DNA from: Ignavibacteriaceae bacterium
GTDB taxonomy: Bacteria > Bacteroidota > Ignavibacteria > Ignavibacteriales > Ignavibacteriaceae
Direction: 5' to 3'
Length of the DNA: 64,000 nucleotides
Assembly (NCBI GenBank): GCA_008933765.1
Contig: WBUK01000016.1
Span: 1-64,000 of the forward strand
Positions 1-64,000 of the stretch are shown here, piece by piece. The translations under genes and the position numbers were made by a program. Below the pieces are notes generated by a model. That model ran no database searches. It had not been told where the DNA came from and was given only the letters and a program-made list of their open reading frames with translations. The stretch's first letter is position 1. Each line of letters starts with the position of its first letter.

Positions 1-208
1 GTATCTTCCCCCATGATGATGCTCTGTTAAAAATGCTTTATCTTGCTTATAAGGATTTTCATAAAAAATGGGCAAGTGTAAGAAATTGGAGGGTAATGGT
101 AACTCAATTAACAATAATTTATGGAGAGAGATTTGAAAAATATCTGCGTTAATCGGAGTGGATCGATGAACTCTAATTTTTCAATTACACAAAATTCTGA
201 ACAGTCTC
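1..208 (+). mobile_element. Right end of an IS256-family insertion sequence
   Basis: The window opens inside an insertion sequence. A transposase C-terminus ends at 152 and is followed at 185-208 by a sequence (ATTACACAAAATTCTGAACA then GTCTC up to about 209) that resembles the terminal inverted repeat of IS256-type elements. The left end lies outside the window, so the repeat pair and the target duplication cannot be confirmed. The outer boundary near 208 is inferred from the resemblance alone. Confidence 0.6.
3..152 (+). CDS. IS256-family transposase, C-terminal fragment
   Basis: An open frame entering from the left edge gives 49 codons ending in TAA at 150-152. The translated end contains blocks typical of the C-terminus of IS256/Mutator-type DDE transposases: ALLKMLYLAYKDF, KKW, VRNW, then TQLTIIYGERFEKYL. 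The catalytic DDE residues would lie upstream, outside the window, so it cannot be said whether the gene is intact. It would cut and join the ends of its own element. It is partial only because the window begins within it; no frameshift is seen in the visible part. Confidence 0.75.
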   Translation: MFPHDDALLKMLYLAYKDFHKKWASVRNWRVMVTQLTIIYGERFEKYLR

Positions 209-380
209 TATGTTGTTCATCACACCAAATAACCTTTCAAAGAGGTTAAATTTCGTTTATCAATTTTGAAAAAGTAGTGAATTGGTGCTTAAGTAGTTTT
301 GAAGTGGGAAAAATAAATTTTTCACAAATTTAGATTGATCGAAAATTCTCAAAATTCGGATCAGGAAACCCCTCCAAGTT

Positions 381-413
381 AAGGAGACAAGTGCAGCCTT
401 GTCTCCTTTTTTT
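381..413 (+). terminator. Rho-independent terminator, rightward
   Basis: An 11-bp perfect stem (AAGGAGACAAG / CTTGTCTCCTT) with a 6-nt loop is followed by a T run. It points rightward, but the only rightward gene before it is the insertion-sequence transposase, so it may be the terminator of a gene displaced by the insertion. Nothing else is recognised between 209 and 380. Confidence 0.75.
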
Positions 414-443
414 CTTATAGTAAAAAAAGCTTAGCCAAAATAC

Positions 444-1751
444 TCACATTTCAGAAGGCGCCTCATCGGAAACAAAAGTTGTTAAGAATGCAGCAACAAG
501 GAGTGAAAACCCGCCAATCACCAAAGCGTATATTGGGTCGTCGTTAAAAAACTGATGAACAATAAAACCAATAATGGTAGCTGCAACAATTTGCGGAATA
601 ACAATAAAGAAATTAAATATTCCCATATAGACCCCCATTTTTTCCTGTGGTAAAGAACCTGCAAGCATAGCATAAGGCATCGAAAGAATTGAAGCCCACC
701 CCAGACCGATAAAAATCATCGGCAGAACTAAAAGTTCAGGTGAATTAATGAACATGAACGAGATAAATGCAACGCCCGTCAAGACTAATGAAATTATGTG
801 CGCCCCTTTTCTCGAAAAGCGAGCTGCCAGTACAGGTAAAAGGAAAGATAAAATTGCGGCAATTCCGTTATAGACCGCAAAGAGAACTCCTACCCAATCG
901 GCACCTTCGTTGTATGCCGCCGAAGAAGTGTCGGTGGTGTGGTAAATATGCTTTGTAACAGCCGGGGTAGTGTAAATCCACATGCAAAAAAGGGCGAACC
1001 AGCTGAAAAACTGTACGAAAGCGAGTTGGATCATTGTTTTAGGCATTCTGATAAAAGCGTCTAAAATTTCAGCAGTGCCTTTAAGCAAACCGGCACTTTC
1101 TCTCTTTTTTGTGTAAAACTCTTCAAGATTTTGCGGTGGGATTTCCTTTGTGCGGAAAACAGTCCACAAAACAGCTCCGAGAAATGCAATTGCACCAAGA
1201 TAGTAGGAAAGTTTAACAGAATAAGGAATTTCGCCTTCACCGGCGGTGTTGCTTATTCCCAACCAGTTCGTCAGGATAAAGGGAAGCAGGGAAGCCACAA
1301 CAGCGCCAACTCCAATGAAAAAGCTTTGGATTGCAAAACCTGAAGTTCGCTGCTCGGAGGGAAGCAAATCGGCAACCAAAGCCCTGAAAGGCTCCATGCT
1401 GATGTTGATGGAAGCATCCATAATCCAAAGCATGCCGGCTGCAATCCATAGAAATGGTGAGTTTGGCATAATTACCAACGCAATCGAGGCAAGAATTGCA
1501 CCCGTAAGGAAGAAAGGGCGCCTTCTGCCGAGTTTTCCCCATGTTCTGTCGCTTAAGTGCCCCACAATTGGCTGAACGATCAGCCCGGTGACGGGTGCGG
1601 CGATCCAAAGGATGGGTAGTTTTTCCATGTCTGCGCCGAGGGTTTGAAAAATTCTGCTTGTGTTAGCATTTTGAAGGGCAAAGCCGAACTGTATTCCGAG
1701 GAATCCGAAGCTCATGTTCCAAATTTGCCAAAAACTCAGTTTTTGTTTCAT
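444..1751 (-). CDS. MFS transporter, SLC45/oligosaccharide-carrier type
   Basis: Predicted integral inner-membrane carrier of about 435 residues with roughly 12 hydrophobic segments. The loop between helices 2 and 3 carries GHLSDRTWGKLGRRRPFFL, the D-x-GRRRPF signature of sucrose/maltose-type MFS carriers (SLC45-like), and the second half ends with a GIFNFFIVIPQ segment shared with its neighbour at 2142. The substrate is probably a mono- or oligosaccharide, by family only. The ATG at 1751 is preferred over the TTG at 1769, because the protein then starts MKQKLSFWQIWNMSFGF, directly before the first helix. It is divergent from the second carrier, with 390 bp between them. Paralogous rather than duplicated in place: the two proteins are clearly different. 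Confidence 0.85.
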   Translation of the reverse strand: MKQKLSFWQIWNMSFGFLGIQFGFALQNANTSRIFQTLGADMEKLPILWIAAPVTGLIVQPIVGHLSDRTWGKLGRRRPFFLTGAILASIALVIMPNSPFLWIAAGMLWIMDASINISMEPFRALVADLLPSEQRTSGFAIQSFFIGVGAVVASLLPFILTNWLGISNTAGEGEIPYSVKLSYYLGAIAFLGAVLWTVFRTKEIPPQNLEEFYTKKRESAGLLKGTAEILDAFIRMPKTMIQLAFVQFFSWFALFCMWIYTTPAVTKHIYHTTDTSSAAYNEGADWVGVLFAVYNGIAAILSFLLPVLAARFSRKGAHIISLVLTGVAFISFMFINSPELLVLPMIFIGLGWASILSMPYAMLAGSLPQEKMGVYMGIFNFFIVIPQIVAATIIGFIVHQFFNDDPIYALVIGGFSLLVAAFLTTFVSDEAPSEM

Positions 1752-2141
1752 GTGGTTGTCTTTTTCCAAAAAATTGTATCGTTAAATTTACGAATGTTTT
1801 TGTTAAATAATGTTCCCAATTCCGTTAAATTTGTTAATACCGCCGCCAAGAAGAATTGGTGAATTTATTGAGACTGCGAAGACGAGGGAACATTGCACCC
1901 GCAATAGCCGAATTCATTAATTTTGCTGAAACCGCCCCGGGTAAAAGTGGGTGAATTAGTTAGGTTTGAGAAAACCCTGTTAAAAAATAGTTGCATAACT
2001 CATTTATTTATTAAAATTTCATAAAACAAAAGTTTGTGGTTTCATTAAATTCAGTGAAAAAATGGCATAAAATTAGTAACTTTGATTTTGACTTAAATAA
2101 GTTATTCATTCAGTAAAAAACAGGAAAAACCGGAGCGAGCA
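1752..2141. other. Divergent intergenic region between two MFS genes
   Basis: This 390-bp region must hold promoters for both carriers. On the + strand TAACTTTG at 2077-2084 fits the Bacteroidota -7 element, 57 bp before the ATG at 2142, but no TTTG lies at the expected distance upstream. Two loosely similar stretches (GGTGAATTTATTGAGAC near 1859 and GGTGAATTAGTTAGGTTTGAG near 1950) look like a decayed local duplication. No RNA gene or coding frame is recognised. Confidence 0.3.
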
Positions 2142-3404
2142 ATGCTACAAATGCAGAAGAAGCTGAGCAATCTATTTTACACAATACTACCTCTACCGGC
2201 GACAGCGATGGGTTTTGCGTTATCGATTCAGATAGCCGCACTAAGTTGGTTGATGAACACAAAATATCATTTGAACTTAGAAGAAATCGGTTTCGTGTGG
2301 GCAGCGGGTCCCGCAGCGGGAATTATTGGGCAAGTGGTTGTTGGTTTGATAAGCGACAATGTTTGGTTTTGGGGCGGAAGAAGGCGCCCGTTCGTTCTTA
2401 TTGGAGGTGTTACCGCTGCTGTAATGTTGCTGGCACTTCCAAACATCGATGTAATCAGTGATTTTTTAGGAATTGGTGAGATTTTAATAGTTGCGGTTGG
2501 TGTTGCTTTGGCGCTTGACTTGGCGATTAACATAAGTTTTAACCCGACAAGATCGATAATAGCAGATGTAACTCCCGAGGGTGAGGCACGAACCAAAGGC
2601 TACACATGGATGCAGACAATTTCAGGGTTTTTCGGTGTTGTTGCGTATCTGATCAGCGTGTTATTGGATAACTACTACCTTATTTACATTGGTGTTTTCT
2701 TCGTTGCTATATTCTCGATTCTTCCGATGTTTTTCATCAAAGAGCCGAGGGAACTCAGCCATGTAAGTGACGAAGAACCGGAAGAGATAACCCACGAAAC
2801 CAACACTTACGAGTTAATGAAGGTGTATATTGCACACGCCTTTTCCTGGATTGGGGTTCAGATGATGTTCGTTTACATAGTTGGTTTCATTAAACAGGTA
2901 TTTTATGGTTATGAAATATCAGCAAAAGTACCGGCAGAAACTGAAAAGCTAATTGGTGACAACATTTCTATCTCTTTTGCAATACTCAACACAGTCGGAT
3001 TTATTGTTCCTGTTCTTTTATTAACACAGATGGCGAAGCGGATCGGTAGGGTGAAAACCCATGTTATTGTATTGGGGATAATGGCGATTGGTTATTTGGT
3101 AATTGCACAGTTTGTGGAAAGTGCAGTTTCATTGTATGTGGTAATGGTATTTCTTGGCTTGGGTTGGGGTTCTATTGTAAGTTTGCCCTTTGCGATTATG
3201 TCAGAGAATGTGAAGAAGGAAAAGATGGGCTTATATATGGGAATTTTCAATCTTTCGGTTGTTTTGCCCCAGTTGTTGGTTTCGTTTGTTGGGGGGAAAG
3301 TTGTTCAGTCGTTCGGAAATACAACTTTAATTTTTGTTATAAGTGGTGTTTCGCTGGCAATTTCGGCGTTGCTGTGGTTGTTTGTTAAAGAACATAACGA
3401 GTGA
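2142..3404 (+). CDS. MFS transporter, SLC45/oligosaccharide-carrier type (second copy)
   Basis: A 420-residue inner-membrane carrier of the same family as the divergent gene to its left. It has the conserved loop GLISDNVWFWGGRRRPFVL and, near the C-terminus, MGLYMGIFNLSVVLPQL, matching the same region of the other carrier. A charged cytoplasmic linker (EEPEEITHET) separates the two six-helix halves. The gene is followed after only 14 bp by an acetyltransferase, so the two are probably co-transcribed. Substrate unknown; sugar transport is inferred from the family. Confidence 0.85.
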   Translation: MLQMQKKLSNLFYTILPLPATAMGFALSIQIAALSWLMNTKYHLNLEEIGFVWAAGPAAGIIGQVVVGLISDNVWFWGGRRRPFVLIGGVTAAVMLLALPNIDVISDFLGIGEILIVAVGVALALDLAINISFNPTRSIIADVTPEGEARTKGYTWMQTISGFFGVVAYLISVLLDNYYLIYIGVFFVAIFSILPMFFIKEPRELSHVSDEEPEEITHETNTYELMKVYIAHAFSWIGVQMMFVYIVGFIKQVFYGYEISAKVPAETEKLIGDNISISFAILNTVGFIVPVLLLTQMAKRIGRVKTHVIVLGIMAIGYLVIAQFVESAVSLYVVMVFLGLGWGSIVSLPFAIMSENVKKEKMGLYMGIFNLSVVLPQLLVSFVGGKVVQSFGNTTLIFVISGVSLAISALLWLFVKEHNE

Positions 3405-3418
3405 GTTGAGGTTAAAGA

Positions 3419-3931
3419 TTGTCTGAAATAATTCAGTTGGATAAAGTAACGCTAAAGAAAGTGGAAGAGATAGACCTTCCGCTTGTTTTGTGGTTCATAA
3501 AAGGAATTGCGGAATACGAGAAGTTGCCGCACGAAGTAACCGCAACGGTAGAAACCTTGAGGGAATCTTTCTTTGGTGAAAACCCGGTTGTGCGCGGCTA
3601 TATCGGCTATTTGGGTGAGCTTCCTGTGGCATCTCTTATTTATTTTTACAATTTTTCAACATTCCTCGGTAAAAAGGGGATGTATTTAGAGGATATTTTT
3701 GTGCTTCCTGAGCACCGTGGTAAAGGGATTGGCAAGGAAATGTTGATTTGGCTCGCAGGGAGGGCAAATGCTGAAGGGTGCGAGAGGTTTGAGTGGTCGG
3801 TGCTTAACTGGAATACCCCGGCGATTGAATTTTATAAATCTCTTGGTGCCACGCCGATGGATGGTTGGACTGTTTTCCGTCTTACCGGTGATGAACTGAA
3901 GAAATTTGCACCCGACGCCGAGCGCAAGTAG
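3419..3931 (+). CDS. GNAT-family N-acetyltransferase (spermidine/thialysine-acetyltransferase-like)
   Basis: A 170-residue cytosolic protein with the GNAT fold. Motif A is visible as LEDIFVLPEHRGKGIGKEML (residues about 99-118), where RGKGIG binds the acetyl-CoA pyrophosphate. It is followed by WSVLNWNTPAIEFYKSLGA, the motif B region typical of the SSAT2-like branch that acetylates polyamines or thialysine. The start is TTG at 3419, 14 bp after the MFS stop; there is no better-placed ATG. Exact substrate is unknown. Downstream, 3951-3982 can fold as a GCGGCAA/TTGCCGC hairpin but lacks a T run. Confidence 0.8.
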   Translation: MSEIIQLDKVTLKKVEEIDLPLVLWFIKGIAEYEKLPHEVTATVETLRESFFGENPVVRGYIGYLGELPVASLIYFYNFSTFLGKKGMYLEDIFVLPEHRGKGIGKEMLIWLAGRANAEGCERFEWSVLNWNTPAIEFYKSLGATPMDGWTVFRLTGDELKKFAPDAERK

Positions 3932-4141
3932 CGGAAATTAGAGTAAGGCAGCGGCAAAAGATGGGTAAACAGTTCTTGCCGCCCTTTGGTATAAATTAAG
4001 TAACGGAAATGAGCGAGTGTAAATAGTGAACAAAAGTAAGTTTAAGAATCAGGTGGGTTTTTTCCGGTACCGGAAAGCGAATAAGATGCGGAATTTTATT
4101 ATGAAAAGAATAGAAAGGGAAACATCTGCGGAACGAATTAA

Positions 4142-6211
4142 ATGAATCTGCCTGAGGAGGTTTATCGCCCAAAAACATTGATTGAAATTCTTCAAAGAAC
4201 GGACGAAACGGCGAATAGCGCATTTTTTGTGAATCCGCCGCAAAAAACGACGAAAGATTCTCTACTGTTTTTGGGTGCGACTTCAAAACTTTACCTAAAA
4301 GGAGATAACAGGGATGAATTTTTCCGTGAAATCGACAGGCTTCGAAAATCCGGTTATCATTTAGTTATAACAATCGATTATGAAGCGGGGTATTTGTTTT
4401 CGCACAAATTTTCAGATATTGCCTCCGGTTTTGGTGATAAAATTCTTGGTGAGGCATTAGTTTTCGATACACCACCGATTAAAATTAAGTTGGTGGGTAT
4501 GCCTTTTGGGGTATCTTTTGAGGGTAAAAAACTGACAAATAATTTCCGGCCGGATTGTAACTTAACAAGATACATTTCAGATATTGGAAAGGTTAAGGAA
4601 AGAATCCGCGAAGGGGATACATATCAGATAAATTACACAATGCTGTGCGATTTCAAATATTTAGCAACGCCACCGGAAATTTTTGCGGGATTAATTTTCA
4701 ACCAGACCACGCTCTATTCGGCATATATTAATAAAGGGAACGAGAAGATACTTTCGTTTTCGCCCGAGTTATTTTTCTCTTCAGATGGCAGATTTGTTGA
4801 TGTGCGGCCCATGAAAGGGACAATGAAAACCTCGTTGGTGCCTTTTCAACGGGAAAGTTTTCTGAAAATGAGAGAGAAGCGTTCTGTTGGGTATAACGGG
4901 AAAAGCAGTAAAGAGAAGCACCCTGTTGCATATCACGAGCACAGCAGTGGAGAGAAGCGTCCTGTTGCACATAACGGCAAAAGCAGTGGGGAAAAGCGCT
5001 CTGTTGCATATAACGGGCAAAGCAGTGGTGAGAAGCGAGGCACGCATACAAATCAAAATTTAAGCGGTGAAAAAGAATTACGCTTAAACGAAGACCCAAA
5101 ACAGCGGGCAGAAAATCTGATGATTGCAGACCTTATGCGGAATGATTTGCACAGGTTAACCGGGGGGCGGGCGCTCAGGGTGCTTTCGTTGTTTGAGGAA
5201 GAAAAATATGAGACTCTTCTGCAAATGGTATCGGGTTTTCGTGGTGAAATTGATAAAAGCACGGGCCTGGCGGAAATATTCGGTGCGCTTTATCCGTGCG
5301 GTTCGATAACGGGCGCACCAAAAATTAGTTCAATGCGGATTATTCGTGACCTGGAAAAGCGCCCGAGGGGGCTATACACCGGTATTGTTGGGTTTGTTTC
5401 GGGTAAAAAATCAGTATTTAACATTGCGATAAGGACTTTGCAATTAGATGATAAAAAGAAAACCGGTGTGGTCGGTTTGGGAAGCGGAATAGTATGGGAC
5501 TCGGATGCGAAAAAAGAGTATGAAGAATGCCTGCTGAAAGGTGAATTTTTCACGCGGGAAGTGCAACATTTCAGAATAATTGAAACAATATTATACCAAA
5601 ATGGTGAGGCGCCATTTTTACAGCACCACATCGGCAGAATGAAGCGCTCGGCAAAGCGGCTGTTTTTTTACTTTGATGAGGGGCTTTTCTTGCGCAAATT
5701 TTCTGAATTGACCCAAAAATTGAACCCGGGGCAAAGTTACAGGCTCAGGTTTTTGTTGGGAAAATATGGTGATTTTCAGGCGGAAGTACACGAACCTGCA
5801 CCGTTACCTTCACGAATAGTTGTTGCTTTTTCAAAAAAGGTAACTGACAGCAATAACCCGTTTTTGTATTACAAAACCACAAACCGCGTTATTTACAATG
5901 CCGGGCGTGAAACCGCAACACAGGAAGGGCTGTTCGATTTGCTTTACCAAAACGAGTTCGGCGAGGTTACCGAGGGTGGTATTACTAATATCTTTATTTT
6001 TACAAGTGGGAAATGGCTGACCCCGCATCACTCGTGCGGTTTGTTGCAGGGTGTTGGGCGGAAAGTGTTTATGCAAACTCATAAAGTGAGGGAAGTGGTG
6101 TTGAGGGTTGAAGATATTCTTAATGCAGAAAAAGTGGTGTTAACCAACGCTATCAGAGGGGCAGTAGCAGTGGATGAAATAAAGGGAATCAGTATTTTTT
6201 CAGAAAAATGA
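4142..6211 (+). CDS. pabB-pabC fusion: Fused aminodeoxychorismate synthase component I and aminodeoxychorismate lyase, with internal repeat insert
   Basis: One 689-residue protein joins two steps of p-aminobenzoate (folate) synthesis. Residues about 60-475 are the chorismate-binding PabB domain, with the catalytic-lysine motif RPMKGT, then AENLMIADLMRNDL and the PCGSITGAPK block. Residues about 478-689 are a class IV PLP enzyme (PabC), with the PLP lysine in YYKTTNR (K578) and EVTEGGITNIF. Such fusions are known. Unusual is a block of 13-residue repeats (residues 245-309) inserted in the PabB domain just after the lysine motif, where homologues have only a short loop. No amidotransferase (pabA) lies in the window. 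The hexosaminidase gene follows 10 bp later, so the two may share a transcript. Confidence 0.9.
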   Translation: MNLPEEVYRPKTLIEILQRTDETANSAFFVNPPQKTTKDSLLFLGATSKLYLKGDNRDEFFREIDRLRKSGYHLVITIDYEAGYLFSHKFSDIASGFGDKILGEALVFDTPPIKIKLVGMPFGVSFEGKKLTNNFRPDCNLTRYISDIGKVKERIREGDTYQINYTMLCDFKYLATPPEIFAGLIFNQTTLYSAYINKGNEKILSFSPELFFSSDGRFVDVRPMKGTMKTSLVPFQRESFLKMREKRSVGYNGKSSKEKHPVAYHEHSSGEKRPVAHNGKSSGEKRSVAYNGQSSGEKRGTHTNQNLSGEKELRLNEDPKQRAENLMIADLMRNDLHRLTGGRALRVLSLFEEEKYETLLQMVSGFRGEIDKSTGLAEIFGALYPCGSITGAPKISSMRIIRDLEKRPRGLYTGIVGFVSGKKSVFNIAIRTLQLDDKKKTGVVGLGSGIVWDSDAKKEYEECLLKGEFFTREVQHFRIIETILYQNGEAPFLQHHIGRMKRSAKRLFFYFDEGLFLRKFSELTQKLNPGQSYRLRFLLGKYGDFQAEVHEPAPLPSRIVVAFSKKVTDSNNPFLYYKTTNRVIYNAGRETATQEGLFDLLYQNEFGEVTEGGITNIFIFTSGKWLTPHHSCGLLQGVGRKVFMQTHKVREVVLRVEDILNAEKVVLTNAIRGAVAVDEIKGISIFSEK
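4874..5068 (+). repeat. 39-bp tandem repeat, five copies, in frame inside pabB
   Basis: Five consecutive 39-bp units encode variants of EKRSVAYNGQSSG (13 residues). Units 1-4 are similar to each other with scattered synonymous and replacement changes; unit 5 has drifted (EKRGTHTNQNLSG), and a sixth trace begins EKE. The frame is kept because 39 is a multiple of three. The units are lysine-, serine- and asparagine-rich and would form an exposed, disordered loop. Confidence 0.9.
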
Positions 6212-6221
6212 GAGGAAAGAC

Positions 6222-8273
6222 ATGAAGCGCAGATTTTACGGTTTGTTTTTAAGAGTTGTCTTATTTTTTTCAACTATCTTAGTCGGAGGCTTGATGGCGC
6301 AACCGGATGTGATAACACGGGATTTAATGCCTGTTCCTGCAAAAGCGGAGTACCCCGGTGGTGAATATCGTCTTACAACGGACTTTCTGTTCAAAGTTGA
6401 GGGTACAACTACCGAGCGATTAAATGCTTACGCAACAAGGGTGTTGCGTCGTTTATCGGGTCGAACGGGGCTGTTTATTTTGCAGGATGATGTAAGCAAC
6501 TCCGACACTCTGCAAAATGCGCAATTCACGATAAAATTTCAGAGGGAAGGATCGCTTAAAGTTGGCGAGGATGAAAGTTACAACTTAACGGTTTCTGAAC
6601 AAGGTGTTAGGTTAGAAGCAGTTACGGATTTTGGGGCAATGCGCGGTTTGGAGACACTTCTTCAACTGATTGATAAAGATGAAGAAGGCTACTTCCTTCC
6701 TTTCGCAAAAATTGAAGATAAACCGTTTTATAAATGGCGCGGTTTGATGATTGACCCCTGCCGCCACTGGATGCCCATGGAAATGATTCTAAGAAACTTG
6801 GACGGCATGGCAATGATGAAAATGAATGTGATGCACTTCCACCTTTCGGAGGATCAGGGGTTTAGAATTGAGAGTAAAGTATTCCCAAAACTTACAGAGT
6901 TTGGCTCGGACGGCAACTACTTCACTCAGGATCAAATAAAACAGATTATAAAATATGCGGCAGACCGCGGCATCCGGGTTTACCCTGAGTTTGATGTGCC
7001 GGGTCACACTACGGCATGGTTCGCCGGGCACCCTGAACTCGCGAGCCAACCGGGTCCTTACAAAATAGAGAGAAGATGGGGCGTTTTTGGGCCCGTTATG
7101 GACCCAACAAAAGAAAGCACTTATGAGTTTTTGGATAAACTTTTTACGGAAATGGCGGGGCTTTTCCCTGATGAGTACTTCCACATAGGCGGTGATGAAG
7201 TGAAGCCCGATCACTGGAAAGCGAACCAGGATATCCAAAAATTTATGAAAGACAACAACATAGCTGATGAGCACGCACTTCAGGCGTATTTCAACAAAAG
7301 AATTTTGAAAATTCTTCAGAAAAACAACAAAAAGATGGTTGGGTGGGATGAAATTCTCCAGCCGGATATGCCGAATGAGATAGTAATTCAGTCGTGGAGG
7401 GGCAAAAAGGCACTGCTTCAGGCTTCAAAAGAGGGCTATAAGGTGATACTTTCCAACGGGTACTATATCGATTTGTCGCAACCGACCTGGTTTCATTACA
7501 CAAACCACCCAATTTCGCCCGACACAACACTTCCTGCAGAGCAGATGGAAAATATACTCGGTGGAGAAGCCACTATGTGGGCGGAAATGGTTTCGAATGA
7601 GACCGTTGACTCGAAGATCTGGCCCCGCACGGCGGCAATAGCGGAGAGGTTCTGGTCGTCTAATCAGGTGAATGATGTTGAAGATATGTACCGTCGGTTG
7701 GATATAATTAGCGTTCAGTTGGAGGAAGTGGGGCTTTTTCACGAGAAGAACTACCCAATGATGTTGCGCAGGCTGACAGGCGGTGAGGATATTGCACCAC
7801 TTAAAATGTTGGTTGACATACTTGAACCGGTTAAACTTTACGAAAGGCATCGGTTGGGGGTTAAATACACCCAGCTTTCACCTCTTACCCGGGTGGTGGA
7901 TGCCTCAAGGCCCGATTCGAAAGTTGCCCGCGAGTTCAACGCTTTGGTTGAAAGATACATAGAGCATAAAGAAGGCTGGGTTGAAGAAAAACTGATTGAA
8001 CAGATAGTCGGTTGGTCAACAAATATGACGGCACTGAAAGTGATAATCAGCAGAAACCCGATATTGGAGGAGATACAACCACACGCTCAGACTTTGGAGG
8101 TTATCTGTGAAATGATGCCTGAACTGATTGACATGGTCGGTGACGGCAGAAAACTTTCGCCTGATAAATTAAAACTACTGGATGATTTCCGCAGCAAATT
8201 AAAACCGTTCGGTCAGACAGAATTAATGATTTTGAAGGGTTTTAACGCTTTGGTTACTGCGTGCACACCTTAG
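6222..8273 (+). CDS. Secreted beta-N-acetylhexosaminidase, GH20
   Basis: A 683-residue glycoside hydrolase with an N-terminal signal peptide (hydrophobic stretch FLRVVLFFSTILVGGLMA). After the GH20b-type N-terminal domain (about 30-150), the catalytic barrel starts at YKWRGLMIDPCRHW and contains HIGGDEV at residues 321-327, with the paired Asp325-Glu326 used in substrate-assisted catalysis. WRGKKALLQAS and GGEATMWAE are further family blocks. A C-terminal extension of about 150 residues follows the barrel. It probably removes GlcNAc or GalNAc from chitin- or glycan-derived oligosaccharides in the periplasm or outside the cell. A GAGAGGAAAG-like ribosome-binding site precedes the ATG. Confidence 0.92.
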   Translation: MKRRFYGLFLRVVLFFSTILVGGLMAQPDVITRDLMPVPAKAEYPGGEYRLTTDFLFKVEGTTTERLNAYATRVLRRLSGRTGLFILQDDVSNSDTLQNAQFTIKFQREGSLKVGEDESYNLTVSEQGVRLEAVTDFGAMRGLETLLQLIDKDEEGYFLPFAKIEDKPFYKWRGLMIDPCRHWMPMEMILRNLDGMAMMKMNVMHFHLSEDQGFRIESKVFPKLTEFGSDGNYFTQDQIKQIIKYAADRGIRVYPEFDVPGHTTAWFAGHPELASQPGPYKIERRWGVFGPVMDPTKESTYEFLDKLFTEMAGLFPDEYFHIGGDEVKPDHWKANQDIQKFMKDNNIADEHALQAYFNKRILKILQKNNKKMVGWDEILQPDMPNEIVIQSWRGKKALLQASKEGYKVILSNGYYIDLSQPTWFHYTNHPISPDTTLPAEQMENILGGEATMWAEMVSNETVDSKIWPRTAAIAERFWSSNQVNDVEDMYRRLDIISVQLEEVGLFHEKNYPMMLRRLTGGEDIAPLKMLVDILEPVKLYERHRLGVKYTQLSPLTRVVDASRPDSKVAREFNALVERYIEHKEGWVEEKLIEQIVGWSTNMTALKVIISRNPILEEIQPHAQTLEVICEMMPELIDMVGDGRKLSPDKLKLLDDFRSKLKPFGQTELMILKGFNALVTACTP

Positions 8274-8303
8274 CTATGTACCGGCACAAACTGCTCTTTA
8301 GAG

Positions 8304-8409
8304 CTTAAACAGGGCTTCAATGAGTTGTTTGCTGTGTACTTTGGTACATTATCCTAAAGCATGGGGGTGTAAACCTTAAACAGGGCTTCAATGAGTTGTT
8401 TGCTGTGTA
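8304..8409. repeat. 35-bp direct repeat duplicating the end of the AddB-like gene
   Basis: Positions 8304-8338 and 8375-8409 are identical over 35 bp, 71 bp apart. The right copy contains the last codons and stop (8388-8390, minus strand) of the AddB-like gene; the left copy is its downstream echo. The gene's final residues TQQTTH lie inside the repeat. Confidence 0.9.
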
Positions 8410-11400
8410 GTGCTCTCCTTAGAAATCCTGTGTGCCTGAACGCGACAAATGGGTTGGAAAGTACAAAAACTGCAAAATTTTGAACCCCTGGCGGAATTAT
8501 CCGTCAGGGGGAAATTACCCTCGTAAATACCGAGCACCAAATTTTTAATTATATCTTCGGTTTTGGTGATATACTCGCCCCATTTTTCTTCCGCATCCCG
8601 GTGAGTTTCAATATAAGTGCTTTCTGAGCTTCCCTTTTTTACTTTCAGTAAAATATCATTTGTGCCAAATTCTCCTTCTTTATATTTAAGGGAGAAAATA
8701 CGGGGGAAGAGGTATTCTTTCGGATTTTTGAGACTCGAAACCGCCCCATTCACCGAAGCGAGTAGATAGATCGGGATTTGCAGGAGGTATCCTTCATCGA
8801 GGTCTTTTTGGTTATAACTGTTTTTCCCCGATTTATAGTCGATAATTTTATATTCACCGTTTTCTTCTGAAGTATCTATCCGGTCAATTTTTCCCATAAT
8901 GTTTATGTCATAAGTTTTCGGACGGTCATCACTTGTTTTGCCGGTTAATTTAAGATTATTAAAGTTTTCTTCGAACAAATCCGGGGTAAGAGGACGATTT
9001 TCTTTGCTTTCCAACTCGAGATATTTCCAAAGGATAGATTTTTTGGGATCGCCGGCAATGCCGAGAATTTTTTCGGCAGCGAGGAACGATTCCGTTTCAA
9101 GAAAATCTTCAAGTTGCCAGTCCGGTAATTTTTTAGAGTTTTTAGAATCATTAGAATCTTTGGAATTTTCAGATTCATCAGCACTTTTAGGTTTTTTTGC
9201 AATCTCTATCAGATCGTTAAGATATCCGTTTAATTCTTTTTCAGAACTTCCGGCGAGGTGTTTTCTATTTGCTTTCAGTTTGTTGTGAAACGCTTCCAAA
9301 AGCTGATGCAGGATAGTCCCGAACAAAATCGGGTCAAGCTCTTCAGAAGGTGAGCCGGAAGAACTTGCATTCAGGATATCGTTTACAAAGAATTGATAGG
9401 GGCACCGGGCGTATCTCTCCAAAGAAGTGGCGGAAAACGGAAACTTGTTAATTCGTTCAATAATCCGCTGCCCAAGACCGAGATCATCCTCATAATCAAA
9501 GGAAATGTAGCCTGCAAATGCCGAGTCGGTGTTATCACCGTTCAGGTTACACTGTATTTCATAATCTCTTTTTCTATCGCGAATTTCTTCGACGGAGAAA
9601 TTATCGACTTTCTCAAACTCTCCTTTTTCCCAAATTTCGCGCCGGTTATAAATCAGGTTATCGTAGTGCGCCGGTTCAAGTTTTTTAGTTTCAAAAAGCG
9701 CCAGCACTTCCCTTTTGAAGTATGACTGCACATTTTCCTTGTCGCCGGAGCGTTTACAGTTGGAAAGATACAGGTGCGAACTTGGTGTTGCCATCCAGGT
9801 AGATATAGCCTGATAGAAAAGCATCCTTTCGTCAGCGGAGTGTTTTTTAATTTGGTCGAGCACTCCGTCGTACTTAAAAATAGCAGGTTTGTATCGTGTA
9901 GGGAAGTCGCCGTCGTTAAGAGCACAGATGAAAAGATGTTTGAATTTTAATCCTCTTACCTCGTTAGGGGTTGAAATCATCACTCCGGTTTCAGGCTGTT
10001 CGATAAGGTTAAATCGTGTTTCGGCGGCAATTTCGCGCAAAATCTCGAGGTGTTCCGGGTAGGTTTTAATGTCGGCTTCATCATGTTGCGCTGAAATTTC
10101 AAACAGTTTTAAGGCGGCTTTGTAAAAAGAAGAAAGAGCCCGGATGTTAAACAGCGCATTTCCGCCTCTGCCGTCAGCAAAATGAGAAAAATATCCGATT
10201 GAGATTAAAAATTCTTTGAAAGCGAGGGCGAATTCCTCCAGAGTTTGTGGTTTCAAAAGGGGTTGGATATCGTTATAAATTATTTCCATCATATTAAGAG
10301 CCGAAACAAGAATTTCTTTTTCCGCCTCTGCTTTCTTTATTGTCTCCTTCGGTTTTTTGTAGCTGTTTTGTAATTCTTTTTCCAACTCAGAAATTTTCCT
10401 CTTTAGGTGTTTTCGCAGCCGGGTATAATCCCGGCCGATTCCGATATTAGAACATGCGAGTTTAAAATGTTCAGGGTTTCCGTATCTTTTTCTGAAAAAG
10501 TCGAAAGAAAGCACCCTTAAGACAGAATCGTATGAGAAAGATTTTTCGGGTATCGAAAGTAAGTCAAGAAGTGCAGTTACCGAAGGGAAATCGGATGTGC
10601 GGTAGCGGTCTGTGATATTAACAGGAATGCCGTAAGAGTCGAATATTGCTCTAACCCATGGAGTAAAGACTGAGATTTTCTGAAACAGCACACCAATTTC
10701 TGATGCCTGCAGTGATGGGTCTTCAATTAACAGCCTTTTAATTTCTTTTACAACCAGTGTAACTTCGTGGTAGAGATCGTTCCCTTGAATATCGAAAATT
10801 TCACCGGCATTCAGTTTTTCTTTTTTGTTTGGGTTAAAAAGAAATTCTCTGATATGTGTATGAAACGGAGGTTCAACCGATTCTTCTTTAGAGCGGAACC
10901 TTTGAAAACCTTCTCCTAAAAGGAGATTAACAATTTTATCAATTTTTTCGAAAAGATATGGATTAGCGTCAGAATAGTTGAACTCTAAAAAGATTTTATT
11001 ATTAACAGCCGTTGCCAACTCGGCTATCATAATTGCTTCGGGCGAAGTAATTTCGAAAAAATTTTGCATAAAAATTTGGTTCACTTCCGGGAAAATCTCT
11101 TTGAAAGCAACGGGGATTTTTTCCCTGAAAGTTTGAAGTTTGATGTAAACATCACCGACTTCCGCCAATTTTTCCTTGCGGAATTTTTCATCAAGTTTTT
11201 CCCATACCTCCGCCAGCAATTCAGCCTTATCGGGGAAGAGGGGGTTAAGGTCGTTCAGTTTTTGCAAGAAAGCTTTTTGGTCGGTTCCGTTTTCTTTAAA
11301 CTCAGAGATGGTGTTTTTAATCAGTCTATAAACGCCTTTAGCGGGTTTAGGTGGGGTATTTTCTTTGTTAATGAGGATATTATTAATGATTTCGTTGATG

Positions 11401-11660
11401 AAAATATCGTGAAGTTCATCGGGAATAATAGAATATCCGCCTTGAATTTGCATAGCTAATTTCATTGCTAAAGAGCGAATAGTGGTAACGGACACATTCA
11501 CCAAAGGGAAAGAGCGAGCGAGGAATTTTTTAAACTCCCTCATTCTCCGGTTTGTCGGAAAGATAATTAACAACCCGGTAGTTTCGTCAGAATTTTTGTT
11601 TTCTTCGAGGAAAAGATCGAGATCGAAGCCTTTGAAATTTGTCTGAGGAGTGAGAATCAT
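8388..11660 (-). CDS. AddB-like PD-(D/E)XK nuclease with iron-sulfur cysteines
   Basis: A 1090-residue protein of the UvrD-like/AddB class. The C-terminal nuclease domain shows IDRIDTSEENGEYKIIDYKSG, where Asp and Asp-x-Lys form the PD-(D/E)XK active site. Cysteines in RYARCPYQFFV and in CSFCTFQPIC are spaced as in AddB-type 4Fe-4S nucleases. The N-terminus (TGLLIIFPTNRRMREFKK) lacks a Walker A P-loop, so the helicase half is probably not an active ATPase. Such proteins normally work with an AddA/RecB-like partner in double-strand-break repair, but no partner gene is adjacent. A short low-complexity Asp/Ser/Lys insert (near 9130-9180) precedes the nuclease domain. Confidence 0.8.
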   Translation of the reverse strand: MILTPQTNFKGFDLDLFLEENKNSDETTGLLIIFPTNRRMREFKKFLARSFPLVNVSVTTIRSLAMKLAMQIQGGYSIIPDELHDIFINEIINNILINKENTPPKPAKGVYRLIKNTISEFKENGTDQKAFLQKLNDLNPLFPDKAELLAEVWEKLDEKFRKEKLAEVGDVYIKLQTFREKIPVAFKEIFPEVNQIFMQNFFEITSPEAIMIAELATAVNNKIFLEFNYSDANPYLFEKIDKIVNLLLGEGFQRFRSKEESVEPPFHTHIREFLFNPNKKEKLNAGEIFDIQGNDLYHEVTLVVKEIKRLLIEDPSLQASEIGVLFQKISVFTPWVRAIFDSYGIPVNITDRYRTSDFPSVTALLDLLSIPEKSFSYDSVLRVLSFDFFRKRYGNPEHFKLACSNIGIGRDYTRLRKHLKRKISELEKELQNSYKKPKETIKKAEAEKEILVSALNMMEIIYNDIQPLLKPQTLEEFALAFKEFLISIGYFSHFADGRGGNALFNIRALSSFYKAALKLFEISAQHDEADIKTYPEHLEILREIAAETRFNLIEQPETGVMISTPNEVRGLKFKHLFICALNDGDFPTRYKPAIFKYDGVLDQIKKHSADERMLFYQAISTWMATPSSHLYLSNCKRSGDKENVQSYFKREVLALFETKKLEPAHYDNLIYNRREIWEKGEFEKVDNFSVEEIRDRKRDYEIQCNLNGDNTDSAFAGYISFDYEDDLGLGQRIIERINKFPFSATSLERYARCPYQFFVNDILNASSSGSPSEELDPILFGTILHQLLEAFHNKLKANRKHLAGSSEKELNGYLNDLIEIAKKPKSADESENSKDSNDSKNSKKLPDWQLEDFLETESFLAAEKILGIAGDPKKSILWKYLELESKENRPLTPDLFEENFNNLKLTGKTSDDRPKTYDINIMGKIDRIDTSEENGEYKIIDYKSGKNSYNQKDLDEGYLLQIPIYLLASVNGAVSSLKNPKEYLFPRIFSLKYKEGEFGTNDILLKVKKGSSESTYIETHRDAEEKWGEYITKTEDIIKNLVLGIYEGNFPLTDNSARGSKFCSFCTFQPICRVQAHRISKESTTQQTTH

Positions 11661-11789
11661 AACAATTAAACCCTTTTATAAAATGCGTTGTTAAAATAAT
11701 GCCGGGGCGAATTAACTCCAAAACTAAAATGAAGTAAAAAAAAACGGAACAAATGATAACCTTGACTGTAATCGGAAAATATAGTTAAC

Positions 11790-11820
11790 TTGACCCGTTG
11801 ATTTGAAATTTTTATTTTAC
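11790..11820 (+). promoter_or_regulatory. Candidate promoter for the 11843 gene
   Basis: TTG at 11790-11792, then 20 nt, then TATTTTAC at 11813-11820, close to the Bacteroidota TTG-N20-TAnnTTTG pattern (last two bases differ). The start codon follows 22 nt downstream. Confidence 0.4.
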
Positions 11821-11842
11821 AAGATAAAAAATAAGAAAAAAA

Positions 11843-12481
11843 ATGAAAAAGATAGCATTGTTCCTTTTAATCAGCCCGATTTGGCTGTTTGCACAGAAGA
11901 TTGGCGATATAGCGCCACCTGAGCCGCCAAAGATTTTTCCCCCGAATACTTTGGGTGTAGATATTATGATCGGAGAAGGGGGTTTTGGTTTGGGCGGTTT
12001 TTACCGGAACAATCTGAGCGAGGATTTCACCTGGTTTGCAGATTTATCTTTCAGTGAAGTAAAAGACGACAGAGAATTTGAATATATAGACTACTGGGGT
12101 CGTGTAATAGTAGTGGGTAAGAAGAACCGGATATTTCAAATGCCGCTATACACGGGGCTACAATACCGTTTATTTTCAGAGTCCTTAACCGATAATCTAC
12201 GCCCCTATTTAACGATTGGCGCGGGCCCCAATTTTGTTCTGACCACCCCTTATGATACCGAGTTTTTCAGTGCGTTTGGTTCGGCACAGTTTAAGGTAGC
12301 CGTTGGAGGATATGCAGGTATAGGTGCAAACTTTGGAATCAATGAGAAGAATCTGTTAGGTTTGAATGTTCGTTATTACTACTCGCACCTTTTTGGCGTT
12401 GGGGTAGAGGGGATGGAAAATATATATAAAGAGAATCTTTCGGGCATCTATCTTACCATTACTCTTGGAACAATGTTCTGA
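11843..12481 (+). CDS. Predicted outer-membrane beta-barrel protein, unknown function
   Basis: A 212-residue protein with a signal peptide (KKIALFLLISPIWLFAQ, cleavage after Ala or Gln near residue 17). The remainder is rich in alternating hydrophobic and aromatic residues and glycine turns (LGVDIMIGEGGFGLGGFY, PLYTGLQYRLF, YAGIGANFGI), and it ends in a phenylalanine (LTITLGTMF), the classic signal for outer-membrane barrel assembly. About eight strands fit the length. No recognised family or motif gives a function. It stands alone between a leftward nuclease gene and a rightward peptidase gene. Confidence 0.65.
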   Translation: MKKIALFLLISPIWLFAQKIGDIAPPEPPKIFPPNTLGVDIMIGEGGFGLGGFYRNNLSEDFTWFADLSFSEVKDDREFEYIDYWGRVIVVGKKNRIFQMPLYTGLQYRLFSESLTDNLRPYLTIGAGPNFVLTTPYDTEFFSAFGSAQFKVAVGGYAGIGANFGINEKNLLGLNVRYYYSHLFGVGVEGMENIYKENLSGIYLTITLGTMF

Positions 12482-12792
12482 TTCCGGTGTGCCAAAACTA
12501 AGGGAGGGGAAAGTAATTAAAAATACGGCATTAAGGGTAAGTATTTGAGGGGAAGTGTTTATTTACCTGCCATTACGCACGGAAGTTCGTTCTAAATCCG
12601 GATTTTTGTTCTAAACCCGAGGAAAATGTTCTTATTGGGGAGACTTCATTCTGAATCCCAAAGTTCTTTTATAAGGGTATTAGCAGATAAAACAGAGACA
12701 GAGTAACAGTTTGTAAAAACCGCTGAATCAGATGAAATGAATAATCGAAGAAAGTGCCAAAATAAAGTGAGTAACTTCTGCTGAGGTTTGCA
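12482..12792. other. 311-bp intergenic region with short degenerate repeats
   Basis: No coding frame is recognised. Three related stretches occur: TTCGTTCTAAATCCGGA near 12586, TTTGTTCTAAACCCGAGG near 12605, and TTCATTCTGAATCCC near 12645. They look like a decayed local duplication. No convincing terminator or promoter was found. Confidence 0.35.
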
Positions 12793-13911
12793 ATGGATAG
12801 TGTGCTTCACGGCATTTACAACAATTACGAGCTTTACAAAGAAAAAGGCTTCAGAGAGCGATACTACACTCACCGCGAAATGATCGAAAGGCTCACGCAG
12901 TATGAGAACAATGGCTTATTCTCAATTTCAACTGCGGGTTTCTCGGTTGAGGGGCGTGAATTAAAATTGATAAAAACCGGCAGCGGCTCAACAAAAGTAT
13001 TCATGTGGGCACAAATGCACGGTGATGAACCTACCGCAAACTCAGCACTTTTTGATCTTCTAAATTTTTTATCACACCCATTAGAGGGTGAAAAACTTCG
13101 GGACCTTATTTTAAGTAACATCTCGTTGTGGCTGATGCCGATGGTGAACCCTGACGGAGCTGAAAGATTCAAGAGAGAAAATGCGCTAAAAAAAGACTTA
13201 AACAGGGACGCCCGGGAGCTTTCGATGCCCGAATCGCGTGCGCTGATGGGGGCATTCAAAAGTATATCTCCACACTTTGCGTTTAATCTTCATGATCAGG
13301 GCAGGGCACATGCCGTTGGCAGAACGGGGCGCTCGGCGACCATTTCATTTTTAGCGCCACCACCGGATAGTTCGGGGAGCACCCCTAAAAACCGCTTCGC
13401 AGCAATTCAGTTAATTTCTTCGCTGATATCGGTTTTGGGTGAGGTAATCCCGAATAACATCGGAAGATACAGCGACGATTACGAACCGCGGGCTTTTGGT
13501 GATTCGTTTCAGGCGATGGGTGCGGCAACAATTCTGGTTGAAAGCGGAGGGTGGCAATTCGATCTTTTACGAACATTTCAAAGGCGGCTTAACTTCCTTC
13601 TTTTTATTGCGGGGCTGCAGTCGATTGCAACTGAAGAGTATAAAGAATGGGGCAGGGCGCTTTACAACTCGTTGCCAAAAAACAGAAAACTGCTTTACGA
13701 CGCCTTCATCCCCGGGGAGGGTGAAAACGGTGAGAAAAAGAACATCGGGCTGATACTTAAAGAAGAAGTAAACCGGCGAACCCGTGAAGTGGGCTACAAA
13801 TGGAAAGTGAAAGCTTCCGGTAAACTGAACGGGCGGGCAGGCTACAAAGAATTTAATTCAGATAATATGCCGCAACCGGGCACTTATTTCGATCCAAAAC
13901 TTCCGGTCTGA
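12793..13911 (+). CDS. M14-family zinc carboxypeptidase
   Basis: A 372-residue metallopeptidase-like protein without a clear signal peptide. The zinc ligands fit His76 and Glu79 in WAQMHGDEPTA and His167 in FNLHDQGRAH; Glu250 in ATILVESGGW fits the catalytic glutamate. NPDGAERFKRENALKKDLNRD contains the usual substrate-binding Asn-Arg pair of the family. It would remove C-terminal residues from peptides or act on murein peptides or acylated amino acids, but the substrate cannot be read from sequence. The last 11 codons and the stop are duplicated downstream (see 13873). The gene upstream of it encodes an unrelated barrel protein. Confidence 0.85.
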   Translation: MDSVLHGIYNNYELYKEKGFRERYYTHREMIERLTQYENNGLFSISTAGFSVEGRELKLIKTGSGSTKVFMWAQMHGDEPTANSALFDLLNFLSHPLEGEKLRDLILSNISLWLMPMVNPDGAERFKRENALKKDLNRDARELSMPESRALMGAFKSISPHFAFNLHDQGRAHAVGRTGRSATISFLAPPPDSSGSTPKNRFAAIQLISSLISVLGEVIPNNIGRYSDDYEPRAFGDSFQAMGAATILVESGGWQFDLLRTFQRRLNFLLFIAGLQSIATEEYKEWGRALYNSLPKNRKLLYDAFIPGEGENGEKKNIGLILKEEVNRRTREVGYKWKVKASGKLNGRAGYKEFNSDNMPQPGTYFDPKLPV

Positions 13912-13984
13912 ATAAAATACGGACGAAGCTTGCCGGAGAAATGAACAACCGGGCACTTATTTCGATCCAAAACTTCCAATCTGA
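13873..13984 (+). repeat. Duplicated 3' end of the M14 gene
   Basis: The 32 bp at 13873-13904 recur exactly at 13946-13977 (73-bp period), and similarity continues through the stop codon into the following bases with a few changes. The second copy lies wholly outside the gene and is not translated as part of it. Confidence 0.9.
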
Positions 13985-14164
13985 TTAAAGTCGGGACGAT
14001 ACTTATAAGAGAAGTGAGACACCGGCACCGGTTTCGATCAGAATCGTCAAATCTCACAGATCACATCTTATCAACTGATCAAATAAAAAACACCTTCTGT
14101 TTTTGTGTGTTACGAATAAATTGATCATTTTTAAGAATGGAATATTCTACTTTTCTGAAAAGAA

Positions 14165-14728
14165 ATGACGATTAAATACGACGGCGATCTTTACGCGGAT
14201 TTTGAACGGGAAGCTGTTCCCCATATGGACGCATTGTACAATTTTGCATTGCGTATGACGGGTGATTCGGATGAAGCGAGTGATTTGGTGCAAGATACTT
14301 ACATGCGTGCCTTTCGGTTTTTCGATAAATTTGAGAAAGGAACCAACTGTAAGGCGTGGCTGTTCAGAATAATGAAGAACACTTACATCAACAACTATCG
14401 AAAAAAGACCAAAGAACCGGAAAGATACGACTACGAAGAGGTTGAAAATTACTACGAGAATGTGAAACCATCTTCAACGGAAGACGCTCATCTGGAGAAG
14501 GAAATTTTCGATAATTTGCTTGATGACCAGATTGCAACCGCAATTTCTTCACTTCCGGAAGACTTCAGAACCGTGGTGATACTTGCAGATATTGAAGGCT
14601 ACACTTACGAAGAAATTGCCGATTTTATCGATTGTCCCGTGGGGACTGTGCGCTCGCGCCTTCACAGAGCGAGGAAAATGTTATACGCAAAACTTTACGA
14701 TTACGCCGGATCAAAAGGATATGTTTAG
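14165..14728 (+). CDS. ECF-type RNA polymerase sigma factor
   Basis: A 187-residue sigma-70 family protein of the extracytoplasmic-function group. Region 2 appears as YNFALRMTGDSDEASDLVQDTYMRAFRFFDKF with the core-binding DxVQDTY motif; region 4 is SLPEDFRTVVILADIEGYTYEEIADFIDCPVGTVRSRLHRAR, a helix-turn-helix that reads the -35 element. The linker between the regions is acidic. It redirects RNA polymerase to stress or envelope genes. The putative anti-sigma gene begins 11 bp after its stop, so both are made together, the usual arrangement for feedback control. Confidence 0.92.
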   Translation: MTIKYDGDLYADFEREAVPHMDALYNFALRMTGDSDEASDLVQDTYMRAFRFFDKFEKGTNCKAWLFRIMKNTYINNYRKKTKEPERYDYEEVENYYENVKPSSTEDAHLEKEIFDNLLDDQIATAISSLPEDFRTVVILADIEGYTYEEIADFIDCPVGTVRSRLHRARKMLYAKLYDYAGSKGYV

Positions 14729-14739
14729 GTTCTGGAACG

Positions 14740-15087
14740 ATGAAAGATCGGAAGAAAAGAGAAGAATACGCCACTTTGACAGCTGCTTTAGCTGACGGTG
14801 AGATACAAGATGACGCACTAAGGGCAGAAGTGGAGCTGTTAATCAGCACCGACCCTTATATTCGTGCGGAATATATAGTTCAGAAGAGTGTGAAATCAGC
14901 CGTAAAACAGAAATGCACTTACCATAGTTGCGGGAGTGAGCTGAAAAAGTGTATTTTAGAGGAAATTAAATCGTTCTGCAGTAAGAACAGAAGTGATATA
15001 GAAAATCTGCTTTACCGTTGCAGAACGGGAGTTGTCGGCAGGCTGTTCAGACGAAAGCTAAACGCAATAAAAAGGGTTTTTAACTGA
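14740..15087 (+). CDS. Putative anti-sigma factor partner of the ECF sigma gene
   Basis: A 115-residue protein starting at ATG 14740, 11 bp after the sigma gene stop; the reading frame stays open further upstream only by overlapping the sigma gene. The N-terminus LTAALADGEIQDDALRAEVE followed by a DPYIRAEYIVQKSVKSA segment resembles the short helical sigma-binding domain of RsrA-like anti-sigma factors (DGEL...DP..RAEY pattern). Cysteines at CTYHSC, KKC and SFC could bind metal or sense redox, but the classic HxxxCxxC zinc motif is absent. No membrane segment is visible, so it would act in the cytoplasm. The assignment rests mainly on position and this weak resemblance. Confidence 0.55.
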   Translation: MKDRKKREEYATLTAALADGEIQDDALRAEVELLISTDPYIRAEYIVQKSVKSAVKQKCTYHSCGSELKKCILEEIKSFCSKNRSDIENLLYRCRTGVVGRLFRRKLNAIKRVFN

Positions 15088-15176
15088 TTTCAGTTTTTGG
15101 CAGGTCTTGTTTATTGGCTGGTTGCAATTTTTTGAACAGGACTTGTGTATTAACAAATCTTAAATTTTTAACGGGT

Positions 15177-15271
15177 TTTATTAATTAGCAGATCATGTTT
15201 TCAACCTCGATTCCCCGTCGGTTCTGCGATCGGGTATGAGGATTTATTAATTAACAGATCATGTTTTCAAC
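15177..15271 (+). repeat. 29-bp direct repeat upstream of the universal stress gene
   Basis: TTTATTAATTAGCAGATCAT and the following nine bases at 15177-15205 recur at 15243-15271 with one mismatch, a 66-bp period. The right copy ends 21 bp before the universal stress protein ATG. Confidence 0.85.
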
Positions 15272-15292
15272 TGATATTAAAAGAGGCATAAA

Positions 15293-15760
15293 ATGGCACA
15301 TTTAGCTAATTTGAAGCAGATATTGTTCCCGACAGATTTCAGTAAGTATTCAATGGCTGCAGCCGAGTATGCAGTTGACAGAGCGAAAAAATACGGTGCG
15401 ACAATTCATGTGTTGCATGTGGTTGAAGATTTTAAGCCTATACTTGCTATCAGAACCTTCGATCTAACACAGGAAAAGATCGAAAACGAAATGACAGAGC
15501 AGGCAAACCGTCAGCTTGAGGAATGTATTAAAGATACCACCGAAAAATTTGGCGAAGTAAATTTCAAAAAAGCGATCAGGTTCGGGGTAAGCCATGCAGA
15601 AATCGTAAAATATGCCGCCGAAAACGATATTGACCTGATAGTAATTGCAACCCAGGGAAAAACGGGGTTGTTGCATACTTTATTAGGAAGTGTAGCGGAA
15701 AAAGTTATCAGGCACTCCGATTGCCCTGTTTTAGTTATAACACCTAAAAGAGAAGGTTAA
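15293..15760 (+). CDS. Universal stress protein, UspA family
   Basis: A 155-residue single-domain cytosolic protein. The N-terminus QILFPTDFSKYSMAAAEYAV and the C-terminal ATP-binding motif GKTGLLHTLLGSVAEKVIRHSDCPVLVI are the diagnostic UspA parts; the G-x2-G-x9-G-S pattern suggests an ATP-binding member. It probably supports survival under stress, by family. An AAGAGG ribosome-binding site precedes the ATG, and a strong terminator follows 33 bp after the stop, so it is a single-gene unit. Confidence 0.9.
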   Translation: MAHLANLKQILFPTDFSKYSMAAAEYAVDRAKKYGATIHVLHVVEDFKPILAIRTFDLTQEKIENEMTEQANRQLEECIKDTTEKFGEVNFKKAIRFGVSHAEIVKYAAENDIDLIVIATQGKTGLLHTLLGSVAEKVIRHSDCPVLVITPKREG

Positions 15761-15793
15761 CTGTAACTCCCTTCCTCTAAATATTTATAAAAT

Positions 15794-15820
15794 AAAGCCC
15801 GTTGCGAGCGGGCTTTTTTT
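15794..15820 (+). terminator. Rho-independent terminator after the universal stress gene
   Basis: AAAGCCCG pairs with CGGGCTTT across a 7-nt loop and runs into a stretch of T. The rest of the 301-bp gap to the helicase gene holds only a small palindrome, GGTATAGATACC at 15983-15994, of unknown meaning. Confidence 0.9.
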
Positions 15821-16061
15821 ATTGTGTTTTTTTATGGAGTGAAAAAGAAGTAAATTTAAAGATGGTTTTTTGATATTTCCGGAAAATGAGCCTGTAAGAG
15901 CGGCAATTGGTGCATAACTCCCACCCGTTATTGATCTCCGGATCCCCCTGAAATTTCAACTCCAGGAAAAAACATTTCGACAGGTATAGATACCCGTTTT
16001 AAATAAGAAACATCGGCGTTTAATGTTTAATCGCATTGGGTTGCCATCATAGAAAGAAAAC

Positions 16062-17876
16062 ATGTTCAAAGAAATTGGCGTAGCAGATAATATTGTAAAA
16101 GCGATAACAGAAATTGGTTTTGAAACCCCAACCCGTGTGCAGCAGGAGGTTATTCCTCTGTTGTTAGAAGACAGGGGGCGGGATATAATAGCACTTGCGC
16201 AGACAGGCACGGGCAAAACCGCAGCGTTCGGGATACCGATACTTCAGAATCTTGATGTGAAAAAGAAAAAAGTACAGGTTTTGATTTTGAGTCCCACGAG
16301 GGAACTTTGCCTGCAGATTGCAGATGATATTGCGGATTATGCTAAGTATATTGAGGGCGTAAAGGTTGCGGCTGTGTTTGGCGGAGCGAGCATGGAGCGG
16401 CAGATAAAAGCCGTGAAAAGCGGTGCACAGATTGTTTCGGCAACGCCGGGGAGATTGCTCGATCTGATTAACAGGGGTGTTATTAACATAATGGAAGTGG
16501 ATACCGTTGTGCTTGATGAAGCCGACGAAATGCTTAACATGGGCTTTCGGGATGATTTAGTGGCTATTCTTGCCGAAACACCCGAAGATAAAAATATGCT
16601 CCTTTTTTCTGCTACTATGCCGGAAGAGATAAACAGAATAGTTAAAAACTATATGGACGAGCCGGTTGAAATAGTGATTGGGAAGAAAAACTCCGGCGCA
16701 GAAAATGTTGAGCATATATGCTACATGGTTTACGCAAAAGAAAGATACTTGGCACTGAAAAGAATTGTTGATTTTAACCCGGAAATTTACGGCATTATTT
16801 TCTGCAGAACGAGGAGGGAAACTCAAGAGGTGGCTGACCATCTGATGAGAGACGGGTATAACGCAGATGCACTTCACGGCGACCTTTCACAAGCCCAGAG
16901 AGACCAGGTAATGAACAAGTTCAGAATTAAGCATCTGCAGTTGCTGGTTGCAACCGATGTTGCCGCCCGCGGTTTGGATGTTGATAACTTAACGCACATT
17001 ATAAACTACAGCCTGCCGGAGGAACTTGAACTTTACACACACCGCAGCGGACGCACAGGGCGGGCAGGAAGGGTTGGAACTTCGATTGTTATCGCGACCA
17101 TAAAAGAGAAACATCTGCTGAAAAAAATTGAGAAACAAATCAACAAAAAGTTCACCACGGCAGAAATGCCCGACGGAAAAAAGATTTGTGAAAGACAACT
17201 TTTCCACCTGATAGACAGGATGGAGAAAGTTGAAGTTGACCACTCGCAAATTGAAGCTTATTTGCCGGATATTAACAGAAAATTGGAGTGGTTAGAGAGA
17301 GACGAACTGATTATGAAGTTTGTTTCTGTGGAATTTAACCGCTTCTTAGACTACTACAAGAACACACCTGAACTTTCCGTGCAAAAGGATGTGAAGAGCA
17401 CGGGTAAATCTTTCAGGGATGAGGTTAATTTCAAGAGATTTTTCATCAATCTTGGGAAGACTGATAATCTTAAGCCCGGTACTTTGATGGGTTTGATTAA
17501 CGATTTTACCGGTTTTGCGGATATACAGATTGGTGAAATTGATATACAGAGGAATTTTTCTTTCTTTCAGGCGGATTCCGAGTATTCTGATACTATAATT
17601 TCGGCTTTTGAGAATAAGGATTACAGAGGTCGTGAAATTTCCGTTGAACTTTCAGAGAACAATAGGCGTGGCAATTCGGACAGAAGAGGCGACCGGCAAT
17701 TCAGCGGTGGCAAGAAGCGCTTTTCACGCGGCTTCTCCGGTGGCAGCGGGAGGTCAGGCGGAGGCTCAGGGCGTGGGTTCGGGTTCGGTAAATCAAGGCG
17801 TTTTGAAGAGTTCAACCGTAAAGAGAGGAAGTTCGAAGGCAGAAAAAGAGGGAAAAGCGGTAAAAAAGAGTATTAA
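16062..17876 (+). CDS. DEAD-box ATP-dependent RNA helicase (CsdA/DeaD-like)
   Basis: A 604-residue RNA helicase. Motifs in order: Q motif (TPTRVQQEVIP), Walker A (AQTGTGKT), PTREL, TPGR, DEAD (VLDEADEML), SAT, then in the second RecA domain FCRTRRE, ATDVAARGLDVD and HRSGRTGRAG. Residues about 465-550 fit the DbpA-type RNA-binding domain seen in CsdA/DeaD. The last 55 residues are a Gly-Arg-Ser-rich tail. It unwinds short RNA duplexes in ribosome assembly or mRNA turnover. The upstream gap of about 240 bp after the terminator could be a long leader, as in cold-induced helicase genes, but no known leader motif is seen. Confidence 0.93.
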   Translation: MFKEIGVADNIVKAITEIGFETPTRVQQEVIPLLLEDRGRDIIALAQTGTGKTAAFGIPILQNLDVKKKKVQVLILSPTRELCLQIADDIADYAKYIEGVKVAAVFGGASMERQIKAVKSGAQIVSATPGRLLDLINRGVINIMEVDTVVLDEADEMLNMGFRDDLVAILAETPEDKNMLLFSATMPEEINRIVKNYMDEPVEIVIGKKNSGAENVEHICYMVYAKERYLALKRIVDFNPEIYGIIFCRTRRETQEVADHLMRDGYNADALHGDLSQAQRDQVMNKFRIKHLQLLVATDVAARGLDVDNLTHIINYSLPEELELYTHRSGRTGRAGRVGTSIVIATIKEKHLLKKIEKQINKKFTTAEMPDGKKICERQLFHLIDRMEKVEVDHSQIEAYLPDINRKLEWLERDELIMKFVSVEFNRFLDYYKNTPELSVQKDVKSTGKSFRDEVNFKRFFINLGKTDNLKPGTLMGLINDFTGFADIQIGEIDIQRNFSFFQADSEYSDTIISAFENKDYRGREISVELSENNRRGNSDRRGDRQFSGGKKRFSRGFSGGSGRSGGGSGRGFGFGKSRRFEEFNRKERKFEGRKRGKSGKKEY

Positions 17877-17899
17877 AGGGACGGATTTTACCTTTTGAC

Positions 17900-17930
17900 T
17901 TGAAAAAGGGAAAAATCTTCCGTATATTTA
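17900..17930 (+). promoter_or_regulatory. Candidate promoter for the zinc-ribbon/rpsU operon
   Basis: TTG at 17900-17902, a 20-nt spacer, and TATATTTA at 17923-17930 fit the Bacteroidota consensus except for the last base. The start codon at 17951 is only 20 nt downstream, implying a very short leader. Confidence 0.5.
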
Positions 17931-17950
17931 AAGGCTAAATTTTTAATTAT

Positions 17951-18331
17951 ATGGCACGATTAACCAAGAACATAGAAGCATACTGCAGAACTTGCGGCGT
18001 AGTAACCAAGATGGAGATTTCGGCTCCTGCCGGTGAGGCATTTGGTCAGGATCACTATTGGGCGCTTTGCAAAAAATGCAAAAACAAATTTGATATTTCT
18101 GTTGACGATATCATCAGAGATGATAAATTCAAAGTTGGTGATATTGTAATGGATGAAGCCGTTGATTATTCATCGGATCAAGCCTATGAGGTGGGGACAG
18201 TTCTCTACCATAAAGAGTGGCAGGATTTTGGGATAATCAAGTCAAAGAACCGGCTTTCGCCCGATAGGGTTTCGTTAACAGTTGAATTTCAGAGTAAAGG
18301 CATAAAAAAGTTATTAGCATCAACCAATTAA
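17951..18331 (+). CDS. Zinc-ribbon protein with a C-terminal SH3-like domain, unknown function
   Basis: A 126-residue protein with two CxxC knuckles (YCRTCGVV near residues 12-15 and LCKKCKNKF near 39-42) forming a zinc ribbon. It is followed by a small beta-rich domain: VGDIVMDEAV, VGTVLYHKEWQDFGIIKSK and LTVEFQSKGIKKLLAS. The second part resembles the SH3/Tudor-like modules at the C-terminus of UvrD/PcrA and in CarD-like proteins that contact RNA polymerase or DNA. It sits 13 bp before the S21 gene, in one operon. A role in transcription or translation is inferred, not shown. Confidence 0.6.
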   Translation: MARLTKNIEAYCRTCGVVTKMEISAPAGEAFGQDHYWALCKKCKNKFDISVDDIIRDDKFKVGDIVMDEAVDYSSDQAYEVGTVLYHKEWQDFGIIKSKNRLSPDRVSLTVEFQSKGIKKLLASTN

Positions 18332-18344
18332 GAAAGGCATTCGC

Positions 18345-18536
18345 TTGATAGGCATTACTGTACAGGAAAATGAATCTATAGACAAAGCATTAAAGCGTTT
18401 TAAGAAGAAATATGAACGCTCGGGGATTTTGAAAGAGTACAAGAAAAGAACCTTCTTCCAGAAACCTTCCATTAAGAAAAGAATGGAAAGGATTAAAGCT
18501 GAAAGAAGAGCCCAGAGAACAGACAACAGAGACTAA
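18345..18536 (+). CDS. rpsU: 30S ribosomal protein S21
   Basis: A 63-residue basic protein matching S21 in length and pattern: IGITVQENESIDKALKRFKKK at the N-terminus and FFQKPSIKKRMERIKAERRA in the helical tail. S21 binds 16S rRNA near the anti-Shine-Dalgarno region of the small subunit and helps initiation. The start is TTG at 18345, preceded by GAAAGG at a fitting distance; no ATG is available. A strong terminator lies 35 bp after the stop. Confidence 0.95.
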   Translation: MIGITVQENESIDKALKRFKKKYERSGILKEYKKRTFFQKPSIKKRMERIKAERRAQRTDNRD

Positions 18537-18570
18537 TAACCCTTCTATTCTCACACAAAGAAATTTTTAC

Positions 18571-18617
18571 AGGTTTGTGCCGTAAAGTTGAATAGTTTTA
18601 CGGCACAGACCTTTTTT
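18571..18617 (+). terminator. Rho-independent terminator after rpsU
   Basis: A 16-bp near-perfect stem (AGGTTTGTGCCGTAAA against TTTACGGCACAGACCT) with a 10-nt loop is followed by six T residues. One of the strongest terminators in the window. Confidence 0.93.
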
Positions 18618-18703
18618 AATCGTTATTAATCTGTTCCGGTTTTTCCAACCCTTATATCTTATTGACAATTTTTTAATTCGGTTATTCCTACAACCCTCAA
18701 TCT

Positions 18704-19519
18704 TTAACCGTTTTTATTAAAAACCACTTTCTCAAAATGATCCCTTAAAGCGGTAAAAGCACTTTCGGGCGAATCATGCAATTCAAACAGATTAACATCG
18801 CCCGGTGAAATAGTACCGAGATCAACCAATTTATCAAAATTAATCAGGTCTTCCCAAAAATCCGTTCCGTACAGGATAATTTTCAGGTCTTTTGTCATTT
18901 TTTTCGTTTGCACAAGGGTTAAAATTTCGAACATTTCATCCAAAGTGCCGAAGCCGCCGGGAAAAATGAAGAACGCTTTTGCGAGATAAGCGAACCAGAA
19001 TTTGCGCATGAAGAAATAGTGAAACTCAAACCCGAGTTCGTCTATAACATAATCGTTCATGCTTTCTTCCTTCGGAAGGCTGATAGTCAAGCCCACTGAT
19101 TTACATCCGGCGAGAGTAGCGCCCTTGTTAGCAGCTTCCATAATCCCCGGTCCACCGCCGGTAATAACAGCAAAGCCTGATGATTCGGTAGTTTTTTCCA
19201 AAAGGTACTCGCCTGTCAATTTCGCCAGTTCCACAGCTTCTTCATAGTAACGGGAAGATTCCAGTTCACGGTGCAGTTGCCTTAGTTCATCTTCGCCGGC
19301 ATTGGCATTTTTTTTGAAGTCAGCGATTTCAGCAAGCACCGTTTCTTTCGGTTTAATTCGTGCGGAGCCAAAAAAAGCGATTGTTCCTGTTATGTTGTTT
19401 CGTTCGAATTTAGCTGCGGGGTCAAGATATTCAGAAAGAATCCGAACGGTTCTGGCAGCGGGTGAACTGAGAAATTCTTCATTTTTATACGATTTTGGCG
19501 GTCTTCGGGTTTTATTCAT
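18704..19519 (-). CDS. LOG-family protein (TIGR00730-like nucleotide phosphoribohydrolase)
   Basis: A 271-residue cytosolic protein of the LOG/'lysine decarboxylase-like' family. GGGPGIMEAANKGA (about residues 124-137) and PGGFGTLDEMFEILTLVQ form the conserved PGGxGTxxE active-site region. Family members release the base from cytokinin-type or purine nucleoside monophosphates (YgdH/LOG), or are annotated only as Rossmann-fold proteins. The N-terminal extension of about 90 residues places it in the longer YgdH-like branch. It is divergent from the PBP4-type gene, and its start codon lies only 20 bp from that gene's promoter. Confidence 0.85.
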   Translation of the reverse strand: MNKTRRPPKSYKNEEFLSSPAARTVRILSEYLDPAAKFERNNITGTIAFFGSARIKPKETVLAEIADFKKNANAGEDELRQLHRELESSRYYEEAVELAKLTGEYLLEKTTESSGFAVITGGGPGIMEAANKGATLAGCKSVGLTISLPKEESMNDYVIDELGFEFHYFFMRKFWFAYLAKAFFIFPGGFGTLDEMFEILTLVQTKKMTKDLKIILYGTDFWEDLINFDKLVDLGTISPGDVNLFELHDSPESAFTALRDHFEKVVFNKNG

Positions 19520-19538
19520 CTATTTCTCTATTTTAGGG

Positions 19539-19569
19539 TTTGAGATAAAAATTCAAATTCATATCTTTA
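19539..19569 (+). promoter_or_regulatory. Candidate promoter for the PBP4-type gene
   Basis: TTTG at 19539-19542, a 19-nt spacer, then TATCTTTA at 19562-19569, close to the Bacteroidota consensus. It lies 57 bp before the chosen TTG start at 19626 and so supports that start. Confidence 0.5.
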
Positions 19570-19625
19570 AAGTTAATATTTCGCAGTTTGTTAAAGTTCA
19601 ATTCACCTCAAAATATTGGGACAGC

Positions 19626-20840
19626 TTGAAAAAAAACACACTATTTTTAATTAGTATCTTATTTCTTACAAGTATCTACGGGCAGTATAAAGATATTCGT
19701 GCAGGGATAAACGGGCTACTGAAACAAGTTCCTGCGGGCACCCAATGGTCGGTGTTAATTATTGATGCAGAGACAATGGATACAGTATATACCTACGGGC
19801 ATCGCAACCTTCTGACGCCTGCTTCCAACACAAAAGTAGTAACCAGTGCAGCAGCACTTCATCTTCTGGGGGGTGACTACGAACTTTCCACTCAATTCCG
19901 TTATTCAGGTTCTGTTAACTCTTCCGGGGTGCTTAAGGGGAATTTGTATCTTAAAGCGCTCGGAAACCCGATGATGACCTCGAGCGATTTGATAAATTTT
20001 GCGAAAGCCGCTAAGAAGATTGGGATCAAATCGGTAGAAGGTGATATTGTTGGTGATGATACATTTTTTGATTCACTCTACTTCCGCTCGCAGTATGTCG
20101 GTGGAAGTGAAGCGGATTGGGAGACTCAGCCGCTTTCGGCTTTAGTTTTAGACCAAAACAATGGCATCAAGGGTAACCGGTTCACCACAGCACCGGTTTT
20201 TATTTCCGAGAAATTGAGGGGATATCTGGCAAAAGAAGGGATTCGAGTGACGGGTAAGTCGGTTGCCGGGCGGTTGCCGCAAAATACAAGGTTGATTTCA
20301 TCGGCTACAGTTCGTCTCTTTGACATGCTTAAAGTGATGAACAAACGGAGCGATAATTTTTATGCGGAATATACGATGAAATTGATATCAGCAGCGGTAA
20401 CGGGTGCGCGGGGAAGCACGAAAGATGGGATCAGGCTTTGTTTTTCATTTTTGTATGATTCAGGTGCATTCATTAAGGGAACGGCAATTTTTGACGGCAG
20501 CGGTTTAAGCCACAGAAATAAAATCCCGACCGGGGTTATAGTGAAAATTTACCAGTATATTTACTCAAATTATGTGTTCAGAAGTGAGTTTTTTGCCACT
20601 TTGAGCATCTCGGGAATTGACGGCACCCTCCGCGGAAGGATGCAACAACAGGAGGGGGAAAATAATTTGCACGGAAAAACGGGCACGCTTACCGGTGTAA
20701 TTACTTTAAGTGGGTTTTTCACTACTAAAAAAGGGCGGAATATGATTGGGGCGGTCTTTTTTAACTACCGAAAGGGGGACCCAAAATTTTACCGCGAGCT
20801 TCAGGATAAAATTTTTAATCTGCTGATAAAGAAGCTGTGA
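19626..20840 (+). CDS. dacB: D-alanyl-D-alanine carboxypeptidase/endopeptidase, PBP4 type (peptidase S13)
   Basis: A 404-residue secreted penicillin-binding protein. Active-site motifs are SNTK in TPASNTKVVTS (nucleophile Ser and Lys), SDN in KRSDNFYAE, and KTG in LHGKTGTL. It trims or cuts peptide cross-links of peptidoglycan in the periplasm. The open frame extends upstream to 19302, but that part overlaps the opposite-strand LOG gene and contains the promoter. Starting at TTG 19626 gives a clean signal peptide (KKNTLFLISILFLTSIYGQ). The inserted domain between SxxK and SxN is somewhat short for the family. Confidence 0.88.
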   Translation: MKKNTLFLISILFLTSIYGQYKDIRAGINGLLKQVPAGTQWSVLIIDAETMDTVYTYGHRNLLTPASNTKVVTSAAALHLLGGDYELSTQFRYSGSVNSSGVLKGNLYLKALGNPMMTSSDLINFAKAAKKIGIKSVEGDIVGDDTFFDSLYFRSQYVGGSEADWETQPLSALVLDQNNGIKGNRFTTAPVFISEKLRGYLAKEGIRVTGKSVAGRLPQNTRLISSATVRLFDMLKVMNKRSDNFYAEYTMKLISAAVTGARGSTKDGIRLCFSFLYDSGAFIKGTAIFDGSGLSHRNKIPTGVIVKIYQYIYSNYVFRSEFFATLSISGIDGTLRGRMQQQEGENNLHGKTGTLTGVITLSGFFTTKKGRNMIGAVFFNYRKGDPKFYRELQDKIFNLLIKKL

Positions 20841-20890
20841 TTTTTTTGGAAGAAGTTGTGATTTTTCCGGTCGTTTACTTTTAAAAATTG

Positions 20891-20917
20891 AAAAGCCGTG
20901 TTTTTCGCACGGCTTTT
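20891..20917. terminator. Bidirectional terminator between dacB and secG
   Basis: AAAAGCCGTG pairs with CACGGCTTTT across a 7-nt loop. A-runs and T-runs on both sides let it work for the converging dacB and secG transcripts. Confidence 0.85.
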
Positions 20918-20983
20918 TCATTTTAACCCTTGGGCAGGGTTTTATAAACTAAGCAATAAGATTTAGTTGAATAAAACTTAAAA

Positions 20984-21334
20984 TTATTTTGCAGGCTGCC
21001 CGCCACCCGCAGGTGCGGAAGGTGTTTGTGCCGGAGCGGTTTGAGCCGGCGGCGCAGACTGATTTGAAGGACCTTTTTGGTTTGCACTTTCGCCACCTTG
21101 CCCGCCGGGCAAAAAGAAAGCGTTAACCAGAATAGTAAGCACTGCAATTGTTGCAGCCATTATCCATGTGGCTTTCGCTAAGAAATCAGCCGTTCGCCTC
21201 GTTCCGAACATACTTCCGACATTGCCGCCGCCGAAAGTTGCCGTAAGACCACTTCCTTTGGACTGTTGAGTCAAAATCACAATAATGATTAAGACGCCGA
21301 GCAAAATGAGCAAAATACTTGCAAAAGTGTACAT
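20984..21334 (-). CDS. secG: Preprotein translocase subunit SecG
   Basis: A 116-residue inner-membrane protein with two helices (SILLILLGVLIIIVILTQQ and ATWIMAATIAVLTILVNAFF) joined by the conserved loop SKGSGLTATFGGGNVGSMFGTRR. It is an accessory subunit of the SecYEG channel. The C-terminal 40 residues are a Pro/Ala/Gln/Gly-rich tail, common in this phylum. The ATG at 21334 with GGAGAAAG upstream is chosen; longer frames run into the tRNA gene. The tRNA lies 24 bp upstream on the same strand, so both may be on one transcript. Confidence 0.93.
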   Translation of the reverse strand: MYTFASILLILLGVLIIIVILTQQSKGSGLTATFGGGNVGSMFGTRRTADFLAKATWIMAATIAVLTILVNAFFLPGGQGGESANQKGPSNQSAPPAQTAPAQTPSAPAGGGQPAK

Positions 21335-21358
21335 TCTTTCTCCAAAAAAAAATACCGG

Positions 21359-21432
21359 TAGCGGGGGAGGGACTCGAACCCCCGACACGTGGATTATGAT
21401 TCCACTGCTCTAACCTGCTGAGCTACCCCGCC
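21359..21432 (-). tRNA. tRNA with CAT anticodon: elongator Met (or Ile2)
   Basis: A 74-nt cloverleaf on the minus strand. The acceptor arm GGCGGGG pairs with CCCCGCT (G1-U72 wobble), followed by TAGCTCAG in the D arm, anticodon stem GTGGA/TCCAC with loop ATCATAA giving CAT, and TTCGAGT in the T loop. Initiator hallmarks (mismatched first pair, three G-C pairs in the anticodon stem) are absent. CAT can also mark a lysidine-modified Ile tRNA; sequence alone cannot settle this here. The 3' CCA is not encoded (CCG follows position 73). Confidence 0.92.
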
Positions 21433-21493
21433 GCATTTAAAAAAAGTCAAGACACAAATTTACAAATGAAAGATTAAATAAACAAACGAAAGT

Positions 21494-22972
21494 TTAATTT
21501 TCGTTTTCTTCTTCGGGTGATTCGTTAATTTTTCTGATTAAAGTTTTCAGGTCTTCAGAATCGGCAGGTGGTTGAATTATGAACTGGTTATCAGTGGGAA
21601 AGTCAGTTTTATTGATCTCAGAGGCTGCTGAATAATCCGCTTCATCGGGGGAGAAAGGGGGTAACTCGCTGAGCAGCCTGTTTTTCATCTGAATCAGTTT
21701 AGTAATTTCATCGTTAAGGATATTTTTCTGCGTAATCAGATGGTTATTTTCCTGCATTATATCAGAAATAGCCTTTCGCGATTTTTGCAATTCAGCACGA
21801 AGCAGTGAGAGGTTTTGCTCCAGAATTGTGTATTCGTCTCTAACTTCATCCCTCAAATTTTTAAGTGTATCAATTTCATCTTTCAGCCCTCTGATCACTT
21901 TTACGGTGCTTTTTTCGGTTTCGAAAGCACTTATTTCTGAGGCAGAAAGATCGGAGTTTAGAGAAGAAAGGGCGTTTTCCATCTCTAATTTTAAGAGAGA
22001 GATATCACTGATTTCTTTTTGTAACTTTTCTTTTTTGCTTTCCAGATAAATCAATTCTTCGTGCGATTTCTGCACTTTCATCTCTAAAGCCTTTGACTGA
22101 GTAGCTAATGAGAGTGCAGAATTTTTCTTTTTGATAATATTTTCTTCATTTTTGAAAAGCTGCAACTCCTGATCGAGAAGTTCATTAGCGGCAGAACGGA
22201 GTTTGAAGTTGAGTTCTGATAGTTCTTCACTTTTCGCGGTAGCCAATTCGATAAAAGCGTCTTCAACGGAAATGGTGCTTGATTCGATGTCAAGCCTGTT
22301 TTTTTCCAAAGCTGAAAGGTGTTCATTTAATCGTTTGATATTTTCTTTCAGCCCTGATTCTTTACCGGATGAAACTTTAATCTCGTTAAAGAGATCGTCT
22401 TTCATTTGTTCGTAAGCTTTAATTCTTTCGTCAAGTTCATCCAACCTGTTTTGAGCAGTAACCAAAGAATTTTCATAAGCAACAATTTGTTTTTTCCGCA
22501 GATCATAGTCTCGGTTTACCACATCAAGGCGGTTATTAAGGTGGTTTAGTTGTTGTTCAGAAAGTTCGATCTCTTCGATTAAAGAGTTTAATTCTCTTTC
22601 TTTTCCGATAATTGCGCCGTCTAAATTTGGAATATACTCGTTAATAGAATCTAAGAGGCGTTGTTTGTTGTTTTGTTGAGCGGCAAGTTCGATCAGTCTG
22701 TTTTCATTTGCCTCAATTTTTAGTTCCAATTCCCGGTTTTTATTCTCTAAAAATTCTTTTTCCTTGTTGAGTGCCAGAAGTTCTGCGTTGAAATTATCTT
22801 TTTCTTTTGAAAGAGTTGACCTAAACCCACTTAGCCGAGCCGTCTCTTTGGTTTCTAAATCGATCAGGTTGTGTTGCAAACGCTGAATTTTCGAGACTAA
22901 CCTAAGCTCTTCGCTACGCAGCCGCTCAAGTTCGATTTTCTTCAGTTCGAGTGAGTCGTCGGGTGTCATCAT
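21494..22972 (-). CDS. Long coiled-coil protein, unknown function
   Basis: A 492-residue, highly charged protein that is almost entirely predicted coiled coil: Leu/Ile heptads with Glu, Lys, Asn and Gln throughout (KKIELERLRSEELRLVSKIQ). It has no signal peptide or membrane segment and ends in an acidic tail (NESPEEENEN). The second gene of a pair with the 733-residue coiled-coil protein 35 bp upstream; both end in short acidic tails. Coiled-coil proteins of this sort can be cytoskeletal or scaffold proteins, but no family is recognised and resemblance to SMC or myosin rods would be only compositional. Confidence 0.7.
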   Translation of the reverse strand: MMTPDDSLELKKIELERLRSEELRLVSKIQRLQHNLIDLETKETARLSGFRSTLSKEKDNFNAELLALNKEKEFLENKNRELELKIEANENRLIELAAQQNNKQRLLDSINEYIPNLDGAIIGKERELNSLIEEIELSEQQLNHLNNRLDVVNRDYDLRKKQIVAYENSLVTAQNRLDELDERIKAYEQMKDDLFNEIKVSSGKESGLKENIKRLNEHLSALEKNRLDIESSTISVEDAFIELATAKSEELSELNFKLRSAANELLDQELQLFKNEENIIKKKNSALSLATQSKALEMKVQKSHEELIYLESKKEKLQKEISDISLLKLEMENALSSLNSDLSASEISAFETEKSTVKVIRGLKDEIDTLKNLRDEVRDEYTILEQNLSLLRAELQKSRKAISDIMQENNHLITQKNILNDEITKLIQMKNRLLSELPPFSPDEADYSAASEINKTDFPTDNQFIIQPPADSEDLKTLIRKINESPEEENEN

Positions 22973-23007
22973 ATCAATGTTCCGTTATAGAGGCAACAAA
23001 ACCGCTG

Positions 23008-25209
23008 TCAGTTTTCATCCGGTTTCTTTTTACTCTTTTTAATTTTCTCCACGCTTCCGAGCAGTTCAACTTTTTGAAGTTCTAATGAACTGATTTCCTT
23101 CTTTAGGTTTTCGAGGCTCAGAGTAAGTTTATCAATATTTTGATTGATTTGAGCAAGTTCGTCCTGTTTGTTTTTCAGAGTTTTCTCAAGTTCGTCCTTT
23201 CGTTTTTCACGCTCGGAGTGTTTTTGTGTGAAAGAATTAAGCATAGAAGTCAGTTTTCTTTCCAGCAGTTCATTTTCATCCTTGAGCCCTTCTCTGTTTT
23301 TTCTGAGGTCGTTAATCAGAAGGTTTAGCCTCTTTTCCGTATCTTTCAGGTCGAAAAGGTTTCTGCTGAGTGCTTCTTTTTCTTCTTTGAAAGAGGCGAT
23401 CTGCCGGCGGATATTTTCAAAATCTTTTTCTGCAATTTTCACTTCCAACTGCAGTTCGTTAAGCCGCAAATCAAGCTTTTCAATCTCTGCTTCTTTTTCC
23501 GATCTGTTTCTTTCGTTTTCAATAATGTCGGTTCTGATCTTATTTTGCTGTTCTTTCAGAGAATTGAACTCTGAGTTGAAATTTTTAAGCGCTTGAGAAA
23601 GTAAATCTTCGGTTTTCCTCTGTTTTTCCTCAAAAATAGAAGAAGTGGTTTCCAAAGCAGAAATTTTGCCATTAAGATCGTTGACAGACTCGGCAAGAGC
23701 AGTTCTGGAATCTTCGAGTGAGGCAATTTCTTTGATAAGAATCGCCCTTTTTTCTTCAAGTTGCTGAATATTAAGGTAAACCTGATTCTTCTTATCGTCA
23801 AGTCGAGTAACTTCGCCGGAGTTTCCTTCAAATTCAGCCCTTTTTTGCTCGATTAGCAGAGTAAGTTCTTCAGATTGTCGTTTTAACTCGTTTACTTCTT
23901 TGCTAAGACTTTCGCGCTGTTCTAAAAATTCATTCAGCGCCTTTTGTCTTTCTGCGTAAATAGTTTCCGATTCCGGGGCTGTTTCGTCTGTTGTAACGGA
24001 TTTGGTTTCGATTCCATATTCGCTTGTGATATTATTGTTTTCGTTTGCTTCCGGTGTTTGTTCGGTTGAAGATTCATCCACTGCTACGGCATCACTTTCG
24101 GTGTTCTCCGGTGAATGTTCCGGTGAAGATTCATCCGCTGCTACGGCATCACTTTCGGTGTTCTCCGGTGAAGATTCATCCACTGTGGCAGTTTCGTCAT
24201 TTGGAGTATCTTCATCACGGTGTTCTTGCACCTGTTGTCTGCTTTGCAAATCAGAAAGGCTGTTTTTTGCCACTTCTAATTCCTGAATCAGTGCATCCAC
24301 TTCATCATTAAGTTTAAGGTTTTCCGCCTGCAGTTCTTCCACTTTTGTGGTCAGAGCCACTATTAGTTCCCTGCTTTCATCAGGCGTTGGCAGCACAGTT
24401 TCATCAGGCGTTGGCATTGCGGTTTCATCAGGCGTTGGCATTGCGGTTTCATCAGGCGTTGGCAGCACGGTTTCATCAGGCGTTGGCAGTGCGGTTTCAT
24501 CAGGCGTTGGCAGCACAGTTTCAGAAGTTTCCGGTTCAGTTTCAGTTGAAGATACAGGAGCTTGAGTTGTATCTTTCTTTTCAGTCAGTGGACCAAACGG
24601 GTTATCAGGATCGAAATGCGGAAAAACAGTGAGAGAGTCTTTTTCGGCTTTCAGTTGCGCAATTTCGGCTTCTAAGTTGTTTTTCTGATTTGTGAGTTCA
24701 ACAATAATCTCCTGAAGGGTATCCTGTTGGGCAGTCAGTTTTTGCAGATTATCAACGGGTATGCTCTCTGATTCAATAGAGATATCTTTAAAACTGCTGA
24801 TTTGCATTTTAAGATTTTCAAGTTCGTTTTCTTTTTCAACAATCTCTTTGGCGAGAGATGCTTTATAATCCTCGAGCACTTCAATTTCTTTTTTAATTTG
24901 CTCGGGCACATTCTCGTAAGATTCAGCGGGCAGGTTGAGTGCAGCGGCGGTTAATTCATCAATTTCTTGCCTAAGCGTGCCGGCTTTCTTTTCGAGTTCT
25001 TCAACATCGGTATATTTCTCCATAAAATTGTTGATTTGTGCGCGCAAAGTTTCCGCTTCGATAACTAAAGAGTTGTTTTCGGTTCGTAACTCTTTATTTT
25101 CAAGGCTCAGCTTCTCGTTCAACTGTTTCAGTTTAGAAGCCTCTGTCTGAAGAGAAAGAATCTCTTCGTTTAATTCAACAATTTTTTTGCCACTCGAAAA
25201 AAGTGCCAT
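23008..25209 (-). CDS. Very long coiled-coil protein with tandem TPDET repeats, unknown function
   Basis: A 733-residue protein in three parts: an N-terminal coiled coil (1 to about 195, ELNEEILSLQTEASKLKQL), a Pro/Thr/Asp/Glu-rich linker, and a C-terminal coiled coil (about 415-725). The linker holds six 8-residue repeats (TPDETAMP and variants), a short coiled stretch, and a second set built on ESDAVAVDESSPE. No signal peptide is seen; it starts MALFSSGKKIVEL. Such a rod-hinge-rod build suggests a filament or spacer protein. It heads a two-gene operon with a consensus-like promoter about 95 bp upstream. Confidence 0.7.
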   Translation of the reverse strand: MALFSSGKKIVELNEEILSLQTEASKLKQLNEKLSLENKELRTENNSLVIEAETLRAQINNFMEKYTDVEELEKKAGTLRQEIDELTAAALNLPAESYENVPEQIKKEIEVLEDYKASLAKEIVEKENELENLKMQISSFKDISIESESIPVDNLQKLTAQQDTLQEIIVELTNQKNNLEAEIAQLKAEKDSLTVFPHFDPDNPFGPLTEKKDTTQAPVSSTETEPETSETVLPTPDETALPTPDETVLPTPDETAMPTPDETAMPTPDETVLPTPDESRELIVALTTKVEELQAENLKLNDEVDALIQELEVAKNSLSDLQSRQQVQEHRDEDTPNDETATVDESSPENTESDAVAADESSPEHSPENTESDAVAVDESSTEQTPEANENNNITSEYGIETKSVTTDETAPESETIYAERQKALNEFLEQRESLSKEVNELKRQSEELTLLIEQKRAEFEGNSGEVTRLDDKKNQVYLNIQQLEEKRAILIKEIASLEDSRTALAESVNDLNGKISALETTSSIFEEKQRKTEDLLSQALKNFNSEFNSLKEQQNKIRTDIIENERNRSEKEAEIEKLDLRLNELQLEVKIAEKDFENIRRQIASFKEEKEALSRNLFDLKDTEKRLNLLINDLRKNREGLKDENELLERKLTSMLNSFTQKHSEREKRKDELEKTLKNKQDELAQINQNIDKLTLSLENLKKEISSLELQKVELLGSVEKIKKSKKKPDEN
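24068..24190 (-). repeat. In-frame 57/45-bp repeats in the coiled-coil linker
   Basis: Near-identical copies begin at 24068, 24125 and 24170 (steps of 57 and 45 bp, both multiples of three). They encode variants of ENTESDAVAVDESS; the 57-bp unit has an extra EHSP. Confidence 0.8.
24375..24518 (-). repeat. 24-bp tandem repeat, six copies, in the coiled-coil linker
   Basis: Six adjacent 24-bp units beginning TTTCATCAGGCGTTGGCA on the + strand encode TPDET(A/V)(L/M)P on the minus strand. The units differ at only one to three bases, so the array is young or kept uniform. There are no spacers, so it is not a CRISPR array. Confidence 0.92.
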
Positions 25210-25301
25210 TCTTTGCTCCTGATGATATTTTTTGCCTTAAACAGGCAAAGTGTGAAGAAATGGTGTCAGCACCACATCTTTTTAGCGAATCTAATAAACA
25301 A

Positions 25302-25333
25302 CAAAAATAGTTAAAACAAAGGAATAAATCAAA
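25302..25333 (-). promoter_or_regulatory. Promoter of the coiled-coil operon
   Basis: On the minus strand TTTG (25333-25330), a 20-nt spacer and TATTTTTG (25309-25302) match the Bacteroidota TTTG-N19-21-TAnnTTTG consensus exactly. The 5' leader would be about 85-90 nt. Confidence 0.7.
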
Positions 25334-25353
25334 ATTTTGTTTGAAAAATGGGA

Positions 25354-25392
25354 TAAAAAAAAGCCGTGCTCATATAGGTAACGAGCACGGCT
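25354..25392 (-). terminator. Terminator after the S46 peptidase gene
   Basis: On the minus strand a 10-bp stem (AGCCGTGCTC/GAGCACGGCT) is followed by eight T residues. It lies about 160 bp beyond the peptidase stop. The intervening 25412-25497 holds two imperfect copies of a GTTTAACCAATC-type sequence about 50 bp apart. Confidence 0.85.
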
Positions 25393-25550
25393 GCAGATTC
25401 AATATTTTGATTAGTTTAACCAATCAACAGGTTTAACCGAAAATGAGTTATAGCCGGTGAATAGTTTTAACTAACCAATCTGTTTAGCCAAGTAAAAAAC
25501 CGTTTTCGTTTAACGAACTAATTTTGCCAATTTCTTTGATTGTGGCTAAA

Positions 25551-27653
25551 TCAATCCAATTTATGATTTTTCAGTTCGTTAGCAAGCCGGGTTGCTTTGT
25601 AAAGGTCTTTAATTGCCTCGTAAATGCCCCATGAATGTACCGAAACGGTTCTGTTAGCGGTTTCATCAAAAATAAATTCACCGGGCAGACTTTCAATGTT
25701 ACCGTCAAAGGCAAGCCCCACGATCTCAGCATTTCTGTTAATAACCGGAGAGCCGGAGTTTCCGCCGATGATATCGTTAGTAGAAACGAAGTTAACGGGA
25801 ACCTGCAATTCAAAATCAGCCGGTGGGTTCACCCATTTTTGCGGAAGATCCCACGGGAATTTCTTTTCGTGGCTGTAGAACCTGTCGTACAACCCGTAAA
25901 AAGTAGTGAAAGCGGGCGCTGTTGTGCCGTTATAGTCGTAACCTTTAACCACACCGTCAGAAATTCTTAGAGAGAAAGTAGCGTCCGGCGGAATGGAAGT
26001 TCCGTAAACTTCAAAAACAGCTCTTCCGAGTTGGTCGAGATAGACCGATTCCTCAGTTTGCACTGCTTTCAACTCGTTTGAAAGCTTGGAAACAGATTCC
26101 TGAGATACGATAGCGTATTTAATGAACGGATCATCAGAGTTCAAAATTTCTTCGGGAGTTTGGTTTAAGAAATTTTCAACGCTCTGTTTTGAAGTAAGTT
26201 TGCTGTTAGAAAGGAGGTATTTGTAAGCCTCTTCTCCTTTTCTGCCACCTGTAAGAGCAATGTATGCCGGATGATTTGCACCGAGTAAGCCTTCAATAAA
26301 CTCGACATTTTCTTTGAGCATTAAATCGGCTTTATACTTATCGAAATCATCAGGGAAAACGGTGAGTTCCGGTTTTTTCCCTTTTTTAGCTGCACCAACA
26401 ATAGCGGAAGCGGTCAGGAAATATTGTGAATAAATCATCGGTTGAACCCGGAATGCCACCACTTCATTAAAAACAGAGTTGAATTTTTTCCGTCCTTCGG
26501 CAATTTTATCCCAAAGGTCGCCGTATTCTTTGTTGAGTTTAGGGTTAGCTTTAACGGCTGCTTTGAATTTGTTTTCCCAATCCTCTTTTTTCTTCATAAA
26601 GATGGGGTTGTTCAAACCGCTTAAAATACCTGAACTTGCTTTCAGACTGTTTGAAAGACCGAACAGATGGTCGTTCAATTCGTAGGCTTTATCAGGGTTT
26701 GCAGCGATATAGGCAGTGTAAACATTAACCAAACCTTTAAGGAGATTGACCTGCAGCTTCATCTCATAATCCCTTTGGGACTTAAGCATTGCAACAGTAT
26801 AGAGCCTGTTAGTTGTTCCTGGGTTTCCGACAACAAAAACCGGTTCACCGACGGTTGCTCCGTTAGTGCTCCATTTGAAATAGTGATCTGTTTTCAAAGG
26901 TTTGCCGTTATCGTCATAAACTCTGAAGAAAGTAACATCGAGGTTATATCTTGGGTAGGTGAAGTTATCAGGGTCACCGCCAAAAAAGCCAATCTGATCT
27001 TCAGGTGCAAAAACCAAGCGGACATCGTTATACCTTTTAAAACCGTAGAGGGAGTATTTACCGCCATTGAAAAAAGTAACCACTTGCGACTTTAAGCCTT
27101 TTTCCTTGTTAAGGTTGGCAATAAGTTCTTTCTTTTTGTTATCGCGGTTTTTAATTTTTTCTTCGTCAGTTGTTCCTGCATCCATGGCAGCACGGATTTG
27201 GTCGGTAACATCTTCAATATAAACGAGTTGCTCGACATACAGCCCGGGCACTTTTCTTTCATCATCCAGAGTAGGAGCCCAGAATCCATCGCGGTGCAGG
27301 TCTTCACCATCCCTTGTAACTTCAGTTATACTTTCGCGACCGCAGTGGTGGTTAGTCATCACAAGCCCATCTTCAGAAACAAAAGAAGCAGAGCAGTAGT
27401 TTGCAAATCTTAGCGCCGACATTCTGACATTATCGAACCAGGCAGAACCCGGTGTGAAGTCGTAAGCCGCAGTAAAGTAGTCGGTAGGTGGGAAGTCAAA
27501 AGTCCACATCCTGCCTGTATCAAACTTGCCGGCTTTAACCGTATCAAGGTTTACATTCGCATACTGTGCAGAAACAGAAAAGGAAAGTGAAAAAATGGTG
27601 AGTAAGAAAAGGGATAAAACTTTTTTGGGTGTTTTGAAGAGATGGTATAGCAT
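25551..27653 (-). CDS. S46-family dipeptidyl peptidase, DPP7-like
   Basis: A 700-residue secreted serine peptidase with a signal peptide (KVLSLFLLTIFSLSFSVSAQ). The catalytic His lies in VMTNHHCGRES (residues 99-107) and the nucleophile Ser in GGNSGSPVIN near the C-terminus. S46 enzymes remove dipeptides from peptide N-termini in the periplasm. Eighteen residues after the serine the motif is AFDGN: a Gly at this place is typical of DPP7 (hydrophobic P1), whereas DPP11 enzymes have Arg there. A monocistronic unit with its own terminator. The region upstream has two related AAAGAATCT stretches of unknown meaning. Confidence 0.92.
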   Translation of the reverse strand: MLYHLFKTPKKVLSLFLLTIFSLSFSVSAQYANVNLDTVKAGKFDTGRMWTFDFPPTDYFTAAYDFTPGSAWFDNVRMSALRFANYCSASFVSEDGLVMTNHHCGRESITEVTRDGEDLHRDGFWAPTLDDERKVPGLYVEQLVYIEDVTDQIRAAMDAGTTDEEKIKNRDNKKKELIANLNKEKGLKSQVVTFFNGGKYSLYGFKRYNDVRLVFAPEDQIGFFGGDPDNFTYPRYNLDVTFFRVYDDNGKPLKTDHYFKWSTNGATVGEPVFVVGNPGTTNRLYTVAMLKSQRDYEMKLQVNLLKGLVNVYTAYIAANPDKAYELNDHLFGLSNSLKASSGILSGLNNPIFMKKKEDWENKFKAAVKANPKLNKEYGDLWDKIAEGRKKFNSVFNEVVAFRVQPMIYSQYFLTASAIVGAAKKGKKPELTVFPDDFDKYKADLMLKENVEFIEGLLGANHPAYIALTGGRKGEEAYKYLLSNSKLTSKQSVENFLNQTPEEILNSDDPFIKYAIVSQESVSKLSNELKAVQTEESVYLDQLGRAVFEVYGTSIPPDATFSLRISDGVVKGYDYNGTTAPAFTTFYGLYDRFYSHEKKFPWDLPQKWVNPPADFELQVPVNFVSTNDIIGGNSGSPVINRNAEIVGLAFDGNIESLPGEFIFDETANRTVSVHSWGIYEAIKDLYKATRLANELKNHKLD

Positions 27654-27809
27654 AATCTCCTGTCCTAAGTAAGTGAAATCAAAAAATTAAAGAATCTAAT
27701 TTGAAAAATAAAGAATCTGATTTTAAAGTTATGGGATTTTACCGAAATGGTGCGATAAAATTTGACAAACTGCAAAACAAAATGATAAATGGCAATAAGG
27801 GTTACAGGA

Positions 27810-28223
27810 TCAAGTGGCGCAAGAATTGCAATATTTTGCGTTCAAAATGTGAGCAGTAATCAATGAGATACCGCCGGCAACAACGAGCAAAAGATGAAGG
27901 TTAAGCTCGAAGCCGGTGTGGTCGTGCTCGTGGCTGTGCCCCAGCAGAATTGTGGAAAGCACTATTAACAAAGTGCCAATGCTAAGAAGTGCAATGACGA
28001 GAGAATCGCGGTGCGAGCGCCACGCTTTGCGGATTGTATAAGCAGAAACGGGGACAACGAGAAAAGCCAAAAGATCGTGAAGGAACCCACCGGCACCGCT
28101 GATTGCAAGCGCAGTAAGAATAACGGGGCGGAGTGTACATTCAATAAGGCAGAGAGTGGAAATAGTGATCCCGGTTTTATCTATTCCGTGATACTTGTGG
28201 TGTTCGATCTTTTCGAATTTCAA
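27810..28223 (-). CDS. MerC-domain membrane protein
   Basis: A 137-residue integral membrane protein with about four hydrophobic segments. TLCLIECTLRPVILTAL carries a cysteine pair in the first helix, as in MerC-type transporters, followed by a His-rich loop GHSHEHDH and a final CNSC motif. These residues suggest binding of a soft or transition metal such as zinc, copper or mercury. It faces a Fur-family regulator gene across a shared 149-bp control region with a palindrome overlapping its -33 element, so metal-dependent repression is likely. No other mer genes are present, so mercury resistance itself is doubtful. Confidence 0.7.
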   Translation of the reverse strand: MKFEKIEHHKYHGIDKTGITISTLCLIECTLRPVILTALAISGAGGFLHDLLAFLVVPVSAYTIRKAWRSHRDSLVIALLSIGTLLIVLSTILLGHSHEHDHTGFELNLHLLLVVAGGISLITAHILNAKYCNSCAT

Positions 28224-28254
28224 ATTATATCCGTAGTTTTAAATTTTTAGCGTA

Positions 28255-28313
28255 CAAATATAACGGTTGCAGTCTATACTTGCAACAATGTTGCATAAAT
28301 AATTTTAGTTTTG
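28255..28313. promoter_or_regulatory. Divergent promoters and Fur/Zur-type operator
   Basis: The palindrome TGCAACAATGTTGCA (6-bp arms, 3-nt centre) lies at 28281-28295, and a further half-site GTTGCA at 28266-28271 makes a second inverted pair with it. On the minus strand TTG-N20-TATATTTG (-7 at 28262-28255) forms a promoter for the MerC-like gene whose -33 lies in the palindrome. On the + strand TAGTTTTG at 28306-28313 fits a -7 element for the regulator gene. A bound dimer would block the leftward promoter directly. Confidence 0.6.
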
Positions 28314-28372
28314 TAGATTTGAACCGCTAAAAATAATTTTTGCTCGCTGAAAAAGTTTGTGAAGAAAGAAAA

Positions 28373-28798
28373 ATGAAAAAACCGGAAACACTTCTAAAAC
28401 GACATCATGTTCGGGTAACAAACATCCGGAAAGAGATTGTTGCTGCGCTGTTGGAGAAAGAAACGGCTCTTTCGTATCGTGAAATACGGGACTGTATCTG
28501 CGAGAGCCACGACCGTGTTACGGTTTACCGCACGCTTAACACATTTGTTAACGAGGGGATAATGCACACTATTTCCTCTGCGGATGGAGTGGTAAGATAC
28601 GCTTTGTGTTCGGATGGATCGTGCGAACCCCACCATCATGATGACCGGCACATCCACTTCCTTTGTAAGAAGTGCGGGCGGACTTTCTGCCTTCCCTTCA
28701 GAGCACAACCCGACTTTGAAATACCCACCGGCTATAAAATGGATTCGTTCGAAATTTCCGTTTCAGGGCTTTGCGAAAACTGTTTGAACCCTTCCTGA
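28373..28798 (+). CDS. Fur-family metal-responsive repressor (possibly Zur)
   Basis: A 141-residue regulator. The N-terminal winged helix includes VTNIRKEIVAALLEKETALSYREIRD and the recognition helix HDRVTVYRTLNTFVNEG. The metal part has HHHDDRHIHFLCKKCGRTFC, with His residues and a CxxC pair, and a second C-x2-C (LCENC) at the C-terminus for structural zinc. Whether it senses iron, zinc or peroxide cannot be decided from sequence; linkage to a MerC-like transporter and the GTTGCA-type palindrome make zinc a reasonable guess. ATG 28373 is chosen over TTG 28340 because the protein then begins at the usual place (MKKPETLLKRHHVRVT). Confidence 0.85.
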   Translation: MKKPETLLKRHHVRVTNIRKEIVAALLEKETALSYREIRDCICESHDRVTVYRTLNTFVNEGIMHTISSADGVVRYALCSDGSCEPHHHDDRHIHFLCKKCGRTFCLPFRAQPDFEIPTGYKMDSFEISVSGLCENCLNPS

Positions 28799-28821
28799 AA
28801 GGTGAATTTACCGTAATTCGT

Positions 28822-28829
28822 TACATTTG
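28822..28829 (+). promoter_or_regulatory. Candidate -7 element for glnS
   Basis: TACATTTG fits TAnnTTTG exactly and lies 36 bp before the glnS ATG. No TTTG is found at the expected upstream distance. Confidence 0.35.
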
Positions 28830-28865
28830 TAGTTTGATTTCAACAATATTTAACGAATTAACAAA

Positions 28866-30575
28866 ATGGCAGAAAACCCGGAAAAGAACAACGGCGCCGC
28901 AGAAGGCACCCCGAGAGATTTTATACGAACAATAATTGATGAAGACCTTAGAACCGGCAAGAACGGAACGAGAGTCCACACCCGATTTCCACCCGAACCG
29001 AACGGCTACCTGCATATCGGTCATGCAAAATCGATCTGCTTGAATTTTGGAATTGGTTTAGAGTATAACGGGCGCACGAACCTAAGATTTGACGACACCA
29101 ACCCAAGCAAAGAGGAGACGGAATATGTTGACTCGATTATGGAGGATGTGAAGTGGTTGGGATTCGATTGGGGTGAAGGGCTGTTTTACGCTTCCGACTA
29201 CTTTCAGCAGCTTTATGACTTTGCGGAACAGCTGATCCTGAAAGGGAAAGCGTTCGTGTGCGATCTTAGCGCAGAAGAAATGAGAATTTACCGAGGGACA
29301 CTCACTGAACCGGGGAAAGAAAGCCCCTGGCGAAACAGAAGCATTGATGAAAACCTTGACCTATTCAGAAGGATGAGGTCAGGCGAGTTCCCCGATGGGT
29401 CAAAAACGCTGCGCGCTAAGATTGATATGAGTTCCGGCAACATTAACATGCGCGACCCCGTTATCTACAGAATTATGCGAGCGCACCACCACAGAACCGG
29501 CGAGGAGTGGTGCATCTATCCGATGTACGACTATGCGCACTGCCTTTCGGATATGTTGGAGGGGATAACCCACTCAATTTGCACATTGGAGTTTGAAGAT
29601 CACCGTCCGCTTTACGATTGGGTTTTGGATACACTTGAAACACCGTGTCATCCACAGCAGATAGAGTTCGCCCGGCTTAACTTAAATTACACAATTATGA
29701 GCAAAAGAAAGCTGAACGAACTTGTTACGAAGGGTTTTGTTTCCGGTTGGGACGACCCCCGAATGCCCACTATAGCCGGCTTAAGGCGACGCGGCTACAC
29801 ACCGGCTTCAATTCGTAATTTTGCCGAAAGGGTGGGAGTGGCAAAGAGGGAATCGATAATTGATGTGGCGCTTTTAGAATACTCGATCCGTGAAGATTTA
29901 AACCGCAACGCCGAAAGAGCAATGGCTGTTTTAAACCCTTTGAAAGTGATTATTACAAACTACCCCGAGGGGGTAATTGAAGAGATGGAGTTCACGATAA
30001 ACCCTGAGGACCCGGAGAAAGGAAGCCGAAAAGTGGAGTTTTCACGCGAACTTTGGATTGAAAGGGAGGACTTCATGGAAGAACCCGTTAAAGGTTACTT
30101 CAGACTTTTCCCGGGTAACGAAGTCCGTTTCAGGTGGGCTTACTTCATCAAGTGCACGGGTTATAAAAAAGATGAAGCAACAGGTGAAGTAACCGAAATT
30201 TACTGCGAGTATGACCCTGAGAGCCGGGGTGGGAACTCACCGGATGGCAGGAAAGTAAAAGGTACTATACACTGGGTTTCTGCGGCGCATGCTTTCGAGG
30301 CAGAAGTGAGGTTGTACGACAGGCTTTTTGACCATATAGACCCGAACAAACCCGAAGAAGGGAAAGAATGGACGGATAATCTTAACCCTAATTCGTTAAC
30401 GGTTCTCAACAACTGCAAATTAGAGCCTTATCTTAAGAATGCACAGCCGGGTTACATCTGCCAGTTTGAAAGATTGGGTTATTTTTGTGCGGATATAAAA
30501 GATTCAGCTCCGGGGAAACCGGTTTTTAACAGAACGGTTACACTTCGGGACACATGGGCGAAAGTTAATAAGTAG
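28866..30575 (+). CDS. glnS: Glutaminyl-tRNA synthetase
   Basis: A 569-residue class I aminoacyl-tRNA synthetase that charges tRNA-Gln. The HIGH motif is [16 protein letters not shown] and the KMSKS-equivalent is [25 protein letters not shown] and FDDTNP are the Gln/Glu signature blocks. The anticodon-binding beta-barrels fill the C-terminal 230 residues. Length and ends match typical bacterial GlnRS, so tRNA-Gln is probably charged directly rather than through the amidotransferase route. The last codons and stop are included in a perfect-period 75-bp tandem duplication. Confidence 0.97.
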
Positions 30576-30719
30576 CCGTTAATATCATTTATTGATTTTC
30601 GTGCTTAATGCAGTGCCTGTGAAAGAATGAGAGAGGAAGTTAATAAGTAGCCGTTAGTATTATTTATTGATTTTCGTGCTTAATGCAGTGCCTGTGAAAG
30701 AATGAGAGAGGAAGTTAAT
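30562..30719 (+). repeat. 75-bp tandem duplication across the glnS stop codon
   Basis: 30562-30636 is repeated at 30637-30711 with two base changes, and eight further bases (30712-30719) begin a third copy. The first copy contains the last four codons and stop of glnS. The rest of the 332-bp gap to 30908 has a short degenerate repeat (TTTGCGAA and TTCCGGGATTT, each twice). Confidence 0.95.
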
Positions 30720-30907
30720 TAATTAGGGTTGACGGAGAGCAAAAAATCAACAGCAGGGAAAAGTAATTTTTGGGAAATCTGATTGTTTTTATATCCTTTG
30801 AGTTCGGGATATACAATGCAGTTCTACGAAGAATTTCCGGGATTTGCGAATATCTTCGAAAAATTTGCGAAAAATTTTCCGGGATTTAGCCAAGAAAAGG
30901 TATTAAA

Positions 30908-31549
30908 ATGAGAATAAACAGAACAATTTTTTTAGTTTTCAGTTGCCTTTCTTTCTTCTTTTTACTGAGTGCGGTTTCGCTTGCACAAGAAGGGAAAAAG
31001 AAAGAGGAAGTTACGGTTCCGCCCGATACCGGGTATGTGCCGGCACCGGTTGAAGTGCCCGGTAAAGAATTAGAAGAGGAAGAACCCGGCGCAGTGGATC
31101 GCGGATTCTATAAAGAGATGCCCGATGAAGCGGGATTAGTTGCCACGACAGATTTCTTGCTTGGGATGTACACTGCAAAAGCGGAAAAGAAGGAAACTGC
31201 CTTTAAGAATGCAGTGGAAGGAGCAAAAACCGACCTTTCTTCCAAACTTAATGAACAATTGGAAAATTATCAGCTTTCACTTAAAAAAGAGAAATTAACG
31301 GACGCTAAAGATGTTTTCGACGCTTTTGCAAAAGCAGGTGAAACTGCAAAAGCTGAGCTGTTGAAAAACCCTGAGATAATCGACAGTTCATTTTCGCAAG
31401 TGAAAGAGGGTTGGGAAGCAACCGTGCTTCTTGAAGTGAAAGTTGAGGATTTGCAGAAAAAATTGGTTGATCTTTCCAAAGATAAGCCAAGTTTAGTGAA
31501 AACGAAACTGTTTAAAGATTTGGCGGCTTCCGCAGCAATAAAGGAATAA
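30908..31549 (+). CDS. Secreted alpha-helical protein, unknown function
   Basis: A 213-residue protein with a signal peptide (IFLVFSCLSFFFLLSAVSLAQ), a Pro/Glu-rich stretch (VPAPVEVPGKELEEEEPG) and a mainly helical domain (about 85-213) with KNAVEGAKTDLSSKLNEQLE and VKEGWEATVLLEVKVEDLQKKL. The last domain loosely recalls LPP20/FlgT-like envelope proteins (repeated Ala-rich helix, then one strand pair), but this is weak. No lipobox is present. It stands alone between glnS and the two-component system. Confidence 0.55.
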   Translation: MRINRTIFLVFSCLSFFFLLSAVSLAQEGKKKEEVTVPPDTGYVPAPVEVPGKELEEEEPGAVDRGFYKEMPDEAGLVATTDFLLGMYTAKAEKKETAFKNAVEGAKTDLSSKLNEQLENYQLSLKKEKLTDAKDVFDAFAKAGETAKAELLKNPEIIDSSFSQVKEGWEATVLLEVKVEDLQKKLVDLSKDKPSLVKTKLFKDLAASAAIKE

Positions 31550-31727
31550 TCGTAGGTTTTATAACCTGTTAGCCGGGTTGCGATTTTAAATTTAGTTATT
31601 TACGATAAGATAACGCAGTTTTTCCGTAAGGAAATTTAGCAGGCAAAATGGATAATCCGGCTTATGAGTCACACTGAAGGAGTTGGCACTTGAAAGAAAA
31701 TAATAAGCGAAAGAAGCCGGCACCACA

Positions 31728-32405
31728 ATGAAGATTCTGATAATTGAAGATGAAAAAGAATTATCAAAATCGATCTGCGAATATCTTGAGAGTGAAAAAT
31801 ATCTGATTGATACTGCTGCAGATTTTGACACAGGGCTTTACTTCATCGGAATGTACGATTATGACTGTTTGATAATCGACCTGATGTTGCCGGGCGGATC
31901 GGGGTTCGACCTCGTAAAAGAAGCTAAAAAACTGAGAAGTGACTCAGGCATTATAATTATTACCGCCAAAAACACTCTTGACGACAGGCTATCAGGGCTT
32001 GACCTTGGTGCTGACGACTACCTTCAAAAACCTTTCCATTTGGCAGAACTTGCCGCCAGGATTCGATCCGTAATCAGACGACGGAGGTTCTCAGGCAACA
32101 CATCAATCACTTTAAATGAAATAGAGATCAATCCTACACAGCGGGAGGTTAAAGTGTGCGGGCGAGAAGTAGAGCTTACGCGCCGGGAATACGATATTTT
32201 GATGTTCTTCGTTAGTAATCAGAATAAGGTTTTGGTTAAAGAATCAATAGTTGAGCATGTTTGGGGCGATGACTCAAGTTCTTTCGATAATTACGATTTT
32301 GTTTACACACACATTAAAAATCTGCGTAAAAAACTTAAAACAGCCGGTTCGGGCGACTATATTTCCTCCGTTTATGGTGTTGGCTACAGGTTCAGCATAA
32401 CATGA
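31728..32405 (+). CDS. OmpR/PhoB-family response regulator
   Basis: A 225-residue DNA-binding regulator. The receiver domain (1-115) has the acidic pair in LIIEDEKEL, phosphoacceptor Asp51 in LIIDLMLPGG, and Lys in YLQKPFH. The winged-helix output (about 130-225) has ELTRREYDILMFF and DFVYTHIKNLRKKL, ending VYGVGYRFSI. It is activated by the kinase encoded next door. Its own stop is inside a 68-bp duplication that separates it from the kinase gene. A probable target site is at 33743-33761. Confidence 0.93.
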   Translation: MKILIIEDEKELSKSICEYLESEKYLIDTAADFDTGLYFIGMYDYDCLIIDLMLPGGSGFDLVKEAKKLRSDSGIIIITAKNTLDDRLSGLDLGADDYLQKPFHLAELAARIRSVIRRRRFSGNTSITLNEIEINPTQREVKVCGREVELTRREYDILMFFVSNQNKVLVKESIVEHVWGDDSSSFDNYDFVYTHIKNLRKKLKTAGSGDYISSVYGVGYRFSIT

Positions 32406-32476
32406 AACGGGTTTACAACAGCATGCCATATCCCGCCACTTCCAAAGCAGGCTACAGGTTCAGCATAACATGAAAC
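32382..32476 (+). repeat. 27-bp direct repeat at the regulator/kinase junction
   Basis: GGCTACAGGTTCAGCATAAC and the next seven bases (ATGAAAC) at 32382-32408 recur exactly at 32450-32476, a 68-bp period. The first copy holds the regulator stop; the second supplies the kinase start codon. Confidence 0.95.
32402..32473 (+). other. 23-codon bridging reading frame between regulator and kinase
   Basis: ATG at 32402 overlaps the regulator stop (ATGA). The frame runs 23 codons (MKRVYNSMP... to ...GYRFSI) and stops at TGA 32471-32473, which overlaps the kinase ATG at 32470 (again ATGA). It is created by the 68-bp duplication and could relay ribosomes from one gene to the next. There is no evidence that the peptide has a function of its own. 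Confidence 0.5.
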
Positions 32477-33654
32477 TGATCCGCAAAATCAGCATTTACT
32501 TTTTTCTCATCTCATTGGTGTTTTTCATCGGCACTTCCATTGTAATCAACATGTTGATTCGCCGGGCGATTCAGGAGGATATTGACCGTCAATTAGCGGG
32601 GATAATAAGAATTGCAGCAGATGAGTTGCGAAAAGGCAAGGCGGTCAGTTTTCCCCCTTTTGTTGAAGTTACCCCGAGTATGTACGGAGACAGCGAAGTG
32701 AAAACCGCCGATGTGAACATAATGCTTAAAGGGTGGGATGAACCGGAAGAGTACCGCCAGATGACATCTTATCTGAAAATTAACGGCAAGTTCTACCGGA
32801 TTGACGCCAGAATTTCGATGATGGAAAAGACGGAAATGATGGAAGATTTGGCTTTGATGGCATTTTTAGCAGTGTTTGCAACTTTTTTGGCGCTTTTTAT
32901 AGTAAGCAGGTTTGGATCGGGTAGGATGTTCAAAGATTTTTTCAAAACAATCGGCAAATTAGAAGCATTTTCGTTGCAAAGGGGTGCTCCGATTGTTTAT
33001 GAGCACTCAAAAATTTCCGAGTTTGACGAGTTGAATAAGTCGGTGGCTTTCCTTTCTGAAAAGACGGTTACCGAATACAAAAACCTGCGGGAGTTTAACT
33101 CGGAGGTAAACCATGAGATGCAGACTCCGCTTGCGGTTATCAGGTCAAAAGTGGAGTTGTTGCTGCAAAATGAGGAGTTAAACGCCGAAACAATCGAAAA
33201 ATATCAGATAATTTTGGAAAATCTGAACAAAACGAACCGAATTAATCGTTCGATTTTACTTCTGAACAAACTTGAAAACAGCGAGCTTTTTGAAACCGGA
33301 AGTTGCTCGGTTAAAGCGGCACTTGAAACTGTTCTGGCAAATAACCGTGAAAAAGCACAATTTGAGGGGATAACGATTTCCGTTGATATTCAAAATGATT
33401 TTGAAGCTGAAACCAATGAAAATTTACTGGATATTTTGCTTCAAAACATAATTAGCAACGCCATTAAGCACAACCGGCAGGGTGGGGAAGTGTCGGTTGT
33501 ATTAAAGGGAAGAGAACTGCTGGTCAGCAACACTTCCCGTGAGATTGAGGGGGATACAAATCGCTTTTTTGAAAGTTTTGTTCACGAGGGGAGTTCGAGT
33601 GACTCAGTTGGGCTTGGTTTAACGATAGTCCGGAAAATTTGCGATCTTTATTAA
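32470..33654 (+). CDS. Sensor histidine kinase, apparently cut short by a stop codon
   Basis: A 394-residue membrane kinase: helix 1 (IYFFLISLVFFIGTSIVINML), periplasmic sensor (about 31-125), helix 2 (LALMAFLAVFATFLALFIV), then HisKA with EVNHEMQTP (His215) and HATPase_c with NIISNAIKHN and a G2 box GLGLTIVRKICDLY. It ends abruptly there. Reading through the TAA at 33652 gives 18 more codons (FGVSNGFEGGRYFIKIIF) to a second TAA at 33709, exactly the C-terminal strand region usually seen in such kinases. A single base change to TAA is likely. It phosphorylates the upstream regulator; whether the shortened form works is unknown. Confidence 0.88.
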   Translation: MKLIRKISIYFFLISLVFFIGTSIVINMLIRRAIQEDIDRQLAGIIRIAADELRKGKAVSFPPFVEVTPSMYGDSEVKTADVNIMLKGWDEPEEYRQMTSYLKINGKFYRIDARISMMEKTEMMEDLALMAFLAVFATFLALFIVSRFGSGRMFKDFFKTIGKLEAFSLQRGAPIVYEHSKISEFDELNKSVAFLSEKTVTEYKNLREFNSEVNHEMQTPLAVIRSKVELLLQNEELNAETIEKYQIILENLNKTNRINRSILLLNKLENSELFETGSCSVKAALETVLANNREKAQFEGITISVDIQNDFEAETNENLLDILLQNIISNAIKHNRQGGEVSVVLKGRELLVSNTSREIEGDTNRFFESFVHEGSSSDSVGLGLTIVRKICDLY

Positions 33655-33742
33655 TTTGGGGTTTCCAACGGCTTTGAGGGCGGGCGTTACTTCATCAAAA
33701 TTATTTTTTAATTTTTTTTATTTTTTCGGGGGTTGCGAAAAA

Positions 33743-33776
33743 TTCAGAATCTCTTCAGAATTGGTTTTTAGATTTG
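33743..33776 (+). promoter_or_regulatory. Direct-repeat operator and -7 element upstream of the PepSY-like gene
   Basis: TTCAGAAT occurs at 33743-33750 and again at 33754-33761, exactly 11 bp apart, the spacing of OmpR/PhoB-family binding sites. TAGATTTG at 33769-33776 fits the Bacteroidota -7 element, and no -33 TTTG is present where the repeats lie. This is the layout of an activator-dependent promoter. Confidence 0.6.
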
Positions 33777-33821
33777 ACACCGTAATTAATTCAATTTTCT
33801 AAAAATTAATGAGGTTTAACA

Positions 33822-34253
33822 ATGAAGATAATGAATTTTGCGGTTGCAGTTCTTCTGCTTGCAAGTGTTACTTTTGCACAAAGTATTAAAGTGCCGAAAG
33901 AGGTTACTGCTGCCTTTAATAAGCTGTACCCAACTGTTAAGACGGTGGAATGGAAGAAAGAAGGCAAATCAAACTTTGAGGCGAAATTCAAAGAGAATGG
34001 GATGTCAACCGCTGTGGTTTTTGAACCGAACGGAAAAGTTATGGAAACTGAAAAAGAAGTTTCGTTCAGCGTTCTTCCCAAAAGTGCCGGCGACTATATT
34101 GCCGCACACTTCAAAGGCTATCAAAAAGTGAAAGCTGTTGAAATTACTAACAGCGCAGGTACTGTAACTTACGAGGCGAAAGTTCAGAAAGGAAAGGACA
34201 AACAAGAACTGCTGTTTGATAAATCCGGCAAATTCCTGAAAAAGACTGCGTAA
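33822..34253 (+). CDS. Periplasmic PepSY-like (DUF2874) protein
   Basis: A 143-residue secreted protein: a signal peptide (IMNFAVAVLLLASVTFAQ), then two similar halves of the PepSY-like type. KEVTAAFNKLYPTVKTVEWKKEG with FEAKFKENG, and AGDYIAAHFKGYQKV with VTYEAKVQKGK, match each other in layout. Such proteins are commonly linked to two-component systems in Bacteroidota and may inhibit or sense periplasmic proteins, but their function is not settled. The gene follows the kinase and a likely regulator-binding site, so it is probably the system's main target. Confidence 0.8.
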   Translation: MKIMNFAVAVLLLASVTFAQSIKVPKEVTAAFNKLYPTVKTVEWKKEGKSNFEAKFKENGMSTAVVFEPNGKVMETEKEVSFSVLPKSAGDYIAAHFKGYQKVKAVEITNSAGTVTYEAKVQKGKDKQELLFDKSGKFLKKTA

Positions 34254-34410
34254 AAAAGTTGTGTAAAAAAAGTTGCGTAATACAGAAGCGCAAGAAAGGC
34301 TGTGTAATACAGCAACGAAAAACAGAGCTTTTTAGACGAAACAGAATAAAAGAAAATTTTCTGATAAAGATTGTGTAAGAAAATAAAAAAGACTCTCAAA
34401 AAATAAATCA

Positions 34411-34449
34411 AAAAAAGAGGCTGCCCCTAAAAAGCAGCCTCTTTTTTTT
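34411..34449 (+). terminator. Terminator after the PepSY-like gene
   Basis: AAAGAGGCTGC pairs with GCAGCCTCTTT over a 9-nt loop, followed by T residues. A partial echo (GCAGCCTCTTTCTTTTTT) recurs near 34527. Between the gene and this hairpin, 34247-34310 contains several copies of GTAAAAAAAGTTG- and GTAATACAG-like words repeating the gene end. Confidence 0.85.
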
Positions 34450-34569
34450 ATAGTTTACGCAGTTCGAGTAATATCTTTTTAGGTTCTAATACTGAATGCC
34501 AGACCACGCTTGAAAACCACCACCGAGCAGCCTCTTTCTTTTTTATTCTCGTTGGGGGTTGCACTTTTT

Positions 34570-34690
34570 CGCCAACCCCCTGGTTTTTCATCAACCCCGG
34601 GGGTTTTTCTGCAATCCCTGTAATTTTTCACCAACCCAGATGGTTTTTCGTTACCCAGATGTTTTTTCGCCAACTCCAGTGATTCTGCAA
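34570..34690. repeat. About 20-bp degenerate tandem repeat downstream of the S9 peptidase gene
   Basis: Six adjacent imperfect units of about 18-23 bp, each roughly CCAACCCNNGGTTTTTCG, fill the space after the S9 stop. Units touch each other without spacers. A leftward reading frame through them (34673-34479) translates to a repetitive peptide that is not credible as a gene. Confidence 0.7.
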
Positions 34691-34691
34691 A

Positions 34692-36755
34692 CTAAAAATT
34701 ATTCCTCCACATTTTTTTCGTATCGTAAGGGGCGGGGTCCCCACCGAGATATTTGTGGAACCACTCCAAATGTGCGTTATAATATAAGGGCATTCGTGTT
34801 AAATGCTGGGGCCAGTGGCTTGCGTCTTCCAAAATCACTAAGCGGGAGTCAATCCCCATTTTCTGAAGTGCAGTAAAATACTCCAAACTTTGGGTGTACG
34901 ACACTCTGAAATCAATAGTTCCTGTGACGATCAGCGTTGGTGTTCTGAAATCTTTCACATACTCTGAAGGGCTTTGAGTTCTGTAAAGGTCTGAAGTCCA
35001 GGGGGTGCCTTTTAAATCCCACTCGGGGAACCAAAGTTCTTCGGTAGAACCGTAGAACGAGGTCAGATTATAAATCCCCATCATAGAAGCAAAGCACTTA
35101 AAGCGGGTAGTTTTTGCCTGCAGCCAGTTCACCATATATCCGCCGAACGACCATCCCATAGCGCCAATTCTTGCCGTATCGACATAGGGGAGTGATTCAA
35201 TATAATCTGCCACATGGTGGATATCCTGCACAACTTTTCCTGTCCAGTCACCGGAAATGGCGGCTGTGTAATCCTGTCCGTAGCCGGTTGAGCCGTGCGG
35301 ATTTGGCATAACCAAAATGTAGCCGTATCCGGCGTAAAGTTGGTTATCGCCCCGGTAAGCATCCGCCCACTGGCTTTGAGGACCGCCATGGATATTGATA
35401 ACTACGGGGTATTTTTTAGCGGAATCGAACCCGTGTGGTTTCACTATCAGAACCTCCATTTTTTTTGAGTTTGCACCTTCAATGTAGTGGTGCTCAACGG
35501 GTCTGAAATCGACTTCATCGGTTAGTTCTTTGTTGTGGAATGTAAGTTGAGTTTCGGTGTTTGTGGTAAGATCGAACGAATAAATTTCAGCAGGCAGGTG
35601 GTTTAATCTGTAGTTGTAATAAATTTTTTTACCGTCACCTGAAATATCAAATCCGCCGAGAGTTCTTTTTGGTAAAATTTCTTCAATTTTCCGGGTCTCG
35701 ATGTTGATACGGAACAAAGGCATGTAGCTTGCCACTTCGCCGATGAAATAGATATGTTTTGAGTCGGGCGCCCATTTAATATCGTCCACCCAGTTATCGA
35801 AAGCTTCTGAAATCACCGTAATTTTCCCGGTGGCAAACTCATAAAGCGCAATTCTGAACCTGTCGGATTCGTAGCCGGGAATCACCTGCATTCTGTAGGC
35901 GAGCCATTTCCCGTCGGGTGAAACTGCGGGTTGCCCATCCCATGCTTTGTTTTGTTTGGTTAAATTTTTTAGGTTTTCGCCGTCCAGGTCAACCATCCAA
36001 AGGTCGGAATTGGTGGTTGATGCAATATCTTTCTCTCTGTTTGAGGCAAAAATCACAGCTTTTGAATCGCCTGAAAAGGTGAAATAGCCGGCACCACCAA
36101 GCGAGAAGACCGGCGAGTGATATTTACTGGGTGTAACATCGGTTAGTTTTTTTGTCTCGAGGTTATAAACAAAAATATGTGACCAAAGATCGTCTTCATA
36201 CTCATCCCAGTGGCGAACGAAGAGTTTGTCAGCAAGATGTGCCGAGATGGTTCCTTGATAGGTTTTTCTGAAGGTTACTTCGTTGCACTCATCATCTGCC
36301 CGGCACTCGTCATATACTTTTGCGGTGAAAGCAAGCTTTTTTCCGTCAGGTGATACTATCAGGTTATTCACCCCCATAGCGAACTCAAAAAGAAGAGTAA
36401 CCTTCCCGGTTTTAAGATTGAAACGGTTCACGGATTGTTTTTTATATCTTTTCCACACGAAGAAATAAGATTCCCCATCGGGAGCAAAAACGGGGTTAAC
36501 CCATGGTTGGAGTGCTCCGGCAACAACGGTATCTTCTCCGGTTTGCAGATTGATGGCGTTTAGCCTTGTACCGGAGTTGCTCGGGTTGAAGCTGTAATCC
36601 GTGTAGTTGTACAGCAACACATCCCCTTTGCTCGATACAACCGGTGCGCCGACACTTTTAACTCTGTATATATCGTCGAGTGTGAAAGCGCGTTTTTGCG
36701 AGAGGAGCGGAAAGGCTATGAAAAGTAATAACAGAAGATAAGTCAATTTTTTCAT
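34692..36755 (-). CDS. S9-family prolyl-oligopeptidase-type peptidase
   Basis: A 687-residue secreted serine peptidase with a signal peptide (KKLTYLLLLLFIAFPLLSQ). Residues about 25-400 form a beta-propeller of the Tol/DPP-type with repeated SPDGK blocks (VSPDGKKLAFTAKVY, VSPDGKWLAYRM). The alpha/beta-hydrolase domain carries the nucleophile in MGWSFGGYMVNW, the acid in VTGTIDFRVSY and the His in EDASHWPQH. It cleaves short peptides, in the dipeptidyl/acylaminoacyl peptidase branch. ATG at 36755; the HMA gene is divergent 79 bp away. Confidence 0.92.
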   Translation of the reverse strand: MKKLTYLLLLLFIAFPLLSQKRAFTLDDIYRVKSVGAPVVSSKGDVLLYNYTDYSFNPSNSGTRLNAINLQTGEDTVVAGALQPWVNPVFAPDGESYFFVWKRYKKQSVNRFNLKTGKVTLLFEFAMGVNNLIVSPDGKKLAFTAKVYDECRADDECNEVTFRKTYQGTISAHLADKLFVRHWDEYEDDLWSHIFVYNLETKKLTDVTPSKYHSPVFSLGGAGYFTFSGDSKAVIFASNREKDIASTTNSDLWMVDLDGENLKNLTKQNKAWDGQPAVSPDGKWLAYRMQVIPGYESDRFRIALYEFATGKITVISEAFDNWVDDIKWAPDSKHIYFIGEVASYMPLFRINIETRKIEEILPKRTLGGFDISGDGKKIYYNYRLNHLPAEIYSFDLTTNTETQLTFHNKELTDEVDFRPVEHHYIEGANSKKMEVLIVKPHGFDSAKKYPVVINIHGGPQSQWADAYRGDNQLYAGYGYILVMPNPHGSTGYGQDYTAAISGDWTGKVVQDIHHVADYIESLPYVDTARIGAMGWSFGGYMVNWLQAKTTRFKCFASMMGIYNLTSFYGSTEELWFPEWDLKGTPWTSDLYRTQSPSEYVKDFRTPTLIVTGTIDFRVSYTQSLEYFTALQKMGIDSRLVILEDASHWPQHLTRMPLYYNAHLEWFHKYLGGDPAPYDTKKMWRNNF

Positions 36756-36834
36756 GTAAATTACGGGTTGTTAAATAAATAATTATCAAAAAATCAAAAC
36801 AAAAATAAGCATTTAGGCTTAATCAGGAACAATT

Positions 36835-37053
36835 ATGAAAACGATAAAACTTAAGATTGACGGGATGAGCTGCCAACACTGCGTGAAAGCTGTTGAAGTG
36901 GAGCTTTCGGAACTTCATGTTAATGTACTTGGTGTTCAGATAGGAAGTGCTGAGGTGCGTTTTGACTCAGCCAAAGTAAAGCAAAGCGATATTGAAGACG
37001 CTGTTAAAAATGCGGGTTATTCCGTAGTTTCAGTTGAAGAGGTTGAAGGGTAG
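36835..37053 (+). CDS. Heavy-metal-associated (HMA) domain copper chaperone-like protein
   Basis: A 72-residue ferredoxin-fold protein with the metal site GMSCQHC (Cys pair near residues 13 and 16) in KLKIDGMSCQHCVKAVEVEL. It matches CopZ-like chaperones in length and pattern (VRFDSAKVKQSDIEDAVKNAGYSV). It would bind Cu(I) and hand it to a P-type ATPase, though none is in the window. A 282-bp gap with a duplicated gene-start region follows. Confidence 0.9.
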   Translation: MKTIKLKIDGMSCQHCVKAVEVELSELHVNVLGVQIGSAEVRFDSAKVKQSDIEDAVKNAGYSVVSVEEVEG

Positions 37054-37170
37054 CCCGGGTTGGGGTTTACGCTTTTTGCCGTTTTTCTTTCTGTTTTGTG
37101 GAAGGAAAGCGGGGATGAGTTACGGTTTGGAGTTTTTGGGTTTGGTTGTTTTGAAATGTTAGTTCCCATG

Positions 37171-37342
37171 TGTATGGTTATGGAAAAAAGCGAGCAACTT
37201 TTTGGTGCAAAACAGGAATGAGTAAGGACTTGAAGTATTTTGTGAGTGGTTGTGCTGAAAAGTTAACTCGCCTGCGTGTGGTTACGAAAAAAAATGAGCA
37301 ACTGTTTGGTACAGTAGGTGTTTTTGGAGTATTTTGTGAATA
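37171..37342 (+). repeat. Imperfect duplication of the 5' region of the 37336 gene
   Basis: 37171-37245 and about 37277-37340 share GTGNGGTTANG, GAGCAACTNTTTGGT and GTATTTTGTGA, 94-104 bp apart with a 10-bp length difference. Both copies contain a GTG after GTATTTT; only the right one (GGAG then GTG 37336) opens a long frame. Confidence 0.7.
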
Positions 37343-38859
37343 AATCGGATCAGTTTAAGAAGTTATTGCCGTTTTTCCCGGTTGTAGTTTTAACTTTTGT
37401 GCTTTTTTACGGCAGCGGATATGCCCAAACGAGGGAAGATTTTGTTGCCGGTTTTTTGGACAGGCTGCTCAGAAATCCGGCTGCACTTCGCTCTTATGTT
37501 GATAAAGAGTCTTTGGAACGCTCCGGGCGGTTTGGAATTGAATATTCCGATGTTACCGATAAAATTCTTGCCGATACCGAAATTCCGCGCAGAACACGGG
37601 ATTCCATTCTGCGCGGGCACACTGAGATGTTTCACAAAATCGAGAATCTGCCCGAGAGGTTCTACCGTGTGGAGGTTACAATTCCTTCAATTAATTATCG
37701 AAAATATTTTTATTTTGAAGATTTTAAGCTGATTGCGCCCTCCAAATATTTAACCTCCTACTGGACTGTTCGTGAAACGGGGTGGTTTCTCTTTTTTGTG
37801 AGGGAGAAGAACAGTTTCAACTCTTATACCGGGTATCAGTTAGAGCGGGCGATGAACGGGATTATGTCGCTGCTTGAGTACACGGATGAGGAGCGGGCAG
37901 AGTTAAAGCGGAAAAAACTGATTTATATAGTCGCTCTTAATGAACAAAATGTGGGGGAATTTACCGGTGTTGAAAGTAAGGGTGCTTTTTTGCCGGCGTG
38001 GGATGAAATGGTTACATGCACGCCCTTTAATTTGACAGTTTTAGCGGAACAGTTGTTGCGTTTTAAATTGAAGCGGATGGCTCTTCATTCGCCGAAGGTA
38101 TTTGAGGAGGGGTTTGAGGGTACGCTCGGCGGTATGCCCCCAAGAAGCTCAGGTTTAACCGCAAGACTTGGCTGGTTTGTGCAGCAACAGGGTTATCTGG
38201 ATATTGCAGACTTGGGGAAAGACAGCATTTGGAGTGAGACTGACCGCTCTTTTTCCTATCCGTTAGCGGCGGCTTACAACCATTTTCTGATAAACAAACT
38301 GGGAATTAAAGATTATCTGAGAATATTTTGGCGTTATAATTCGCCTGATTCAACTTTTTTAGATACTTCTTACGATAGTTTTGATTCTGTTTATTCGGTT
38401 AACGGATTGCCGTTTGCTGATGAGTTTCGTAATGAAGCAGCAGGGAAAGTATTTGAAAAAAATATTTTAACGGAGGATTTGAGTATCCCTACGGATTCGC
38501 TTCCGTTGTTGTTTGACGGCGAAAAAGTCCGGGTTTACGATGCCGGTGAGTATTTGTGGTTTCATACCTTAGGGGGTTCTTTTGCTCTGACCGAAACACC
38601 GGGCATAAATGACTACAAAAGCAGACTGTTCAAAGAGTTGCAACCTAACCGTGTTTATCAGGGTGAGAAATATTTAATACAAGTTTCAAGGGAAGATATA
38701 GTAATATACAACCTCTATTCCGATAAAATAATCGACGCCCACTACCGCTTTATCGACAAAACCCCAGTTGCCGGTGTCAGCGAGATCTACCGCTTCCGGG
38801 TGAAAAAATCCCTCTTCGAAGAAAACTTCAATGAGCTTAAGGCAGTGCAGTTTTTTTGA
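37336..38859 (+). CDS. Secreted protein, unknown function
   Basis: A 507-residue protein starting at GTG 37336 with GGAG six bases upstream (a longer frame from GTG 37318 is possible). The signal peptide is KLLPFFPVVVLTFVLFYGSGYAQ. The rest is periplasmic, with an N-terminal helical part and a middle section (HSPKVFEEGFEGTLGGMPPRSSG, LAAAYNHFLINKLGIKDYLRIFW) that resembles the layout of gluzincin-like peptidase domains, but no HExxH is present. Its C-terminus is beta-rich. No family is recognised. Signal, length and lack of membrane anchors point to a soluble periplasmic protein. Confidence 0.65.
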   Translation: MNKSDQFKKLLPFFPVVVLTFVLFYGSGYAQTREDFVAGFLDRLLRNPAALRSYVDKESLERSGRFGIEYSDVTDKILADTEIPRRTRDSILRGHTEMFHKIENLPERFYRVEVTIPSINYRKYFYFEDFKLIAPSKYLTSYWTVRETGWFLFFVREKNSFNSYTGYQLERAMNGIMSLLEYTDEERAELKRKKLIYIVALNEQNVGEFTGVESKGAFLPAWDEMVTCTPFNLTVLAEQLLRFKLKRMALHSPKVFEEGFEGTLGGMPPRSSGLTARLGWFVQQQGYLDIADLGKDSIWSETDRSFSYPLAAAYNHFLINKLGIKDYLRIFWRYNSPDSTFLDTSYDSFDSVYSVNGLPFADEFRNEAAGKVFEKNILTEDLSIPTDSLPLLFDGEKVRVYDAGEYLWFHTLGGSFALTETPGINDYKSRLFKELQPNRVYQGEKYLIQVSREDIVIYNLYSDKIIDAHYRFIDKTPVAGVSEIYRFRVKKSLFEENFNELKAVQFF

Positions 38860-38887
38860 GTTTTTTAAATTCTCATCTATTTAAGTA

Positions 38888-38918
38888 TTGTTTAATATTC
38901 AAAAATAATATAGCTTTG
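38888..38918 (+). promoter_or_regulatory. Candidate promoter for the HEPN-like gene
   Basis: TTG at 38888-38890, 20 nt, TAGCTTTG at 38911-38918: an exact TTG-N20-TAnnTTTG match. The leader of about 150 nt contains a small hairpin CCGGC-ATAAC-GCCGG at 38937-38951. Confidence 0.5.
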
Positions 38919-39073
38919 TTATTGGGATATAGTTTACCGGCATAACGCCGGATATTTCACCTCATTTATAACAAAATATGCACTATTTTTAATTCGGATC
39001 ACTAACAGAAAACTCATTAGATATTATTGGGTTGATCTATTTACACCAAACATAAAAACTATTAAAGGTAAAT

Positions 39074-39916
39074 ATGGCAAAAGGTAGAAAAGAAAAGGAT
39101 TTTTACAAATATATAATAGTCAATAATAAAGCCAAAATAACGCACTCGGACTATTATAAATCCCCAGCAAAGGCTTTTTTGGAATATACAGTGCTCGCAC
39201 ATGCTGCAGTCGAATATTGTATAAATAATTTCCCAAGAACTAAACATGCTCGATTTAATTCTGCAGGTGAAGCGAACCTTCGCCAAATTATTACCGCCTT
39301 TTTACCTGCTGTGATGGGACATTTTGAAACATATCAAAAAATGTTGTTTGCAGGTGTTTTTGATTTTACTATCCATTTAAAATTTTTTGATGTGAGGGAT
39401 TTTTTTAAAAGGCTTGAAAAACAAAATTTTGCTGTTGATGGTGGGATATTAGCAGCATACAGAGGAGAAAATGTAACTTCTGTGGGCGTTATTTTAGCTG
39501 ATAATCTTCCGGGGTGGCATAATCCGGTAATTGTTAATAACTACTTTAAAGCATTTGGTTTTTCAATAAATTTTTTCGATAAAGATGCCGGCGATAAACT
39601 AAAAATTCTATGGCAATTAAGACATTCAATTGTACACACCGGTTCAACTTTGACTCTTCCCGATTCGTATAAGGTACCAGAATTAAAAAGGTTTAGTGAA
39701 AAGAATTTTACTTTTGACAATAGATTTATAAGTGAAGTGGCAAGAAAGTTTCATCCTCTGGTTGATAATTCTACTAAAAGGATTGAAGAAAGTTTTCGAA
39801 AAACTATGAAAGACTCGTTAGAACCGGGAGTATTAGATAAAATCAATAAATTTTTTACAGTTGAATCACCAAATAATTCATGGTTTAATCGATCTTCTGA
39901 ATTAGATGTACAATGA
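39074..39916 (+). CDS. HEPN-like protein, putative ribonuclease
   Basis: A 280-residue cytosolic protein rich in Asn, Lys, Phe and Ile, from a visibly more AT-rich stretch than its neighbours. Near residue 183 it has QLRHSIVHTGSTLTLPD, where Arg183-x4-His188 matches the R-x4-6-H active motif of HEPN ribonucleases, followed by the Gly-x-Thr seen in the RiboL-PSP-type branch. The N-terminal helical part (AFLEYTVLAHAAVEYCINNF) fits the rest of an all-alpha fold. HEPN proteins are common in toxins and phage defence; no antitoxin or defence partner is adjacent. It converges on the cyclase gene. Family assignment is by motif only. Confidence 0.5.
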   Translation: MAKGRKEKDFYKYIIVNNKAKITHSDYYKSPAKAFLEYTVLAHAAVEYCINNFPRTKHARFNSAGEANLRQIITAFLPAVMGHFETYQKMLFAGVFDFTIHLKFFDVRDFFKRLEKQNFAVDGGILAAYRGENVTSVGVILADNLPGWHNPVIVNNYFKAFGFSINFFDKDAGDKLKILWQLRHSIVHTGSTLTLPDSYKVPELKRFSEKNFTFDNRFISEVARKFHPLVDNSTKRIEESFRKTMKDSLEPGVLDKINKFFTVESPNNSWFNRSSELDVQ

Positions 39917-40125
39917 TTGTCTAAACTGTGTGAAGTAAAAATAAGTGTTTCCCTTGTTTGGTACATCTAAAAATGAGATGCTGCAATTACTTTCAGATAG
40001 ATGTCTATTACACATAATAGTACTAATCTTGTGTTTGACAGTATTGAGAGCATTCTAAATTTGTTTGTCAAAAAAACAACTGGTACTTATGCCAAATAGT
40101 AATTTGAGTTGAAAACGAATCCTTA

Positions 40126-40737
40126 CTATTTCGTAGTTTTCAGAGTTAGGCGGCGGTATTTTACTAAGTTGCCGATGCCTCTGAATTTATCTTCGTAAAC
40201 TTTTCCTGTGTGTTCAAATTCGTCTAAGTTTTTTTCTGTTAGTTTATCGAAGAATTTTTCGCTGATAATGATGTTGTTAGGTCCACTTCTGTTCAACAAA
40301 CGGGAAGTAAGATCGATATCCAGGCCGTAGTAATCGAGGCGGTTTTGGATGAAACTTATCGGGTAAATATTCGAACAGTGGTGCACGGCAGCTTTTGTTT
40401 GCAGTACTAAATCGGGGTATTTATCGAGGAAGATGGTCATTCCGGTATATAACAGTTCTAAAATTCTGTCATAGTTTTCATCATCCATCGAGGCATCGGG
40501 GATGAAAATCATAAGTTCGTCACCGATTATTTTGACGAGGTTATTGTTGAAGATGGGGGAGATTTCCGCAATGGGTCTTAATGTGTTATAAAGCCGTATT
40601 ATCCATTGCTGGTAACTGCGATATTTAATTTCGGTGGAATTGACTACATCGACAAAAATGCAGACGCCCGAAATTGTTTCCAGTTTTTTAAAACTTCTTT
40701 CGGAAATCTCCAATTTACTATTTTTATAAAAAATCAT
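40126..40737 (-). CDS. Stand-alone class III nucleotidyl cyclase domain protein
   Basis: A 203-residue protein consisting of one cyclase homology domain. Metal-binding aspartates are Asp30 (CIFVDVVNST) and Asp73 (KIIGDELMIF); base-selecting residues fit Lys69 and Asp135, as in adenylate cyclases, and Arg146 fits the transition-state arginine. The usual Asn in VNxAxR is Asp142 here (YYGLDIDLTSRL). It may make cAMP or another cyclic nucleotide. It has no sensor domain. ATG 40737 with GGAAG upstream is preferred over GTG 40755. Single-domain cyclases also occur in Pycsar phage defence, but no membrane or TIR effector is beside it. Confidence 0.7.
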   Translation of the reverse strand: MIFYKNSKLEISERSFKKLETISGVCIFVDVVNSTEIKYRSYQQWIIRLYNTLRPIAEISPIFNNNLVKIIGDELMIFIPDASMDDENYDRILELLYTGMTIFLDKYPDLVLQTKAAVHHCSNIYPISFIQNRLDYYGLDIDLTSRLLNRSGPNNIIISEKFFDKLTEKNLDEFEHTGKVYEDKFRGIGNLVKYRRLTLKTTK

Positions 40738-41070
40738 ACGAAAACTTCCATGCACTATTTTCTTTATGATTCCATTTAATAATTAAGCAGAAAGAATTGT
40801 CGCAACAGAAAAAATTCCATTAAATGGAGAAAAGAACACCTTCAAACAGTAAGAATCAATTTTATAGACTTCTGTGAAGAAAGAAAAGATTCATTCAAAA
40901 CGCTTTAACATCTCCTATACCGGCATTAATCAGCCGTTGAACGCAAAGTTGTTACAAATTGCAGCGTTAAAATTTCATCTTTATTTCTTAAGTCCGGTTA
41001 AAAAGAGGGGGTGTATATCCCCGAAAAAATTCACAACTTATAGTTAATGCTTAGATCTCACGGTTTTTAA

Positions 41071-41151
41071 TTAATGCCAAAAATTGAAAGAGATTAATAA
41101 ATGCCAAAAATTGAAAACGAATAGTTAATGCCAAAAATTGAAAGAGAATAA
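41071..41151 (+). repeat. 27-bp tandem repeat, three copies, each a seven-codon mini-frame
   Basis: ATGCCAAAAATTGAAA starts at 41074, 41101 and 41128, exactly 27 bp apart. Each copy reads MPKIE plus two residues and then a stop (MPKIERD, MPKIENE, MPKIERE). No ribosome-binding site is evident. Confidence 0.85.
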
Positions 41152-41254
41152 GTACATTAAATTGTCTCTTTTTAACGCCTTCCCAAAAATACAACAATTT
41201 CCGGGATAAACCAATAAAAAAATCAAAAAAGTGATTAATAACACTTTTTGCGGA

Positions 41255-41271
41255 CTGATTAAGTTAATCAG
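41255..41271. promoter_or_regulatory. 17-bp perfect palindrome, possible operator
   Basis: CTGATTAAGTTAATCAG has two 8-bp arms around one central base. It lies about 115 bp upstream of the predicted cluster promoter and looks like a dimeric-regulator site. No regulator gene is adjacent. Confidence 0.4.
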
Positions 41272-41387
41272 GTGGCGGAGATTCTTCAAAAAATACTACA
41301 GACGAAAAAAACTCAATTTAGTTGTTAATGCTTTTCCGTACAGAGATGCACCTTAGGTAACAGACTTACACATGTAAACTATTCCAC

Positions 41388-41418
41388 TTGAGGGGGAAAA
41401 GCAACATCACTAATTTTG
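41388..41418 (+). promoter_or_regulatory. Candidate promoter of the virion gene cluster
   Basis: TTG at 41388-41390, 20 nt, TAATTTTG at 41411-41418: an exact TTG-N20-TAnnTTTG match, 195 bp upstream of the first virion-cluster gene. Host-type promoter rather than a phage-specific one, as far as can be seen. Confidence 0.55.
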
Positions 41419-41612
41419 CAGCGTAAAAGTTCGAAAGAAAAACAACACGGTTCGCACTATTAAAAAAAGCGGAATCAAAATCCGGAGGTATTTTTTAAGC
41501 ATAAAAATTGAAGAAACGCATAATGAAGAAAAGCATTATGGAAAGTTTTTCGATATTAAAAAGCAACAAAAAGCAGAACGAAAATTAAACAGAGCACAAG
41601 TTTGGGGAAAAG

Positions 41613-42020
41613 ATGAACGAAGAAGAAATGAAACAAATTTTTGATGAGTTAATAAAAGCTGCTTCTGAGGCACGGGCTGAAGAGATTCGGGCGGATATTG
41701 ACTCTACATTCGGGGCGGAAGACGCTTCGAACCTATTGATGGGGTGGGAGAAAGAAAATCCCGGTTACTTCGAAGTGCTGGCGAACGACCCCCCGGCTTT
41801 GGCAAATCAGTTGAAAAAATTCCGGCAAACAACCGAACTTCGCTCTGAATTGGAAAAAATGAGAAAAGAAACGGGGGAAGAAATCATAAAAAAAGTTAAA
41901 AACACACTGAAAAAAGTCGAAAAACTGCGCGCACCGGTTGAAACAGGTAACAGAAGCCGGAACACCGGCACGGGAGACACACGGCTTTTAAGAAATATTA
42001 TCAATTCATTAACCAATTAA
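41613..42020 (+). CDS. Small charged protein before the capsid gene, possible scaffold
   Basis: A 135-residue, mostly helical and highly charged protein (EEEMKQIFDELIKAASEARAEEIRAD) with a Lys/Glu-rich coiled stretch (ELEKMRKETGEEIIKKVKN) and a basic end. It lies directly before the major capsid-like gene, where podoviruses and siphoviruses usually encode a scaffold or assembly protein; that and its charge are the only reasons for the suggestion. No family is recognised. An internal GWEKENPGYFEVLANDPPALANQL segment is compact and could be a small folded part. The final codons are in a 33-bp tandem duplication. Confidence 0.45.
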   Translation: MNEEEMKQIFDELIKAASEARAEEIRADIDSTFGAEDASNLLMGWEKENPGYFEVLANDPPALANQLKKFRQTTELRSELEKMRKETGEEIIKKVKNTLKKVEKLRAPVETGNRSRNTGTGDTRLLRNIINSLTN

Positions 42021-42054
42021 ATAAGAAATATTATCAATTCATTAACCAATTAAA
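41989..42054 (+). repeat. Perfect 33-bp tandem duplication before the capsid gene
   Basis: Two identical adjacent 33-bp copies (41989-42021 and 42022-42054) start TAAGAAATATTATCAATTCA. The first contains the last codons and stop of the 41613 gene; the second ends 9 bp before the capsid ATG. Confidence 0.97.
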
Positions 42055-42063
42055 GAGGAAAAA

Positions 42064-43254
42064 ATGGCTTACGATTCAATCACACAGGGGGTGGTTTCTT
42101 CCAACAATATGAACGCTGCAAATGCAGTGCCGGATGTGGAGAAGATACTTTATCTGATGAAACCCTACCAAACACCACTTATGCAGTATCTCTGGTTTTC
42201 CGGCAGAAAAAGCAAGGAGGTTACAAGTCCTTTCGCAAAATTTTCATGGTTCGAGAGTGAACTATATCCGCACCAAACTGCAACAAAAATGCCGATCGAC
42301 ACAACCGGGTCGCCGGCTATATTGTCGTTGAATAGTTCGAATTGTGTTAACATCGGAATATTCAATTTAGACGACATCGTACTGATAGAAGAGACGGATC
42401 AGATGGCGTTCGTACAGTCAAAATCTAATTCGTTGGTGCAGCTTGGTGCGATAGACGGCACTTCATCGTTATCATCATTGGAAGGGGAAAGCGTATATCT
42501 GAAAATCATTGGTTCGCGGAACACTGAATATTCAGGAGTAAGAGCTGCAGTAAGCGTAAAAGAAACGGAGAAGTTCAATTACCTGAATATTTTCAGTGAA
42601 AGTGTAGCCACAACGGTCAGGCACCAGGCGGGTGAAAGTTATACGGATGGTGTTGACCATGCAGCACTTGTAGCAAAAAAAATTGAAGAGATGAAACTTC
42701 AGGCAGAGCGCTACTTCTTGTTTGCGCCCAATCAGGGGTACGCAACTTCGGGGAACTACAGAACCACCTGGGGGCACGGCTTTTTAGGAAGGATTCAGAC
42801 GAATGTAAATTCATACTCTCCGAGCCTTACCGAGGAGATTTTTGATGATCATTTAAGGAGCGTTTTTGAGAAAGGTTCCAACAGAAAAATCCATTTATGC
42901 GGAAGCGGTCAGTTAACTGAGATAAACAAGTTCGTTAAGGAAAGATATGAGTTAAACCCAAACCCGGTTGTATCAATCTACGGGGTTAATGTCAGGGAAT
43001 ATCTTACACCCTTCGGAACTGTTGACATAATCTGGAATCCGGTGATGGACGGCAAATTCACAGATTACGGTTTCACAATCGATGCTGAAAAGATCAGACT
43101 TCGTTATATGGCGAATGATAAGAAGGGAAGCCGTCGGTTCAGAATAGAAGAGGGGGTAGAAACACCCGGAGTTGACGGAACCACTACGAAGATACTGATG
43201 GATCTCGGAATCGAAATCCACAACGAAGAATGTCACGGCATACTTAAGAAATAG
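42064..43254 (+). CDS. Major capsid protein, SU10/DUF5309-like
   Basis: A 396-residue protein with the layout of the SU10-type major capsid family. The N-terminus VEKILYLMKPYQTPLMQYLWF is followed by a conserved block KFSWFESELYP, then a middle ERYFLFAPNQ...RTTWGHGFLG, and the C-terminal block YGVNVREYLTPFGTVDIIWNPVM and LDLGIEIHNEECHGIL-like end. It would form the icosahedral shell by the HK97 fold. GAGGAAAA precedes the ATG. Assignment is from pattern memory of the family; no search could be run. Confidence 0.7.
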   Translation: MAYDSITQGVVSSNNMNAANAVPDVEKILYLMKPYQTPLMQYLWFSGRKSKEVTSPFAKFSWFESELYPHQTATKMPIDTTGSPAILSLNSSNCVNIGIFNLDDIVLIEETDQMAFVQSKSNSLVQLGAIDGTSSLSSLEGESVYLKIIGSRNTEYSGVRAAVSVKETEKFNYLNIFSESVATTVRHQAGESYTDGVDHAALVAKKIEEMKLQAERYFLFAPNQGYATSGNYRTTWGHGFLGRIQTNVNSYSPSLTEEIFDDHLRSVFEKGSNRKIHLCGSGQLTEINKFVKERYELNPNPVVSIYGVNVREYLTPFGTVDIIWNPVMDGKFTDYGFTIDAEKIRLRYMANDKKGSRRFRIEEGVETPGVDGTTTKILMDLGIEIHNEECHGILKK

Positions 43255-43263
43255 GAGTTGTGG

Positions 43264-43629
43264 ATGAAATTCATATCAAAGTATCGCCGGTATTCTATAA
43301 CACTACAGGGGCAGAAATTTGCCTTCACGCCGGAGGAAGCAGCGGGAGTTTACACCACTTCCGATCAGGCTGAAATAGCGCTCTTAAGGGAAGCCGCAGC
43401 ATTCGGACGCGACTACCACCAAATCGAAGGTTCAGCGGGTAGCACACCGAAAAAGGCAACCGAATATTACGGAAAAGAAGGCGGAGAAAATTCAGGTTCA
43501 GCGGGTAGCACACCGAAAAGGGCAACCGCTGAAAGAGTTACGGGAGAAACAGACGCCGGTTCAAATTCATCCGTAATAAACAAAGGCACGGGTGAAACCA
43601 AACCGATAATCAGAGGAAAGAAAAAATGA
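43264..43629 (+). CDS. Small virion protein, possible head-completion protein, with in-frame duplication
   Basis: A 121-residue protein. Residues 1-55 (MKFISKYRRYSITLQGQKF and FTPEEAAGVYTTSDQAEIALLR) recall short head-tail connector proteins that begin with a beta hairpin and a 'TTD' turn. The remainder is Gly/Ser/Thr-rich and disordered and contains SAGSTPK(K/R)AT twice, from a 66-bp in-frame duplication (43429-43462 and 43495-43528). ATG 43264 with GGAG six bases upstream is better than TTG 43258. Its stop overlaps the next start (ATGA). Confidence 0.5.
   Translation: MKFISKYRRYSITLQGQKFAFTPEEAAGVYTTSDQAEIALLREAAAFGRDYHQIEGSAGSTPKKATEYYGKEGGENSGSAGSTPKRATAERVTGETDAGSNSSVINKGTGETKPIIRGKKK
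43429..43528 (+). repeat. 34-bp in-frame direct repeat, 66-bp period
   Basis: 43429-43462 recurs at 43495-43528 with one base change (Lys to Arg). Sixty-six is a multiple of three, so the reading frame is preserved. Confidence 0.92.
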
Positions 43630-44252
43630 ACACGGCGAATCTGACAGCCAGAATCCGCAGCCTTTTGGATGAAAGAGAGGCCGGTTTTTGGAGTGACGAA
43701 GAGATAACCGCTGCATTGAACGAGGCGCAAACTGAAGTGATAAACTACGCATTGTTCGTTTTTACAAACGGGGGGCTTGCTTCAGGGCTCCCGTTTGTTC
43801 TTACGCCTTTTGAGACCGAAGAGAGGTTCACATCAGTTACGGGTTCAGAAGTGCCGCTTCCTGAGGATCTGCTCTACATATTTGAGGTCAAGTGCGCCAC
43901 TTCACAAAATGGTGAAGAAAAGCCTGTACCGATTTGGAGTATGTCGTTGACGCGTTACGCCAGAGAGCATAATTCACTGCTAAAATCGGGGGCAGGAAGC
44001 ATGTTTTGTCATGTTGCCGGAAGCGAGCTTGTGTTCAGTTCACCATTGAACAGCGGCAGTTACACGATTGCGTACTTAAGGAAACCGGACGAAATAACAG
44101 AAGTGCAGGGGAGTGAACTTCCGGAAAATTGTTCCGGAGCTCTCGTAGCTTACGCAACAGCGCTGCTGTTAGAAAAGGATAAGCAACACGATGAGTCGGC
44201 AAATTTTTTCAGGCTCTATACGATGAAAGTTGAGCAACTTGCCGGCTTATAA
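43626..44252 (+). CDS. Phage head-tail adaptor-like protein
   Basis: A 208-residue protein with the helical start LTARIRSLLDEREAGFWSDEEI followed by TAALNEAQTEVINYAL, the pattern of the neck adaptors that sit on the portal ring (L-x-x-x-R-x-LLD...WSD-x-EI...LN-x-AQ). A beta-rich middle (PVPIWSMSLTRYAREHN, GSELVFSSPLNSGSYTIAYLRKP) and a C-terminal helix complete the fold. Its ATG overlaps the stop of the previous gene. In podoviruses this protein joins the portal to the nozzle; no portal gene is present here. Confidence 0.6.
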   Translation: MNTANLTARIRSLLDEREAGFWSDEEITAALNEAQTEVINYALFVFTNGGLASGLPFVLTPFETEERFTSVTGSEVPLPEDLLYIFEVKCATSQNGEEKPVPIWSMSLTRYAREHNSLLKSGAGSMFCHVAGSELVFSSPLNSGSYTIAYLRKPDEITEVQGSELPENCSGALVAYATALLLEKDKQHDESANFFRLYTMKVEQLAGL

Positions 44253-44318
44253 AACACAAAAATCGCAAAACATTAAATTATTGGAATTTAGAACCACCAA
44301 AAAAAGAGAGGGGGAAAT

Positions 44319-45044
44319 ATGTCTGCAACACTTGCCGAACTCCGGGATCAGATAGTAATTGACGCAAATGTGCACGGCAATCCGCAGTTTCCGGTAGCAC
44401 GGTTGAACCGAATAATCAACTTAGCACAAAGATCGATACAAACGGAACTTAACGGGCTTGGTATGAAAAAATGGGAAGCTGTAACAACGCTTTCAACACA
44501 ATCCCGTGAGGAAGAATTTGTAGGAAAACCGATTCTGGGCATTCCAATTGATGGGGTACAATTCCCGCAAATGTTGGAAAGCCCGCGCTCGATAATATTC
44601 ATTGAATGCAGCGACGGGACATCGCACGGGCTTGCCTACGAGGTTGATCTTGATATGTTCAAGGACCAGCTTGAAAACACCTGGCTTGCCCCCTCGGTCT
44701 CATCCGCGGTATTTATGCGTTTAGCCAATAAAATTTTATTTGCACCGGCAACCGTTACATCACTTAAGGCGTACTACTACAAGGCAGTGCCTGACTTAGT
44801 TAACGACGGTGATTTCACCACAATTCCGGTAGAATTTGAGGAATATGTGATTAAAAAGGCGGTTGCCGAGATCGACGGGATACTCGGAAATCTTGAGGCT
44901 AAACAGCTTAAAACAAAGCAAATCCAGAACGAGATTTCATCGGCTTACCAGAAATTTTTGGAAAAGCAGGGTGAAAAAAGGAGAATAACCCAGGAAAACA
45001 CGCGCGGCGTGCCCGATAACATTAGATATAACATGGGTTATTGA
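44319..45044 (+). CDS. Second head-tail adaptor-like protein
   Basis: A 241-residue protein similar in layout to the previous gene: LAELRDQIVIDANVHG, then FPVARLNRIINLAQRSIQTEL, a beta-rich centre (IIFIECSDGTSHGLAYEVD, RLANKILFAPATVTSLKAYYYKA) and a long C-terminal helix (VIKKAVAEIDGILGNLEAKQ). The AQR helix pattern again suggests a neck or connector protein. A good GAGGGGG ribosome-binding site precedes the ATG. The stop (TGA 45042-45044) overlaps a TTG that is in frame with the next gene. Confidence 0.5.
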   Translation: MSATLAELRDQIVIDANVHGNPQFPVARLNRIINLAQRSIQTELNGLGMKKWEAVTTLSTQSREEEFVGKPILGIPIDGVQFPQMLESPRSIIFIECSDGTSHGLAYEVDLDMFKDQLENTWLAPSVSSAVFMRLANKILFAPATVTSLKAYYYKAVPDLVNDGDFTTIPVEFEEYVIKKAVAEIDGILGNLEAKQLKTKQIQNEISSAYQKFLEKQGEKRRITQENTRGVPDNIRYNMGY

Positions 45045-45064
45045 TAATATGGGTTATTGATAAT
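45033..45064 (+). repeat. 16-bp tandem duplication at the adaptor gene end
   Basis: ATGGGTTATTGATAAT at 45033-45048 is repeated at once at 45049-45064. The first copy holds the last codons and stop of the adaptor gene. Confidence 0.95.
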
Positions 45065-45136
45065 GAACACAACGACCTTACTCAGCAAAAAAGGTACTGC
45101 GGCACTAAATTATGCAATAAAGGCAGGTTGCAGATA

Positions 45137-47353
45137 ATGGATACCACAATTTTCCACGGTGAAGTTTCGGGAATTGATGAAATCACAGCGCCACTTCTTC
45201 TGCCGGAAGGTATTGTGAGTGAAATGATCAACCTGCACTTAGACAGAAGCGGAGAAAGCGGTTTCCCCACCCGTCGGGGCAACTGGAGTAATCATTCCAC
45301 CACACCTTTCAGCGTGATTGATGGTGTTACATCGTTTGTTTCCGATTCAGACACACAATATTATGCAATATTTTCCGAGGGTAAAATTGCAGTTTCAGAG
45401 GATGGCAAAGGGGAGTGGCAAACCATAGCCGAAGGTTTAGAGATAAGCGCAATTACCGGGTCGCTTTCGCTTGGAATGGGCAGCACACTACTTCACAGCG
45501 GGCACGATTCGGTAGTAATTTCGGGCGAAGGGGTGGCAGCAGTCACCCCACTTTCTATCCCGCAGCCGGAAATCGCCGGAGGTTCTCCAATTTGTGCCGT
45601 ACACCATGATACAGGTGGCGAAATAGGCGCCGGGTGGTACAATTATGTGTTGGTTTACGAATCAGAAACGGGCGATCGCTCAAATCCATCGCAACCTTTC
45701 ACCGCTTATAAAGCTGCGGAATCAGGATCAACAGGCTTTTCGGGGAGTACAAACCGCGTTGAAATTACAAACATACCGGTTCCGAGTGACCCCCGGGTAA
45801 AAAAGAAGCGACTGTATCGTACTAAAGGGGTAATAACCTCCACTCTTTCGCCCTCGCCCTTTATTTATTATGAGGTGGCGGTTCTATCACCGGGGAGGAC
45901 CACCTTTACGGATAAAACCGCTGATGCGGATCTTTCAGTCAGACGGTTTGCCTTATTCACATCTTCACCAAAGGGAAAGTGTTGGTGCACGGCGCAGGGG
46001 CGGTTGTTTAGCGGCTCGGTTAAGGTGCCTGCAGTCAACTTTTTTGCACCTCCATTTTCAAACGACGGAGTTAGCACCAAAATATTCCGCGGCACCGGGT
46101 TTGCCTCCGGCGGGTCGTTAGGAAATGCGTCGGCTTACAAGTACCGCTTGGTGTATATTGATGAGAACGGCACCACTTCGGCTATGATCGAAACTCCGCA
46201 GATCGATACTCCGGGAGATAATTTTGAACTGTTGGCAAAAATTAAATTAGACTACCTGCCCTATCTGCCCTCGGATGAAAAATTAAGAATCACGGAAAAA
46301 AGATTATACCGCACAAAGCGAAACGGTTCGGTTTTTTACCGTCACCCTGTCGAGTTGTCATTTAGTTTACTAAGTTATGAGGATACAGTTGCAGATACCG
46401 CACTTCTTTCGGAAACATTTCCTGCAAGTGTTGAGCCGCGTGGCTATCCGGCGTCTTTGGTTTTTTCCGAGACCGGGCGACATTTCACATTTCCTCCTGA
46501 AAACATAATTTCTTTGCCGGGTGGTGATGAAGAGGAAATAATGAGCATTCACGAGGAAAACGACGGTGTGCTGATATTGACGCAAAAGGCTGTTTATAAG
46601 CTGTTTACGCAGGGTGATCCGTTGACCTGGCGGTTAATTACGCTAATTGAGGGGGTGGGGCAAACACTTGAAAATGGTGTACTCAGAGTTCCGTACGGAG
46701 TAATTTTTTATTCAGGCGGAGCGGTTTACCGGTTTCAAAAAGGTGAACTGCAGAACATCGGTGAGGGGGTTGCCAAAACGCTTTCGTTGGTTCAAAGGTT
46801 TTGGAGCCCGGCACGCTTTTCGGTGCTGAGGTGGTGCGGTTTCCCGGTTAAATTGATCAACAATTCAAGGTTGTTGCTGATATTTGATGAAAAAAACGGT
46901 GCATGGTACAAGTTCACGCACCCGGGGCTTGCCGGTGTTGCAAGCAGTGGCGGAACTGATGAAAGGCTGTTGACATACGCCGGCGGAAATATTCTGAAAT
47001 ACTCACATCAGGGTGAGGGACCTGATGTGATTGGTGAATTGGACAGCGATATTGAGGTTAAGCTTATAACGCGCGAATATGCAGCTGCGGGGTTTATCTG
47101 GCAGCGATTGCGCAAGTTGCGGCTTTATCTTAAAACACTTTCGGGAGGTGTTACAGTGAAACTAAGAACTACGGCGGGCGAGATAGTTTTTTCCCACACT
47201 TTTACCGAAGCAAAGGAAGTGTTGCGGATTAACCCCATTGAATCTGCGGATGGGATGAAAGCCATTTGCCGAACGGTTTCAATTGAAATTACGGGGACAG
47301 GTTTAAAAACGCTTCAGGGAATAAAGTTGGAGAAACGGAGTTTAAGAAATTGA
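45137..47353 (+). CDS. Large beta-rich virion protein, tail nozzle/DNA-stabilisation-like
   Basis: A 738-residue, beta-strand-rich protein. It begins EVSGIDEITAPLLLPEGIVS and reaches GFPTRRGNW, then repeats of strand-turn units (FSEGKIAVSEDGKGEWQTIA) and twice a block ending in KKKRLYRTKG and EKRLYRTKRNG. Such 'R-N-W-x' starts and YRT repeats are common in podovirus nozzle or packaged-DNA-stabilisation proteins placed after the adaptors. ATG 45137 is chosen; the frame also extends to TTG 45041, which overlaps the previous stop and would add 32 residues. Function is inferred from position and layout only. Confidence 0.5.
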   Translation: MDTTIFHGEVSGIDEITAPLLLPEGIVSEMINLHLDRSGESGFPTRRGNWSNHSTTPFSVIDGVTSFVSDSDTQYYAIFSEGKIAVSEDGKGEWQTIAEGLEISAITGSLSLGMGSTLLHSGHDSVVISGEGVAAVTPLSIPQPEIAGGSPICAVHHDTGGEIGAGWYNYVLVYESETGDRSNPSQPFTAYKAAESGSTGFSGSTNRVEITNIPVPSDPRVKKKRLYRTKGVITSTLSPSPFIYYEVAVLSPGRTTFTDKTADADLSVRRFALFTSSPKGKCWCTAQGRLFSGSVKVPAVNFFAPPFSNDGVSTKIFRGTGFASGGSLGNASAYKYRLVYIDENGTTSAMIETPQIDTPGDNFELLAKIKLDYLPYLPSDEKLRITEKRLYRTKRNGSVFYRHPVELSFSLLSYEDTVADTALLSETFPASVEPRGYPASLVFSETGRHFTFPPENIISLPGGDEEEIMSIHEENDGVLILTQKAVYKLFTQGDPLTWRLITLIEGVGQTLENGVLRVPYGVIFYSGGAVYRFQKGELQNIGEGVAKTLSLVQRFWSPARFSVLRWCGFPVKLINNSRLLLIFDEKNGAWYKFTHPGLAGVASSGGTDERLLTYAGGNILKYSHQGEGPDVIGELDSDIEVKLITREYAAAGFIWQRLRKLRLYLKTLSGGVTVKLRTTAGEIVFSHTFTEAKEVLRINPIESADGMKAICRTVSIEITGTGLKTLQGIKLEKRSLRN

Positions 47354-47661
47354 ATAAATTGAACAAATTGAATAAAGAAGAGGCACGGGGGTTATTTTCA
47401 CCGTTGCCGGCGGTTGGCGAAAGGCTGCCGGAAAAAGGCAGTATGCCCGACGGAAGTTTTTATCTGTTAAGAAAAACCGGACTGAAGATTTTGTTTCTTT
47501 TCATCGGGGGTGAAAGGCTGCCGGTGGCAACACTTCCCGCGGTTTTGGAACGGCTCCCCACCGTTGAAGGCTTGCCCGAGTTAACGACAGTGTTCGTTAA
47601 AAACGGCAGCGCAGTTGAGCAGCATATTTTAATCAGAAGTGTCTGGCAAAAAATTAGTTAG
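47350..47661 (+). CDS. Small protein, unknown function
   Basis: A 103-residue frame starting at TTG 47350, which overlaps the previous stop (TTGA). The first nine codons come from a 9-bp tandem repeat (TTGAAYAAA three times), so each of three in-frame TTGs could be a start. The body contains related Pro/Leu motifs (PAVGERLP, PAVLERLP, TVEGLPE) that look like internal duplication. No family is recognised. It might be a small virion accessory protein; it might also not be translated. Confidence 0.4.
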   Translation: MNKLNKLNKEEARGLFSPLPAVGERLPEKGSMPDGSFYLLRKTGLKILFLFIGGERLPVATLPAVLERLPTVEGLPELTTVFVKNGSAVEQHILIRSVWQKIS

Positions 47662-47788
47662 CGGAAGCGGCTGTAAGAGGGCTGGATTATGTTGAAAGTT
47701 AAGGCAGAATAGATACAGGGTGGAGGGAAAATGTTTATCCCATGGTTTAAAACACTGGAGTAATATGAAACACAGGGGAAATATGATA

Positions 47789-47910
47789 AGAGATTTAAAA
47801 ATAAGGAGGAGAAATGCCAGAGTTTGGGGAGAGAAAAATTATAAACAAGGCAGACGGTGGTAACACCTAAGGTGATGATGAGAGATTTAAAAATAAGGAG
47901 GAGAAATGCC
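47789..47910 (+). repeat. Duplicated ribosome-binding site and start of the 47906 gene
   Basis: 30 bp ending in AAGGAGGAGAAATGCC at 47789-47818 recur exactly at 47881-47910, a 92-bp period, with similarity five bases further upstream. The left copy opens an 18-codon frame (47814-47870, MPEFGERKIINKADGGNT); the right copy starts the real gene, which also begins MPE. Confidence 0.95.
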
Positions 47911-48607
47911 TGAAGTTAATGAGACTTACGGTAAAATAATGGAGGAATTGCTGCGCTCGGCGCTGGGGAGTGTATTCCCGGGGGTTGTGCCTGCAGGAAC
48001 CGAAAAGCTTTTTGGCGGAAAAGATATTATGCCGCAATGGTTAGCGGGTGTTTCGGATTACAAAAACATGCTGAAAGAAACCGCAAATTCCGGAAGCAAA
48101 GCGCTAAAGGATCAGCAGGCGCAGGGTTTGAAGCAGATTGAGCGCTCCGGTGGTGAAGCTTTGGAAAATCTGAGGGATACGATGGTTGCTGCCGGGCTTA
48201 ATCGCTCGGGAGTTTCTGCAAATGCACAGAACAAACTGTTCGAAAAAGAAACCGACGCAAAAAATGATTTGGTAACCCGAATTGCCGCTTTGAATGAAGA
48301 AAACAGAAAAGATGCGCTCGGCAAACTTCTGGGGATTGAGCAAACTGCCGCTTCTCTGGGAATAAGCGACAGAGAGGCAGGTAACAGACTGCTTTCGATG
48401 ATTGGCGACCTGAAACTTTCCGGGGAGAGAAACAGAATGCTGAGGGATGAACTTGACTTAAAAAAGAGGCAGTATGAAGAGGGTAAAACCGGGTTTGGAG
48501 GCGTTATTGGCTCGATTTTGGGGAGCCTGCTTGGTGTTGCCTCCGGAGGGCTTGCACTCGGAGCCGGCGATAAACTTAGTGATATGATCTTTGGGGGAAA
48601 TAGTTAG
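47906..48607 (+). CDS. Ejection/internal virion protein-like
   Basis: A 233-residue protein. The middle is a long amphipathic helix rich in Ala, Asn, Glu and Lys (LRDTMVAAGLNRSGVSANAQ followed by ...AALNEENRKDALG), the kind seen in internal virion and DNA-ejection proteins, where the R-S-G-x-x-x-N-A motif recurs. The C-terminus is a Gly-rich hydrophobic stretch (GFGGVIGSILGSLLGVASGG) that could insert into a membrane. It has the strongest ribosome-binding site of the cluster (AAGGAGGAG). Such proteins form a channel for DNA passage. Assignment is by pattern and position. Confidence 0.5.
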   Translation: MPEVNETYGKIMEELLRSALGSVFPGVVPAGTEKLFGGKDIMPQWLAGVSDYKNMLKETANSGSKALKDQQAQGLKQIERSGGEALENLRDTMVAAGLNRSGVSANAQNKLFEKETDAKNDLVTRIAALNEENRKDALGKLLGIEQTAASLGISDREAGNRLLSMIGDLKLSGERNRMLRDELDLKKRQYEEGKTGFGGVIGSILGSLLGVASGGLALGAGDKLSDMIFGGNS

Positions 48608-48622
48608 AAAGGGAAAAAACAA

Positions 48623-48922
48623 ATGGAGGTATTATTCAGTTTATTGGGTGTATGGTATTTAGCGCTGTTTGGTGCGATCACCAGCATAATAACAGAGGCT
48701 TCTTATTCCATAGTGAGGGGCTACATTCGCAAGCGTTGGCTTGTGATGGTGGTGGCGCTGTTGGTAACGATTCTGGGAGATGTTACAACGGGCAAACTGA
48801 GCACATCGGTGCTTAGTGTACTGTTGGTTACATCTTTTTCAATATTATTTTACACATACATCGGCGAATACACGATCAAAAAAATATTTGAATATCTGCG
48901 GGGTGAAAGACGAATTGAGTAG
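48623..48922 (+). CDS. Holin-like membrane protein
   Basis: A 99-residue protein with three hydrophobic segments (LFSLLGVWYLALFGAITSII, WLVMVVALLVTILGDV, STSVLSVLLVTSFSILFYTY) and a charged C-terminus (KKIFEYLRGERRIE). Size, topology and location before the spanin-like and amidase genes suggest a holin that opens the inner membrane to release the amidase. No holin family is recognised. Its stop lies in the first copy of a threefold repeat (48913-49100). Confidence 0.55.
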   Translation: MEVLFSLLGVWYLALFGAITSIITEASYSIVRGYIRKRWLVMVVALLVTILGDVTTGKLSTSVLSVLLVTSFSILFYTYIGEYTIKKIFEYLRGERRIE

Positions 48923-49100
48923 AGGGATTACTATTTATCCGGGTGCCTTTTTGGAATCGCTGTTTAGTGAAATGAACAATTGGTTCATTATTTGTCCGGG
49001 TGTTTTATTGAAACCACGCTTAGGAGGAGGAATTGAACAGAGGGATCATCATGCTACTGAGTGCCTTTTTGAAACCACGCTTAGGGGGCGGAATTGAGTA
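48913..49100 (+). repeat. About 60-bp imperfect repeat, three copies plus start, between holin and spanin-like genes
   Basis: Copies begin near 48913, 48970 and 49031, and a fourth start at 49092 opens the next gene. Shared words are AATTGAGTAGAG/AATTGAACAGAG, CCGGGTGCCTTTTTG and GAAACCACGCTTAGG. In the ancestral form TTGAGTAGA probably served at once as stop of the holin gene (TAG) and start of the next (TTG). Confidence 0.8.
48915..49097 (+). other. 60-codon bridging frame between holin and spanin-like genes
   Basis: TTG at 48915 overlaps the holin stop (TTGAGTAG). The frame runs 60 codons through the repeats and stops at TGA 49095-49097, overlapping the TTG start at 49094 (TTGA). A second in-repeat frame from TTG 49033 (22 codons, after a strong TTAGGAGGAGG) ends at 49101. 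They may be relics of the duplication or relay ribosomes; a functional peptide is not supported. Confidence 0.4.
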
Positions 49101-49720
49101 GAGATTTCATCTTTGCCGTAGTTTTGTTGTTATCCGGTGCGGTGCTTGGCGGAATATTTTACGGGAAGTTTTTGTGCAAGCCTCCGCCAAACTCAGGAAG
49201 TGAAGTCGTGGTACAGGAAAGAGTCATAATCAAACGAGATACGATAACAACAGAAAAAATCAGCACCATAGAGCGCATAAAACCGGTTTTTTCAACCGAC
49301 ACTATGTCGGTTAATGCTCAATCAGATTCAACACTAACCGAAGTGGTAAGACTACCGGTTCCGGTGCAGAATTCTGATTCAGCGACAAGCGAAAAACCTG
49401 TACCAACAACGGAAAAGGTACCCGGGCAAACGATGTTTACAGCGTATGAAGCAAAAGCAGATACGGTAATGTTTGATTCATTTCTGCGTTTATCCGTTAA
49501 GTTTACATCCTCAATTCCGCTTGATACCGCCGGATATTTCAGCATAAAAGCCACTCTGAGCGAAAGGGAGATTAAGGAAAAGGAGATACGGTACATTGAG
49601 AAAGAAGAGGGTTTCTTTAACAAATGGCTGCACTTCGGTTTGGTGATTGCACCCGGATACGGGATAGTTGAAAAGAAAGGTGATTTTTTCATCGGTATGG
49701 GTATTATGATAGGGTTGTGA
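49094..49720 (+). CDS. Membrane-anchored lysis accessory protein, spanin-like
   Basis: A 208-residue protein with one N-terminal membrane helix (FIFAVVLLLSGAVLGGIFYG) and a periplasmic domain: a Thr/Glu-rich stretch with RDTITTEKISTIERIK, then a beta-rich part (FLRLSVKFTSSIPLDTAGYF), and at the end a second weakly hydrophobic segment (HFGLVIAPGYGIV). One-pass proteins of this design between holin and endolysin genes are often i-spanin-like in Bacteroidota phages. It starts at TTG 49094 with GGGGGCGG upstream. Family not recognised with certainty. Confidence 0.4.
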   Translation: MSRDFIFAVVLLLSGAVLGGIFYGKFLCKPPPNSGSEVVVQERVIIKRDTITTEKISTIERIKPVFSTDTMSVNAQSDSTLTEVVRLPVPVQNSDSATSEKPVPTTEKVPGQTMFTAYEAKADTVMFDSFLRLSVKFTSSIPLDTAGYFSIKATLSEREIKEKEIRYIEKEEGFFNKWLHFGLVIAPGYGIVEKKGDFFIGMGIMIGL

Positions 49721-49844
49721 AAAAATCCATTCATCTGCAGTCAAGTTTCCCATTGGAAACGAAAAAGCCCGTTAATTGAAAGGGAGTCAATTTAAGGCGG
49801 CAATAATTAAAATTTATTTAACATATTGAGGGTTATAAGAAACC

Positions 49845-50459
49845 ATGAAAAGAATAGTGAAACATATTAACGAAGGGGAATTTTTGCGGGGTGTTTACCC
49901 TAAACAACAGATTGTATTACACGGCACAGGATCGAGCACGGCCGCAAATGTCGGTGATTGGTGGAACATCCAGAAAGGGGCGATTGCCACTGCCTTTGCG
50001 GTTGATAAAGGAGGTGAACTGATAGAGCTTTTCCCCCCTTGCTATTGGGCATATCACACGGGGAACGGTTCAACTTACGATACCCGAAACATCGGTATAG
50101 AGATCGCCAACGAGGGCTACCTAAAAGAAGCAAACGGCAAATACTATTGGGACGCCTCGGGCAAGTGGGTTGATTACCGTGGTGAGGTGTTTGATAACGG
50201 TAAGTTATGGCGCGGCTTCAGGTATTTTGCAGCCTTCACAGAGGCTCAATACGATACCGTTGCAGAAATTTGTGCTGAAATGTGCAGAAACTTTGATATA
50301 AAACCGGCGGTACTTGAGGGGTTTGACTACAGTGTTTCGTATCTTTCGTACAAAGGAATTGTAAAACACTGCAATGTGTATCCCTCGAAGATGGATGTTA
50401 CGCCCGCGTTTGATATGACAAAATTCAGGAAACTTTTTGAGCAAGAAGTTAAGCAATGA
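49845..50459 (+). CDS. N-acetylmuramoyl-L-alanine amidase (Amidase_2), endolysin
   Basis: A 204-residue zinc amidase that cuts the bond between muramic acid and the stem peptide. Zinc ligands fit His26 (QIVLHGTGS), His175 (IVKHCNVYP) and Asp184 (SKMDVTP), with Lys182 as the catalytic lysine; AYHTGNGS and RNIGIEIANEGYL are conserved blocks. No signal peptide, so release would need the holin. The last 23 bp overlap the next gene. Compared with housekeeping amidases it is small and single-domain, as phage endolysins are. Confidence 0.85.
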   Translation: MKRIVKHINEGEFLRGVYPKQQIVLHGTGSSTAANVGDWWNIQKGAIATAFAVDKGGELIELFPPCYWAYHTGNGSTYDTRNIGIEIANEGYLKEANGKYYWDASGKWVDYRGEVFDNGKLWRGFRYFAAFTEAQYDTVAEICAEMCRNFDIKPAVLEGFDYSVSYLSYKGIVKHCNVYPSKMDVTPAFDMTKFRKLFEQEVKQ

Positions 50460-51222
50460 AGAATTAAAAGAGAAACTTGAGTTTCACTATCGTGCATTCG
50501 GGCGGGAGAGCATCTCGCCCGATCCTTTGGAAATTCCTCATCTTTTCACTCACCCGGCGGATATTGAAATAGCGGGCTTTTTTGCGGCAAAGTTTGCTTA
50601 CGGTGCTGTTGCACAAATAATTAAAAATGTGAACGGCTTGCTTCAAAGGTTGGACGATTCCCCGTTCAAAGTGATTCGGGATGATCTGCACCTTGAAGAG
50701 CGGGTGGAAGATTTTTACTACCGTTTTTACTCATCAGTTGATGTAGCCACATTGTTGCTTGCAATGAGGGAAGTGTTGCAGAAATACGGCGGGTTAAAAG
50801 GGCTTTTCATGGAAGGGTTTCTGCCGGAGCGTTCGGTTAAAGAGGGGATACAGCGATTCAGTGAATACTTTCACGCGTTTGCCGAAAGAGAAGGGAGACT
50901 AACGCGAGGCTTCCGGCACTTCTTTCCCGAACCTGAAAAAGGAAGTGCATGCAAGAGAATGAATCTTTTTTTAAGGTGGATGGTCAGAGAGGATGAGCTT
51001 GATTTTGGGTTCTGGAAAGAGATTGGGAAAGAAAATTTGGTTATTCCGCTGGATTTGCACATTGCCCGAATCAGTAAAGAGCTGGGGTTAACTGCACGGA
51101 ACGATTCTTCCTGGCGCACCGCAACCGAAATCACGGATAAATTGCGGGTGTTTGAGCCAAATGACCCCGTTAAATATGACTTTGCACTTTGCCACATCAG
51201 CATGCGGAAAATGAAATTTTGA
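50437..51222 (+). CDS. TIGR02757/DUF2400 family protein
   Basis: A 261-residue cytosolic protein conserved in Bacteroidota and relatives. PDPLEIPHLFTHPADIEIAGF and VIPLDLHIARISKELGLTAR followed by FEPNDPVKYDFALCHISM are its blocks; the last resembles the C-terminal part of HhH-GPD base-excision glycosylases (P-D-DPVKYDFAL), although the catalytic Lys/Asp pair cannot be pointed out. Function unknown. It starts at TTG 50437 inside the amidase gene (23-bp overlap) with AGGAAA upstream. So a conserved cellular gene is translationally coupled to the phage-derived cluster. Confidence 0.75.
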   Translation: MSKKLSNEELKEKLEFHYRAFGRESISPDPLEIPHLFTHPADIEIAGFFAAKFAYGAVAQIIKNVNGLLQRLDDSPFKVIRDDLHLEERVEDFYYRFYSSVDVATLLLAMREVLQKYGGLKGLFMEGFLPERSVKEGIQRFSEYFHAFAEREGRLTRGFRHFFPEPEKGSACKRMNLFLRWMVREDELDFGFWKEIGKENLVIPLDLHIARISKELGLTARNDSSWRTATEITDKLRVFEPNDPVKYDFALCHISMRKMKF

Positions 51223-51387
51223 ATATTTTTTTCAGAATTAACTCCGGATGGGATTAAGATCACTTTGTTTTAACCACTAACTGTGTATTTTTGCAAAAGA
51301 CAAGGTGGATTTTATTGCGTCTAAAACAAATTCTTTTTTGATTCCTTAAGGCAGGATTGAATCATGTCTAAATTATTTTAATCTTAA

Positions 51388-52299
51388 ATGCTTAAAAAAA
51401 AAGTTCACGCAGGTGTTACGGCGCTTTTAAATACTTTTGCAATTAGCGACGCAGGCAAAGAAAGAGAAGTTAACGAAGATTATTTCGGTTATCTCGCGGA
51501 CGATTTTGGTTCTTTGTTTATAGTATGCGATGGTATGGGGGGGAATGTCGGGGGCGATCTTGCCGCAAGAACGGCTGTAAATACAATTTTGGAACACTTC
51601 TCTGAACTCCCGAACGAATATCATCCGCAGAAAGAGCTGCAAGCCGCTTTTTCCCGTGCAAACACTGTAATTCGTCAGATGGCAGATGAAGACCCTTCGC
51701 TAAGAGGGATGGGTTCAACTGCGGCTTCGGTTTTAATTATTGAAGATAACGCATACTTAGCACACCTGGGTGACAGCCGGGTGTATATTTTCCGGCGGGG
51801 TAAATTGTTTCAGCTGACCAAAGATCACTCGATGGTTCAGCATATGGTTGACAAAAAAAAGATAAAACCCTCTAAGGCAGCGAACCACGAGTTGAAACAT
51901 CTGATAACAAAAGCGTTGGGTCCATTGGATGAAGTGTCGGCTGAAACAGCATTTCCGTTTCAACTTTATAATGATGATATTCTACTTTTATGCTCCGACG
52001 GTTTAACAAACGAACTGACTGATAAACAGATCAGAAATATATTACGAAAATATCCGATAAAAGAAGCGGCAGAGCACCTTTTGCAGGAAGCGAACGCTTC
52101 AGGCGGTAAAGACAATATTACCGTTCAGTTGGTGGAAATTTCGGGAATATACAACCTACCCGATGATTATAAGGATCAAAACCCTGTTACCAAACACATA
52201 GATTATAAAAAATTGATTCAGATTAGTTATGTTGGGCTTGGCATTCTTGCTTTAGTGATACTGTTTTATCTTTCATACAAATTGTTTTTTAAGGGGTAG
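51388..52299 (+). CDS. PP2C-family serine/threonine phosphatase with membrane anchor
   Basis: A 303-residue protein. The PP2C catalytic domain (about 15-250) has REVNEDYFGYL, VCDGMGGNVGGD, GSTAASVLII, HLGDSRVYI, LLCSDGLTNELT and GGKDNITV, with the metal-binding Asp residues in place. A single C-terminal helix (ISYVGLGILALVILFYLSY) anchors it in the inner membrane. It removes phosphate from Ser/Thr of proteins phosphorylated by Hanks-type kinases; no such kinase is in the window. Its stop lies in a 54-bp-period duplication. Confidence 0.92.
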   Translation: MLKKKVHAGVTALLNTFAISDAGKEREVNEDYFGYLADDFGSLFIVCDGMGGNVGGDLAARTAVNTILEHFSELPNEYHPQKELQAAFSRANTVIRQMADEDPSLRGMGSTAASVLIIEDNAYLAHLGDSRVYIFRRGKLFQLTKDHSMVQHMVDKKKIKPSKAANHELKHLITKALGPLDEVSAETAFPFQLYNDDILLLCSDGLTNELTDKQIRNILRKYPIKEAAEHLLQEANASGGKDNITVQLVEISGIYNLPDDYKDQNPVTKHIDYKKLIQISYVGLGILALVILFYLSYKLFFKG

Positions 52300-52399
52300 A
52301 GTTTGGGATATGGTTATGCCCGGTGGTAGGTGCAGAGGCAGCGGTGGGGGTAGAGTTTGGGATATGGTTATGCCCGGTGGTAGGTGCAGAGGCAGCGGT
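52293..52399 (+). repeat. 53-bp duplication across the PP2C gene stop
   Basis: 52293-52345 recurs exactly at 52347-52399, separated by one G (54-bp period). The first copy begins in the last codon and contains the TAG stop at 52297-52299. Confidence 0.97.
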
Positions 52400-52557
52400 A
52401 AAAAACATTTCGGTCGCAGAGTGTTTCCAACTCAAAAGATTTTAGGAGCAAATGCCCGGTAACGAGCGGCAGAATTTTTTGTTGACATTGAACGCTTTGT
52501 TACATTACAAGGTTAAATTTTAATATTTACAAATTATATTTTACAAGAGACCAAATT

Positions 52558-53091
52558 ATGCAAAAAACCCTTTATTTTATGGCGTTCGCAGTTATTGTGC
52601 TGCTTGTCGGTTGTGGGAAGGATTCAAAATCGAACTTTGATGAAGCAAAGAAACTTAAATCAGAAAAAAGATACAATGAAGCGATTGCCATCTTTGAAAA
52701 AATGATTGCAGATATGCCGGATGACGACAGTATCGTGGTGGCGTATTACCATCTTGGTGAACTTTATCGTATGCCGGAAATTGCGAAATCGTCGAAAGAC
52801 AAACTTAAAGCGATAGAAAACTACAAGAAAGTTTACGAGAAATTCCCCAAAAACGATCTTGCTTCGCAGGCGTTATTTCAGATTGGTTTTATTTACGGCA
52901 ACGAGCTTGATGATATCCCCAACGCAACCGAATATTATAACAAAGTTATAAAGGAATACCCAAAAACAGAAGCAGCCAAATTGGCACAGGACGATCTGCA
53001 GTTGCTTGGTAAAAGCCCGGAAGAACTTCTGAACGAACGGATGAAAAAGAACGAAAATAACAAAAAAGAAAACAAGGTGGCAACGCCTTAA
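52558..53091 (+). CDS. TPR lipoprotein
   Basis: A 177-residue envelope lipoprotein. The signal ends in the lipobox LLVGC, so the cysteine is lipid-modified. It is followed by helical repeats of the tetratricopeptide type: EAKKLKSEKRYNEAIAIFEKM, AYYHLGELY, and SQALFQIGFIYGNELDDIPN with ATEYYNKVIKEYPKT. The pattern resembles YbgF/BamD-like TPR lipoproteins but is too short for either. The C-terminus is Asn/Lys-rich. A DUF58 gene follows 42 bp later, likely in the same operon. Confidence 0.8.
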   Translation: MQKTLYFMAFAVIVLLVGCGKDSKSNFDEAKKLKSEKRYNEAIAIFEKMIADMPDDDSIVVAYYHLGELYRMPEIAKSSKDKLKAIENYKKVYEKFPKNDLASQALFQIGFIYGNELDDIPNATEYYNKVIKEYPKTEAAKLAQDDLQLLGKSPEELLNERMKKNENNKKENKVATP

Positions 53092-53133
53092 CTGATAATT
53101 GCTGAAGAGACTGAAAACTGCTGAAGTAATCAA

Positions 53134-54030
53134 TTGAATCAAAATGAAGACTACAGAAAGTACCTCGATCCTGCGGTTATTTCCAAACTTGCTTCCCTTG
53201 ACATAAAAACAAAATTTGTGGTGGAGGGCTTTATGCTTGGTTTGCATAAAAGCCCCTACCATGGGTTCAGTATCGAATTTTCGCAGCACCGCCCTTACAT
53301 TCCGGGCGATTCTCTGAAAGATGTAGATTGGAAAATCTACGGGAAAACTGACCGTTATTTCATAAAACAATACGAAGAAGAAACGAACTTAAAAGCGCAC
53401 ATACTGCTTGATACAAGCGCTTCGATGAGGTACGCCTCGCCGGGTAGGGTATCGAAGTTGGAGTATGCAAAGGTGCTCGCTTCGGTAATTGCGTTCATGC
53501 TGATTAAGCAAAATGACGCTGCCGGGCTTTATCTTTACAGCGATAAGATTGAGAAAATCTTACCCCCGAAAGCCTCACGAATCTATTTGGATGAGATAAT
53601 GAAAGCCTTAGCAGCCTCCGGCGGTGAAGGAAAAAGTGACGCTACACGGGCACTTGGAGAAGTGGTGGAAAAAATTAACCGACGGGGTATGATTATCGTA
53701 ATTTCTGACCTTTTCGAGGATGTTAACGAAGTAATCGAAACAATCAAACGGTTAACCGTTACAAAAAGCAAGGTGGTGGTTTTCCAGATTCTCGATCCGT
53801 TAGAGAGAAGTTTTGATTTTGGCAACGACGCAATATTCAAAGATATGGAAACGGGTGCGGAACTATCCACACAGCCGCGTCAAATAGTTGCGGCTTACCG
53901 GGATGCGTTCGAAGGATTTGTCTCAAAAATTAAGGCAGCCTGCCTGAACAGTGGTATTGATTTTAATCAGGTTGATACTGCACAGCCGTACGATGTACCA
54001 ATTTCTGCATTTTTAAGAAAACGGGGGTGA
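53134..54030 (+). CDS. DUF58 domain protein (MoxR-associated VWA-like)
   Basis: A 298-residue cytosolic protein. The DUF58 signature is HRPYIPGDSLKDVDWKIYGKTD followed by YEEETNLKAHILLDTSASM, the last part being the metal-site (MIDAS-like DTSAS) of a von Willebrand A-type domain. Such proteins act with MoxR AAA ATPases in assembling or activating envelope complexes; no moxR gene is next to it here. The start is TTG 53134. It converges on the large sensor kinase gene. Confidence 0.88.
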   Translation: MNQNEDYRKYLDPAVISKLASLDIKTKFVVEGFMLGLHKSPYHGFSIEFSQHRPYIPGDSLKDVDWKIYGKTDRYFIKQYEEETNLKAHILLDTSASMRYASPGRVSKLEYAKVLASVIAFMLIKQNDAAGLYLYSDKIEKILPPKASRIYLDEIMKALAASGGEGKSDATRALGEVVEKINRRGMIIVISDLFEDVNEVIETIKRLTVTKSKVVVFQILDPLERSFDFGNDAIFKDMETGAELSTQPRQIVAAYRDAFEGFVSKIKAACLNSGIDFNQVDTAQPYDVPISAFLRKRG

Positions 54031-54098
54031 TGGGACTTGGGCATTAATCTTTTTAAGGCTTCAGCATTAATCAGTCCAAGGTCCTGCATTAATTTTTT

Positions 54099-57000
54099 TT
54101 AAGCTTTGCTATTAACTTCCTTCAGAGGGAGAGTAAACAGAAACGAAGAGCCCACGCCGGGTTGAGAAACCATCCGGATAGTGCCGCCGTTTCTTTCCGT
54201 AAAATCTTTACAGATCGTCAAGCCCAAACCCGTTCCTTTTTCCTGTTTTGTGCCCTCAGTGGTTAACACTGAACTTTTATCAAAGAGCCTGTCAGCGGCT
54301 TCCTGTGGAATCCCGACCCCACTGTCGGTAACGGCAAACTCAGCCATATTGTTATTTATTCTGGCAGAAATGATAATATCTCCCCCTTCTTCCGAAAATT
54401 TAATAGCGTTCGCCACTAAGTTTTGCACGATAGTCTGGAACATGTGCACATCGGCGAAAATCACCAAATCATCCGGAATTTCATTAACAGTATTAAGTCT
54501 TTTTTCTTCCAAGTTCAGCCGTAACAGGTCAAGCAAAGAAGCAATTTTACCGGCGGGCGAAAAATACTCAGGCTCAAAACTAATTCTGCCGAGTTCAATT
54601 CTGAAAAGATCGAGCACATTTTCTATAAACAGAAAGAGGTTTTTTGCCACTTGTGCGATACTTCCGGTGAAATAACGCTTATCCTGCTCCGAAAGATCAT
54701 CGTAATCATTAGTTAAAATATCAAGATAACCTAAGATAGCAGAAAACGGGCTTTTCAGGTCGTGTGCAAACATAGAAAAGAAGCGGTCTTTCGAGTTATT
54801 TGCCTCTGTAAGCGAAGCGTTCGTTGTTTCAAGTTCCTCTTTTCTTTCCAACAGTTCATTTTTATACGCTTCCAATTCTTTCGTTCTCAGCTGAATAATA
54901 GCTTCCAACTTCTCGTTTCTCAGTTGTATCGCTTTCACACGATAGATATAAAGAGAATAAATTATAAAAAGTGTAAGAAAGACCAAAAGGAGCGAAAACC
55001 ACCATGTTTTCCAAAACGGAGTTGCAATGGTGATATTCATAAGTGCAGTTTCTTTCGACCAGATCAAATCTTTATTTGCAACCTTAACCAACAGAGTATA
55101 TTCGCCTGAGGGAAGGTTTGTGAAAGTGACCAATCTGTTGGGTGAGGGTTGGCTGAACTCTTCGTTATAACCCTCAAGCTTGTAGGAATAAAGAATTTTC
55201 CCGTTAGAGTTTACATCGATCCCTGCCAGTTCAAAAGTAATATCGTTTTGGTTATAATTTAACGAAATGTGCTTTTTATAGATTGAAGAAGTGTCGAGAA
55301 CTGAATTTTCTATCCCGGGTGTTAAAAGAACCGTATGAGAAAAGAGAGAAATCGAGCGAACAAAAACATTGGGCGGTGTAGTTAAAATTTTTATATCATT
55401 CGGCTTGAAAAAATTAAACCCGGAAACCCCGCCAAAGAATATGGTGCCGTTTGGGCTTTTTGCGAAAGCACCCGAGTTAAACTCGTTGCTTTGAAGCCCA
55501 TCGTCAACGGAAAAGTTTTTGAACGACTCTGTTTTTGGATTGAACTTAGAAATGCCCTTATTTGTAGAAAGCCAGAGAAAGCCGGAATCATCCGGAACAA
55601 TCCCGTAAACCATCTCGTTTGGCAGCCCGTTTTTAACAGTGTAGAGAACCGATTTCCCGCCTTCAACGAACTTAACTAACCCTGTGGAGGTACCAAGCCA
55701 AATTTGGGAATTTACATCCGTGAAGATCGATTTAATCGCTCCGTTTGTAATCAGTTGGTTTTTATCAATAGTGATATTTAGTTTATCAATTTTCCCGGTT
55801 TTTTTATTGAAGCGGAACAACCCATTCTGCTCCGTACCCACCCATAGATAACCTTTTTCATCGAGCATTAAGGAAGCGATTTGGTCGTTCGACAAAATTT
55901 TTTCATTTTCACTTTTGTCAGAAAACCCATCAAACAGGTCAGTTTCGGGGTTATAGACTACTAAACCGTTTTGCGTAGCGATCCAGAGTAAATTATCTTC
56001 ATCCTGAAGAATTTCAAAAGCGTAAATCACGAGATTTATCTTTTTATTGTTGTTTCTTTGAGTAATTTTCCTGATTCTGTTTTGATCAGGGAAATATTGA
56101 TACAGCCCGTCACCTTCAGTTGAAAGCCAAAAAGATTTCCCGCCGTCAACTTTATTTGGCAGAATTGCGTAAATATTTTTATTAAACTCGTTTTTGGAGA
56201 GGTTAACAACCGGAAGATTTTCTGCAATTCCGGTTGTTGGATTAAAACGGGCGAACACATTATATCCGCCGATGTAAACGGTTGAGTCATTTATCGGATA
56301 AAAAGACCTTATACTTCTAAAATCAACATCATTTCTTAATCCACCGACTAAATTAAACCTGTTTTGCGCTTTTGGAAAGATAATCAGCCCGTAACCGTTA
56401 AGCCCCACCCAAATGTTATCGCTTCGGTCTAACATTAGGGTATAGGGGAATTTCAGATACTCTTCTATTTTTTCATTTTTGAAAGCTCGCAGTTTTTGCC
56501 ATTGCATCGTATGCAGATTAAGAGAATAAACCCCTGAAGCGGCAACCGCCACATAAATTTCTCCTTCTCTATCCTGAACAATAGAATAAAACGCGCTTAG
56601 CAGGGGTGAAAAATCGTTGGGGTGGGGAAGAGGACGGAATGAATCCTCATTCTTGGGTTTCAGGTAGATTTGTCTGTTAGTGGACACCAACAGCGAGCCT
56701 TCATCGATTTGCAAAATTGAAGTAACGGCGACAGACTTTGCACCGGCGTCGCTACCGGGTTCCAAATTGAAGATTTCGGTTTTTCCCGTTCGTGGGTTAT
56801 ACTTCCCAAGATTTGCATCATCGGTTCCAAACCATACATTTGCTTCACGATCGATATAGATTGTGGAAATCTTCAAGATTCGGCTATTTGAGTGGCTTAA
56901 GCGATAGACAATTGAAGTTTTCTTTGTGTTTATTTCATATTTTAGCAATCCGATGCCCGAACCGATGTAAATAACATCCCCTTTAGGATCACTTTTATCA

Positions 57001-57428
57001 ATTTGAAAATAATTCAGCGGTAAAAATGAGTTGCGACTCTCTGCTGTCAGCTTGAGTTCAACTTTGGCAAATCTTTCGCTGCGCGGGTCGAAACGGTCTA
57101 AACTGCTGTTTGAGAGAGCCCACAAGTTACCATCACGATCAAGATCGATCGATTGGATAAAATTCTGTGAAATTGAATAAGGGTTTTGCGGGTCGTTTCT
57201 GAAAACAGTGAAAGAATAGCCGTTATATTTATTTAACCCGTCTTTGGTTGCGAACCAAAACACTCCAAGGCTATCCTGAAGGATAGAGGTAACAGTTCCC
57301 TGAGAGAGGCCGTCATCAATCCCCAGATGCCTTAAATTAAATGTATTTTGCGCTGTTGCCGGGGTTCCCCAAAGCAGAACAAATGCAAGTAGTATTTTTG
57401 AAGCTAACCGGGTTTTGAAAAAATTCAT
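54099..57428 (-). CDS. Two-component propeller sensor histidine kinase
   Basis: A 1109-residue inner-membrane kinase. After a signal peptide (ILLAFVLLWGTPATAQ) come about 14 propeller repeats (RDGNLWALSNSSL, DSLGVFWFATKDGLNKY), a Y_Y_Y domain (YNQNDITFELAGIDVN), one helix (WKTWWFSLLLVFLTLFIIYSLY), then HisKA with His889 (FSMFAHDLKSPFSAILGY) and HATPase (VQNLVANAIKFS, KGTGLGLTICK). It lacks the receiver and AraC output often fused in this group, so a separate regulator is needed. ATG 57428 gives a clean signal peptide; the frame is open to 57470. Ligand often a polysaccharide fragment in relatives; not shown here. Between its stop and DUF58 (54031-54098) GCATTAAT occurs three times. Confidence 0.93.
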   Translation of the reverse strand: MNFFKTRLASKILLAFVLLWGTPATAQNTFNLRHLGIDDGLSQGTVTSILQDSLGVFWFATKDGLNKYNGYSFTVFRNDPQNPYSISQNFIQSIDLDRDGNLWALSNSSLDRFDPRSERFAKVELKLTAESRNSFLPLNYFQIDKSDPKGDVIYIGSGIGLLKYEINTKKTSIVYRLSHSNSRILKISTIYIDREANVWFGTDDANLGKYNPRTGKTEIFNLEPGSDAGAKSVAVTSILQIDEGSLLVSTNRQIYLKPKNEDSFRPLPHPNDFSPLLSAFYSIVQDREGEIYVAVAASGVYSLNLHTMQWQKLRAFKNEKIEEYLKFPYTLMLDRSDNIWVGLNGYGLIIFPKAQNRFNLVGGLRNDVDFRSIRSFYPINDSTVYIGGYNVFARFNPTTGIAENLPVVNLSKNEFNKNIYAILPNKVDGGKSFWLSTEGDGLYQYFPDQNRIRKITQRNNNKKINLVIYAFEILQDEDNLLWIATQNGLVVYNPETDLFDGFSDKSENEKILSNDQIASLMLDEKGYLWVGTEQNGLFRFNKKTGKIDKLNITIDKNQLITNGAIKSIFTDVNSQIWLGTSTGLVKFVEGGKSVLYTVKNGLPNEMVYGIVPDDSGFLWLSTNKGISKFNPKTESFKNFSVDDGLQSNEFNSGAFAKSPNGTIFFGGVSGFNFFKPNDIKILTTPPNVFVRSISLFSHTVLLTPGIENSVLDTSSIYKKHISLNYNQNDITFELAGIDVNSNGKILYSYKLEGYNEEFSQPSPNRLVTFTNLPSGEYTLLVKVANKDLIWSKETALMNITIATPFWKTWWFSLLLVFLTLFIIYSLYIYRVKAIQLRNEKLEAIIQLRTKELEAYKNELLERKEELETTNASLTEANNSKDRFFSMFAHDLKSPFSAILGYLDILTNDYDDLSEQDKRYFTGSIAQVAKNLFLFIENVLDLFRIELGRISFEPEYFSPAGKIASLLDLLRLNLEEKRLNTVNEIPDDLVIFADVHMFQTIVQNLVANAIKFSEEGGDIIISARINNNMAEFAVTDSGVGIPQEAADRLFDKSSVLTTEGTKQEKGTGLGLTICKDFTERNGGTIRMVSQPGVGSSFLFTLPLKEVNSKA

Positions 57429-57531
57429 ACAATTAAGAGTGAAAACGGAATAATTTGGGATAAAATTCAAAAAAAATAAAAAGAAATTTTAGAAATTTTA
57501 CTAATTTGCAAAAAAAAAAGAATAAAATATT

Positions 57532-57539
57532 TATCTTTG
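57532..57539 (+). promoter_or_regulatory. Candidate -7 element for the MASE1 kinase gene
   Basis: TATCTTTG fits TAnnTTTG. A TTTG at 57505-57508 lies 23 nt upstream, slightly further than the usual 19-21. Confidence 0.35.
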
Positions 57540-57585
57540 ATCACGAAATAAAATATTACCAAGAGAATAACCAAAAAATTAGAAA

Positions 57586-60500
57586 TTGAGCCGAAAAAAC
57601 AGAACTTTGCGGTTTGTCGAGTTCACGATTTTATTCAGTTTACTTGTATGGCTGGCACTTCACTACAGATTTGAAGCTGAGCAGGTTTCGCCGTACTGGC
57701 CCTCATCTGCTTTTTTGCTTGCAGCTTTGTATGTGTTTGAGAAGAAGGATCATATTTGGGCGCTTTGTCTTTCTTATATTGCGGATGTTGTGCCTACAGT
57801 GATCTACGGAATGGGTGTAATACCCTCGGGCTATCTGGCACTAACGAGTATCGGCGGAACATATTTGCTCTATTTATATCTGCAACGAACCAGCCCGGTT
57901 CTGACAACACTATCTTCAACATCTTCCATAGTTAATTTTATTGTTGCTGCTTTCGTTAAAACCGTTTTAGGTGCCTCTGTTGGTGCTTATGGCATTTACC
58001 TGATATACGGCACTGCGGTTGACAGTATTGATGCAATAAAAATTTGGACATTAGCCGAGTGGAGTGGTTTTCTGCTTCTTACACCCGCATTTATGAATTG
58101 GTTGAGACTTGGCTTTTCTAAGTTCAACCCTGCCAATTTATCCACAAGGCAACTGATAGAAGGGGTGGTGGTTCTCCTCTATTTCTCTTTAGTGGTGATG
58201 TTCACTCAATCCGGTAAAGGGATTCAGAACGACTATTTGTTCAAATATCTTTCGATTCCGGGGTTAGTCTGGGCACTCTTCCGATTTAAGCGGCAGACAA
58301 ATTTCTATTTACTTTTTGGTTTATATGTTCTTCTGAATCTTTCAATAGTTGAGAATGCCGGTGAATACGCATTTAAAAATGAAGAGTTTAAGGATGCGAT
58401 TTTAGATTTGAACCTCTTTTTGTGCGTTATGGGCACCGTTTCTCTCTTTATTCTAACTTCTTTACGCATTCAGGCAATCAGCATCAATGAATTAAATGCC
58501 GGGCGGGAAGATTTACGCGAAATTTTTGAAAACACACCGGTGCCTTACATTGTATTAGATGGAAAAGGACGGGCGATTTCGTGGAATGAAAAATTCACTG
58601 AAATGCTCGGCACGAATGATCTTTCGCTAAAGAACAAACCTTTCAAAGAGTTTCTCGAGCCTTCCTCGGTTGCACGGTTTGAAGCAATGCTTTATGGGAC
58701 CCAGCCGGAATTTGCGCTGAAAACTAACATGATAACACGACACGAAAACTTTGTAAGGGTAGTTTTGCGTGTTAAGCGAAGCGGAAGTTCGAACCGGCAA
58801 TATTATTGTTCAGTTGAAAATCTGTCTGAGAAAAGAAATATTGAAGATACCGCTAAAATGGCGGAGGAGAGGTTCAGATACCTCTTCAATAACTCACCCG
58901 AAGGAATTTTGACTGTTAACAGTAACGATGGAACAATACTTGAGAGCAATGGTGTTGCTCAGAAATATCTGAATTTGAGGTTCAAAACCAAGCAAAAGAT
59001 TCATCGGGTGCTCGGATTAGGTGAGGAACAAAGAACTGAAATTGAAAACAAACTTAAAGAAGGATTACAGCCGGAATTAACCGTTAGTCTGGGGAATCTT
59101 GACGGAAGCAAAATTCATTTAGATTTAGTGATAAAAAGGATAATTTCAGACGAGGGTGGGTTCGATTTTTATCTGTTTAAGGACATTACAGGTCAGCGCA
59201 AGAACGAAAAAATATTGAGAATGAACCGTCTGCGTTTAGAGGCAATGTTAAGGATTAAAGAGAACACCTCACTTTCTGAGTTGGAACTTTTGGTTGAAGT
59301 TGCCGAAGAAACGAGAAAAGTTACCTTTGCCAAGGAAGCGGTTATTTTTCAATTTACTGAAAACGAAGTGCTGGCAGCACAGCGAAGAAATGAGATTTCA
59401 TTCAGCAGCAGGTTCACAAATGAAGAATTTGAAAAGAGCGATTTGCGCAGAGAATGGGAGCCGCTGTTTACTTCTTCGGCGCCACTTCGTGCGAAAAGAT
59501 TAGACCCCACATCGAAAGAGGGTGCGGGTGAATTCTTGATGATTTTCCCTTCAACTGAAAAACATCCGTTTAAATTAGCGATCGGTGTTGCCTCAGATGA
59601 TGACTACGATGAAGGCGAACTTGACCATTTTACTCTCTTCAGCGAATCGATCGTTGCTCTTTTTGTAAAGGTTGCGGCAGATGTTGAAAACCGGAACCTT
59701 TCGCTTGCTGTACAGCAAAGCCCTGCCTCGATTGTAATGACTGACCTCGAGGGGAAAATACGCTATGTTAACCCCAAGTTTGAAAAAACCACGGGCTACA
59801 CATTAGAAGAAGTGAAAGGAAAAACGCCGCGGGTGATAAAATCGGGTGAAACTTCACCTGATGTATATAAAGAACTTTGGAAAACGATAAAAAGCGGAAA
59901 ACCTTGGAAAGGAATCTTTCACAACCGTAAAAAGAACGGTGAACTCTATTGGGAGTCGCAAACGATTTCACCGATTAAAGATAATAATGGTGTAATTACA
60001 GGCTTTCTGGCCGTTAAGAATGACATAACTTTAGAGCGTCAGAGGGAAGAAGAACTACACAGGAGGGAGCAGAGATTTTCCGCTATTTGGAACACTTCTT
60101 TGGATGCAATGAGACTAACCGACCGGAACGGAGTAGTGGTGATGGTTAACAAAGCTTACTGTCAGTTAATCGGTGAACCGGAGGAAAAGATATTAGGGAA
60201 AGTGTATTCTGAATATTTAGAACCGGATTTTCACCATGATTCGTTAGAAAGATATAAACAAAAGTTTGCTTTAGGAAACATTCCTGCATATCAGGAATCG
60301 TTGATTCATCTTCGATCAGGGATTAAGAAGTGGGTGGATATTCTCAGCCGAATGTTTGAGGGAGACGACGGCGAACCGTTACTTTTGAGTATTTTCAGAG
60401 ATATCACCACTCAAAAGAGAAGAGAAGCAGAGCTTCAGGATGCAATTCATAAAGCGGAGGAAATGAACAGGATTAAAAACACCTTCCTCGCTAACATGAG

Positions 60501-61551
60501 CCACGAGTTGAGAACTCCTTTGATCAATATCATGGGGTATTCTGAAATTCTTGCTGATGAAATTGATGACCCGACACATCACGAGATGCTGGAATCAATC
60601 CAAAAAGGTGGGGAAAGGTTGAGGGACACGCTTGAATCGATTCTTGATCTTTCAAACATTGAATCGGACAAATTCGACACCTTGGTTACTGTTCATAACC
60701 TGAACAAAACAGCAGAAAAAGTATTTAAAGAATACCGGGAAGCGGCAAAATCAAAAGGGCTGGGCTTTATTCTCGAACTTTGTGACCAAACCCCGACTGC
60801 GCTGATAGATGAAAAATTTATATATCAGGTGATTGATAATTTGGTGAATAATGCCCTTAAATATACGGATTCGGGGTTTGTGCGCATTTCAACTGAAATA
60901 GTGGGTTCCGGCGGAAGAAAATCTTCGGTTGTTACCGTTCAGGATACCGGAATTGGAATTAAGCCTGAGAACATGCAGGTAATTTTCGAACCGTTCCGGC
61001 AGGGTGACGAGGGGCTTGGAAGGCAATATGAGGGTGCCGGTATTGGCCTTACCGTTGCGCGAAAATATGTTGAAATTATGGGAGGGGAACTTACCGTTGA
61101 AAGTAACCCTAACCATGGGTCTGTTTTCAGGGTTTCTTTTGTTTACACTTCTGAAGATCAGTTGGAGATTGATTATCAGGACGCAGACGATAAGAAATTA
61201 ATTCTGATAGTTGAAGATGACCAAACAGCCGCCAACCTTATGCGGATGTATTTAATGCAGAACTACAGAACTATCGTTGTTATGCACTCAGAGGAGGCAA
61301 TGGCGGTGTTGGGTGAGCAGAAAGTAGATTTGGTGATTGTGGATATTAATCTGCCGGGAAGTGAGAATGGTATAGAACTCAGGGATAAAATTAAGGAGAT
61401 ACCTCTATACCATGAGTTACCGATAATTGCAATTACAGCGTATTCGCTTCCGGGTGATCAGTTGAGGTTCAAGGAGATCGGGTTCGAAGCCTTTCTCGAG
61501 AAACCTTTCAAACGGGAAGATTTTATGAACTTAGTTGCTTCGTTGGTTTAG
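57586..61551 (+). CDS. Hybrid sensor histidine kinase: MASE1, PAS repeats, GAF, HK and receiver
   Basis: A 1321-residue membrane kinase. Residues 1-300 are a MASE1-type multi-helix sensor (FEAEQVSPYWPSSAFLLAAL). Then come PAS near 310 and 430, a GAF-like part (about 560-700), PAS near 705 (SIVMTDLEGKIRYVNPKFEK) and 830, HisKA with His973 (ANMSHELRTPLINIMGY), HATPase with GAGIGLTVARKYVEIMGG, and a receiver domain with Asp1253 (LVIVDINLPGS) and Lys in LEKPFK. Phosphate can be passed inside the protein and then out to an unknown partner. TTG start; no ATG fits before the first helix. Divergent from the propeller kinase. Confidence 0.93.
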   Translation: MSRKNRTLRFVEFTILFSLLVWLALHYRFEAEQVSPYWPSSAFLLAALYVFEKKDHIWALCLSYIADVVPTVIYGMGVIPSGYLALTSIGGTYLLYLYLQRTSPVLTTLSSTSSIVNFIVAAFVKTVLGASVGAYGIYLIYGTAVDSIDAIKIWTLAEWSGFLLLTPAFMNWLRLGFSKFNPANLSTRQLIEGVVVLLYFSLVVMFTQSGKGIQNDYLFKYLSIPGLVWALFRFKRQTNFYLLFGLYVLLNLSIVENAGEYAFKNEEFKDAILDLNLFLCVMGTVSLFILTSLRIQAISINELNAGREDLREIFENTPVPYIVLDGKGRAISWNEKFTEMLGTNDLSLKNKPFKEFLEPSSVARFEAMLYGTQPEFALKTNMITRHENFVRVVLRVKRSGSSNRQYYCSVENLSEKRNIEDTAKMAEERFRYLFNNSPEGILTVNSNDGTILESNGVAQKYLNLRFKTKQKIHRVLGLGEEQRTEIENKLKEGLQPELTVSLGNLDGSKIHLDLVIKRIISDEGGFDFYLFKDITGQRKNEKILRMNRLRLEAMLRIKENTSLSELELLVEVAEETRKVTFAKEAVIFQFTENEVLAAQRRNEISFSSRFTNEEFEKSDLRREWEPLFTSSAPLRAKRLDPTSKEGAGEFLMIFPSTEKHPFKLAIGVASDDDYDEGELDHFTLFSESIVALFVKVAADVENRNLSLAVQQSPASIVMTDLEGKIRYVNPKFEKTTGYTLEEVKGKTPRVIKSGETSPDVYKELWKTIKSGKPWKGIFHNRKKNGELYWESQTISPIKDNNGVITGFLAVKNDITLERQREEELHRREQRFSAIWNTSLDAMRLTDRNGVVVMVNKAYCQLIGEPEEKILGKVYSEYLEPDFHHDSLERYKQKFALGNIPAYQESLIHLRSGIKKWVDILSRMFEGDDGEPLLLSIFRDITTQKRREAELQDAIHKAEEMNRIKNTFLANMSHELRTPLINIMGYSEILADEIDDPTHHEMLESIQKGGERLRDTLESILDLSNIESDKFDTLVTVHNLNKTAEKVFKEYREAAKSKGLGFILELCDQTPTALIDEKFIYQVIDNLVNNALKYTDSGFVRISTEIVGSGGRKSSVVTVQDTGIGIKPENMQVIFEPFRQGDEGLGRQYEGAGIGLTVARKYVEIMGGELTVESNPNHGSVFRVSFVYTSEDQLEIDYQDADDKKLILIVEDDQTAANLMRMYLMQNYRTIVVMHSEEAMAVLGEQKVDLVIVDINLPGSENGIELRDKIKEIPLYHELPIIAITAYSLPGDQLRFKEIGFEAFLEKPFKREDFMNLVASLV

Positions 61552-61698
61552 CTGTTTATCCTCGGTTGGTTCGTTCGTCTTTACGGATATTTAAACTGAC
61601 AATTCTTTTTGTAACCTGTGTATTTTCCATTTAACCGGCCAGTTATTACCCTTTTTACACGGGTATCCTCCTTATCCTCCTTAACCCCCTTATTCTCC
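61552..61698. other. Short convergent gap with CT-rich repeats
   Basis: TCCTCCTTATCCTCCTTA and similar words (61668-61705) form a short pyrimidine-rich repeat next to the stop of the leftward kinase gene. Read leftward it is a run of GGAGG-like motifs with no gene behind them. Confidence 0.5.
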
Positions 61699-62934
61699 TC
61701 ATCCTTCTTTGCCGGGCTTATCCAATATTATTTTAAAAGTAGTACCTTCATCCGGGGAAGAGTTACTCACAAAAATTTTCCCCGAGTGATATTCTTCAAT
61801 AATTCTTTTCGAAAGGCTAAGCCCCAGCCCCCATCCTCTTTTTTTAGTGCTGTAGCCGGGTCTGAAAATATCTTTTCTTCTTTTCAGGTCAACTCCTTTT
61901 CCGTTGTCGTTAACCTCAATTTCCACTTTATTTTTCATTTCTCTGGCGGAAATTTTAATCACCCCGTTAGTGTGTTCAATAGCATCAAGGGCGTTTTTCA
62001 CCAAATTTTCGATCACCCACTCAAAAAGTTCACGATTAATTAAAACCTCAATATCAGAAGGAACGCTCAAGGAAAGCTCCACTTTTTTTCCGAATCTTGG
62101 CAACCGACGGCTGAAATATTCGTGAATTTCCTGCAGGCTGTCGGCAAGGTTTTCCCGTTTAAGTTCAGCTTTCGAGCCAATTTTTGAGAAGCGGTTTGTA
62201 ATCTTCCCGAGCTTTTGCACATCATCTTCAATTTCCTCGGCGGTATCGAGCACCTTATCGGGGTCATTATAGTTTATTTTCAGCAGTTCAATCCAACCGA
62301 GCAGGCTGGTCAATGGTGTACCGAATTGGTGTGCAGTCTCTTTCGCCATTCCGACCCAGATATTACTTTGTTCACTCTTCTTAATTTGGCTGAACCCGAT
62401 GTATGCCGTAAAGATGAACAAAAACGCTATCAGCATCTGTACATAAGGAAAATATTTCAACTGAGTAATGAGAGCGGATTCCCCGAAATGTATTTTATTA
62501 AGCACTTTTTTTTCTCCGTTGGAAGTATGAGTAATCTCGACCGGGGTATTGAGATCATCCATTTCATTCAGTTTATTTTTAAAATACCTTTCTAATGCCG
62601 TTTTGGAGAGGGTGGAATCGTATTTCACATTTCTGATGTTCGATATTTTGGAAATGTTGGAAATGTCGATACCATTGGTGGAATCGGTGAGGATCATTTC
62701 AAAATCGATCGGCTGAATGATGTTTTCAAGGAGGAAAGTTAAATTTGCAGACTCTTCTGAATTGGCAATATATTCCATTGTTTTGGCATAAAGCTCAACA
62801 ATTTTGCGTTCGCGTGCCTGAAGTTTTTGGACGATCGATTGGGTATAATACAGTGTTGCACCCGCTATAATGAGGGCAGCGAAGATCAGAGCGATTTTAA
62901 TGTTCGCTGTTGCGGGCCCACCGGACATCTTCAA
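61699..62934 (-). CDS. Membrane sensor histidine kinase
   Basis: A 411-residue kinase: helix 1 (IKIALIFAALIIAGATLYYT), periplasmic part (about 32-165), helix 2 (YVQMLIAFLFIFTAYIGF), HisKA with His202 in the phylum-typical AKETAHQFGTPLTSLLGW, and HATPase with ENLVKNALDAIEHTNG and GWGLGLSLSKRIIEEY. A short stretch repeats ISNIS/ISNIR. No response regulator is next to it; the STAS gene lies upstream on the same strand. TTG 62934 with GAGG six bases upstream is preferred to ATG 62928. Confidence 0.92.
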   Translation of the reverse strand: MKMSGGPATANIKIALIFAALIIAGATLYYTQSIVQKLQARERKIVELYAKTMEYIANSEESANLTFLLENIIQPIDFEMILTDSTNGIDISNISKISNIRNVKYDSTLSKTALERYFKNKLNEMDDLNTPVEITHTSNGEKKVLNKIHFGESALITQLKYFPYVQMLIAFLFIFTAYIGFSQIKKSEQSNIWVGMAKETAHQFGTPLTSLLGWIELLKINYNDPDKVLDTAEEIEDDVQKLGKITNRFSKIGSKAELKRENLADSLQEIHEYFSRRLPRFGKKVELSLSVPSDIEVLINRELFEWVIENLVKNALDAIEHTNGVIKISAREMKNKVEIEVNDNGKGVDLKRRKDIFRPGYSTKKRGWGLGLSLSKRIIEEYHSGKIFVSNSSPDEGTTFKIILDKPGKEG

Positions 62935-63339
62935 AAGCTACCTCTAAAATAATTTAACACCGGGCGCGTTACGCCAAACCGGGAAAAACCAAGCCTTGCT
63001 GTACAGCTCAAAGCAACGGCAAGCCCCGCACCGGCTACAACTCTTTCCGCCATGCAGGTGCCCGCATAACGGAGCCGTGCTGCACAGATCAAAGTAATAA
63101 CAAGCCCGGTGCTAATTTCTGCAACCGTAAACTTCGCTACATGGATCAAAGCAGCCGCACACCATGACACACCAAGCCCGGAAATGATATAAGGCAACCG
63201 GTGTAGTTCCTCCGGATTCTGCCACAATTTTTGCACCTTTGGTTTATTGCGGGGTGCTGCTTCGATATAAATATCAAAAATAGCGGAAATTGCCAACTCG
63301 CTCAGCCGACCGGACCCGGGTGCTGCTTCGATATAAATA
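62935..63339 (-). repeat. 405-bp spacer built largely of degenerate repeats
   Basis: Three related stretches (near 62996, 63076 and 63133) share GCTNCANNGATCAAAG and CAAGCCCG words. The STAS gene tail (63318-63342, 25 bp) is copied exactly at 63252-63276, 66 bp away. An open frame runs through the region (63437-62931, minus) but overlaps the STAS gene and looks repetitive; it is not called as a gene. Confidence 0.7.
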
Positions 63340-63675
63340 TCAGAAAGAGGCGAGTGCCTCGTCAACTGAAGGATAAGCCTCGAATATTGTGATAAGCTTT
63401 GTAATAACCAAAAGGCTGTGGATTTTATCCTCAACATTTGCTAATTTCAGGCGACCGCCTTCTTTATTCACGGTAGTTAAACCTGAAATAAGCATGCCCA
63501 GACCTGAGGAGTTCATGAATTTTACTTCTCCCAGATCAACCACAAAGTTCTTTTTACCTTCCGAAAGGAATTTTTTGAGAGTGTCGCTGTAATCATTCGC
63601 TTCAGCCCCGCCGAGTACATTGCCTTTAAGTTCAATAACAATTGCCTCGTAGCGTTCGGTTACTTTCATTTTCAT
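63340..63675 (-). CDS. STAS-domain anti-sigma factor antagonist
   Basis: A 111-residue single STAS-domain protein. VVDLGEVKFMNSSGLGMLISG contains the phosphorylatable serine of anti-anti-sigma factors (NSSGLG), preceded by the beta-strand start EAIVIELKGNVLGGAE. Phosphorylation state would control binding to an anti-sigma kinase (RsbW/SpoIIAB type); no such partner or PP2C-SpoIIE is adjacent, though a PP2C gene is 11 kb away. An AGGAG site precedes the ATG. Its last codons and stop are duplicated downstream. Confidence 0.92.
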   Translation of the reverse strand: MKMKVTERYEAIVIELKGNVLGGAEANDYSDTLKKFLSEGKKNFVVDLGEVKFMNSSGLGMLISGLTTVNKEGGRLKLANVEDKIHSLLVITKLITIFEAYPSVDEALASF

Positions 63676-64000
63676 AGAAACTCCTGTTTCCTGGATTCTG
63701 TTTTTTCGTTTTGGTTTTAGTAATTACATAATTATGAACCTAAAATATAAAGAAATTTATTCAAAAATTATAGAGAGAAAAGATAATCGTTAATATAAAG
63801 GAATAATTATTTCGCAACACACCGCACAATAACAGAAAACACACCACACAATAACAGAAAATTCGTAAAAAAACGCCTGAGGGAAATTTATCCCATACTG
63901 TATCATAATGAGAATTTGGCTGTAAAACCTCCTATTTGTGTCTTATTTTGTTACAATAATTTACTTCAAAAAATAGGCTCTTTTTTCATAGGTCGCTTTA
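63676..64000. other. Non-coding right edge
   Basis: No gene is recognised in these 325 bp. A 22-bp tandem duplication (ACACCGCACAATAACAGAAA..., 63819-63840 and 63841-63862, one or two changes) is the only clear structure. It should contain the STAS promoter, but no good TAnnTTTG was found on the minus strand (TATATTTT near 63745 is the closest). Confidence 0.4.

Follow-up and report, generated by a model that had tools for sequence, protein, structure and literature searches.

Capsid and lysis genes in the window

The window, a stretch of 64,000 nucleotides that constitutes contig 7 of the 37-contig Ignavibacteriaceae genome G000, to which named Ignavibacteriaceae and a Chlorobiota MAG stand nearest, carries eleven intact co-directional open reading frames on the + strand at 41,613-50,459 (Table 1). 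A preliminary description of this DNA had read ten genes here, all in one direction and with intact frames; direction and integrity stand, and the count is corrected to eleven. Its capsid-, adaptor- and amidase-like assignments gain support from Pfam and PHROG, its nozzle- and ejection-like ones from weaker matches, and its holin- and spanin-like ones from hydropathy and position only.

Table 1. Positions in the window of the predicted cluster features and the cellular gene that follows them
Feature	Position	Strand	Basis
Promoter-like element CTTGAG-N19-AATTTTGCA	41387..41420	+	also at the unlinked portal locus in relatives
g1, 135 aa, before capsid gene, scaffold-like	41613..42020	+	position, no firm family match
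g2, major capsid protein, SU10 type	42064..43254	+	PF17236 (SU10_MCP) 3e-39; phrog_1328 4e-25
g3, small head-associated protein, internal repeat	43258..43629	+	phrog_34377 8e-4
g4, head-tail adaptor A	43626..44252	+	PF24175 SU10_adaptor 1.4e-10
g5, head-tail adaptor B	44319..45044	+	PF24175 SU10_adaptor 2e-9
g6, large nozzle-like tail protein	45134..47353	+	phrog_3287 virion structural 5e-5
g7, small protein	47350..47661	+	47-50% conserved in genus
g8, ejection-like, C-terminal hydrophobic segment	47906..48607	+	phrog_21132 DNA ejection, weak (0.076)
g9, holin-like, three hydrophobic segments	48623..48922	+	hydropathy and position only
g10, spanin/Rz-like, N-terminal membrane segment	49094..49720	+	hydropathy and position only
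g11, N-acetylmuramoyl-L-alanine amidase (endolysin), Amidase_2	49845..50459	+	PF01510 7e-14
DUF2400 gene, cellular neighbour, no particle part	50461..51222	+	PF09674 1.8e-76; synteny

Conservation within the genus is 83-84% for the capsid protein, 74-77% for g9, about 60% for g8, 52-63% for g1 (in G001-G003) and 40-42% for g10; the N-terminal 55 residues of g3 are kept in all six genomes that carry the system (see below). A nozzle-like role for g6 is suggested by its place in the cluster, its weak matches to phage families and the all-beta content predicted for it; no solved relative of it was found, and its AlphaFold model, of low confidence (pLDDT 51.6), was left out of the fold search. Position and weak matches likewise make a role in ejection probable for g8, which has a hydrophobic stretch at residue 200.

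Neither a portal, a large terminase (TerL), an integrase nor any other mobility gene was found in or beside the cluster, nor did a direct repeat of at least 12 bp connect its two flanks, in agreement with the absences listed in the preliminary description. The G+C content of the cluster is 45%, against 41% in the rest of the window, and lies within about 2 standard deviations of host genes. On the right, alignment with relatives places the true start of the DUF2400 gene probably at about 50,461. The apparent 23-bp overlap with the cluster is then probably a start-codon artefact, for which reason a fusion of the two was dropped as a candidate. Directly to the left, and not at the corresponding place in relatives, lie a gene with a Pycsar-cyclase match (PADLOC PycC, 1.6e-7; 40126-40755, - strand) and a low-G+C HEPN-like gene (39074-39916, + strand), a pair that may represent a possible anti-phage module. 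Short tandem duplications, noted previously, sit at gene starts and ends at three sites within the cluster: an exact 33-bp tandem at 41,989-42,054, a duplicated start region at 47,783/47,875 (47783-47924) and three 61-bp copies at 48,912-49,090.

Unlinked portal and terminase loci and a shared promoter motif

Profile searches for capsid, portal and TerL over one set of 80 Ignavibacteriaceae genomes returned the capsid in six, the portal in the same six and a TerL of one lineage (PF03237; E below 1e-260) again in the same six, with weaker TerL matches in three further genomes of the 80. These carriers represent three genera: the window's own (G000-G003, all four genomes searched) and two others with one genome each (G005 and G027). 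A class-wide survey for the capsid added one further weak, partial match among 391 genomes. The portal is of P22 type (PF16510, 2.8e-44) and was detected in G003 as a lone gene close to a prophage; after it come two small genes and then tpiA, which also adjoins the portal locus in G001 and G002. A search with the terminase family PF03354 gave no match, and TerL and portal queries from the G003 siphophage-like prophage, which are of a different type, gave none in G000.

The three sets of genes lie apart in five of the six carriers. In G000, contig 28 carries the portal and contig 32 a TerS-TerL pair, each surrounded by host genes, so that the packaging genes are indeed present elsewhere in the same genome, as had been proposed from the window. 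Portal and capsid loci are separated by about 56 kb on one contig in G002 and by about 87 kb in G003, with the host genes fabF, malQ and tpiA in the interval, and TerL is on another contig in both genomes; within the genus, glycoside hydrolase GH2 and aldo-keto reductase genes lie beside the terminase locus. The remaining carrier, G005, has the order TerS-TerL-flavin oxidoreductase-portal, with the oxidoreductase at L036:5992-6960, an arrangement that resembles a transitional stage from a phage order to complete separation.

The catalytic motifs of the predicted packaging motor are intact: GYGGARGGAKS (Walker A), DEAT (Walker B) and the nuclease aspartates are invariant in the six genomes, and no solved relative of this TerL was found. 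The gene before it, read as a small terminase (TerS) because of where it lies and of a single weak match (0.052) to the C-terminal portion of a TerS family, encodes 77-82 residues in five genomes and 152 in G000, where the same start is followed by a C-terminal extension; the true prophage of G003 has a 170-residue gene in this position. The TerS-like protein appears to lack a DNA-binding domain: it is predicted to form a two-helix hairpin with a flexible tail (mean pLDDT 73.6), a model that leaves no room for a helix-turn-helix. Small terminases lacking a DNA-binding domain were first shown for RcGTA (PMC6854486) and are reported for known gene-transfer agents (PMC11841831).

In the window's own genome, the portal gene is split by a Mu-like prophage of about 24 kb (contig 28, about 123.5-147.6 kb). 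We rejected this insert as a component of the system: it encodes its own Mu-type transposase (Mu-transpos_C, 1e-13) and terminase and is bounded by a 5-bp target duplication, CACGC. Since no other disruption was found beside the junctions, the insertion looks recent. With its portal interrupted, the sequenced strain probably cannot package DNA and is probably a non-producer, although the assembly is a consensus and part of the population may therefore have an intact portal.

Alignment of upstream regions revealed CTTGAG and, after about 20 bases, AAATTTGCA or AATTTTGCA in front of g1 as well as of the portal gene, a motif that we take to be a form of the Bacteroidota -33/-7 promoter. The copy in the window, TTGAG-N19-AATTTTGCA, begins at 41,388, in line with the host-type promoter of the preliminary description, and 0.03 occurrences are expected by chance per window. 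A strict pattern, TTGAG-N18-21-AAWTTTGCA, was drawn from the G000-G003 sites and matches those sites by construction; what is informative is that the motif is almost missing from the rest of each genome and that it occurs at two unlinked loci. Both matches in G003 and both in G001 fall exactly at the capsid and portal loci, one relative of 4 Mb having the motif at these loci only. G002 has four matches, two of them at the capsid and portal loci, and G000 has three, one at 41,388, its portal carrying a changed copy; in G027 and G005 the strict pattern matches other places. The reversed control pattern gave 0 matches. A relaxed pattern, written after the G027 and G005 sequences had also been inspected, finds eight distinct sites and nothing else in about 400 kb of partly overlapping sequence, each of them immediately before the first gene of a locus (capsid, portal or the TerS of G005). 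The TerS promoters of G000, G002 and G003 have a looser version outside the strict motif, so that co-regulation of the terminase locus is weakly supported.

Inheritance and selection

Synteny and dN/dS, two of the checks proposed for the cluster at the outset, both support long-term domestication. In G002 and G003 all eleven genes are present in unchanged order, with the DUF2400 and PP2C genes as shared neighbors; the contig of G001 breaks off within g8, leaving the lysis genes off it. The left neighbour differs in G000, where genes found some 10 kb ahead of the portal locus in G003 precede the capsid cluster, and a rearrangement has therefore occurred. The loci are fixed within the genus, whereas their sites differ across genera: in G027 the surrounding genes are different, the capsid is 69% identical and the other genes 25-41%. 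The full intact gene set was verified in G003 only, and g6 of G002 has a frameshift (L009 about 6400) that is either a real change or an assembly error.

Within the genus, strong purifying selection acts on the genes of all three loci. For the pair G002/G003, whose synonymous divergence is near 0.5 (synonymous sites are saturated in most other pairs), dN/dS across 17 genes of the three loci ranges from 0.01 to 0.26, within the range of host genes such as tpiA (0.021) and DUF2400 (0.077). It is 0.016 for the capsid, 0.012 for adaptor B (g5), 0.042 for the amidase (g11), 0.047 for the portal, 0.059 for TerL and 0.074 for TerS, and highest for g10 (0.26) and a small gene beside the portal (0.25); because of the frameshift, g6 of G002 was compared over its first 481 codons.

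In the rpoB tree the three carrier genera cluster together, apart from the three non-carriers included. The trees of capsid, portal and TerL are concordant for the main groups, though the position of G001 versus G000 differs between rpoB and the TerL or portal trees. That only six of 80 genomes have the system implies that loss or limited acquisition has been common. A siphophage-like prophage of G003 with an SPP1-type portal (L011, L015) encodes a capsid protein 76% identical to the cluster capsid of the genus. In the capsid tree it groups inside the genus, and capsid genes have thus been exchanged with phages at least once. Viral contigs and phage records contained no close relative of the capsid or portal: phage capsids are only 21-24% identical to the cluster capsid, the nearest viral TerL is 54% identical, and the TerL relatives on viral contigs come without the other genes of the system.

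A candidate gene-transfer agent

Taken together, the loci hold tailed-phage structural and packaging genes with no replication, integration or excision genes among them, are flanked by host genes, occupy fixed chromosomal places within the genus and show vertical inheritance and purifying selection. Judged by these sequence features, together with the TerS-like protein and the TerL motifs, the system can be classed as a candidate gene-transfer agent, in line with what the preliminary description had proposed and with the caveat of the interrupted G000 portal. We thus consider it likely that the cluster and two further chromosomal loci, all unlinked, together encode a domesticated short-tailed DNA-packaging particle of this kind, and that the carrier relatives probably make particles that move their host's own DNA. 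With less assurance, we favor the fuller reading that Ignavibacteriaceae have independently evolved a functional agent whose capsid, portal and terminase loci are linked by a host-type promoter, the carrier genera representing different stages of its break-up.

We envisage that the host promoter would switch the loci on together, the first supplying capsid, adaptor, nozzle, ejection and lysis proteins, the second (the portal and two small genes) the portal, and the third, TerS-TerL, the packaging motor. Capsid and portal would assemble, the motor, having no sequence-specific TerS, would load host DNA, holin and amidase would lyse a fraction of the cells, and the particle would hand its DNA to relatives. 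With its genes split over three loci, no particle could carry the complete set in a single fragment. Of the steps in this scheme, delivery is the weakest, since no receptor-binding or fiber gene was identified.

The same gap lends some weight to a different role for a domesticated DNA-packaging particle, namely killing of competitors, as by PBSX of Bacillus subtilis, or a lysis device: the lysis genes are conserved, no receptor or delivery genes were identified, and PBSX, which packages host DNA, reportedly does not inject it (PMC12946183). However, TerS, TerL, portal and ejection-like genes are all conserved as well, and the loci showed no toxin or immunity gene, which makes this role unlikely.

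Less probable still are two readings that retain a phage. A decaying prophage, its parts dispersed by rearrangement, would explain why integrase, repressor and replication genes are missing, and the interrupted portal of G000 and the g6 frameshift of G002 would be its natural marks; yet decay is hard to reconcile with the low dN/dS of 17 genes at three loci, with the same loci and neighbors persisting across species of the genus whose synonymous sites are mostly saturated, or with the concerted presence of all parts in six of 80 genomes, and we regard this explanation as already largely refuted. Nor did a terminase, portal and integrase appear just beyond a prophage boundary around the cluster, which has neither integrase, transposase nor attachment repeats around it as a temperate prophage would. 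A still-infectious phage or satellite with a dispersed genome that moves horizontally could draw on the capsid relative in the G003 siphophage-like prophage, a sign of some exchange with phages, but it is similarly improbable given the conserved chromosomal neighbors, the absence of mobility genes from the loci, the distance of the nearest viral TerL and the lack of close capsid or portal relatives in the viral contigs and phage records.

Among known systems, RcGTA has a tail of siphovirus-like type, and its one main cluster contains both portal and TerL; the Ignavibacteriaceae system differs in its SU10/P22-type head, a probable short tail and unlinked packaging genes. It resembles RcGTA and the RcGTA-like agents of Alphaproteobacteria in being multi-locus and chromosomally conserved with a TerS that lacks a DNA-binding domain (PMC6854486, PMC11841831), and the TerL of these agents is reported to descend from headful-packaging phages (PMC7947584). 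The nearest described analog is FpGTA of Faecalibacterium, which, compared by description, is likewise podovirus-type, with lysis genes, no replication genes and a TerS without an obvious DNA-binding domain, and which its authors called the first podovirus-like gene-transfer agent in 2026 (PMC12946183). Its two operons lie about 125 kb apart (PMC12946183), but packaging and capsid genes share one of them, in contrast to the three places occupied by terminase, portal and capsid here; it also has a baseplate/fiber operon, of which none was found at the Ignavibacteriaceae loci, and belongs to a different phylum. VSH-1 of Brachyspira, from another phylum and again compared by description, has a divided genome with genes at separated loci as here, as far as Stanton et al. 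2009 is cited in PMC11841831. SU10-like podoviruses share the capsid (PF17236) and adaptor (PF24175) families, and the portal is of P22 type, but instead of a contiguous viral genome with replication genes there are three host-flanked loci without phage genome organization. In the literature covered, outside which many subscription papers fall, no gene-transfer agent was reported for Ignavibacteria and none with SU10 components.

Few lineages are known to have gene-transfer agents, and distinguishing these from broken prophages is difficult. In the present case several sequence tests point the same way, and less split and fully split arrangements coexist in one family. If the interpretation as a gene-transfer agent is right, an orphan capsid cluster can lead to its portal and terminase through co-occurrence and a promoter motif, a route by which more such systems may be found, and the natural insertion in the G000 portal offers a ready contrast.
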